From positions 1 through 44,434 of the forward strand of contig JAHJTI010000194.1 of NCBI GenBank assembly GCA_018829945.1: a stretch of DNA of 44,434 nt, written 5' to 3'. The notes under the pieces are model-generated. The model searched no databases and had not been told where the DNA came from. It was given only the letters and a program-made list of their open reading frames with translations. The position numbers were made by a program, and so were the translations under genes. Source of the DNA: Pseudomonadota bacterium (GTDB lineage: Bacteria; Desulfobacterota; Desulfobulbia; Desulfobulbales; Desulfurivibrionaceae). This document shows positions 1-44,434 of this stretch, in pieces (the stretch's first letter is position 1; each line of letters begins with the position of its first letter).

Positions 1-451
1 AGGCCGAAACCGCCATGGCCACGGCAAGATAGGTTTTTCCGGTGCCTGCCGGGCCGATGCCGAAAACAATGTCGTTGGTCCGGATGCTGTCGATGTAGAG
101 CTTCTGGTTGATGCTTTTGGGTGAAACCACCTTTTGCTCTGCGGTGATATACACCTTGTCGAGAAATATTTCTTTGAGGTTTGCCTTGGGAGATGCCTGC
201 AGGATGCGCAGGGCATAGGTAACATCCGAGGGATACAGCGGATAGCCGCAGCGGATCAGCTCATGGAGTTTGTCGATGGCTGAGACCGCAAGTTCCACCT
301 CGTGTTTCGGGCCGTTTACGGTGAGCTGGCTGCCCCGGACCTGGATGCTGACACCGGTTCCCTCCTCAATGGCGGTAAGATTTTTGTTCAGATCGCCATA
401 GACGAGCAGGGCAGTGCTGTTGTCGGCAAGGGCGATTTCGCGTTTGATCAA
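1..451 (-). CDS. phoH: PhoH-like ATPase, N-terminal part (truncated by window edge)
   Basis: Minus-strand translation ends at the window edge with ...QKLYIDSIRTNDIVFGIGPAGTGKTYLAVAMAVSA, a PhoH-type Walker A. Likely TTG start overlaps the stop of the upstream DsbA-like gene, with AGGCGGAG upstream. Confidence 0.85.
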   Translation of the reverse strand, partial: MIKREIALADNSTALLVYGDLNKNLTAIEEGTGVSIQVRGSQLTVNGPKHEVELAVSAIDKLHELIRCGYPLYPSDVTYALRILQASPKANLKEIFLDKVYITAEQKVVSPKSINQKLYIDSIRTNDIVFGIGPAGTGKTYLAVAMAVSA

Positions 452-1344
452 CGGTGTGCTCCGCCTTTGCTGCGCTTGCTGAGTTCTTGGGTGATCATTT
501 GCTGAAGATCCCTGATGTTCCTTTCTTTCAGGCGACGGCCATTTACGAAAATGGTAGGGGTGCCGCGCACTCCTGCCTGCTGGGCGTTAGCCATGTCGCG
601 TTCGAGGTCCTGCAGGGTGGCCGGAGATTTGGAGTCCCTGTTGAATTTTTCCAGATCAAGGCCAAGCTTTTTGGCAAGCTCAATGTATTTTGCCTCGGAA
701 AGGGTCTTCTGGTTTTCAAAAAGCAGGTCATGGTACTGCCAGAACTTGCCTTGGCGATGGGCGGCCAGAGAGGCAAGAGCTGCACCCTGCGCCTGTTTGT
801 GCATGGTCAGGGGGAACTGTTTGAAAATGACCTTGACGTCCTTGGGATATTTGGCCAGCACTTCTTCAAACAGGGTGCCGACTGTGCCGCAATAGGGGCA
901 TTCAAAGTCACTGAAGGCGACAACGACCACCGGGGCATTTTCCGGGCCGAGAAACGGGTCTCCCTGGGTGTTTAACGGTACGGAAAAATCCAGGGTGAGG
1001 GTCTGGACGGTTTTGCTTTTGTTGCTGGTCAAATAGATCCTGTCGGGAATGTTGGCCGCTTGCAGACCGGAGGAAGCGATGCGGTCCATGGTCGGGTCAA
1101 CGGGTATGGTCTCTTCCAGAATGCCCTTGTCGGAATAAACAAGAAGCTTGCCGCCTTCGGCCAGGACAAAGGTCCATTTGCCGTCCAGCGAAGCGGCAAC
1201 GTCAATAGGTGGTGTCGGAGTTTTCAGGGTGTTGCTCACATCCCAGTCAACTCCGGCCTGGCAGGGTGGTGTCACAATAAGGGTCGCCAAGATCACAGAA
1301 AAACAGCCGAAAAATCGTCGTGCTGTCAGCAGCATTGTGTACAT
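448..1344 (-). CDS. DsbA-family thioredoxin-fold protein with N-terminal extension
   Basis: ORF 298 aa with signal-like N-terminus, FSDFECPYCG active site and GTPTIFVNGR cis-Pro region. Confidence 0.85.
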   Translation of the reverse strand: MYTMLLTARRFFGCFSVILATLIVTPPCQAGVDWDVSNTLKTPTPPIDVAASLDGKWTFVLAEGGKLLVYSDKGILEETIPVDPTMDRIASSGLQAANIPDRIYLTSNKSKTVQTLTLDFSVPLNTQGDPFLGPENAPVVVVAFSDFECPYCGTVGTLFEEVLAKYPKDVKVIFKQFPLTMHKQAQGAALASLAAHRQGKFWQYHDLLFENQKTLSEAKYIELAKKLGLDLEKFNRDSKSPATLQDLERDMANAQQAGVRGTPTIFVNGRRLKERNIRDLQQMITQELSKRSKGGAHR

Positions 1345-1397
1345 CTCCTTTTTTGAAAATAAAGATACGCTAAATGGAAATACTGTCAGGGGGATAC

Positions 1398-1403
1398 ATT
1401 ATA
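1398..1403 (-). promoter_or_regulatory. Possible -10 element (TATAAT) for the DsbA-like gene
   Basis: Reverse complement reads ...CCTTGCGTAATTTTTTCGGGCAATATAATG...; perfect -10 but weak -35. Confidence 0.35.
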
Positions 1404-1470
1404 TTGCCCGAAAAAATTACGCAAGGATCAGCAGAGGGGTAGCGGAGAAATTTTTAGTCTGCAATTTCAG

Positions 1471-2673
1471 TTAAAGGAGTTCCGCCAGGAGAATGGCCAG
1501 ATGGCGAACTTCCGGTTGTGTCGGTTCACGGTCCAGACCCTGCCGTATATGGATGAGACAGCCTGAGCAGGTGGTGGTTATCAGGTCCGGCGCAGTTTGT
1601 TCCAATTGGTTGAGCAGGCGATTTCTGATTTTTCCCGCTATTTCCGGCTGAGCAAGATGAAACAACCCTCCCTGGCCGCAGCATTGCGGGCCGTCGGGGA
1701 GTTCGGCCAGGCGCAGGCCGGGGATGGCCCGGAGGATGTCCCGGGGCGGGCTGGTGGTTTGGGAGTGAAACCGCAGGTGACAGGGGTCGTGGTAGACAAC
1801 GGTGCGCATCGCGGCTGAATCGGCAAAGCGGAAAGTCGGTTCAGCTTTCATGGCTTGGGCCACAAAGGTTGAAAATTCGACGAGCCGCACGGCAAAGCGC
1901 TCTGCTTTATCCCTCCACTCCGGGTCATCCTCGAAAAGCTGTGGATAGCGGCGTAACTGGCTGTAGCAGGATGCGCAGGAAGTCAGGATGGGCAGGGTGT
2001 TTTCTGAAAATGCCATGATGTTCTGTTTGGCAAGCCGCTGGGCCGTGGCAGTGTCTCCACCATTTTCCGCGGCGAGTCCGCAACAGCTGATCTGTTTTGG
2101 TATGAGCGGGACATCTCCTGTGAATGCGGCGGCTATTTGTTTTGTCGCCGTGATGATTTTCGTGTGCAGATGGGTGGCGTAACAACCGGGGAAAAAAGCC
2201 AGAACCGGCGCTGCGGATTCGTTCTCTGACATTTCCACCAGGGCAGGGTCAGCGGATATCCCTTCTCGTGGCAGGCCAAGGCGCAGACGCAGGCCGCTGT
2301 CGGCCGGCAATAGTTCCAGCAGGGGAAGTCCCAAGGTGGTGATGGTTGCCAGGAGGGTCGGGTTGCCCAAGGCTTTCTGGGTGATGGCCCTGAGCAAGAC
2401 ATGGTGGCCCGCTATTTTTTCCAACTGCTTTCTGGCATCAATAAAACGAGCGGGTGGGTCGAGTCCCCGTGAACAGGCAGAACGGCAGGCACCGCAGAGC
2501 AAACATTGTGAAAGAATCTCTGCAAAGGCGGTTGAGGCCCGGGCTGGGTCAAGGTGTTCCAGAAGGTGCAGTCTGCCCCGGGCCGAATGGGATTCCCGGC
2601 CCGTGGCCTGAAAAACCGGGCAGACCACGGTGCAGGCCCCGCATTTTGCGCACTGGCTTGGTTGTTCCGTCAT
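1471..2673 (-). CDS. (Fe-S)-binding protein, glycolate/lactate oxidase iron-sulfur subunit (GlcF-like)
   Basis: Ferredoxin motifs CAKCGACTVVCPVF and CLLCGACRSACSRG, then CCG domains (SCCGLAAENGG, CCGQGGLF). Start placed at MTEQPSQ, 25 bp after the prfB stop. Confidence 0.85.
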   Translation of the reverse strand: MTEQPSQCAKCGACTVVCPVFQATGRESHSARGRLHLLEHLDPARASTAFAEILSQCLLCGACRSACSRGLDPPARFIDARKQLEKIAGHHVLLRAITQKALGNPTLLATITTLGLPLLELLPADSGLRLRLGLPREGISADPALVEMSENESAAPVLAFFPGCYATHLHTKIITATKQIAAAFTGDVPLIPKQISCCGLAAENGGDTATAQRLAKQNIMAFSENTLPILTSCASCYSQLRRYPQLFEDDPEWRDKAERFAVRLVEFSTFVAQAMKAEPTFRFADSAAMRTVVYHDPCHLRFHSQTTSPPRDILRAIPGLRLAELPDGPQCCGQGGLFHLAQPEIAGKIRNRLLNQLEQTAPDLITTTCSGCLIHIRQGLDREPTQPEVRHLAILLAELL

Positions 2674-2698
2674 GTCGCGGACCAGAGGGGGAATGCCA

Positions 2699-3794
2699 TC
2701 ACCGTTGCCACAGCAGATAGGCCTTGATAAACGGATCAAGATTGCCGTCCAAGGTGCTGTCCACGTTGCCCACCTCGAAATTGGTGCGGTGATCCTTGAT
2801 CAACCGATACGGTTGCATCACATAGGAACGGATCTGGCTGCCCCAGGCGATTTCTTTTTTCTCGCCGGAGATTTCCTGGTGCTGTTCTTTTTGCGCGTCG
2901 CGTTCCTTCTCATACAGACGCGCCTTGAGCATTTTCATGGCAGTGTCTTTGTTACGGTGCTGGCTCCGTTCGTTCTGGCACTGGACCACGATGCCGGTGG
3001 GCAGATGGGTAATGCGGATGGCCGAACTGGTTTTGTTGACGTGCTGACCGCCGGCTCCGCTGGCCCGGTAGGTGTCGATGCGCAAATCTTTGTCGTTGAT
3101 ATCCACCTGGATGTCGTCGTCCAACTCCGGGAAGACGAACACCGAGGCAAAGGAGGTGTGTCGCCTCCCGCTGGCGTCGAAGGGGGAAATGCGTACCAGC
3201 CGGTGGATGCCCATCTCCGAACGCAATAATCCGTAGGCGTTATGACCGGTGACCATGATGGTTGCGCTTTTGACCCCGGCCTCGTCCCCGGGCTGCAGAT
3301 CGAGCATCTCGGTGGGGAATTTCTTGGCCTCAGCCCAGCGCAGATACATGCGTAAAAGGATGCTCACCCAGTCCTGAGCTTCGGTGCCGCCCGCGCCGGC
3401 ATGGATGGTGATCATGGCGTTGCTGGCATCGTGCTCGCCGGTGAACATGCACTCAAGTTCCACGGTCCCGACCCGATCAAGAAGCGCGTCCAGAGATTGG
3501 TTCACCTCCTTGAGGGTATCTTCGTCATCTTCGCTCATGCCGAGTTCAAGCAGGAGTTCCGCTTCGTCAAGCTCTGCTTGACATGTGTCCCATTCTTCAA
3601 CAATATTCTGGGCAGCGCCTTGTTCTCGCTGCACCTTTTGGGCGTTTTCCTGGTTGTCCCAGAAACCCGGGGCCAGGGTGAGCTGTTCCAATTCCTGCAA
3701 TCGTTCTCTCTTGTGATCTACCTCAAAGATGCTCCTTCAGGGAGATGAGGCGCCCCTTGAGATCCTGGATTTTCTGTTTGAGTTCCGCAGACAT
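2699..3794 (-). CDS. prfB: Peptide chain release factor 2 (with programmed +1 frameshift)
   Basis: ORF 2699-3700 contains GGQHVNKTSSAIRITHLPTGIVV (GGQ motif). A 23-codon upstream frame ATGTCTGCGGAACTC...AAGGAGCATCTTTGA joins it by +1 shift at CTT-T, reading ...HL-EVDHKRERLQELEQL. Confidence 0.95.
3723..3737 (-). promoter_or_regulatory. Programmed +1 frameshift signal AAGGAG-CAT-CTT-TGA
   Basis: SD-like AAGGAG three nt before CTT, followed by in-frame TGA (revcomp of 3723-3725); same layout as E. coli prfB AGGGGG-TAT-CTT-TGA. Confidence 0.93.
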
Positions 3795-3810
3795 GGTGTT
3801 CTCCTGAAAA

Positions 3811-3890
3811 AAAAGGTTAAAGGTGAAAGGTGAAAAGCTAAAGGTTGAAAAATCAAACCTTGCGCTTTTAACCTTTAGCCTTGCGCCTGC
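3811..3890. repeat. Degenerate heptamer (AAAGGTT/A-like) repeat, inverted halves
   Basis: aaggtta/aaggtga/aaggtga/aaagcta/aaggttg then inverted ...aaaccttg/cgctttt/aaccttt/agccttg; extends into the lnt 3' end. Confidence 0.75.
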
Positions 3891-5436
3891 TTACTCCTGC
3901 GCCCGCCAAGGTCAGGAGTAAGCAAAGCCACGGAAAAAGATACCCCCAGCGGACAAAGAAGGTCAAGCCGTTAAGCAGGGCAACCGGTTGACTCCGGGCG
4001 TATTCGGCAAACAGAGGAGATGTGCCCTGCATCCGGCCGATGGGGTCGATGAAGGTGCTGATTCCGGTGTTGGCTGCACGCACCAGGGCTTTTCGAGTCT
4101 CAACCGCCCGGAATACCGCCATGGCTAGGTGCTGCCTAGGCGCGCTTGAATTTCCAAACCAGGCGTCGTTGGTAAGAGTAACCAGCAGATTCGCTCCTGC
4201 CTGTGCCTGCTGGCGGGATATTTCCGGGAAAATGCTTTCAAAGCAGATCAGTACCCCGATTCGGCTGTTTCGGCAAGACAGGGGTGTGTTCGATTGGCCG
4301 GGAGTAAAGGCGCCCAATGTTTCCACTAGCGGCGAAGCAAACCCCAAGAGACGGCGGAAAGGAATATATTCGCCAAATGGCACAAGGTGCTGCTTGTCGT
4401 AGCGGCCGGTGACCTGTCCGTCCGGAGAAAGAATGAAGGCGCTGTTGGCATAGGAAAGAGGAGATTCGTCCGAGATTTTTTCCCGGTGGGGAGCGCCGGT
4501 GAGAAGAAACGCTTGGTACGGCCTGGTAAGTTCACTGTGCAGCCGAAGGAACAGCGGGTGTTCGTATGGATAAAACGGCAGGGCTGTTTCCGGCCAGACA
4601 ATGAGCTCCGGTTTTTGGACGGTGAAAAGCTCTTGGCTCAACCGGAGGTAGGTGTCAATGGTTTCGCGCTGAAAAGCGGGCTGCCATTTTTGATCCTGAG
4701 GAATATTGCCCTGAACCGCAGCCACTTCCATGTGTTCTGCCTGAGTAATCGCAGCCGGCAGGGTGTGCAGTTTCCAGAAATTATAGGTCGAGGCCATGAG
4801 CATCAGGATGGCCACGCCGGAAATGATCGCAGGAGAATAGGTCTTCTTGCGCCGGAAGAGCGAGGCCCCAAGAGTGAAGATCAGTCCGTTGGTCAGCACC
4901 AGGATAAAGGTGAGGCCATGGTGGCCCGCCAGATCGGCTATCTGGATGAACCAAGGCAGGTCGTACTGGGTGTATGCCAGATCCATCCAGGGAAACCCGG
5001 TGAATAGCAGGCCACGGATCAGGTCGAGCGCCACCCAGCATGCCGGGGCAAAAACGAGCACAGGAAAACGCGGTCCTGTTTTTGCGCAGAGATAGGCAAA
5101 AGCGGCCAGGTAACAACTCATATACAGGGAAAGAAAGAACAGGGCCAGCACTGCAATGGGCAGAGGCACCTGGCCATAGGTGGCCAGGACAATGACAATC
5201 CAATAGAGCAGGGGCAGGTAATAGGCAATTCCGCAGATGAGGCCGAGAAGAGCGGCCCTACGGGGAGGCTGGTTTTCAATCCCCCAGAGGAGGGGGACAA
5301 GCGCCAGCCAGGCAAGCTGAGGCAGGGCAAGGGCTCCCGGAGAGGCGGAAAATAACAGGGCACTGGTCAGCAATGCCAGCAGGCATGCCCTGCCGAAAGG
5401 AATTGTGCTTCCGGTGTGTGGGGACAGGCGGGGCAT
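3868..5436 (-). CDS. lnt: Apolipoprotein N-acyltransferase
   Basis: 522 aa; multi-TM N-terminus plus nitrilase-like domain (VWPETALPFY, GVLICFESIFPE, LTNDAWFGNSSAPRQH). Confidence 0.93.
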   Translation of the reverse strand: MPRLSPHTGSTIPFGRACLLALLTSALLFSASPGALALPQLAWLALVPLLWGIENQPPRRAALLGLICGIAYYLPLLYWIVIVLATYGQVPLPIAVLALFFLSLYMSCYLAAFAYLCAKTGPRFPVLVFAPACWVALDLIRGLLFTGFPWMDLAYTQYDLPWFIQIADLAGHHGLTFILVLTNGLIFTLGASLFRRKKTYSPAIISGVAILMLMASTYNFWKLHTLPAAITQAEHMEVAAVQGNIPQDQKWQPAFQRETIDTYLRLSQELFTVQKPELIVWPETALPFYPYEHPLFLRLHSELTRPYQAFLLTGAPHREKISDESPLSYANSAFILSPDGQVTGRYDKQHLVPFGEYIPFRRLLGFASPLVETLGAFTPGQSNTPLSCRNSRIGVLICFESIFPEISRQQAQAGANLLVTLTNDAWFGNSSAPRQHLAMAVFRAVETRKALVRAANTGISTFIDPIGRMQGTSPLFAEYARSQPVALLNGLTFFVRWGYLFPWLCLLLTLAGAGVSRRKAKG

Positions 5437-6284
5437 CAGTCGAGTTTGTTCTGTATTTTTACGGTGTGGATGCGGCGCCGATCGGCGGAGACCACTTCAA
5501 AGACCAGGGAGTTGATGAGCATGGTGGAGCCCACCGGCGGTACCCGGTCCAACTGGTGGATGATCAGACCGCCCACCGATTCGTAGGGGCCTTCCGGCAG
5601 GGAAATGCCAAAGAAATCCTCCACCTCCTCGAGGTTGACCTTGGCATCGGTGAGAAGCATGTCCTTGTTCACCACCTTCCAGCGTTTTTCCGCTTTGTCG
5701 TATTCGTCGCGGATTTCGCCGACGATTTCTTCCAGCACGTCTTCCAGTGTCACCAGTCCGCGCACACTGCCGAATTCATCGGTGACAATGGCAAGGTGAC
5801 CTTTCTGGCTCTGGAAATCCTTGAGCAGGTTGACGATCTTGCGGGTGTCGAGCACGAAAAAAGCCGGTTTGACCAGTTCCGAGGCCGCAGGCATGGTGGC
5901 GGCGTTGAGGCAGAAAGGCAGGAGATCCTTGGCATGGAGGATGCCGATGATATTGTCCGGGGAATCCTCATATATGGGAATTCGAGTATACCCTTCGTCG
6001 GTGATCAGCTGGATAAGCTCAGCCGCCGATACCTTTGCCTCGGCGCTGACCATATCGCTTCGGGGAGTCATGATCTCGCGAACCAGAGTGTCTCTGAACT
6101 CCAGAATGGAGCTGATCATTTCCCCTTCTTCGCGGGTGATCAATCCCTGTTCTTCGCCGTCATCGAGAAGGCCCTGTATTTCCTGCTCAATGTCTTCAGT
6201 TGTGTCGGGGGCGCGGTTGATGCCGAAAAAGTTAAGAATACGTTTAAAAGGTGAGTCGCCGGTGTCCGGAGCGGATGTGTCCAT
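5436..6284 (-). CDS. CorC/HlyC-family CBS-domain protein
   Basis: 282 aa; VREIMTPRSDMV, TRIPIYEDSPDNIIGILHAKDLL, GHLAIVTDEFGSVRGLVTLEDVLEEIVGEI. Overlaps lnt start, as in corC-lnt clusters. Confidence 0.92.
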   Translation of the reverse strand: MDTSAPDTGDSPFKRILNFFGINRAPDTTEDIEQEIQGLLDDGEEQGLITREEGEMISSILEFRDTLVREIMTPRSDMVSAEAKVSAAELIQLITDEGYTRIPIYEDSPDNIIGILHAKDLLPFCLNAATMPAASELVKPAFFVLDTRKIVNLLKDFQSQKGHLAIVTDEFGSVRGLVTLEDVLEEIVGEIRDEYDKAEKRWKVVNKDMLLTDAKVNLEEVEDFFGISLPEGPYESVGGLIIHQLDRVPPVGSTMLINSLVFEVVSADRRRIHTVKIQNKLD

Positions 6285-6495
6285 GTGGGGGTAAGAGTCC
6301 TATGGGTAAGACAACGGGACCTGGCGCACCATCGAGGGTGAACCCGGCGGTGTCGCACGGTGGGGAAAAGGTTTAGAGCCGTCACAGCTCATTATTCTTG
6401 TTGGCAAGGGCCAGATTCTTATTATCAACGGTTTGTGAAATCGGTTGTAATGCGCACTGGCTAAAGGAAATAGCCGAGGGTGTCAAGAAAAAAAA

Positions 6496-6524
6496 TTGAC
6501 GTTTATCTTTAAAATCGGTATAAG
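6496..6524 (+). promoter_or_regulatory. Sigma70-type promoter TTGACG-N17-TATAAG
   Basis: TTGACG at 6496-6501 and TATAAG at 6519-6524 with 17 bp spacing, upstream of the carboxylase locus. Confidence 0.6.
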
Positions 6525-6537
6525 GGCCACACTTTGA

Positions 6538-6561
6538 CCATGGAAAGCAGGCATTCCATGG
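6538..6561. promoter_or_regulatory. Perfect inverted repeat CCATGGAA-N8-TTCCATGG, candidate operator
   Basis: 8 bp arms with 8 bp loop, starting 13 bp after the -10 element. Confidence 0.5.
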
Positions 6562-6840
6562 CGAGAATTTCAAAAACAGGTTCACTATACCATAGAACAC
6601 TATGCTGTTTCAACAGATTGCGCTTCACGAAGATGGAGGGCTTTTTCTCCCGGGGGAACTGAGGCGGTCGCAACGAGGCCTAGCTGCCTTGCCGATGCTT
6701 TACTTGCGTTATGAGACCATCGGAATTCACTCTTTTCATTTGCCGCAAAAATTAGTAAAAACTAAAAAATGGAAATAACGGAAACGGCGGAATGATCGTT
6801 CTCTTTTTTTCCTTTTTGTTTTATGGGGAAAAGGTGAACG

Positions 6841-8283
6841 GTGCAGCCTGCCCCGCAACCGATATCGAGGATTCGCTTGAAAGACAAGGTTTTGATTGCA
6901 AATCGGGGCGAGATAGCTCTGCGGATCATGGAGGCCTGTAAAGACCTGGGCCTTGATTATACCGTGATCTACACGGCGGCGGATGAGGAATCCGAACATG
7001 TGCGCCGCAACCTGGACAGCCAGAGCAATGTTCGTCGGGCTTGGCGCGTATCGGCCTATACCGATCCCAATGATATTCTTTCCGTGGCGGATCATACCAA
7101 ATGTACCGCCATCCATCCGGGCTATGGATTTTTTTCCGAGGACTTTCGTTTTGCCCGGCGTGTCACGATCCGCAACCGTCCCTTGACCTTTATCGGTCCG
7201 AAATGGGAAGTGGTCAAGGATCTCGGCGACAAGATCAACACCAAGCGGGTTGCCAACAAGCTGGGAATTCCGACTATTCCCGGCACCGACGGGCCCCTCT
7301 ATAATGAGATGGAGGCCGAAGACATTGCCCTCCATCTCCTCGAGACCCAGGTTGATCAGAAGATCAAGAACCCTTCCATTCTGGTCAAGGCCGCTGCCGA
7401 CGGCGGCGGCATGGGCATCGAAGAAGTCTATCAGATCGAGCATTTCCGGCGCATCTACCGCCAGGTTCAGAATTATGCCAAGCGTCAGTTCGGCGATGGC
7501 GGGGTCCTTATCGAACAGCGGATCCGCGACTTCAATCACCTTGAGGTGCAGCTGGTCTGCAGTCGGCATGGTGAGCGGGTTCATTTCGGCACCCGGAACT
7601 GCACCATTCAGAGCACCGGCCGTCAGAAAAGGCTCGAGGCCGCGCCCGGATTCGATAATTCCTGTTTTACCTACGATTTTGACGGACAGGAGGTGCTGGA
7701 CAAGGTCGTCGAATATTCGCTCAAGCTCGCCGCCCATGTCCGCTACGATAATGTCGGTACCTGGGAGTGGATCGTCACCCGCGACGGCCAGCCTTATCTC
7801 CTTGAGGTCAATACCAGAATTCAGGTGGAGAACGACGTCTCCGCCCGGGTCAGCTACATCAACAACAAGCATCCCAATCTTCTTCGGGAGCAGATCAGGC
7901 TGGCTTTGGGTGACAAGATGGGATACAGCCAGAAAGATATCGTTTCTCGCGGAGCAAGTATCGAATTCCGGATTGTTGCGGAAGACACCGCCCGCGGTTT
8001 TGCTCCCTGGATCGGGACGATCTCCCGGTTCTCCTATCCGCAGTACGACTGGTCAGCGGTTTACAGTCATGTGCCCACCGATCGTTCCTACGCGATTCCC
8101 AGCGAGTATGACCCGAACCTGGCTCTGGCTCTGGTCTGGGGCGACACCGTGGATGAAGCTAAGGAAAGGGGGAAGAAGTTTTTGGCGGAAGTGGCCATCG
8201 AAGGCAGCAACGCTGCGGGTGGTCAGATTATGACCAACCTCCCCTATCTCCAGGAAAACATAGCCAGACTGCTCACCTTTTAA
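6841..8283 (+). CDS. Divergent biotin carboxylase (acetyl/acyl-CoA carboxylase BC-like)
   Basis: 480 aa; KDKVLIANRGEIALRIMEACKDLG, HPGYGFFSED, EVNTRIQVEND, EFRIVAED. Gly-rich loop (AAADGGGMGIE) and NCTIQSTGRQKRLEAAPG deviate from typical BC. Confidence 0.9.
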   Translation: MQPAPQPISRIRLKDKVLIANRGEIALRIMEACKDLGLDYTVIYTAADEESEHVRRNLDSQSNVRRAWRVSAYTDPNDILSVADHTKCTAIHPGYGFFSEDFRFARRVTIRNRPLTFIGPKWEVVKDLGDKINTKRVANKLGIPTIPGTDGPLYNEMEAEDIALHLLETQVDQKIKNPSILVKAAADGGGMGIEEVYQIEHFRRIYRQVQNYAKRQFGDGGVLIEQRIRDFNHLEVQLVCSRHGERVHFGTRNCTIQSTGRQKRLEAAPGFDNSCFTYDFDGQEVLDKVVEYSLKLAAHVRYDNVGTWEWIVTRDGQPYLLEVNTRIQVENDVSARVSYINNKHPNLLREQIRLALGDKMGYSQKDIVSRGASIEFRIVAEDTARGFAPWIGTISRFSYPQYDWSAVYSHVPTDRSYAIPSEYDPNLALALVWGDTVDEAKERGKKFLAEVAIEGSNAAGGQIMTNLPYLQENIARLLTF

Positions 8284-8319
8284 TGAGCCGGCAGTGTAAA
8301 CGGCGCAGGTAATTACTTT

Positions 8320-10575
8320 ATGGAAGATTTACGAAAGCGGCTGCTCAAGTTAGAAGAACGCACCAGCTATCTGAGTCAGATCAAGGATGGCGTTGAGTGG
8401 GCGAATCTCTCCGGGTTGCGCGAAAAATATGTCGCCTTGCGTGACAAGTTTTATGAGTATACGGAAGATCAACTGTCCGAAGAAATCGCGGCGGTTGAAG
8501 AGTCCGTGTCCTTTCTGGAAGCCCGTTGCGAAGAGACCTTGAGCTCCATGGATCGGGTGCGCATTGTCCGCAATCCGCACAGGTTCTCCTTAAAAGACAT
8601 CCTTGAGAATGTCTATGAGGATTACACCGAACTTGGCGGAGCCGAGGAGGTCAGCATTGATCCTTCCATGGTTGCGGCCAGGGCAAGTATCATGCGCCGG
8701 GTGAAAAACAAGTCGGTCATGCAGCAGGTCATGGTCATCGGCCATGAGAAGGGCCATGGCGAGGAGTACCGCAACGGCGGCTGCTCCAAGCCCTGGGGCA
8801 ACGAAAAGGCCCTCCGTTACATGCGGGTGGCTGAGACCGAAGGCATTCCCATCCATTTCTATATCTTCACCCCCGGGTCTTTTCCGGTGGAGGATTATCC
8901 CGGCGCGGGCCAGCAGATTGCGAGAAATCTGTATGCCATGGCCAAACTGCGGGTGCCGATGATTTCCGTTACCTCGGAAGGCGGCTCCGGAGGAGCCGAG
9001 GCCGTTGGCATGGCCGATGTCCGGCTGATGTTTTCCCATGGGTACTACTCGGTTATTTCCCCGGAAGGTGCGGCAGCCATCGAGGGCAAAATCCGCGAAG
9101 GCGAGAAGATGCCCAAGGAGTTGGTGGAGGCATGCGCCGAGCGTTTGCACATCACGGCGGAGGAAAATCTCAAGCTCGGGACCATCGACCGGATTGTCTA
9201 CGAACCGCCTCTGGGCGCCAAACGGGATGATTTTGGATTTTTTAGGGAGCTGAAGTGCGAGATCATCCGAGCCACCGACGAGGTTGTGCTGAAAACCAAG
9301 AGTCTCAGGGCTTTCCGCGCCTATGAATTGAAGATGAAAAAGGCGGAGGAGCGGGTCTTTGAAGAACCGCACATCGAAATTTCCTGGGATCTTAACGAGG
9401 ACGAAGTCAAGCGTCTGCTCAGTTTACGCTCGAAAAAATACCGGGCCATGTCCTTTAAGGGATATTCCGAAGATAACTCGGCCTGCTCCGCTTTTTGCCG
9501 GAAGGCAAGAAAGAGTGTTGCCAAACTGTACTACAGCTTCCGTTATGACCTGCTGAAGAGCCAGCATAAACAGGTGAAAAAAGTTTTCCAGGATGTCTCC
9601 GGCGAGGGTTCCGTGCTGCTCAAGCAGGTTTCCTCCCCCTTTAGCGCGGCGTATGATTTTATCTCGCGAAAACCCGGCTCACGGCCTGGGAAACCACCGG
9701 TGGTCGCCAGCGGCAGCGGGGAAGACCCCATCGAGTTCGGGGATGTCTATACCAGCCCGTTGGCCACCGAGGATCGCACCGTGACCTGCCCCAATTCCGA
9801 GAAGCAGGGGTGCAAGGATCTTTGGGTTCCTGATCTGTATGGTGAATTCGGCGGGGTGTGCGAAAATTGCGGACACCATTTTCCTTTGGAATATCAGTGG
9901 TATCTCAAGCATCTTTTTGATCCTGATTCCATCCGGGAATTCAATGCTGGGGTCTGTTCCGGTAATCCGTTGGCCTATCCGGGCTTTGAAAAGAAGTTGC
10001 AGGCCGCCATTGCCAAAACCGGTCGTCGCAGCGGCATCATTACCTTTGATGCCAGAGTTATGGGTGTTGATCTGGTTGTCGCCATGCTGTACAGCGATTT
10101 CAGAAATGGCACCGTCGGTTCCGCCGAGGGCGAAAAATTTGTGCGGGCCTGTGAAGCTGCCAAGCTGAAACGGCGACCGCTTCTTGCCTATGTGCATACC
10201 ACCGGCGGCATCCGCATCCACGAGGGGACTCTGGGTGTGGCGCAGATGCCCAAGTGCACCATGGCGGTGCGTGAGTATATCGATTCCGGCGGCCTGTATA
10301 TTGTGGTGTACGACAATAATTCTTACGCCGGCCCGGTAGCGAGCTTTCTCGGTTGTTCGCCGTATCAGTTTGCCATTCGCTCCAGTCGAGTCGGTTTTGC
10401 AGGACCCCGGGTTATCCGCGACACCACAGGAGAGGATATCCCCCCCGATTATCACAACGCTCGCAAGGCGTTGCAGCGTGGACATATCCAAGGCATCTGG
10501 GATCGCCGGGAATTTCGGCGGAATCTCCATAAGTCCCTGCTGACCATGGGCGGTGGTAATCTGTATTACAGGTGA
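8320..10575 (+). CDS. Fused carboxyltransferase, AccA-like then AccD-like
   Basis: 751 aa; N-half VIGHEKG...PGSFPVEDYPGAGQQIARNLYAMAKLRVPMISVTSEGGSGGAEA...YYSVISPEGAAAI; C-half Cys pattern CPNSEKQGC...CENCGHHFP and crotonase-like carboxyltransferase core. Confidence 0.85.
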   Translation: MEDLRKRLLKLEERTSYLSQIKDGVEWANLSGLREKYVALRDKFYEYTEDQLSEEIAAVEESVSFLEARCEETLSSMDRVRIVRNPHRFSLKDILENVYEDYTELGGAEEVSIDPSMVAARASIMRRVKNKSVMQQVMVIGHEKGHGEEYRNGGCSKPWGNEKALRYMRVAETEGIPIHFYIFTPGSFPVEDYPGAGQQIARNLYAMAKLRVPMISVTSEGGSGGAEAVGMADVRLMFSHGYYSVISPEGAAAIEGKIREGEKMPKELVEACAERLHITAEENLKLGTIDRIVYEPPLGAKRDDFGFFRELKCEIIRATDEVVLKTKSLRAFRAYELKMKKAEERVFEEPHIEISWDLNEDEVKRLLSLRSKKYRAMSFKGYSEDNSACSAFCRKARKSVAKLYYSFRYDLLKSQHKQVKKVFQDVSGEGSVLLKQVSSPFSAAYDFISRKPGSRPGKPPVVASGSGEDPIEFGDVYTSPLATEDRTVTCPNSEKQGCKDLWVPDLYGEFGGVCENCGHHFPLEYQWYLKHLFDPDSIREFNAGVCSGNPLAYPGFEKKLQAAIAKTGRRSGIITFDARVMGVDLVVAMLYSDFRNGTVGSAEGEKFVRACEAAKLKRRPLLAYVHTTGGIRIHEGTLGVAQMPKCTMAVREYIDSGGLYIVVYDNNSYAGPVASFLGCSPYQFAIRSSRVGFAGPRVIRDTTGEDIPPDYHNARKALQRGHIQGIWDRREFRRNLHKSLLTMGGGNLYYR

Positions 10576-10576
10576 T

Positions 10577-10600
10577 TAACAGCTAACAGCTAACAGCTAA
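10577..10600. repeat. Heptamer tandem repeat (TAACAGC)x3
   Basis: ggtgaT-TAACAGC-TAACAGC-TAACAGC-TAATTC directly after the stop codon at 10573-10575. Confidence 0.85.
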
Positions 10601-10616
10601 TTCACAACGGTTTGCG

Positions 10617-11264
10617 ATGAATCACGAAATAGATTTCGATGCAATAATTGGCAAGTATCGTTCCGATCCTTTTGAGTATATGGACGTGTGTACAGTCCAT
10701 ACCGGACAGGTTCGGTTCCGGGTAAAGGAAGATTCTCCGGTGGAAGGACCGTCCGGCGAGTGGCACCATGTCCGGGGCACCCTCCTCTATGAACTGCTGC
10801 GGGAAGGGAACCAGAAGAAGATTTTTTCTTTGGGCAACGGGGTGGTTTCTTTTATCCGTGAAGACCTGGAAGGCCAGTTTGTCGAGGCGGGGGAAAAGAT
10901 ACTCACCATCCGGCATCCGTTGAAGAAGCGTGAAATCATTGAGAATATTCTTCGGCAGGTATTGGAGCCTTTTAATGCGCCTGAGCGGGCCAAGTATTTC
11001 TTTTCCCTCGACCTGCAGGCCAAGATCGACAAGCACGGTCAGCGGGCGGTTTCCATCAAGCCCGGTGACGAAATACTGACCATGTCCTTGATGAAGCGCG
11101 ACACGCCGGTGTATTATGCCGGAGAACCGGGAATTATCCACTCCGTGTATTTTCAGCCGGGTGGCAGCGTATCACAGGGCGAGCCACTTCTGGGCATCTG
11201 TTCCCAGGAGAAGTTGCCCATGATTCAGAAGATTATCACCCGCGTCAAGGCTGAATGGGAATAG
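10617..11264 (+). CDS. Biotinyl/lipoyl-domain-like protein, putative biotin carboxyl carrier
   Basis: 215 aa; EILTMSLMKRDTPVYYAGEPGIIHSVYFQPGGSVSQGEPLLGICS aligns by eye to the BCCP core (AMKM...SGTV..ILV..GQPV..G.PL..I). Confidence 0.6.
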   Translation: MNHEIDFDAIIGKYRSDPFEYMDVCTVHTGQVRFRVKEDSPVEGPSGEWHHVRGTLLYELLREGNQKKIFSLGNGVVSFIREDLEGQFVEAGEKILTIRHPLKKREIIENILRQVLEPFNAPERAKYFFSLDLQAKIDKHGQRAVSIKPGDEILTMSLMKRDTPVYYAGEPGIIHSVYFQPGGSVSQGEPLLGICSQEKLPMIQKIITRVKAEWE

Positions 11265-11374
11265 TAACCGTTCAATAGCACCACATCTGCTTTGTCATCA
11301 ACCAGTCCGCATACCGTATGTATGGCGGACTGGTCTCTTTCGCGCATCTGTAGCACTATTAAACGGTTACTATT
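11260..11374. repeat. Palindromic intergenic repeat, copy 1
   Basis: Outer arms AATAGTAACCGTTCAATAG / CTATTAAACGGTTACTATT (19 nt, one mismatch); inner stem ACCAGTCCGC / GCGGACTGGT. Confidence 0.85.
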
Positions 11375-11469
11375 TTCAGGGCTTTCAAAAAAAATGGGGG
11401 CTTTTGGGTGAGCGATTATATGTGGATGTCACAGCTGACATCCCACTTTACCAGTCAGGGCTGTCGATA

Positions 11470-12396
11470 ATGAACGAGCTTCTTTCTTTTCAATCCGTTC
11501 GGCAACTCATCTCTGACGAGGAGATTCCCGCCCGTCTGCTCCACTATCCGGAGGAGGTTGTCCAAGCCGTATATCGGTATGGCGCTCCGGTGGGCAGCAT
11601 CATTCATCATTTCCCTCAGGCCGAAAGGCTTATGCCCTTTGCCCGTCAGCGGATCAACGAATATGAAGCCCGGGGGCAGTCCTGTCCCAGCGGCATGGTT
11701 TTTCTCGCCGATGAACTCACTGGTGGTCGCGGTCGGTTTCAGCGTTCCTGGCATGCTCCGTCCGGCGGTTTGTGGATGACTCTGGTCATGGCCAATACCC
11801 TGTTGCCGGAAAGCATGCGCCTTTATCCCCTTGCTGCCGGCATGGCCTGCTGTGAAGCAATTCGAAGTTACGGTATTGATGCGCATCTCAAGTGGGTCAA
11901 TGATGTGCATGCGGCAGGGAGAAAGATCTGCGGGGTGCTCTGTGAATCGTTTACCAGCGCAGAGTTTGGTGAGGAGTATGTGCTGATCGGAGTGGGCATC
12001 AATATCAACAACCTGGCTTTCCCGACCGAACTGGGCACGACAGCAATATCCATGAAGGAAATCCTCGGGTGCGACACAGAACTGGCCGATTTTGCCACAC
12101 GTCTGTTGGCCAAGTTTTCCTGGAGTTTCGGTCTGCTTTGCCATGATGAAGCATCACGTCTGGCTGCCGACGATGGTTCCGGTGCGGATCTCCCCGAAAG
12201 TCTCCTACTTGCCGCCTGGCGAGAAATGAGCGACACCGTTGGCCGCCAGGTATGGTTCGGCTTTGATGTCCAGCAGCAGCCCCAGTATCGCGCGGAAGTG
12301 CTGGGCCTTTCTTCGGACGGGGGAATCATTCTCCGCCACCTTGAAAGCGGGGCCGAGATTGTCGAACATTCCGGAGAATTGTTGTATATTGACTGA
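11470..12396 (+). CDS. Biotin--[acetyl-CoA-carboxylase] ligase
   Basis: ADELTGGRGRFQRSWHAPSGGLWMTLV, LKWVNDVHAAGRKICGVLCE and GVGININN are BPL catalytic motifs. Start chosen at MNELLS; the ORF track begins at 11404. Confidence 0.88.
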   Translation: MNELLSFQSVRQLISDEEIPARLLHYPEEVVQAVYRYGAPVGSIIHHFPQAERLMPFARQRINEYEARGQSCPSGMVFLADELTGGRGRFQRSWHAPSGGLWMTLVMANTLLPESMRLYPLAAGMACCEAIRSYGIDAHLKWVNDVHAAGRKICGVLCESFTSAEFGEEYVLIGVGININNLAFPTELGTTAISMKEILGCDTELADFATRLLAKFSWSFGLLCHDEASRLAADDGSGADLPESLLLAAWREMSDTVGRQVWFGFDVQQQPQYRAEVLGLSSDGGIILRHLESGAEIVEHSGELLYID

Positions 12397-13244
12397 TGGC
12401 ATCTCTATCCACCCCAGTCTCCGTCATCATCCCCACCTATAACCGGGCTGTTTTTCTGGCCCGGGCCATTGATTCGGTTCTTTCCCAAAGCTACCCCGAC
12501 TTCGAACTCATCGTGGTGGACGACGGTTCCACCGACGAGACCCAGGCTTTGCTTGCCTCATACGGCGAGAACCTTAAAGTCCTGCGCCAGGAAAATCGTG
12601 GCCCTGCCGCGGCACGGAATGCCGGAATCAGGGCAGCCCGCCACCCCCTCCTTGCCTTTCTTGATTCCGACGACCAGTTCGCTCCAAACAAGCTGGTTCA
12701 ACAGGCCGCCGCCATGGAGGCGCAGCCGGATCTGCTTATTTCGCACACCCAGGAAACCTGGTTTCGCAACGGCTGCCATCTCAACCAGAAAAAGCGTCAT
12801 GCCAAGGAAGGCGGCAATATTTTTGCCCGCAGTCTGGAACTCTGTGTGGTGGGCATGTCAACAGTCATGGCCCGGCAGGAACTGTTCGACCGGATCGGTC
12901 TGTTCGACGAAAGCTTTCCCTGCTGCGAGGATTACGAACTTTGGCTCAGGGCAAGCATTCTTCACCCCTTTCTTCTTGTGGACATGCCGCTTACCATCAA
13001 GCACGGCGGCAGACCGGATCAAGTCTCGGTGCAGTTCAGGGTCGGCATGGACCGCTTCCGTATCCGGGCACTGGAAAAACTTCTTGTCGATGTTTCGCTC
13101 ACCCCTGATCACTTACGCCTTGCCCGCGAGGAACTGGTTCGCAAGGCCGGTATTTACGGCAACGGCTGTCTCAAGCATGGCCAGAATGAAGAAGGAAAAC
13201 GCTGCCTGGCGCTTGTCTCCCAATATTCCTATACATCAGTGTAA
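12396..13244 (+). CDS. Family 2 glycosyltransferase
   Basis: 282 aa; VSVIIPTYNRAVFLARAIDSVLSQSYPDFELIVVDDGSTDET and RNAGIRAARHPLLAFLDSDD. Confidence 0.92.
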   Translation: MASLSTPVSVIIPTYNRAVFLARAIDSVLSQSYPDFELIVVDDGSTDETQALLASYGENLKVLRQENRGPAAARNAGIRAARHPLLAFLDSDDQFAPNKLVQQAAAMEAQPDLLISHTQETWFRNGCHLNQKKRHAKEGGNIFARSLELCVVGMSTVMARQELFDRIGLFDESFPCCEDYELWLRASILHPFLLVDMPLTIKHGGRPDQVSVQFRVGMDRFRIRALEKLLVDVSLTPDHLRLAREELVRKAGIYGNGCLKHGQNEEGKRCLALVSQYSYTSV

Positions 13245-13425
13245 ACATCTCAAATTCCTTCCATTAAGGGCAGATGATTTCGCTGCCATTCCGCAGAATC
13301 ACGAGATGAAATTATCTCATCCATCAGAGCATCTTCTTGTCCAGCTCATTGTTTTTTTGATTTTTTTTTAATATTGCCAATGTTCAGGTTTTATGCCTAT
13401 CATTTAATGTGGCTCTTTTTGCGGT

Positions 13426-15456
13426 ATGGACCAAGACATCAAGAGGTGGGGCATGTGGTGGAATGATTTGAAGATCGGGAAAAAAATGATGCTCGGTTCC
13501 GGCAGTATTCTTTTTCTGCTTGGAGTTGTTGGCGTTCTGGCTTTTTGGGGCCTGGGCAGTGTTGTGCGGGACGGGATCGAGGTGGCCAACGGAAATGCCT
13601 TGCGCGGGGAGTTGTTGCAACGGGAAGTTGATCATTTGAATTGGGCCAAGAAAGTCTCTGCCTATATATACGATGGCAGTATTACCGATTTAGATGTGGA
13701 ATTGGATCATACCAAGTGCGGATTTGGTAAATGGTATTATGGCGACGGACGCAAAGAGGCCGAGGTGATGTTGCCGCTTCTTCGTGAACCCTTGGCAGAA
13801 ATTGCCGAACCCCACCAGAAACTCCACGGATCAGCAATGAAAATCAAGGAGACATTTCGTAAAAAAGAGAACCAGGACGGGCGGCAACAGGCGGATCGTA
13901 TCTATAGCACCGAAACACAGTCAAACTTGACCAAGGTGCAGTCTCTGTTGAACAAATTGACCGGATTGGCCAAGGAGAACATTCTTTCCGAGAATCAGAT
14001 GATTCAAAACGCCAAGACAACCAGGATTGCCATCGTGATTATAGGACTTGTGGCTATCTTTCTTGGCGTAACGGTCTCCCTGTTTTCAGCAAAATCCATA
14101 ACCAGTCCCATTGATTCGGTGGTGGCGGTGAACAATCGGCTTGCGCTTGGAGATGTGGATGTAGCGATGGATATCAACCGGAAGGACGAAGTGGGATTGA
14201 TGCTCACATCCATGAATGTCATGGTTGAAAACCTTAAAGAGACGGCCGGGCTTGCGGAACAGATATCCCTTGGCGATCTGGATGTTCAGGTAAAAATTCT
14301 TTCCGATAAGGATGTTTTGGGGAGATCTCTGGACGCCATGGTCAAAAAGCTGCAGGAAACAGCCCGGTTGGCCGAAAAAATTGCCCTTGGCGACCTGGAT
14401 GTGCAGGTGAAAATTGTATCGGACAAGGATGTGCTGGGTAAATCACTGGCCAGCATGGTGGATAATCTCAAAAAGACCGCAGCACATGCCGAGCAAATCG
14501 CCGATGGCGACCTGCGGGTGGATGTGGCTCTCCTTTCCGATAGAGATAGTCTTGGCAAATCCTTGTCTGCCATGATTGCCAGACTGCGTCAGGTGATCGG
14601 CGATGTGCGGCTTGCCGCTGAGCAGGTAACGGCGGGCAGCCAGGAATTGAGCAGCAGTTCGGAGCAGGTTTCCCAGGGTGCCAGTGAGCAGGCTGCTTCG
14701 ACTGAGGAAATATCTTCGTCCATGGAGGAATTGGCCAGTACTGTGGCCCAGACCGCCGAGCACGCCAGACAGACGGCGGCTATTTCAACCAAAGCCGCCG
14801 CAGACGCACTTGCCGGGGGCAACGCGGTTGCGGAAACCGTGGCAGCCATGCAACTTATTGCGACAAAAATCGAACTTATTGAGGAAATCGCTCGCCAAAC
14901 GAATCTTCTCGCCTTGAATGCCGCCATTGAGGCGGCAAGGGCCGGGGAGCATGGCAAAGGCTTTGCCGTGGTGGCCGCAGAGGTAAGAAAACTGGCGGAG
15001 CGCAGCCAGTTCTCCGCTCAGGAGATCAAGGGGGTTGCTTCGGCCAGTGTAAAAACCGCAGCCAATGCCGGAAAACTCATTGAGGAGATTGTGCCGCAGA
15101 TTCAAAAAACCGCGGAACTGGTCCATGAGATTGACGCGGCCAGCAACGAGCAGGCTCGCGGCATTGACGAGAATGCCAGGGCTATTCAGCAGTTTGATCA
15201 GGTTATCCAGGCCAACAGTGCCGCTGCCGAGGAAATGGCCTCAACCAGCGAAGAATTGACTGCCCAGGCGTCGCAACTGCAGGAAACCATAGCGTTTTTC
15301 ATGGTGGAAACAGCAGGGAGTATTCGTCCTCAGGGACGACCTCTGTCTCTGCCTGTGTCCTCCTCCAAAACTTCGAAAAAAAAAGCATCGGGTGCGGATA
15401 AAGGTGTAAAGCTTGCCCTGCAGTCAACCATAGAAGATGACTTTGAACGTTATTAA
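13426..15456 (+). CDS. Methyl-accepting chemotaxis protein 1, CZB-like region between two TMs, four HAMP units
   Basis: 676 aa; MCP hairpin ([39 protein letters not shown]); HxxCxxGxWYY motif between TM1 and TM2; ends DFERY. Confidence 0.93.
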
Positions 15457-15480
15457 TGCCTGATGCATAGTATGTGCTGC

Positions 15481-15512
15481 AAAAAAACGCCCTTGATTCG
15501 AGGGCGTTTTTC
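15481..15512 (+). terminator. Intrinsic terminator after MCP1
   Basis: ACGCCCT-TGATTCG-AGGGCGT followed by TTTTT. Confidence 0.85.
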
Positions 15513-15638
15513 GTGATGCTTCAGGGCTTTAACGGATATTTATTCTTTGACGCGGTTTGTTTCTCATGCGTATAATTGTTCAATGTGGGTAGTTTTACCG
15601 GGATTGATCGAGGGAGCCGGACAAACAAGGAGCGGAAG

Positions 15639-17426
15639 ATGCAGAAAGACAGATTCAAAAATATGGGGATTGCGTCAAAGTTAAATCTGGCCATTGTGGC
15701 TGCCGTTTTGTTGCTTATGCTCGGTATGACCGTGGCGATCAATGCAGCAGTGCGTGGCGCTATGAGCGAACAGGGAGATTTTTATGTGAATACCCTGAAA
15801 CAACAGCAGAAAAACGAAGAAGCATTGTTGCGCCAGGATCTAGTTTTGAAGGGGAAGTCTTTTGCCGAAATGCTGGCCAGGGTTGGGCAGGATCTTCTTC
15901 TAAACTACGAGTATGCTTTTTTGGAGAAGATTGTCCAAAGCGCGGCCAATGACCCTGATGTCGCCTTTGTCGTGTTCAATGACAAGGACGGAAAGGGTGT
16001 TACCACATCAAGCGTCAAGCCGGAAAATTTTCCTGCGCAAAATATTGTGGAAAAGGAAATTCTGGTCGGGGACCAGAAAGTCGGTTCTGTGATCATTGGG
16101 TTGGATTTTGCTGCTGTTGAAAAGAATATCCAAAAAACCTTAGCAGACGGTAATGTAGTGATCGCCGCAGCCCAGCAGAGACAAAAAGAGGTTTTGCTGC
16201 GGATTGCCATGAGTATTGCCGGGTTTGCCGCTGTAGTAGTTTTGCTTATAGGCGGCATTGTTTATGTCACTATTCGTCATATGATTAAGCCGCTTGTTGA
16301 GGCCGTGGCCCAAGTACGGTTGGTTGCTCAAGGGGATCTGGACGTGGAAATCGTCAGTAAGAGCGGGGATGAGATCGGGCAGATGCTTGAGGCCATGCAC
16401 GGTATGGTCGGAAATCTCAGGGAGACAGCGGAAATGGCCAAAAAGGTTGCTGGCGGAGATCTTGATGTCAGTGTCCGGTTGCTTTCCGATCGCGACAGTT
16501 TCGGGATATCCCTTTCCGCTATGGTGGAGAAGATCAAAAGTATTATCCGCGATGTTCGTCAGGCGGCGGATCAGGTTGCCAGCGGAAGCCAACAATTGAG
16601 CAGCAGCTCTCAGGAGGTTTCCCAGGGAGCCAGTCAGCAGGCCGCGGTTATCGAACAGATTTCTAGCGCCATGGAGGAGCTTACCAGCACGGTGGCCCAG
16701 AGCGCCGACAGTGCCCGCCAGACCACCCACATCGCCACCAAAGCTGCGGCAGATGCTGAGGAAGGTGGCAGAGCCATGCAGGACACGGTGCTGGCCATGA
16801 AGCATATCGCCGAGAAAATCGAGGTCATTGAGGAAATTGCACGCCAGACCAACATGTTGGCCCTGAATGCGGCCATCGAAGCAGCCAGAGCCGGGGAGCA
16901 CGGTAAGGGGTTTGCCGTGGTTGCCTCCGAAGTGCGTAAGCTTGCCGAGCGGAGCAAGGTTTCGGCACAGGATATTCGTGAGGTGGCAATATCCAGCGTC
17001 GACACCGCTGCCAGTGCCGGAGCGCTGATTGAGGCGATGGTTCCACAAATAAAGAAAACCGCTGATCTTGTGCAGGAAATCGATGCGGCAAGCACGGAGC
17101 AGGCGCGGGGTATTGCTGAAAATGCCAAGGCTATCGAGCAGTTTGATCAAGTGGTTCAGTCCAACAGTTCCGTGGCCGAGCAGATGTCTGCGACCAGCGA
17201 GGAATTGAACGCCCAGGCCAGTCATCTTTTGGAGATCATGAATTTTTTCCGGACCGGAGCCGAAGAAAAAGACCGAGGCGGGGTAGCAATTGCCGATGGC
17301 GGTTCCGGGAAGGCTGCCGGTCGGCAACTCCCCCTGCGCAAGGATGACAGTGCGAAACGCGGCAAGGCGGATGGAATTCGCCTTGCCCTGGAGGATCGGA
17401 CAGATGGAGATTTTCAACGTTATTAA
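15639..17426 (+). CDS. Methyl-accepting chemotaxis protein 2, two HAMP units
   Basis: MCP signalling domain; start at MQKDRF preceded by AAGGAGCGGAAG; ends DFQRY. Confidence 0.92.
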
Positions 17427-17514
17427 TCACATCCCTGCGTACCGCAAAATATTAAGCATGATGTGGGCCATGAGAGCCTTGTAATGCGAATCAGCGTGAA
17501 AATGAGGAGGAAAC

Positions 17515-19389
17515 ATGAGACTGGTTGACTTGAAGATTTCAAAGAAGATCCTTGGTGGAATCGGCGTCATCAGTTGTATTTTTCTCCTGGCGATCGGCTA
17601 CCAGTTTTTTACTTCTCTCGTTCTTGCGGAAATGCAGGATGAAGGAGCCCGGCGGGCTGATGAGGCTTTGGAGGTCGGGCAGATCATGGAGAGAATGGTC
17701 GGCACCTATGCGGTGATGGCTGATGCCGTGATCAACAGAAATCTTGTCGAGAGTAAAAAGGATTTTGCCAAGGCCAAAGCCCAGGCGGAAAAGGATATTG
17801 TCAGGGTGAAAGAATTGGTGGATACGGATCAGGAAATTGTCTGGGCCGGAGAGATGGCCGAGCATTATGCCGACTATATCAACACCTTTGAACAAGAACA
17901 GTTGCCCTTACTGGAAAACCCTGCTTCCAATAACGTAGCAGCGATCCGGGAGGTGGATGGAAAGATCGACCAACTGCGGCAGCAAACCAGTGAATCACTC
18001 TCCAGGATAGTTTTGGCTTTGGGCGAGGAGATGACTGAGGCGGACAAGAAATTTGACGATGCCCGTGGCCGCGCCACTTTCATTTCCGGGGCGCTTTCAT
18101 TGGTGGGCATCGTACTTGCCGTGATCATCGCCCTGTTTACCAGCGGTAGTATCACTAAACCCATGGATGAGGCGGGTGTCGCTCTTGACAGGATATCCAC
18201 AGGCGATATTTCCGTAGATATTACAGTAGACCGGAAGGACGAAATCGGGGCCATGCTTGCAGCCATGCAGAGGGTTGCGGAGAATTTCAAGGATGTTTCG
18301 CGGATGGCTGAGCGTATTGCCTTGGGCGATTTGGATGTGCAGGCCCGAATTCTCTCGGAAAAAGACTTGTTGGGGAAGGCACTGGCCAGGATGGTGGAGA
18401 ACCTCAAGCATACGGCAGCCCAAGCGGAGCAGATTGCTGAAGGCGACCTGTGGGTGGAGGTGAATCTTCTGTCCGACAAAGACAGCCTTGGCAAGTCGCT
18501 TTCCGCCATGATAGCGAAATTGCGGCAGGTGATCGGCGACGTGCGGATTGCCGCCGATCAAGTGGCTTCCGGCAGCCAGGAGTTGAGTAGCAGCTCTCAG
18601 CAGGTTTCGCAGGGCGCCAGCGAGCAGGCCGCTTCGGTGGAGGAGATTTCCTCGTCGATGGAGGAACTGGCCAGCACTGTGGCCCAAACTGCTGACCATG
18701 CCCGACAGACAGCGGCGATTTCCACCAAGGCTGCCGCCGATGCTGTGAATGGGGGGAAAGCGGTCGAGGAAACTGTAACTGCCATGCAGCTTATCGCCAA
18801 GAAGATTGAACTTATTGAGGAAATAGCCCGACAGACCAATCTTTTGGCCTTGAATGCCGCCATTGAGGCAGCCCGGGCCGGCGAACACGGCAAGGGTTTT
18901 GCCGTGGTGGCCACGGAGGTGCGCAAGCTGGCTGAACGCAGTCAGGTTTCCGCCCAGGAAATCAAAGGTGTTGCAGGCGCCAGTGTGGAAACCGCCTCCA
19001 ATGCCGGCAGGCTGATTAACGAAATTGTTCCGCAGATACAGAAAACAGCAGAGTTGGTGCATGAAATCGATGCTGCCTCCAATGAGCAGGCCCGAGGTAT
19101 TGATGAAAACGCCCGAGCCATACAGCAGTTTGATCAGGTGATTCAGTCCAATAGCGCTGCTGCTGAGGAGATGGCTTCCACGAGCGAGGAGTTGACCGCT
19201 CAAGCGGGACAGATGCAGGAAACCATCGCTTTTTTCAAGACGGATGATGCCGGAGAAAGAGTTCTGCCGCGTCTGCCGGGGCGTTCCCTGTCGGGAGCAA
19301 AAGGAAAAAAAGATCCTGCTTTTTCTTCGGCTATGGGGGTTAAGCTTGCTCTCACGTCGGGGATGGAACAGGATTTCGAGCGATATTGA
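17515..19389 (+). CDS. Methyl-accepting chemotaxis protein 3, four-helix-bundle-like sensor, three HAMP units
   Basis: 624 aa; GAGGAGGAAAC SD; HAMP-like repeats; MCP hairpin; ends DFERY. Confidence 0.93.
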
Positions 19390-19420
19390 GGGGGCTGAAA
19401 TTAAGGTTGATGGAGGAAGA

Positions 19421-21088
19421 ATGAAGAAAAACATTAGAAATAAGATGTTGTTGGCTTTTGGCGGGGTCTGTGTGGCCCTTGTGCTTCAATTTTCCCTTAG
19501 TTTTTATCTTCAGGGCAAAGTGGTTCGTGCGGTGACGTATGCCCGCGATGTAGGCTATGGGGGGAACGAATTGGCCATGTCCCTTAAATATGATCTCGCT
19601 GAAGTGGCGGGTTGGGTTTCAGATATTTCTGCGACCAGAGGGCTCAACGGCCTGGATGACGGTCTTAAAAAAGCGGAACATTCGGCGAATCTTTTTCGTA
19701 AGCATATCCAGGAATTGATAGCGCTGCATCCTGATGATAAAAAGCGGCTGGAAGAGGTGGAACTGGCCTTTAATAAATATTATGAAAAAAACGTATGGAT
19801 GGCAGGGCAATATATCAAAGGCGGTCCTGAACTTGGCAATAAATCCATGGCAGAAGTGGATGCCTATGCCGAAGAAATCCATAAACTTATCAGTGAGATT
19901 GAGGAGGAAATGGAGGTTGAGGCTGCAAGTGCAATTCAGCGCGCCATGGATGCCATTCAACTGAATAATGTTCTCGGAGGGGTTGTTTCTCTTTCTGTCA
20001 TTCTCTTTACCCTTATTTTAGCCTGGGTATTTTCCGGAAAGATCGCTTCTGCCCTCGGGAAGATGGTCGGCGTTGCCAGGCGGATAGCAGACGGTGATCT
20101 GGCTCACACCAAGATGGAGGCGAATAAGGAGGATGAGATCGGCCAGCTTGCCGAGGCCTTGAATGCGATGGTAATACGACTCCGGGAAATCATTCAGGAT
20201 GTGCGTATGGCTGCGGATCAGGTTGCCGCTGGGAGCCATGAATTGAGCAGCAGTTCCCAGGAGGTTTCCCAAGGCGCCAGTGAGCAGGCCGCCTCGGTGG
20301 AAGAGATTTCCAGTGCCATGGAAGAGCTTGCCAGCACTGTGGCCCAGAGCGCCGACAACGCCCGGCAGACCACGGCCATTGCCAGCAAGGCTTCGAAAGA
20401 CGCGGTGGAAGGCGGGAAGGCCATGACGGAGACCGTGGACGCCATGCAGCACATCGCCGAAAAGATAGAAGTGATAGAAGAGATTGCGCGGCAGACCAAT
20501 TTATTGGCGCTCAATGCCGCTATCGAAGCGGCCCGGGCTGGAGAGCACGGCAAGGGGTTTGCCGTGGTTGCCTCCGAGGTGAGAAAGCTTGCCGAACGCA
20601 GTCAGGTTTCGGCACAGGAGATCAAAGGTGTCGCCAGTTCCAGTGTGGCCACGGCGACCAATGCCGGAAAACTCGTCAACGAGATTGTTCCCCAGATCCA
20701 GAAAACCGCCGAGTTGGTGCAGGAAATCGATGCTGCCAGCAACGAGCAGGCCAGAGGTCTTGAAGAAAATGCCAAGGCCATCGAACAGTTTGATCAAGTC
20801 ATTCAGGCCAACAGCGCCGCTGCAGAAGAAATGGCTTCCACCAGTGAAGAACTTACGGCCCAGGCCGCCCGGCTTCAAGAAACCATCGCTTTTTTCAAGA
20901 TCGATGATGCCGGAAGCAAATGGCAATCGACAAGCGGTTCTGATACAGCATACGGCAAAACTGGTGGAAGTTCTTTGCCTCTGCCTCCTGGAAAAGATTC
21001 CGGGGGGCAGTCAATGAAGACTGATTCGGTCAGAAAAAGCGGGGCATCGATTTCTCTGAATGATTTGAGTGGGTTCGAGCGGTATTAA
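19421..21088 (+). CDS. Methyl-accepting chemotaxis protein 4, single HAMP
   Basis: Start at MKKNIRNKM preceded by TGGAGGAAGA; helical periplasmic sensor; MCP hairpin; ends GFERY. Confidence 0.93.
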
Positions 21089-21108
21089 CGAAGTCCGAAA
21101 GGTGATCC

Positions 21109-23226
21109 ATGGCTGATACGGAATATGCGGAGATTTTTCGCGAGGAAGCGGGAGAACTGCTTGAAGAGTTGGAAACTTCTCTACTGGAGTTGGAAAAAGA
21201 TCCTGCCGACCTCAAAATCGTGAGCCGTGTTTTCAGGGCGATGCACACGATCAAGGGTTCCGGCGCTATGTTCGGTTTTGATGACATAGCCGGGTTTACC
21301 CACCATGTGGAAACGGTTTTGGACAAGGTCCGGGACGGTACTGTGCCAGTAAGTAAGGAGTTGATCGATTTGACTTTGGCTTCAAGAGATCATATCCGTG
21401 CTTTATTGGACGCGGCCACCGGCGGGGGCGAGGCAGATTCAGCCCAAGGGGAACGGATTATCGTCTCGTTACAGACGTTGGTCGGCGGCGGGGGGGCAGG
21501 AAAAGAACAAGCTCCGCCGACCTCTGAGGCCGCAACGGTGCCTGTTGAGGAACATGATCCCACTGTCGGTAAGATGACCCATTATAGGATTCATATTCGC
21601 CCCACCCCGGAATTTTTTGTCGGCGGGAATACTGTTGAGCTCTTGCTTGGCGAGCTTAAAAAAATAGGAGAGTGCACGGTATTTCTTCACGAGGAGGGAA
21701 AATCGGAAGATTCCGGCTACAGAGGAAGGTGGGAAATATTGCTCACCACGGACAAGGGGATCAATGGGGTAGAAGATGTGCTGGTTTTTGCCGAATCCAG
21801 CTGTGAGGTGAAGGTGAAGATCCTTGCCACGGAAGGCGAGGATGATTTTGAAGAACACAAGAAACTCGGCGAAATTCTTGTGGAAAAAGGCGAGATCTCT
21901 GTTGACGCCCTTGAAAAGATCCTTGAGCGGCAGAAACCGCTGGGGGAATTGCTGGTCGGCGAAAATCTTGTGTCGCGAACCAGTGTCGATGCTGCTCTTG
22001 CAGAACAAAAACTGGTACGGGATGCCAGGGAAAAGGCGACGGTTACCAAGGGCGCGGAAAGTATCCGAGTCGCTTCGGAAAAACTGGACCAGCTCATCAA
22101 TCTGGTGGGCGAACTGGTCGTCACCCAAGCCCGGTTGACTCAGATCGTCAGCCTTAACAAGGATTCCGATTTTGTCGAACCGGTGGAAGAGGTGGAACGG
22201 CTTACCGGCGAACTCAGGGATTGCGTGCTTAATATCCGGATGTTGCCCATCGGCACCACCTTTGCCAAATTTAAACGGCTGGTTCGTGATCTTTCCGCCG
22301 AGTTGGGCAAGGAAGTAGTCATGGTTACCGAAGGCGCCGAGACCGAGCTGGATAAAAACGTGATTGATCAGTTGAGTGATCCCATGGTTCACCTGATACG
22401 GAACAGTATCGATCATGGAATCGAGTCGCCGGAAGAGCGGCAGCAAGCGGGAAAACCTCGGAAAGGTACTATTTCCCTTGCGGCTCATCATTCCGGGGCC
22501 AATGTCGTTATTACTGTTACCGATGACGGCAAGGGTCTTGATGCGGAGAGAATTCGGCAAAAAGCTTTGGAAAAAGGGGTGTTCCGAGCAGATGCGGAGC
22601 TTTCCGAGCAGGATATCTGGAATACCATTTTCATGCCTGGTCTTTCCACGGCCAAGACCGTTACCAGCGTTTCCGGCCGTGGGGTAGGCATGGACGTGGT
22701 GAAAAATACAGTGGATGCCCTTAAGGGATCGGTTTCTGTAACCAACAGCGTCAAGGGACGTGGCACTACGGTTACCATCACCTTGCCTCTGACCCTGGCA
22801 ATTATTGACGGACTGCTTGTGAAAGTGGGGGATACCCATTTTGTTTTGCCTCTCTCCCAGGTGGAGGAGTGTGTGGAGTTGACCAAGGAGGATATCGCCC
22901 GGTTCCATCAGCGGCGGATGCTGCCGGTTAGAGAACAGCTCGTTCCCTATGTTCGGCTGCGTGATTTTTTTGATATTTCTGGAGAAAGGCCACCGCTTGA
23001 GCAGATGGTGATAAGCAGAATCAACGGAGAACGTTTCGGTCTGGTGCTTGACGATGTGGTGGGTGAGCACCAGACGGTTTTGAAATCACTGGGCTGGATT
23101 TATCGGAACGCCACGGGGCTTTCCGGTTCGACAATTTTGGGCAACGGGCATGTTGCCCTGATTCTTGATGTGGCCAACGTGATGAAATGTGCCCGTCAGG
23201 AAGAGCGAGAGACTCTTGCCAACTGA
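21109..23226 (+). CDS. cheA: Chemotaxis histidine kinase CheA
   Basis: 705 aa; Hpt motif FRAMHTIKGSGAMFGF, LVGELVVTQARL, DPMVHLIRNSIDHGIE, DDGKGLD, GRGVGMDVVKN, C-terminal CheW-like domain. Confidence 0.95.
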   Translation: MADTEYAEIFREEAGELLEELETSLLELEKDPADLKIVSRVFRAMHTIKGSGAMFGFDDIAGFTHHVETVLDKVRDGTVPVSKELIDLTLASRDHIRALLDAATGGGEADSAQGERIIVSLQTLVGGGGAGKEQAPPTSEAATVPVEEHDPTVGKMTHYRIHIRPTPEFFVGGNTVELLLGELKKIGECTVFLHEEGKSEDSGYRGRWEILLTTDKGINGVEDVLVFAESSCEVKVKILATEGEDDFEEHKKLGEILVEKGEISVDALEKILERQKPLGELLVGENLVSRTSVDAALAEQKLVRDAREKATVTKGAESIRVASEKLDQLINLVGELVVTQARLTQIVSLNKDSDFVEPVEEVERLTGELRDCVLNIRMLPIGTTFAKFKRLVRDLSAELGKEVVMVTEGAETELDKNVIDQLSDPMVHLIRNSIDHGIESPEERQQAGKPRKGTISLAAHHSGANVVITVTDDGKGLDAERIRQKALEKGVFRADAELSEQDIWNTIFMPGLSTAKTVTSVSGRGVGMDVVKNTVDALKGSVSVTNSVKGRGTTVTITLPLTLAIIDGLLVKVGDTHFVLPLSQVEECVELTKEDIARFHQRRMLPVREQLVPYVRLRDFFDISGERPPLEQMVISRINGERFGLVLDDVVGEHQTVLKSLGWIYRNATGLSGSTILGNGHVALILDVANVMKCARQEERETLAN

Positions 23227-23306
23227 AAAAAAATGATAGTACCCTGCCGAATTTCAATGTTGGGAGTGAGCAGTGTCTGGTAGAAAACGCACACGGGAGA
23301 GAAATC

Positions 23307-23861
23307 ATGAGCGGAAAAAATGAAATGGTTCAGTCGAAGGCCACGCAATATCTCACCTTCATGCTACGGGAGGAGGGATTTGCTGTAGAAATTTCCAAGG
23401 TCAGGGAGGTGCTTGATGTTACGACCATGACCAGAATCCCTCGAATGCCGGACTACCTCAGCGGCGTTATCAACCTGCGCGGCACTGTCGTGCCGGTTAT
23501 GGATCTTGGCCAGAAGCTGGGCATGGGAAGTATCGAGCACACCAAGAACACTTGCATCATGATAGTGGAACTTGAGGTGGATGGTAATCTGGTGGAGATG
23601 GGAGTACTGACCGATTCTGTACAAATGGTCCTTGATCTGAACCCGGAGGACATTGAGTCTGTTCCTAAAATGGGGACCAATTTGAACACCGAATTTATTA
23701 AGGGTATGGGCCGCCAGGCAGAGGAGAAATTTCTGATTATCCTCGATATCGATAAGGTCCTGGCCAGCGAGGGCGAAGCAGCCTTGCGGGAAATAGACAA
23801 CGCGGGATCGATACAGTTGGATGACTCCAGGCCGGAAGCATCCGCCAACGCGGAAGCGTAG
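23307..23861 (+). CDS. cheW: Chemotaxis coupling protein CheW
   Basis: YLTFMLREEGFAVEISKVREVLDVTTMTRIPRMPDYLSGVINLRGTVVPVMDL; start MSGKNEM preceded by GGGAGAG. Confidence 0.94.
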   Translation: MSGKNEMVQSKATQYLTFMLREEGFAVEISKVREVLDVTTMTRIPRMPDYLSGVINLRGTVVPVMDLGQKLGMGSIEHTKNTCIMIVELEVDGNLVEMGVLTDSVQMVLDLNPEDIESVPKMGTNLNTEFIKGMGRQAEEKFLIILDIDKVLASEGEAALREIDNAGSIQLDDSRPEASANAEA

Positions 23862-23890
23862 CAGTCACAGGTCGGGAATCCGGGGGGCGC

Positions 23891-24775
23891 ATGACTTTTT
23901 TTGGAGATCAGAGGGCTGCAGGAGATTGGTCCGTTCATTCTCCTACTTTGTCCGATCGCGATTTTAACCGATTCAGCGCTTTCATTTATGAAACCTGTGG
24001 TATCAAACTGCCTCCCATCAAGAAGACCATGCTTTCCGCTCGCTTGCAGAAACGGTTGCGGCAACTGCGTCTGGAATCATTTTCCGCCTACCTTGATTAT
24101 GTCTTGAGTCCCGATGGGCAGGCCAAGGAGCTGTGCCACATGATTGACGTGGTCAGCACCAACAAGACGGATTTCTTCCGTGAGGCAAAGCATTTTGATG
24201 TGATGACCAATCTTGTTCTCCCCGATTTTGTGCAACGGATGACCCACTCGGCTCACAAGACGCTCCGGGTGTGGAGCGCGGGCTGTTCCAGCGGTGAAGA
24301 ACCGTATACTTTGGCTATGGTTCTTGATGAGTTTTTTTCCCGGTACCCAGGGCTGGACTATACCATTCTCGCAACGGATATCTGCACCGAGGTGCTTGCC
24401 AAGGCGGAAGAAGCGATCTATACCGATGAGGTGGTGGCGCCTGTTTCTCCGGGGCTGCGGAATAAATATCTGATGAAGGGAAAGGGTACATACAAGGGTT
24501 TTCATCGGGTTGTTCCTGAACTTCGGCGAAAGGTGAAGTTCGAGCGGCTCAATTTCATGGACAGGGATTTTCGTATTGAAAAAAAGATGGATATAATCTT
24601 TTGTCGGAATGTCATTATATATTTTGACAAGAAAACCCAGTGCGCTCTTTTTGAAAAATTTTATCGGCAATTTTCTGCCCATGGCTACTTGTTTACCGGA
24701 CATTCGGAAACATTGGAAGGAATAGGAGATCGCATGGATCGGGTTGCGGCGGCGGTGTATCGATGCCGCAAATGA
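23891..24775 (+). CDS. cheR: Chemotaxis protein methyltransferase CheR
   Basis: 294 aa; VWSAGCSSGEEPYTLAM, LATDICTEVL, IIFCRNVIIYFDKKTQ, GYLFTGHSETL. Confidence 0.95.
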   Translation: MTFFGDQRAAGDWSVHSPTLSDRDFNRFSAFIYETCGIKLPPIKKTMLSARLQKRLRQLRLESFSAYLDYVLSPDGQAKELCHMIDVVSTNKTDFFREAKHFDVMTNLVLPDFVQRMTHSAHKTLRVWSAGCSSGEEPYTLAMVLDEFFSRYPGLDYTILATDICTEVLAKAEEAIYTDEVVAPVSPGLRNKYLMKGKGTYKGFHRVVPELRRKVKFERLNFMDRDFRIEKKMDIIFCRNVIIYFDKKTQCALFEKFYRQFSAHGYLFTGHSETLEGIGDRMDRVAAAVYRCRK

Positions 24776-25284
24776 GAGATATCCTGAATACGAATCTCCC
24801 CGTAGTGAACCTTCATCCGGGCGAGTTGTTTGTCGCCCAGGAGCCAACCTTGATCTCCACCATTCTCGGCTCCTGTGTTTCGGTTTGCTTGTTTTGTCCC
24901 AAACAGAAAACCGGGGCCATGTGCCATGGGGTGATGCCGGTTCGTGCTGATCTTACCATGGAAGACAGTTTTCGTTTCGTGGAGACATCGGTGCGGTATA
25001 TGGTCGATATCCTGACCCGCGGCAATATGCTTTGCCCCAGCACCGGACTCGTGGCCAAGATCTTCGGTGGGGCGGATGTTCTCGATGTTCATTTCGGCCC
25101 GGCAAATGATTCCCGGAGCATCGGTTCGATGAACATCACGGCCGCCCGGGAGGCTCTGGCGCGGTATGATGTTGCCGTGGCAGTGGAAGAAGTGGGCGGT
25201 ATTCATGGCTGCAAACTGTTTTTCTATTCGCACACCGGAGATGTCTTGTTGAAGCGTATTCCTCGTGCCTCTGTTCCAGAGTGA
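24763..25284 (+). CDS. cheD: Chemoreceptor glutamine deamidase CheD
   Basis: 173 aa; TILGSCVSVCLF (Cys), CHGVMP (His), AKIFGGADVL, NITAAREAL. Confidence 0.92.
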   Translation: MPQMRDILNTNLPVVNLHPGELFVAQEPTLISTILGSCVSVCLFCPKQKTGAMCHGVMPVRADLTMEDSFRFVETSVRYMVDILTRGNMLCPSTGLVAKIFGGADVLDVHFGPANDSRSIGSMNITAAREALARYDVAVAVEEVGGIHGCKLFFYSHTGDVLLKRIPRASVPE

Positions 25285-26358
<1,074 letters not shown>

Positions 26359-26541
26359 ATTGGTGGGGCTAAGAGGAAGACACCATTCGCGTTGAGGGTT
26401 GTTGTTATTCGCGGCCAACTCCCAAAAAAAAGATTCTAAAATGGAACCCTGTATAATAGTATATTAATGTGTCGAGCAGGTATTGCGTATGCCCGGAAAA
26501 GTTCGGTCAGGCGATCAGGATAACATGCGAGAAGGAGAGTC

Positions 26542-28128
26542 ATGGATCTCTTAAAGGATTTTGCTCAAAAAGATATGATCGAACAGATCGTCTGCCTGGA
26601 TGAGATAAAGGAATCCAGGCTGGTGGAAGCCATTCCTGCGCTTTTGGATCTTTATGCCAATCCGCTTGGTGATCAGGCGGTCGAAGAGATGATTTATCAT
26701 ACTCTGTTTGATTTGCTTGTCGGGCGTGAGCAGGATATTATCGCCGGTCTCGGGCATGCTTCGGAAGCAGTCCGTCTCATGTGTATTCGTCGCGCTGCCG
26801 ATGGAGGTTCTCCCGCTCTCAAGGACGCGCTGGTTACATTGCTTGACTCTGCTTCTCAAAACGAAATTGTTTCCGAAGTGATTCGGGCTCTTGGCAGTTA
26901 TAAGGATACCGGTCTCACGAAGATTCTGCTCCCCTATCTCAAGCACGACGATTATTCCGTTGTAGCCTGGACCATGCGCACCCTTGTCGGAGTTCATGAC
27001 CTCCAGGTTCGCGATGCCTTGATGACCCTGATTTCAGAAAGTCGGGAGGTGCATAATGTCGATGCCGGGTGCGATTTGCGAACCGCTCTGGCCGTGGAAA
27101 ACATTATCCATTTTCCCGATGATACGACAATCGATTTTCTTATTGGTTTTATCCATCATCCGAATCCCTCGTTTCGGCGAGTTGTCATCTCCACCCTTGC
27201 CGATATGGGCGAGGAAATATTGTCACCCCTGGATAAATGTCTTGATAGTGGCGATAAGGACGAGAAAATCATGGCTGCCAACGTCCTTGGCATGACCGGG
27301 AAAAAGCGGGGGGCCGACATTCTCGTCGCCCAATTGGAAAAAGCTGTGGACGCCAATTTGAAATTCGCCATCTATGAGGCGCTGGGGCGGATCAGCTCAA
27401 TGCGCAGCGTGATCGGCTTGACAGACGGACTGGCCGAGGAAGACGATCTCGTGCTCATTGCTGTCTTGACCGCTCTTGATCATCAATGTAACCCCGGAGT
27501 AGTTAAAATCTTAAACGAGATTATTGCCAGAGGTGATGTCCAGAGTAATCGGGTGGTCTCGGCCATTATCACCTCTCACGCCCGGCAGGTTTTCGCTGCC
27601 CTGTATAAAGATGGTGCGCAGCGCAGCGCATTGTTGTCGGCAGTACAGAAATCCGGGGATCACGAGGCTATTGGCGCTTTCCGGGCACAACTTGCCCAGA
27701 TCGGAGGAGAACAAGCCGCCAAGGATATTCAGCAGTTGAGCCTTGGTGAGAGCGGGGACAAGGAAAAACGCATTCTTGCCGCAGATGACTCCAAGGCCAT
27801 GCTATTTTTCTATAAGGGCATTGCCGCGGATCTCGGCATGGAGATGGTCACGGTTGAAGACGGGCAAAAGGCTTTTGACTATCTCCAGATAGACAGTGAG
27901 TTTGATTTAGTCATCACCGATATGAATATGCCGAATATGGACGGCATCGAACTGACCCGAGAGATCAGAAAAAAAGGTGAATGGGCCAAGATTCCCGTGC
28001 TGATGGCAACCACCGAGTCGGAGAAAACCCAGTCGGAACTGGCCAGGCAGGCAGGGGTGACGGATTTTATTACCAAGCCCTTTTCCAAGGATGACTTTAA
28101 AGCGAAGATCGGGGAGATGTTTGCCTGA
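26542..28128 (+). CDS. HEAT-repeat protein with C-terminal CheY-like receiver domain
   Basis: 528 aa; HEAT-like helical repeats, then RILAADDSKAM...LVITDMNMPNMDG...MATTES...FITKPFSKDDF. Confidence 0.88.
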   Translation: MDLLKDFAQKDMIEQIVCLDEIKESRLVEAIPALLDLYANPLGDQAVEEMIYHTLFDLLVGREQDIIAGLGHASEAVRLMCIRRAADGGSPALKDALVTLLDSASQNEIVSEVIRALGSYKDTGLTKILLPYLKHDDYSVVAWTMRTLVGVHDLQVRDALMTLISESREVHNVDAGCDLRTALAVENIIHFPDDTTIDFLIGFIHHPNPSFRRVVISTLADMGEEILSPLDKCLDSGDKDEKIMAANVLGMTGKKRGADILVAQLEKAVDANLKFAIYEALGRISSMRSVIGLTDGLAEEDDLVLIAVLTALDHQCNPGVVKILNEIIARGDVQSNRVVSAIITSHARQVFAALYKDGAQRSALLSAVQKSGDHEAIGAFRAQLAQIGGEQAAKDIQQLSLGESGDKEKRILAADDSKAMLFFYKGIAADLGMEMVTVEDGQKAFDYLQIDSEFDLVITDMNMPNMDGIELTREIRKKGEWAKIPVLMATTESEKTQSELARQAGVTDFITKPFSKDDFKAKIGEMFA

Positions 28129-28153
28129 CATTTGTAACTTAATGGCAAAGCGT

Positions 28154-28184
28154 AAAGAGCCTGCCGTGTGCAGGCTCTTTTTGT
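28154..28184 (+). terminator. Intrinsic terminator ending the chemosensory locus
   Basis: AAAGAGCCTGC-CGTGT-GCAGGCTCTTTTT. Confidence 0.9.
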
Positions 28185-28273
28185 TTGACCCGAAAGGTTT
28201 TCTTCCGTACTATTCCGCAGGGAATGCGCCTTGCCAATCCAGCCGTCGTGCTGAACCTTTAGCCTAAGTTTGC

Positions 28274-29311
28274 ATGGGGAGAGAAATGAGTAAATCGTTT
28301 GGAATCACCGTAAGTCGTCATATCATGGACAGTCAGCGCCTGCACCCTGAGGCCACCGGCGACTTGTCCGGTCTGCTCAGCGAGTTGATCGTGGCGGCTA
28401 AAACAATCAATGCTGAAGTCAACATGGCAGGATTGGCCGATGTTCTGGGGATGGCCGGAAAAACGAATATTCAGGGCGAACATGTGCAAAAGCTCGATGA
28501 CCTGGCCAACAACACCATCAAGCGCCGCATGGCCCGTTGCGGATATATCTGCGTGATGACCTCCGAGGAGGAAGCGGACATCATTCCCGTGGCCGAGGGG
28601 AGCGCGGGAAAATATACCCTTGCCTTTGATCAGCTGGACGGCTCATCCAATATTGATGTCTATGTGAGCATCGGCACCATTTTTTCCATTCATCGGCGCA
28701 AATCCACAAACGACATCACGCCCCAGGGCGATGAGGCCGATTTGCTGCAAAAGGGACGGGTTCAGGTGGCTGCCGGCTATATCATTTATGGTTCCAGCAC
28801 CATGATGGTTTTTACCACAGGGGAGGGAGTGCACGGTTTTACCCTTGATCCCAGCGTCGGCGAGTTCTATCTGTCGCATCCTGACATCATGATTCCCGAG
28901 CGGAGCAAATACTTCAGTGTTAATGAGGGGAATTACAACTTCTGGAACAGCGAAGTCCGGCGGTTTGTTGATTATATGAAGGAAAATGATAAGGAAACCG
29001 GCCGTCCTTACAACGGCCGGTACATTGGCTCATTGGTGGCCGATTTCCACCGCAATCTCATTGCCGGAGGAATTTTTCTTTACCCGCGAGATAACCGGAA
29101 TCCGGCCAAGCCCCATGGCAAACTGCGCCTGTTGTACGAGGCTGCGCCTCTGGCTTTTTTGGTGGAACAGGCAGGTGGCAGGGCCATTACTGATGATGGC
29201 ACGAATATTATGGATATCCAGCCCGAGTCGCTGCACCAGCGGGTGCCGCTGGTTATTGGCTGTCGCCATGAAGTGGATATGTTTGAGGAGTTTGTGGCAG
29301 GGAAACGGTGA
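28274..29311 (+). CDS. fbp: Fructose-1,6-bisphosphatase class I
   Basis: 345 aa; FDQLDGSSNIDVYVSIGTIFSIHR, RYIGSLVADFHRNLIAGGIFLYP, GKLRLLYEAAPLAFLVEQAGG. Start could be 28286 (MSKSFG). Confidence 0.95.
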   Translation: MGREMSKSFGITVSRHIMDSQRLHPEATGDLSGLLSELIVAAKTINAEVNMAGLADVLGMAGKTNIQGEHVQKLDDLANNTIKRRMARCGYICVMTSEEEADIIPVAEGSAGKYTLAFDQLDGSSNIDVYVSIGTIFSIHRRKSTNDITPQGDEADLLQKGRVQVAAGYIIYGSSTMMVFTTGEGVHGFTLDPSVGEFYLSHPDIMIPERSKYFSVNEGNYNFWNSEVRRFVDYMKENDKETGRPYNGRYIGSLVADFHRNLIAGGIFLYPRDNRNPAKPHGKLRLLYEAAPLAFLVEQAGGRAITDDGTNIMDIQPESLHQRVPLVIGCRHEVDMFEEFVAGKR

Positions 29312-29446
29312 AAGGTGCAAGGCGAAAGGTTAAAGGCGTAAGGCGAAAGATCAAGACAAGCGGGAAAAAAAATGGCGCGGGGAATCCTTCCCGCGCCATT
29401 TTTTTTTAAAACCTTTAACCTTGTACCTTTAACCTTTGGCCTTTTC
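29309..29446. repeat. Degenerate heptamer repeats flanking a terminator (inverted pair)
   Basis: gaaaggt/gcaaggc/gaaaggt/taaaggc/gtaaggc/gaaagat ... hairpin ... aaccttt/aaccttg/taccttt/aaccttt/ggccttt. Confidence 0.8.
29365..29410. terminator. Bidirectional intrinsic terminator between fbp and glnS
   Basis: AAAAAAAATGGCGCGGG-N8-CCCGCGCCATTTTTTTTT. Confidence 0.92.
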
Positions 29447-31114
29447 TTTCTCCCAGGTGTCGCGCAAAGTAACAGTCCGGTTGAATACGGGCTTGTCGCC
29501 TTTGGAGTCCTTTGTGTCCACGCAAAAATACCCCTGGCGCTCAAACTGGTATCGGCTACCGGGCTCGGCATTGGCCAGGCTCGCTTCGACAAGGCAATCC
29601 CCAAGAACGACCAGCGATTCCGGATTGACAAAAGCTTTGAAGTCAGCCCCGCCGGCGTCCGGGCTTTCCTCGGTAAAGAGCCTGTCGTAGAGACGCACCT
29701 CCGCAGGTATGCCATGGGCGGCGGATACCCAGTGAATAGTGCCCTTGACCTTACGGCCATCCGGGGCGGAGCCTCCCAGGGTCTCCGGATCATAGGTGCA
29801 ATGCAACTCGATGATTTCGCCGGTCTCGTCCTTGATCACTTTCTCGCACTTGATGAAATAGGCGTAGCGCAGCCGAACCTCACGACCTGGCGCCAGGCGG
29901 AAGAATTTTTTTGCCGGTTCCTCCATGAAGTCTTCCCGTTCGATATATACCTCCCGACTAAAGGGAACCTGGCGTTCGCCCATTTCCGGTTGCTGCGGAT
30001 GGTTCTGGGCAGTGAGGTTCTCCGTGCGGTCTTCGGGATAGTTGGTGATCACCACCTTGAGCGGAGCGAGCACACCCATTACCCGAACGGCGGTTTCGTT
30101 GAGATCCTCGCGAACGCAGTGTTCCAGCAGGGCCACATCCACCACGCTGTCTTTTTTTGCCACTCCGATCTTCTCGCAAAAGCTGCGCAATGCCGCCGGG
30201 GTATAGCCGCGGCGGCGGATGCCGGAAAGGGTCGGCATCCGGGGATCGTCCCAGCCCGCAACATGTCTTTCATTGACCAGTTGCAGGAGCTTGCGCTTGC
30301 TGACCACAGTATAGCTGAGGTTTAAGCGGGCGAATTCGATCTGGCGCGGGTGACAAGGGGTCGGCAGGTTGTCGAGGGTCCAGTCGTAGAGGGGCCGGTG
30401 ATCGGCAAACTCCAGGGTGCAGAGCGAGTGGGTCACTCCTTCCAGCGCATCGGAAATGGGGTGGGTGTAATCGTACATAGGGTAGATGCACCATGTGTCG
30501 CCGGTGCGGTGGTGGCTGGCATGCAGGATACGGTAGAGCACCGGATCGCGCATGTTCATGTTGCCGGAGGCCATGTCGATTTTTGCCCGCAGAACGCGGG
30601 TTCCATCCGGATATTCTCCACCCCGCATACGGCGGAACAGATCGAGGTTTTCCTCGACCGATCGCTCCCGAAAGGGGCTGTTTCTGCCCGGCTCGGTGAG
30701 AGTGCCGCGATAGCTTCGGGTATCCTCGGCGGAGAGATCGCAGACGTAAGCCTTGCCTGTGGTGATCAGATGCTCGGCGTATTCGTAGAGCTGGTCGAAA
30801 TAATCCGAGGCAAAATAGAGATGTTCCCCCCAGTCAAAGCCGAGCCAGCGGACATTGTCCTTGATGGACTCGACATACTCCTGCTCTTCCTTGGTGGGAT
30901 TGGTGTCGTCGAAACGAAGATGGCAGCGGGCCCCTGTGTTTTCTTTGGCTATGCCGAAGTTGAGGCAGATGGATTTGGCGTGGCCGATGTGAAGATAACC
31001 GTTGGGCTCCGGCGGGAAGCGGGTGACGATCTGATCGTGCTTGCCGGAGGCGAGGTCGTTGGCAACGATGGTGCGAATGAAGTCGGAGGAGGCCTGAAGA
31101 TCATTGATACTCAT
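29429..31114 (-). CDS. glnS: Glutaminyl-tRNA synthetase
   Basis: 561 aa; [35 protein letters not shown] (KMSKS-equivalent), GlnRS anticodon-binding C-terminal domain. Confidence 0.95.
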
Positions 31115-31191
31115 ATGTCATCCCCAATATTGCCGGGAATACAGTTTCCCTGGCGCATAGTCTATATTGTTTCGATTTGTGCAATATTGCT

Positions 31192-32670
31192 TCAGGCAAA
31201 GTATTTCGCTACATCACGCAATCGGGTTACTACCCGATGCTTGCCGATCTGGGCAAAAACCTCAAACATGCTCGGTCCCTTGACTTGACCGGTGATAACC
31301 GCCCGAGCTCCGTTGACCAGAACCCCAACCTTAACTCCAAGTTCCTCGGCAAACTCCCGGCAGACCCGTTCCGTCTCGTCGTGGCTGAGTTCCGGCAGGG
31401 ACTCGAAGCGGTCGGCCAATTTGGGCAGCCAGTCCTTGAGATCCGGGTGTTTCAGCACGTTTTTGGCAAGGGCTGTTTCGTCCAAAGTATAGTCATCGGC
31501 AAACCAGGCCCGGCCCAAAGAGGCAAAATCCTTCAAGGTGTGAAAGCGTTCCCTGGTCATGTCCAGGGTCTTGAGGAACCACTGTTTTTTCTCGCCATCG
31601 TATGACGGATCCCACAGCCCCTCTTTTTCAAACTCTCCTTTCACCAGGGAGGCGATCTCCTCAATGGGCAGGGTACGCAGGTAATGGGCATTGATATTGA
31701 TCGCCTTGGGATCGGTGAAAAATTTCGGGTCGTCCTTACGGTAGTTGAAGATGGAGTTGGAGCGCGTGATGCCGGAAAGATCGAAGGCCTCAATGAGCTC
31801 TTCCCGGGAGAAGATTTCGCGGTCATCCGAGGTGGACCAACCGAGGAGAACGAGAAAGTTTGCCAGCGCCCAGGGAAGAAACCCTTGTTCCCGGTAAAAC
31901 TGAACCGAAACAATCTCGCCGTGGCTACGTTTGGAAATTTTGGCTTTGTTCAAATCAAGGGTCAGCGGCATGTGAGCGAAGGTCGGCAATTCTGCACCCA
32001 GAGCCCTGTAAAGCAGAATCTGGCGCGGGGTGTTGCTCAAGCCGTCCTGGCCACGGATTACGTGGGTGATCCGGTCGCGAATGTCGTCCACCACGTTGCA
32101 GAGCAGATACAGGGGCATGCCGTTTGAGCGGACGATGACAAAATCCTCGATATCTTCGTAGGCGCGTTCAACCCGCCCGTAAACCTCATCGTCAAACCCG
32201 ACCTTTCCTGCTTCCTGCGGCACCTTGAAACGGATGACATACGGAAGGTTTTTGATCTCATTTTCCCGAACCTGATCCGGGCTGAGCTTGCGGCAGACGC
32301 CATCGTAGCGGTAGTCGCCTTTGGCTGCCGCAGCGGCTTCCCGTTTGGCCTCAAGTTCTTCCTTGCTGCAAAAACATTTGTAGGCGTTGCCGTCAGCCAA
32401 CAGTTTTTGGGCGGCGGCAACGTGCTCTTTGGCATATTCCGACTGAAAATAAGGGCCTTCGTCCCAATCAACCCCGAGCCATTGCAACCCGTCGAGAATC
32501 CCTTGGATGGATTCCTGGGTGGAGCGTTCCGCGTCCGTATCCTCAATGCGCAATACCAGCTTTCCCCCGTGTTTGCGGGCAAACAGCCAGTTGTAGATGG
32601 CCGTCCTGGCCCCGCCGATATGAAGATATCCGGTCGGGCTTGGTGGGAAGCGTACTCGTACTTCGGTCAT
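31192..32670 (-). CDS. gltX: Glutamyl-tRNA synthetase
   Basis: MTEVRVRFPPSPTGYLHIGGARTAIYNWLFAR, KISKRSHGEIV; start chosen at MTEVRV. Confidence 0.95.
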   Translation of the reverse strand: MTEVRVRFPPSPTGYLHIGGARTAIYNWLFARKHGGKLVLRIEDTDAERSTQESIQGILDGLQWLGVDWDEGPYFQSEYAKEHVAAAQKLLADGNAYKCFCSKEELEAKREAAAAAKGDYRYDGVCRKLSPDQVRENEIKNLPYVIRFKVPQEAGKVGFDDEVYGRVERAYEDIEDFVIVRSNGMPLYLLCNVVDDIRDRITHVIRGQDGLSNTPRQILLYRALGAELPTFAHMPLTLDLNKAKISKRSHGEIVSVQFYREQGFLPWALANFLVLLGWSTSDDREIFSREELIEAFDLSGITRSNSIFNYRKDDPKFFTDPKAININAHYLRTLPIEEIASLVKGEFEKEGLWDPSYDGEKKQWFLKTLDMTRERFHTLKDFASLGRAWFADDYTLDETALAKNVLKHPDLKDWLPKLADRFESLPELSHDETERVCREFAEELGVKVGVLVNGARAVITGQVKGPSMFEVFAQIGKHRVVTRLRDVAKYFA

Positions 32671-32844
32671 GGTCTTCTCCTTGCAAAAAAAATGAGCAAC
32701 GCGGAGCAGGCTGCGCGTTGCGGGCAGATCGTATTCAAGCAATGTTTTATATATCGTTTTACCGGGTTATTCAAGAGGATGCTTGGGAAAAAGCAAGGGA
32801 GGCGAGGCGGGGATGGCGCAGGGATTATTATTTCTCTCAAGGGA

Positions 32845-32872
32845 TTGCTTTATCTTTAATGAAAACTATAGT
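32845..32872 (+). promoter_or_regulatory. Possible promoter TTGCTT-N16-TATAGT
   Basis: AT-rich stretch upstream of the small ORF at 32955. Confidence 0.35.
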
Positions 32873-32954
32873 ATGATAATAACGTGACAATCTGCTTGCA
32901 GTCCGTCAGCGGGTTACGCAGAAACGGATGCTTATGCACAAGGGAGGTGGAACA

Positions 32955-33290
32955 ATGCCTTTAGATCCCAGCTCTACTTCAGTACAGACCAATGTCAGGA
33001 CAGAACGGCCTGTTTCACCGTATGGGGGCTCAGAAGGAGAAAAGAGGGCGAAGAGCAACCGGTCGGAATCGGGGCAGACCAGTCAGGCCTCACCCGATGT
33101 CGTGACCAGGATCTCCGCCGCGGCCTTGGAGGCCTCCAGGGCAGTCACCCAGTCGGGACAAGCCGCAGATCAGAATGCGCCAGAAGAATTGGTGCGTGAG
33201 TCTGAAAGGCGCGAGCCACCGCCAAGGCAGCCACAAGAACAAAGGACTCAGACGCAGCAACGGTCACGTGGAGTGAATGTGGTCGTCTGA
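32955..33290 (+). CDS. Small, probably disordered hypothetical protein
   Basis: Start MPLDPSSTS with AAGGGAGGTGG SD; Ser/Gln/Arg/Pro-rich; followed by a strong terminator. Confidence 0.6.
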   Translation: MPLDPSSTSVQTNVRTERPVSPYGGSEGEKRAKSNRSESGQTSQASPDVVTRISAAALEASRAVTQSGQAADQNAPEELVRESERREPPPRQPQEQRTQTQQRSRGVNVVV

Positions 33291-33314
33291 TCAGTAATAT
33301 AACAGCAGGGTTAT

Positions 33315-33356
33315 AAACGGGGTCGATTCTTCAGGAGTCGGCCCCGTTTTTTTTAA
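33315..33356. terminator. Intrinsic terminator
   Basis: AAACGGGGTCGATTC-TTCA-GGAGTCGGCCCCGTTTTTTTT. Confidence 0.88.
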
Positions 33357-34252
33357 AAGCCAAGTTCCCTGAGGAAGCGGGGATCGCTGGTCCAATCCTT
33401 TTGTACCTTCACCCAAAGCTTGAGAAGCACATGCTGATCGAGGAGTTCCTCAATGTCTTTCCGGGCGGCTTGTCCCAATTGTTTCAGCTTGCTGCCGTTC
33501 TTGCCGATGATAATGCCTTTCTGCGAGTCCTTTTCCACATAGATGGTGGCGTGAATCGTTATCAGCTGTTTGGCTTCGTTTTCCTTGAAACTCTCAATCG
33601 TTACCGCAGTTGAATAGGGTATCTCCTGTCCGGTCTGCAGAAAGATTTTTTCCCGGATGATCTCTGCGACAATGAATCGTTCGCTGGCATCGGTGGGGAT
33701 ATCCTCCGGATACAGGCGCGGCCCGGTGGGGAGCAGGGAGCAAAGCTCCCGGATGACCAGATCGGTGCCGTCGTTCGCTTTGGCCGAGAGGGGCAGGATC
33801 GTTTGGAACGGGTAGAGTTCCTGGTAAGTGGCTATAATGGGCAGCAACTTTTCCTTGTCGATGAGATCCATCTTGTTCAGCAGCAAGAGCACGGGTTTGT
33901 CGATGCCGTCAAGCCATCGGGTCGGGGTATTGGTCGTGTTCGGCAGGGGCATGGTGACGTCCACCATGAAGACAATGGCGTCCACATCGGCAAGGCTGCC
34001 GAGGGCGATTTTTACCATCTCGAGATTCAGGGGGCTTCTCGCTTTATGGATGCCGGGGGTGTCCAACATGATGATCTGGTAATCCGGTCCGTTGACGATG
34101 CCGAGGATGCGGTTACGGGTGGTTTGCGGCTTTGGCGAGACAATGGATATCTTCTGGCCTAGCAGGCTGTTCAGCAATGTGGATTTGCCGACGTTGGGCG
34201 GCCCGATAAGGGCGACAATGCCGGATTTTACCTGTTCCTGGGTGTTGTTCAT
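33353..34252 (-). CDS. era: GTPase Era
   Basis: GPPNVGKSTLLNSLLGQKISIVSPKPQTTRNRILGI, LDTPGIH, NKMDLI; KH domain IIIGKNGSKLKQLGQAARKDIEELL. Confidence 0.95.
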   Translation of the reverse strand: MNNTQEQVKSGIVALIGPPNVGKSTLLNSLLGQKISIVSPKPQTTRNRILGIVNGPDYQIIMLDTPGIHKARSPLNLEMVKIALGSLADVDAIVFMVDVTMPLPNTTNTPTRWLDGIDKPVLLLLNKMDLIDKEKLLPIIATYQELYPFQTILPLSAKANDGTDLVIRELCSLLPTGPRLYPEDIPTDASERFIVAEIIREKIFLQTGQEIPYSTAVTIESFKENEAKQLITIHATIYVEKDSQKGIIIGKNGSKLKQLGQAARKDIEELLDQHVLLKLWVKVQKDWTSDPRFLRELGF

Positions 34253-34402
34253 GGGGGCCGGTGCGCTCGTGTGTGTTGATGGGGAAAAACAACATGTTAC
34301 TTACCAGCATTTCTGATTTTTCGCATCCCCTCTCTTTTTCGCGGTCACGGAAAAAGATGACAATCCCTGGAATAGCTGGTACACAATGGCCAGTTTCCCT
34401 AA

Positions 34403-34545
34403 ACCGTCCGGTAACATCACATCTGCTTCGCCGCTACGCTGCTGTCATCGGCTTGTTTATGTGCATAGCTCACTTCGCAGGCCTCTTTGTCGGCACTTCT
34501 GCCGAGAATTGACACTCGCATCTGCGGTGCTGCCGAACAGTTACT
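34403..34545. repeat. Palindromic intergenic repeat, copy 2 (same family as 11260-11374)
   Basis: Left end accgtccggtaacatcacatctgcttc...gtcatc and right end gcatctgcggtgctgccgaacagttact match copy 1 termini. Confidence 0.7.
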
Positions 34546-34641
34546 TTTTTTCTTGATACCACCGACAGTGTCGCCGGATTCCCCCTCAATTATTATCCAG
34601 CAGAATTTCCGGCGCGCTTTTTCATTATAAGGACATATCGT

Positions 34642-36636
34642 ATGGCTTTGCAGGGCGCAATCATTGAATACATGGAACAGGGCAGGTTTATCTGCGCCAT
34701 GGTTCTTGACGAGGACAGCAAGCGGCTGCGCCTTGTTAACCAGAATGGCAGGGAAGTGAATCTTCCGCTGTCGCGCCTGTTGCACCAATCGTCAAAACGC
34801 CATTCTCTTGCTCTTAGCCGGGATGAGCAACTCCGCTTGCTTAAGGAGGCGGACCAGACCCGCCAGGCCATGATGCAACTATTCGACCTGGCTGACATAT
34901 GGCAATTGGCAAGCGAAGAGGAGGGGGGAAGCTTCAGTCCGAATTTCCTTGCCGAGTTGGCCTTTGGGGAAGATGCCACGGATAATCACGTCGCCGCCTT
35001 TTTGCGTTCCATTTTTGTGGATCGTCTCTATTTCAAATACAAGGAAGGTATGGTGCTTGCCCACAGCCCGGAAGCGGTTGACAGCTTGCGCTTGAAGCAG
35101 GAAAGAGAAAAAGAGCAGGAGGTGCTGATGAGCACCGGGGCCTTGGCTCTTAAGCGCCTCTGGGAGGGGGACAGCACGGTGGAGTGGCCGGAGCGCGACC
35201 GCTGCCTCAGTCTGTTGGCTGACTATTATCTTTTTGGCAGCGACTCCGAAGAGAATGAGCTTGCCAGAGAGCTTTTGAAAAAAGCGGCGCTCACTGGCCC
35301 CCACGATGTGTATCATCTTCTGATCAAGGCCGGGGTGTGGCAGGAGCATGAAAATGTGGCTTTATTGCGCTACAGGATCCCGGTGGCTTTTGGTGATGAA
35401 CTTGTGAGCACGGCATCCCAGGCGTCAGAGCCCGTGGCCGAGGACCTTGTCGGCAGGAACAGACGGGATTTCCGGGAATTGCCCCTGCTTACCATTGATG
35501 GCGAATCAACCCGTGATTATGATGATGCCTTGCATGTGGAAAAGCGGGACGATAATTTTCTGGTGGGCATCCATATCTCTGATGTGGCCCATTATGTTAT
35601 GCCTGGAACACCCATCTACGAAGAAGCTGCCCGACGGATGACCTCTCTTTATTTTCCCGAGAATCAGATTCCCATGCTGCCTCCGGCGCTTTCGGAAGGA
35701 GTGTGCAGCTTGGTTGCCGGGAAAGCGAGGGCGGCCCTGAGTGTCATGGTTCTTCTCTCTCCAAAGGGAGAGGTACTGGAATTTGACCTTATCCCGACTT
35801 TGGTTGAGGTGAAGCGGCAGTTGAGTTATCCGGAGGCGGAAAAGCTTGTGGAGAGCGGGGATTGGGAGCTGCAGGCGCTTGCCAGACTCAGCGAGCAGCT
35901 CAAGCAGCGGCGCATCGAAAAAGGGGCCTTGCTTCTGCCTGTGCCGGATGTGAATATCAGCATCGATCAGGAAGGGAAAGTGGCGGTGGCCTTGTCGCCG
36001 GTGGACACCATTTCCCGCAGTCTGGTGGCGGAGTTCATGGTGTTGGCAAATACCCTCTCCGCCCAGTTTGTCGCGGATCGCCAGGCGCCCGGTTTGTTCC
36101 GGGCTCAGGATGAGCCCCATCAGCGGCTGATCGCCGGCGGTGAAAAGGATCTGTTCTCCATTTTTCGTCAGCGCAAGCAGTTAAAGCCGGGGGAGCTTCT
36201 GGTCTATCCCAAGCCCCACAGCGGGGTTGGCGTCATGCAGTATACAACGGTTACTTCTCCCATCCGAAGGTTTCTTGATCTGGTCATGCAGCACCAGATC
36301 AAACATCTGCTTTCCGGCAAGGGCCCGATGTTTTCTGCGGACGAATTCGCGGGGATTGCCGGAGATATCAATACGGTGCTGGCCAAAGTCAACCAAGTAC
36401 GGCGTACGCGGCATCGCTATTGGCTGCTTAGGTTTCTGGAGCAGAAAGTCGGAGCAAGGGTCCAGGCGCTGTTGGTCAATAAAGGGCCGAAGCGAATCAA
36501 TCTGGTTCTGCTTGATTGTTTGATGGATGCAGACATGCCGCCGAGTCAGGCACTTTCGGCAAAGCCGGGGGATGTCGTTTCCGTGCGGCTGTCCAGGGTC
36601 GATGCCCTGGATAATGTTCTGCGGCTGGAGTGGTAA
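34642..36636 (+). CDS. RNase II/RNase R (RNB-domain) family exoribonuclease
   Basis: 664 aa; LLTIDGESTRDYDDALHVEKRDDNFLVGIHISDVAHYV, TSLYFPENQIPMLPPALSEGVCSL, YTTVTSPIRRFLDLVMQHQIKHLL. Confidence 0.92.
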   Translation: MALQGAIIEYMEQGRFICAMVLDEDSKRLRLVNQNGREVNLPLSRLLHQSSKRHSLALSRDEQLRLLKEADQTRQAMMQLFDLADIWQLASEEEGGSFSPNFLAELAFGEDATDNHVAAFLRSIFVDRLYFKYKEGMVLAHSPEAVDSLRLKQEREKEQEVLMSTGALALKRLWEGDSTVEWPERDRCLSLLADYYLFGSDSEENELARELLKKAALTGPHDVYHLLIKAGVWQEHENVALLRYRIPVAFGDELVSTASQASEPVAEDLVGRNRRDFRELPLLTIDGESTRDYDDALHVEKRDDNFLVGIHISDVAHYVMPGTPIYEEAARRMTSLYFPENQIPMLPPALSEGVCSLVAGKARAALSVMVLLSPKGEVLEFDLIPTLVEVKRQLSYPEAEKLVESGDWELQALARLSEQLKQRRIEKGALLLPVPDVNISIDQEGKVAVALSPVDTISRSLVAEFMVLANTLSAQFVADRQAPGLFRAQDEPHQRLIAGGEKDLFSIFRQRKQLKPGELLVYPKPHSGVGVMQYTTVTSPIRRFLDLVMQHQIKHLLSGKGPMFSADEFAGIAGDINTVLAKVNQVRRTRHRYWLLRFLEQKVGARVQALLVNKGPKRINLVLLDCLMDADMPPSQALSAKPGDVVSVRLSRVDALDNVLRLEW

Positions 36637-36651
36637 CCTGGGGAGAGGAGA

Positions 36652-36680
36652 GAAAGGCAAGAGGGGTACTCTTGCCTTTC
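36652..36680. terminator. Perfect hairpin between convergent genes, possible terminator
   Basis: GAAAGGCAAGAG-GGGTA-CTCTTGCCTTTC; no long T-tract. Confidence 0.5.
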
Positions 36681-36849
36681 AGTCGTAAATGATGCAGGTC
36701 CAGCGGGAGAGAATCTCTTCGGTTTCCGCATCCATCTGATCGGCCACTTCGTGGATCTGGTATTCGTGGCCGCATTTTTGGCATTTCATGCGTACCCTGC
36801 GGCAAGACCGGGCGACTTCCAGCTTGCCCTTGCATTTTTTGCACTGCAT
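36679..36849 (-). CDS. Small zinc-ribbon-like protein
   Basis: MQCKKCKGKLEVARSCRRVRMKCQKCGHEYQIHEVADQMDAETEEILSRWTC; two CxxC knuckles. ORF track start is 36873. Confidence 0.65.
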   Translation of the reverse strand: MQCKKCKGKLEVARSCRRVRMKCQKCGHEYQIHEVADQMDAETEEILSRWTCIIYD

Positions 36850-36869
36850 TCCGTTCCCTTTTCCTGATT

Positions 36870-37421
36870 TCACTGTAACAGGGTGTGCCGGGTGAAGATG
36901 GCTTCCAACCGGTAGCCTTTTTCGGCCAGGGCTTCTGCGCCGCCTTCCAACCGGTCGACCACGGTAACCACCAGCCCAACTTTAAAGCCCGCCGCTTCGA
37001 CCCGCTCAATCACTGTGAGCAGGGTGCCGCCGGTGGTGACCACATCTTCCAGCAGGGCAACGCTACAGCCAGGAGGCAGATTGCTTAAGCCCTCGATATA
37101 CTGCCCTGTGCCATGTCCCTTGGATTCCTTGCGGACGATAAAGGCGGGGATGGGGGCTTCTTCCAGATGGCTCACCACTGAAACAGCAGTGACCAACGGG
37201 TCGGCGCCCAGGGTCATGCCGCCCACCGCGTCGATTGTTTCCGGGTTGTTTCGGATGATCTCGAAGATGAGCTTGCCGCAAAGATATGCACCTTCCGCGG
37301 ACAGAGTAGTCTGTTTGCCGTCGATGTAAAAATCAGATTCCCTGCCTGAGGAGAGTTTGAACTTCCCATGGCGGTACGATTTTTCCAGCAGCAGTTTCTT
37401 GAGTCGTTCTGTGTTGTTCAC
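36870..37421 (-). CDS. pyrE: Orotate phosphoribosyltransferase
   Basis: FKLSSGRESDFYIDGKQTTL, VALLEDVVTTGGTLLTVIERVEAAG. Confidence 0.94.
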   Translation of the reverse strand: MNNTERLKKLLLEKSYRHGKFKLSSGRESDFYIDGKQTTLSAEGAYLCGKLIFEIIRNNPETIDAVGGMTLGADPLVTAVSVVSHLEEAPIPAFIVRKESKGHGTGQYIEGLSNLPPGCSVALLEDVVTTGGTLLTVIERVEAAGFKVGLVVTVVDRLEGGAEALAEKGYRLEAIFTRHTLLQ

Positions 37422-37493
37422 GGAGTATCCTCTTTTATTGTAGCAGCTGCGTCACCCGCAACATTTTAATACTATATTACTTGGGTTCGCGGC

Positions 37494-38378
37494 TTATTTC
37501 ATCTTGGCAAAATAAGTGGCAAGGTTTGCCTTGGCGCTGATTTTCGGCACCAGCAACCCGTCTTTTGAGGTCATGGCGATCATCACCCCGGGGCCGTGTC
37601 CGGCCAACACGCAACTGGCGTGGACAACAATGCCGATCACCACGCCACCGGTCTTGTATATCCGGCCATAGGTGGCATCCGCATCCAGGATGGCGACAAA
37701 ATCACCGAGTCTGAGGTCTTCGAGGCCGTGTTCTTTGACAATGGCTTCGTCGAACATCTGGATGTCGTAGTCTCCGCTGTGGCTGTGGGAAGCGCCGATG
37801 CCTGAGCCCATAATCTTGGCGGGTATTGTGTGGGTTACCGGAACTTCCAGCTTACCTTTGCCGAGCTTTTTTAAGGGGATCGCGGCAAGCAGGGCCGGGT
37901 CCAGATTTATCACTTTGATTCCAGGAAAATCCGGGAGCTTAAGTCCGCAGCCGCAGGCCTTGATCTGGATTTTGTCGCCGATGGTAAGGCGCTCCAGTAT
38001 TTCTGGTGAAAAATCCACCAGCACATGTTCGATGCCGCCGTGTTTGCCGGTTACCCTGCCGGTCTCGCCTTTGGCATCGCCTGAAACCACCTTGGCAATG
38101 TTGCCCGCGCAGGAGAATTGGTTCAAGGCCCGATTGGGTCCGGGCTGTCCCTGGACTTGGGTGAAATTGCTGATGGAGACTGCGGGCTCCACATGGTCGC
38201 CGAATTTTTCTCCGGCAAGATCCCCGATCCGCAGATTGTAGGTGATGCCGCCCACGCCGGGGTAAACGTCCGAGTGGCCGTCCGGATTTATCCGGTAAGG
38301 GTTGATCCCGCTCTGGGGAGAAGTAATTTCCCCGATCACCGACTGGCAGACAAGCTGTTCCATGTTGATTTTGATCAT
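37494..38378 (-). CDS. DUF4438-like protein
   Basis: 294 aa; YPGVGGITYNLRIGDLAGEKFGDHVEPAVSI; family assignment from memory. Confidence 0.65.
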   Translation of the reverse strand: MIKINMEQLVCQSVIGEITSPQSGINPYRINPDGHSDVYPGVGGITYNLRIGDLAGEKFGDHVEPAVSISNFTQVQGQPGPNRALNQFSCAGNIAKVVSGDAKGETGRVTGKHGGIEHVLVDFSPEILERLTIGDKIQIKACGCGLKLPDFPGIKVINLDPALLAAIPLKKLGKGKLEVPVTHTIPAKIMGSGIGASHSHSGDYDIQMFDEAIVKEHGLEDLRLGDFVAILDADATYGRIYKTGGVVIGIVVHASCVLAGHGPGVMIAMTSKDGLLVPKISAKANLATYFAKMK

Positions 38379-38397
38379 AGCATTGCGCCCTTTTATG

Positions 38398-39492
38398 CTA
38401 TACGTTGAAACGGAAATTCATGCAGTCGCCGTCCTGCACCACATATTCCTTTCCTTCCAGACGCAGCAAACCTTTTTCCCTGGCCTTGGCCTCGCCGCCG
38501 CAGGCCACGAAATCCGTGTAGGCGATGACCTCTGCCCGGATAAAACCGCGTTCGAAATCGGTGTGGATAACCGCGGCCGCCTGCGGAGCCTTGGTGCCGC
38601 GCTTGATTGTCCAGGCTCGGGTTTCCTTTTCGCCCACAGTGAAATAATTGATCAGTCCAAGTAAATCGTACCCGGCTTTGATCAACCGGTTCAGCCCAGG
38701 CTCCTCAAGGCCGAGATCCGTCAGAAAATCCTGGCGTTCGGCCACGCTTAAGGCGCTCAATTCTTCTTCAATCGCTCCGGAGATCATGACCACGGAGGCG
38801 TCCTCTTCTTCTGCCGCCTTGCGGAGCGCGTCCACCCACTGGTTGCCGGTGTTGATTTCCGCTTCGCTGACGTTGGCCACATAGAGCACGGGTTTGGCGG
38901 TGAGCAGGCACAGCTCTTTCATCAGTTTCTGGCCGGTATCGTCAAGCTCTGCGACTCTGGCAGGTTTGCCCTCATTAAGCAGGGCGTGCAGTCCTTCAAG
39001 GACAACCAGTTGCGCCTTGAAGACCGCGTCTCCGGATTTCGCCTGGGATGCGGTTTTGCTCATACGTCGGGCTACGGTGTCCAGATCGGAGAGGATCAGT
39101 TCGGTATTGATTACATCCCGGTCGCGCAGGGGATCAATGCTGCCGTCCACATGCACGATGTTGTCGTCTTCAAAGCAGCGGATCACGTGGGCGATGGCGT
39201 CCACCTGACGGATGTGGCCCAGGAATTGGTTGCCCAACCCTTCGCCCTTGCTGGCTCCGCTCACCAGGCCGGCGATATCGACGAATTCCATTTGGGCGTT
39301 GACCTTGACCTTGGTTTTGGCCATCTCGGCAAGGATATCGAGCCGGGTGTCCGGAACCGGCACCATGCCCACATTGGGTTCAATGGTGCAGAACGGGTAA
39401 TTGGCCGACTCGATGCCCGCGGAGGTGAGAGCGTTAAAGATGGTCGATTTGCCGACATTGGGCAGGCCGACGATGCCACAGCGAAAGCCCAT
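38398..39492 (-). CDS. ychF: YchF/OLA1-family GTP/ATP-binding protein
   Basis: CGIVGLPNVGKSTIFNALTSAGIESANYPFCTIEPNVGMVPVPD; TGS-like C-terminus FERGFIRAEVIAYTDFV...GKEYVVQDGDCMNFRFNV. Confidence 0.95.
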   Translation of the reverse strand: MGFRCGIVGLPNVGKSTIFNALTSAGIESANYPFCTIEPNVGMVPVPDTRLDILAEMAKTKVKVNAQMEFVDIAGLVSGASKGEGLGNQFLGHIRQVDAIAHVIRCFEDDNIVHVDGSIDPLRDRDVINTELILSDLDTVARRMSKTASQAKSGDAVFKAQLVVLEGLHALLNEGKPARVAELDDTGQKLMKELCLLTAKPVLYVANVSEAEINTGNQWVDALRKAAEEEDASVVMISGAIEEELSALSVAERQDFLTDLGLEEPGLNRLIKAGYDLLGLINYFTVGEKETRAWTIKRGTKAPQAAAVIHTDFERGFIRAEVIAYTDFVACGGEAKAREKGLLRLEGKEYVVQDGDCMNFRFNV

Positions 39493-39637
39493 GGAAAGTC
39501 CTTGTTGTATGGTTCAATAAAAAGAGTAGTCAGGAGATGACCGAAATTTGTGAGCAGTATATAATGATTTCTTTGCAATGCGGCAAGGGTTGTTTACAAT
39601 CAATGAACTAAATTACACACAACCAGGCACAATTACC

Positions 39638-40105
39638 ATGGCTGTCCCAGAAAAAATTACCCGGATAGATTCCCTGTTTGCCGAACTTTTCAAGAAAAGG
39701 CAATGGGACAAGCGCTTGGCCCTGCACGCTGTTTTCCGTAACTGGCCGGAGGTTGTCGGCGCTGAGATTGCGGAACGGACCGAGCCGCAGGTGATTCGGG
39801 GCACGGTGCTGTGGATCGCGGTTTCCGACTCGGTCTGGATGCAGCAGCTGCATCTGCAAAAGCAGATGCTGCTCGAGCATATCAATGCGAATGTGCGGGG
39901 TTCCGAGAAGATAAGCGACATCCGCTTCCAGGTGGAAGCTGCTCTTGGCGAGGAAAAAATGGTTGTGGACTCCCCGCAGCCGATTGCTTCTCCGCAGCAG
40001 ATTGATCCTGAGGAGCAAAAGAAATTTGAGCGCTTGATCTCTGCGATTGGCGATGCGGAGTTGCGAACGCGGTTGCTTGCTCTATGGCAAAAAGCTCACC
40101 GGTGA
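39638..40105 (+). CDS. DUF721/DciA-like protein
   Basis: HAVFRNWPEVVGAEIAERTEPQVIRGTVLWIAVSDSVWMQQLHLQKQMLLEHINA. Confidence 0.75.
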   Translation: MAVPEKITRIDSLFAELFKKRQWDKRLALHAVFRNWPEVVGAEIAERTEPQVIRGTVLWIAVSDSVWMQQLHLQKQMLLEHINANVRGSEKISDIRFQVEAALGEEKMVVDSPQPIASPQQIDPEEQKKFERLISAIGDAELRTRLLALWQKAHR

Positions 40106-40145
40106 TCAATCTCTTTGGTATAGGTGGGCGGCGGGTTTTCGGATT

Positions 40146-40850
40146 TCAGTTGGCGTTTGGCGGGGAATTTTCGATGGAGCAAATGGTAAGGTAGCGTTCC
40201 AGATTTTCCAGATCGACACCTTTCAGTGTGAACTGAATGCCGAATTCCCTGGTTTTCTGGTCAAGCTCGATAACCCTGCGAACAAGGGCTTCCGGTGCGG
40301 TAGCTTTTTCCTCGAAATCGCCGAATCGTAACCGGAGGGTCAAGCTGAGCGGGCTGAGCTTGTCTCCTTTCTGGATGTGTTCGGAAAATTTCCCTACCAG
40401 CCTTGCTCCTTCGATGGAGATATTTTTTATTATGCCATGGTTGAGATACTGGCTAGCCTTGCGAGTGAATGTCGCAACGGAGCGTGGGCTTATCGCATAT
40501 CGGGGATATCTTCTTCTCTGGATTGTGATAATTGACCCTGGGAAAAGTACTCCCAGTTCCCCGTTGGTTTCAAGCACGGGGGTGGTGTGGAAGCCTCGCA
40601 TGGGCTGCTTGTTGTGCTGGTAGAGGAACAGGCAAGGCTCTTTGGGAGCCTGGAAAGGGGTGTCTTTGGAAAAAAGAAGAAGTGGTTCCGCTGCCTTGGC
40701 GAAAATCTCGGATGGCGTGAGCTTCTGCGGGTTCAGCCCCTTTTGGAAAAGGGTCACAGGGGTCCGCTGGCCGACAATTCGTATAATTTCTTCTCCAACG
40801 ACCTTCGGGTCATGGGACCAAAGTTCATGCATGAACAGCCTCTCCGGCAA
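40146..40850 (-). CDS. PilZ-domain (YcgR-like) protein, putative c-di-GMP effector
   Basis: RRRYPRY (RxxxR) and NISIEGARL (D/NxSxxG) motifs with a YcgR-like N-terminal half. Confidence 0.8.
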   Translation of the reverse strand: MPERLFMHELWSHDPKVVGEEIIRIVGQRTPVTLFQKGLNPQKLTPSEIFAKAAEPLLLFSKDTPFQAPKEPCLFLYQHNKQPMRGFHTTPVLETNGELGVLFPGSIITIQRRRYPRYAISPRSVATFTRKASQYLNHGIIKNISIEGARLVGKFSEHIQKGDKLSPLSLTLRLRFGDFEEKATAPEALVRRVIELDQKTREFGIQFTLKGVDLENLERYLTICSIENSPPNAN

Positions 40851-40981
40851 AAAAGTGATGGTTGCCGGGCGTAAATTGAGTCGCCCGGGTGCTGAAAAAA
40901 GTGCAGGAATATATAGCTATATTTGCAGCGCTTGTAAAGCTGGGGCTGAAAAAATATGGAGAAAACGGCTTGTGCGGGGGG

Positions 40982-41431
40982 CTAGAATTGCTTTTCCGTA
41001 TCAAGCAGCAGGGTGACCGGTCCATTGTTTACCAGGCTTACGTCCATCATTGCCTGAAATTTTCCGGTGGCCACGGTGATTTTTTTTGCGCGGACTTCGC
41101 GGATGAACTGCTCGTAGAGGCGCAATGCCTTCCCCGGTTGCGCGGCTGTGGAGTAGGATGGGCGTCTGCCTTTGCGGCAGTCGCCAAACAGGGTGAACTG
41201 GGAAACCACCAGCATCTCTCCTTGCGTTTCGGTCAGGGAAAGATTCATGAGTCCCTGCGCATCGTCGAAGATTCGCAGATTGACAATTTTATCGGCCAGG
41301 AGCTTGGCTTCCTGTTCGGAATCATTTTTCCCTATCCCGAGAAGAACAAGAAGTCCGCAACCGATCGACCCGCAAAGCTGTCTGTCTACGTTGACAGAGG
41401 CTTGGCTTACCCTTTGGACAACGGCGCGCAT
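40982..41431 (-). CDS. dtd: D-aminoacyl-tRNA deacylase
   Basis: MRAVVQRVSQASV, GLLVLLGIGKND, LVVSQFTLFGDCRKGRRPSYS, NNGPVTLLLDT. Confidence 0.95.
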   Translation of the reverse strand: MRAVVQRVSQASVNVDRQLCGSIGCGLLVLLGIGKNDSEQEAKLLADKIVNLRIFDDAQGLMNLSLTETQGEMLVVSQFTLFGDCRKGRRPSYSTAAQPGKALRLYEQFIREVRAKKITVATGKFQAMMDVSLVNNGPVTLLLDTEKQF

Positions 41432-42198
41432 GGGACCTGTTCCTGTTTTTTCGGGTGAGCCGGATTGAGATTGCCAAGGATAAATTGCAGGATGGCTGTT
41501 GCCGCAAGGGTTGCCGTTTCGGCGCGCAGGATACGCGACCCAAGTGAGATTGGTATAAAGCCTTCCCCTTGAGCACTTGAAACCTCTGTTTCGCTGAAAC
41601 CTCCCTCCGGTCCCAAAAGGAAAAATACGGATTGGCGATCTTTCTCCTGGGCGGCAAGGGTTTCGCTCAGCGTTTGCTGGTCCTCATGTTCCCAGAAAAT
41701 CAGTTTTGTGTCGAAAGGGGGGGAATGGGTGATGAGATCGTGTATTTCCCGGGGGGCATGTATCTCCGGCGGCCGGGCCCGGTCGCATTGCTTGCAGGCC
41801 TCGAGGACGATGCGCTGCCAGCGTTCCATCTGTGCTTCTTTCGGTGTTTTGTGGATTCCGTGTTCCGAGTAAAAAGGCCAGATTGCATCAACGCCCAACT
41901 CGGTTGCCTTTTGCAGGATGAGATCCATTTTCTGGCCCTTAAGCAGAGCTTGTCCCAGGTGGAGACGGACCTTGGGCGGGAGGTCCAGGGTGTGTTCGAT
42001 TATGGTTGCGGAAACCCGATCTTTGAAGATCTGTTCAATGCGTGCCTGGTATCGTGCGCCTGTACCATCAAAAAAAGTAACTGGGTCGCCGGGGGCAAGC
42101 CGGAGAACGGTCCGGAGATGATGTGCTTCCGGGCCGGTCATCTGCACGGTTTTGCCCGTGATATCTTCCGGGTTTATGAAAAAGCGGCGGAGGCTCAT
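41407..42198 (-). CDS. rsmE: 16S rRNA (uracil1498-N3)-methyltransferase RsmE
   Basis: MSLRRFFI, LGPEGGFSETEV, LGSRILRAETATLAATAILQF. Confidence 0.94.
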   Translation of the reverse strand: MSLRRFFINPEDITGKTVQMTGPEAHHLRTVLRLAPGDPVTFFDGTGARYQARIEQIFKDRVSATIIEHTLDLPPKVRLHLGQALLKGQKMDLILQKATELGVDAIWPFYSEHGIHKTPKEAQMERWQRIVLEACKQCDRARPPEIHAPREIHDLITHSPPFDTKLIFWEHEDQQTLSETLAAQEKDRQSVFFLLGPEGGFSETEVSSAQGEGFIPISLGSRILRAETATLAATAILQFILGNLNPAHPKKQEQVPCAPLSKG

Positions 42199-43115
42199 GG
42201 CTGTTTAAAGAGAAGTGCGCTCCATTCCCCTTCGCTTCGGGTTTCCAGATGCTTCAAGCCAAGAGCGTTATAGGCGGCGCGGATATTGTCGGTCTGGGGG
42301 CCGGTCAGGATGCCGGCCATGATGAGCTTGCCGTTTTGCGCCAAATGTGCGGCAAGGCTGGCGGCGAGTTCGATGAGCGTGTCGTGGATGATGTTGGCGA
42401 TGACAAGATCGAACTGCCGGGGGATGTCTTTCAGGTCAACGCCATCTGCCGTGATTGTTGGAGCAAGACCATTGCGCAGGATGTTTTCTTCCGCCACGAC
42501 CACGGCTTCAGGGTCATTGTCAATTGCCAGCACTTCCCGGGCGCCAAAAAGTGCGGCGGCCATTGCCAGGATGCCTGTGCCGGTGCCGACATCAAGAACG
42601 GTTTCAGGCGGGTTTTTCGTCTCATGAAAAAGCGCCTCAACAAACTCAAGGGCCAGTTTGGTGCTGGCGTGGTGCCCCGTGCCAAAGGCCATTCCCGGAT
42701 CCATTTCGATGATTTTCTCGCCGGGGGTGGGGTGGTATGCTTCCCAGGTGGGCTTGATGACGAGGTGGGGCGTGATTGGAAAAGGCTTGAAACGTTCTTT
42801 CCAGGTCTTGTTCCAATCTTCATCGGCAATGATTGCTGTTTCGATCCGTGCTTCCTTTCCTTCCTCGGTGAGGCAGGCGAATTCAGCAAGGTATTCTGTG
42901 ATTTTTTTCAGGTTTTCTTGGACGTGCGGGCCATTTTCCAGGTAGCCGATAATCTGTTCCTGGGCGCCACCCGCTGCTGAGACCGGAATTTGTTCGACCC
43001 CGCCTGTCTGTTCACAGATAAAATCGGCAATGGGGTCGGAGATGGTCTCGCTGGCGGTGATCGTAATTCGGAGCCATGATTTGGCTGGTGGATGTGCTTG
43101 GCTTTGTGCTGGCAT
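42195..43115 (-). CDS. prmA: Ribosomal protein L11 methyltransferase
   Basis: DPGMAFGTGHHASTKLALEFVE, VLDVGTGTGILAMAAALFGAREVLAIDNDPEAV, VIANIIHDTLIELA. Confidence 0.93.
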   Translation of the reverse strand: MPAQSQAHPPAKSWLRITITASETISDPIADFICEQTGGVEQIPVSAAGGAQEQIIGYLENGPHVQENLKKITEYLAEFACLTEEGKEARIETAIIADEDWNKTWKERFKPFPITPHLVIKPTWEAYHPTPGEKIIEMDPGMAFGTGHHASTKLALEFVEALFHETKNPPETVLDVGTGTGILAMAAALFGAREVLAIDNDPEAVVVAEENILRNGLAPTITADGVDLKDIPRQFDLVIANIIHDTLIELAASLAAHLAQNGKLIMAGILTGPQTDNIRAAYNALGLKHLETRSEGEWSALLFKQP

Positions 43116-43171
43116 CGGGTTCCCTGTGGGAAGATTTGTTTTGAAAGAAATATGCTGGAAAGTGTATCAGA

Positions 43172-43185
43172 GTACAGTACTGTAC
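43172..43185. promoter_or_regulatory. Perfect 14 bp palindrome GTACAGTACTGTAC
   Basis: Lies 9 bp before a -10-like TATACT (43195-43200) upstream of larB. Confidence 0.4.
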
Positions 43186-43277
43186 CGGATGCGGTATACT
43201 CCGGCAAGAGTGAGTTGAGGTGCGGGCAGGATTCCGAGTGTGGTTGTTTCTTCACTATATATGATATGGGTTGCGCG

Positions 43278-44057
43278 ATGGATGAAAAAAAGATGCAGGA
43301 ACTCCTGGAAAAAGTGAGTAGCGGCGGGTGTACTGTTGCCGATGCTTTGGCTGAATTGAAGAATTTCCCTGCGGAGATGCTCTCGTGCGCCCACCTGGAT
43401 CATCATCGGCGTCTGCGCACCGGAGTTCCGGAAGTAGTGTACGGAGAGAACAAGAGTGCCGGGCAGATTGCGGATATCCTGCGGAAACTTCTTCGGTTTT
43501 CTCCGATGGTAATGGCCACACGGGTGAGCCAGGAAAAAGGGGAGGCAGTATGTCTGGAGATCCCCGGGCTCATCTACCATGAGGCAGCACGGATGTTGAC
43601 TGCGCAGTTGGTGGAAAATGATCAGGATACACATGGCGGGGCAGGGCTGGTGTTGGTTCTCGCAGCCGGCACATCTGACATCCCTGTGGCGGAAGAGGCT
43701 TTTGTTACTTTGCGATGTATGGGAAGTGCGGTTGAAAGGTTTTATGATGTGGGGGTGGCCGGAATCCATCGGCTGCTTTCGCGCCGAGATCTTCTTGAGA
43801 AGGCGGGTATTTTGATTGTTGTCGCTGGGATGGAGGGTGCACTTCCCAGTGTGGTTGGCGGCCTGGTGGACAAACCAATCATAGGGGTTCCCACCAGTGT
43901 CGGTTACGGTACAGGCCTCGGAGGTATTGCCGCGCTTCTGGGTATGCTTAACAGCTGCGCTCCGGGGATTGCGGTTGTTAATATCGACAATGGCTTTGGC
44001 GCCGCCTGCATGGCGGCAAGAATCAGCAAGCTGATCAGCGGGCAGACGAAAATTTAG
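43278..44057 (+). CDS. larB: Nickel-pincer cofactor biosynthesis protein LarB (AIR carboxylase-like)
   Basis: LDHHRRLRTGVPEVVYGENKS, VLAAGTSDIPVAEEA, VVAGMEGALPSVVGGLVDKPIIGVPTSVGYG. Start could be 43266. Confidence 0.92.
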   Translation: MDEKKMQELLEKVSSGGCTVADALAELKNFPAEMLSCAHLDHHRRLRTGVPEVVYGENKSAGQIADILRKLLRFSPMVMATRVSQEKGEAVCLEIPGLIYHEAARMLTAQLVENDQDTHGGAGLVLVLAAGTSDIPVAEEAFVTLRCMGSAVERFYDVGVAGIHRLLSRRDLLEKAGILIVVAGMEGALPSVVGGLVDKPIIGVPTSVGYGTGLGGIAALLGMLNSCAPGIAVVNIDNGFGAACMAARISKLISGQTKI

Positions 44058-44226
44058 AGATTATTATGTGTGTGGCCGGATGATTTTTTTGGGAGGCAAG
44101 CCTGGAAAAGCCGGGATTTCCAGTTGGGCCATGGGAAATATTTAATTGGGCATCGCAGAAAAACAACGAGTTACGTCTCTGGGGCACATGGGGGGCTTGT
44201 TTTTTGAGATTTCCGCAATATTGCTG

Positions 44227-44255
44227 TTGACAAGGGGGGGCGCTTCGGCTATTTT
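44227..44255 (+). promoter_or_regulatory. Sigma70-type promoter TTGACA-N17-TATTTT (P1)
   Basis: TTGACA 44227-44232, TATTTT 44250-44255. Confidence 0.5.
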
Positions 44256-44315
44256 GGCCCCCGAACGATAACCTGACACCATGACGAGAGCCTCTGTAAA
44301 ACGTCATAAAACATC

Positions 44316-44344
44316 TTGACGGGCTCCGGTGTTTCGGTTATCAT
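44316..44344 (+). promoter_or_regulatory. Sigma70-type promoter TTGACG-N17-TATCAT (P2)
   Basis: TTGACG 44316-44321, TATCAT 44339-44344; followed by a GCCCCGG-TTT-CCGGGGC hairpin and ATTGAAAACTGAATAG, which resembles an rRNA leader. Confidence 0.55.
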
Positions 44345-44434
44345 TTCTTTTCGTCCAATAATTGGGCGGCCCCGGTTTCCGGGGCGCAGCGATCATTGAA
44401 AACTGAATAGTGAAGAAGTAAAAGATGGGCCCCA

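Follow-up and report, generated by a model that had tools for sequence, protein, structure and literature searches.

Can a chemotaxis histidine kinase sense c-di-GMP directly, through a module located within its own sequence? The question arises from a cheA gene in the 44,434-nucleotide stretch analyzed here, contig JAHJTI010000194.1 of a member of the Desulfurivibrionaceae (hereafter the window). A first-pass annotation of this DNA described two consecutive 24-residue MshEN-like motifs in the protein and left two options, a module that binds a nucleotide and a structural remnant. If a c-di-GMP sensor were present inside CheA, the decision between sessile and motile life would act directly on the kinase. 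The links between c-di-GMP and chemotaxis known to us involve adaptors, receptors or the motor. c-di-GMP also reaches a chemotaxis protein in Pseudomonas, where MapZ acts on CheR1, and in Azorhizobium with Cbp1 (PMC6454048), but the former uses a PilZ domain and targets a methyltransferase and the latter is a PilZ chemoreceptor, so that neither involves the kinase.

The same pair of domains found in the window CheA was mentioned by Wang et al. (2016; PMC5013675), who named CheA, in a single sentence that refers to their Supplementary Table 4, among other domains associated with MshEN. Their main text neither names nor assays an MshEN-CheA protein, and a search of the open literature for an experimental study of an MshEN-bearing CheA returned that sentence as the only relevant text. 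The combination is thus already known, although uncharacterized, and what is new here is its widespread occurrence and the selection acting on the insert.

The CheA protein and its insert

The gene is complete and codes for a protein of 705 amino acids with the order P1(Hpt)-P2-MshEN_N-P3-P4-P5. A Pfam search matched all four families expected of a CheA. The P2 region had no Pfam match in this search, and the AF2 model predicts for it a beta-alpha-beta-beta-alpha-beta pattern over residues 157–241. The fold search with the full-length model found known CheA structures with 42–45% identity over P3-P5, which supports the identity of these domains and has no bearing on the insert. The P1-P2-P3-P4-P5 order is shared with the canonical CheA of E. 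coli and Thermotoga maritima; we know of no c-di-GMP-type module in the P2-P3 linker of those proteins. The features of the gene are as follows.

21109..23226 (+), cheA, 705 amino acids; Pfam Hpt, H-kinase_dim, HATPase_c and CheW
21565..21837 (+), P2 (CheY/CheB-binding) ferredoxin-like domain, residues 153–243; AF2 secondary structure
21862..21933 (+), MshEN motif 1, residues 252–275; translation and NF053729, with helices 253–259 and 265–272 in the AF2 model
21934..21936 (+), spacer of one residue, K276; comparison of CheA inserts
21937..22008 (+), MshEN motif 2, residues 277–300; translation and NF053729, with helix 278–284 and the start of helix 290–318 in the AF2 model
21976..22062 (+), continuous helix 290–318, extending out of the MshEN module in the direction of the P3 helix (323–350); AF2 model only
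22057..22236 (+), P3 dimerization domain; PF02895

Relationship to the MshEN_N half of secretion and pilus ATPases

Translation of 21862–22008 (+) gives KLGEILVEKGEISVDALEKILERQ-K-PLGELLVGENLVSRTSVDAALAEQ (CheA residues 252–300), exactly the peptide described in the first-pass annotation, with every deviation listed there (K, P, E, N, V and the one-residue spacer). Its location between a P2-like and a dimerization region was also correct, P2 being predicted on the N-terminal side and P3 following. The relationship to MshEN was shown by profile search to be one of homology with the c-di-GMP-binding half, MshEN_N. The NCBIfam model NF053729, an MshE-related c-di-GMP motif of 53 positions with a cut-off of 38 bits, matched residues 252–300 with an E value of 3.4e-10 and 39.6 bits (46.4 bits for the segment alone). 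The best match among PDB sequences by phmmer was Thermus PilF (E 5.4e-10), and a profile made from CheA inserts alone picked up the two motifs in a pilus-type ATPase encoded by this genome (E 3.7e-8, computed at a database size of Z=5000).

The HMM check proposed in the annotation was divided, as the NCBIfam model matched above its cut-off and the Pfam MshEN model, PF05157, found nothing in the window CheA. In the pilus-type ATPase just mentioned (L003, contig C273) the PF05157 match, at 1501–1758, begins directly after motif 2. This model therefore misses CheA because it covers the region behind the motif pair (MshEN_C), which has no counterpart there, and Pfam-based surveys would overlook proteins with only MshEN_N such as these CheAs. 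A common architecture can in this way easily escape annotation. The silence of PF05157, along with the frequency of helical linkers in CheA, could be read as an amphipathic linker that resembles the motif by chance. Given that the Pfam model starts after the motif pair, that the NF053729 match is strong and that the insert has been conserved at the same position across CheAs from several phyla, we take chance likeness to be refuted already and assign it hardly any weight. Matches of NHase_alpha, DUF4388 and FumaraseC_C to the insert segment were weak and below cut-off, and were treated as chance.

Like the MshEN_N of Vibrio cholerae MshE (PDB 5htl) and of the PilB, PilF and GspE ATPases, the CheA insert has two 24-residue motifs, both of which keep L2, G3, L21 and Q24, and four short predicted helices. 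It differs from them in having no MshEN_C, in its position 1 residues (K and P in place of R), in the replacement of the motif 2 turn Gly by N and in being hosted by a histidine kinase rather than by a secretion or pilus ATPase. Taking the contact residues R1, L2, G3, L17, L21 and Q24 over both motifs, 9 of 12 are identical in the window CheA; the changes of R to K and L to V are conservative, that of R to P in motif 2 is not, and G3 and Q24 are kept twice. The helix-turn Gly is present in motif 1 (G261), with N286 at the turn of motif 2. The spacer has one residue instead of five (the range among CheA homologues is 1–20), which lowers but does not remove the claim of membership, the five-residue spacer being a feature of V. 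cholerae MshE and no proven requirement for binding.

The full-length AF2 model, made from an input of 38 sequences, predicts the four insert helices listed above with block-mean pLDDT of about 75–85, which agrees with the pair of helix-turn-helix units in MshEN_N. The helix 290–318 could be a coupling element between the module and P3, in a model whose relative domain placement is unreliable because its pTM is 0.50. Modeled as a stand-alone segment the insert gave a poor prediction (pLDDT 58), and the fold search of that model against the PDB returned nothing significant, the top non-significant match being the PilF GSPIIA domain. The identity of the fold thus rests on the sequence and the helix pattern.

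Occurrence and history among CheA proteins

With a profile of the insert plus P3, at least 57 of 146 genomes of the order were found to carry a CheA with the insert, counting the near-full-coverage matches listed, and the CheA dimerization domain is present in 126 of these 146. Sampling over the phylum, 61 of 148 genomes matched at E 1e-13, almost all matches spanning into P3. Relatives bearing the insert were also found in Geobacteraceae, Nitrospirota, Deferribacterota, Spirochaetota, Riflebacteria, SAR324 and many beta- and gamma-proteobacteria. The genome of the window itself codes for a second MshEN CheA (L065, contig C209), which reads RLGEILIEQQLVSEAQVSTALSQQ-K-KIGELLIAQGVIQENDLKKALAIQ, belongs to a very distant clade and is cut by the contig end, and for a third CheA (L066, contig C45) without the insert.

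In a tree of 90 P3-P5 sequences the MshEN-bearing CheAs appeared in several deep clades: the large clade of the window protein, where 50 of 53 have the insert, a second made up of proteins of 760–870 amino acids, and a distant third that contains L065. The presence of MshEN changed at least nine times along the tree and was strongly clustered, a count that is approximate since the sampling was biased to insert-bearing CheAs and some of the proteins scored as lacking it are truncated or partial. This distribution indicates that the module is old in CheA and has been repeatedly gained or lost.

Conservation and selection in the insert

The survey of homologues suggested in the annotation revealed the insert at the identical site in 64 other CheA proteins from several phyla, and the deviations that had been flagged are common among them. 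In the resulting set of 65 inserts, with the window CheA among them and an effective number of about 49, both motifs always have G3, although this constancy is partly by construction because the regular expression that locates the motifs requires it, and Q24 is found in 90% (motif 1) and 100% (motif 2). An independent full-length alignment of 38 CheAs has G254, G279 and Q300 invariant and Q275 at least 90% conserved. Among the 65, L21 reaches 94% in motif 1 and 86% in motif 2. Position 1 of motif 1 is R or K in 86% (K alone in 42%) and that of motif 2 is P in 53%; motif 1 position 11 is E or D in 36%, motif 2 position 17 is V in 65%, and the turn of motif 2 (position 10) is Gly in only 57%. 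A spacer of 1–2 residues is the rule in CheAs of the Desulfobulbales and Geobacter types, and one of 5–20 in those of beta/gamma-proteobacteria and spirochaetes. Two of the inserts (L026 and L027) were misregistered by the regular expression, and the pattern is unchanged. Judged from these frequencies, K, P, E, N, V and the short spacer are ordinary for versions embedded in CheA and no signs of decay, and the residues retained are the ligand-specific positions.

Among ten close relatives pN/pS was lowest in P1 and P3-P5 (0.11–0.16), followed by the insert (0.24), P2 (0.35) and the linkers (about 0.6); as pS was 0.45–0.73 and near saturation, these ratios are valid for comparison between regions only. 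Within the insert the 12 contact positions were 0.889 identical, against 0.73–0.74 for the core and other positions. With a pN/pS below that of P2 and contact positions that vary least, purifying selection appears focused on ligand contacts, which argues against the remnant option.

Probable binding of c-di-GMP and its possible consequences

G3 and Q24, so strongly kept in the CheA inserts, are ligand contacts in the crystal structure of MshE, in which G3 and the next residue hydrogen-bond the Hoogsteen edge of guanine and Q24 hydrogen-bonds the ribose and phosphate of c-di-GMP, the G3 backbone and Q24 being the polar contacts to the ligand (PMC5013675). Changes of Arg9 or Gln32 shift the affinity of MshE no more than about fivefold, and in the G11L and G40I variants the stabilization of the protein by c-di-GMP is lost (PMC5013675). 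MshEN_C is not indispensable for binding, because the isolated MshEN_N (residues 1–62) of V. cholerae MshE binds c-di-GMP with a KD of 0.35 uM (PMC5013675). The ligand is likely to be available, as the genome has 27 GGDEF and 6 EAL matches. We consider it probable that residues 252–300 form a compact MshEN_N, without MshEN_C, which gives CheA a direct c-di-GMP input in the P2-P3 linker.

Homology alone is no proof of binding, since XpsE, a homologue of MshEN, has lost it (PMC5013675). The insert might likewise have kept a true MshEN_N fold but given up nucleotide binding in this protein, its role now being to space P2 and P3 rigidly or to offer a docking surface between them. The P1, N10 and V17 of motif 2, the poor conservation of its turn Gly and the short spacer would fit such a loss, and both N at motif 2 position 10 and E at motif 1 position 11 fall outside the relaxed motif of Wang et al. 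(PMC5013675). However, G3 and Q24 rank with the best-conserved residues of the insert across the 65 divergent proteins, and close relatives differ less at the contact positions than in the hydrophobic core, neither of which would be expected of a pure spacer; we judge the non-binding fold to be unlikely. Less probable still, the pocket could accommodate something other than c-di-GMP, be it 3',3'-cGAMP, some other nucleotide or a protein (MCP, CheW, CheD or a polar organizer). A change of specificity could come from the substitutions at position 1 of motif 2, and one section of the 2016 paper carries the heading "MshEN can also bind cGAMP" (PMC5013675). Against this, c-di-GMP enzymes are abundant in the genome.

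If the insert is a c-di-GMP receptor, one molecule of c-di-GMP would be bound across both motifs and would stiffen or re-orient the P2-P3 linker. Such a change would alter the reach of P1 and P2 to the P4 kinase, or the way in which P3 is held, so that high cellular c-di-GMP would lower or raise the phosphorylation of receiver proteins. What the analysis establishes is the homology, the position, the conserved contact residues, the predicted helices and the presence of c-di-GMP enzymes in the genome; binding, the switching of the linker and the direction of the effect are inference. More tentatively, and with the chances somewhat against it, a large and ancient subset of bacterial CheAs, including most of the window clade, might be direct c-di-GMP receptors in which MshEN_N gates the kinase via the continuous helix to the dimerization domain. 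The reading of the protein as an MshEN-CheA yields a clear prediction that can be tested at defined residues.

Neighboring genes

The chemotaxis cluster is composed of four MCPs, CheA, CheW, CheR, CheD, CheB and a protein with HEAT repeats and a receiver, and is kept in Desulfobulbales-type relatives. Its genes beside cheA are the following.

13426..21088 (+), four chemoreceptor (MCP) genes, upstream of cheA
23187..26358 (+), cheW, cheR, cheD and cheB
26542..28128 (+), protein with HEAT repeats and a C-terminal receiver, at the end of the cluster and conserved there in relatives

No stand-alone CheY was found in this cluster, unlike the loci of Geobacter and beta types, where a short receiver lies just upstream of cheA. 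The HEAT-receiver protein, which has 81–86% identity in close relatives, may be the output regulator of the pathway, and FliG is encoded elsewhere in the genome. The downstream PilZ protein that the annotation had pointed out is encoded by a real gene (40146–40850, minus strand; PF07238, E 2.5e-6) and is possibly another c-di-GMP receptor.

As longest ORFs, the fourth MCP (19244–21088) and CheW (23187–23861) both start in overlap with the gene before them; translation probably begins at an internal Met codon in each. Upstream of the cluster, at 8320–10575, a single protein contains both halves of the acetyl-CoA carboxylase carboxyltransferase, ACCA-like and then Carboxyl_trans, and is followed by a biotin/lipoate ligase gene at 11404–12396.
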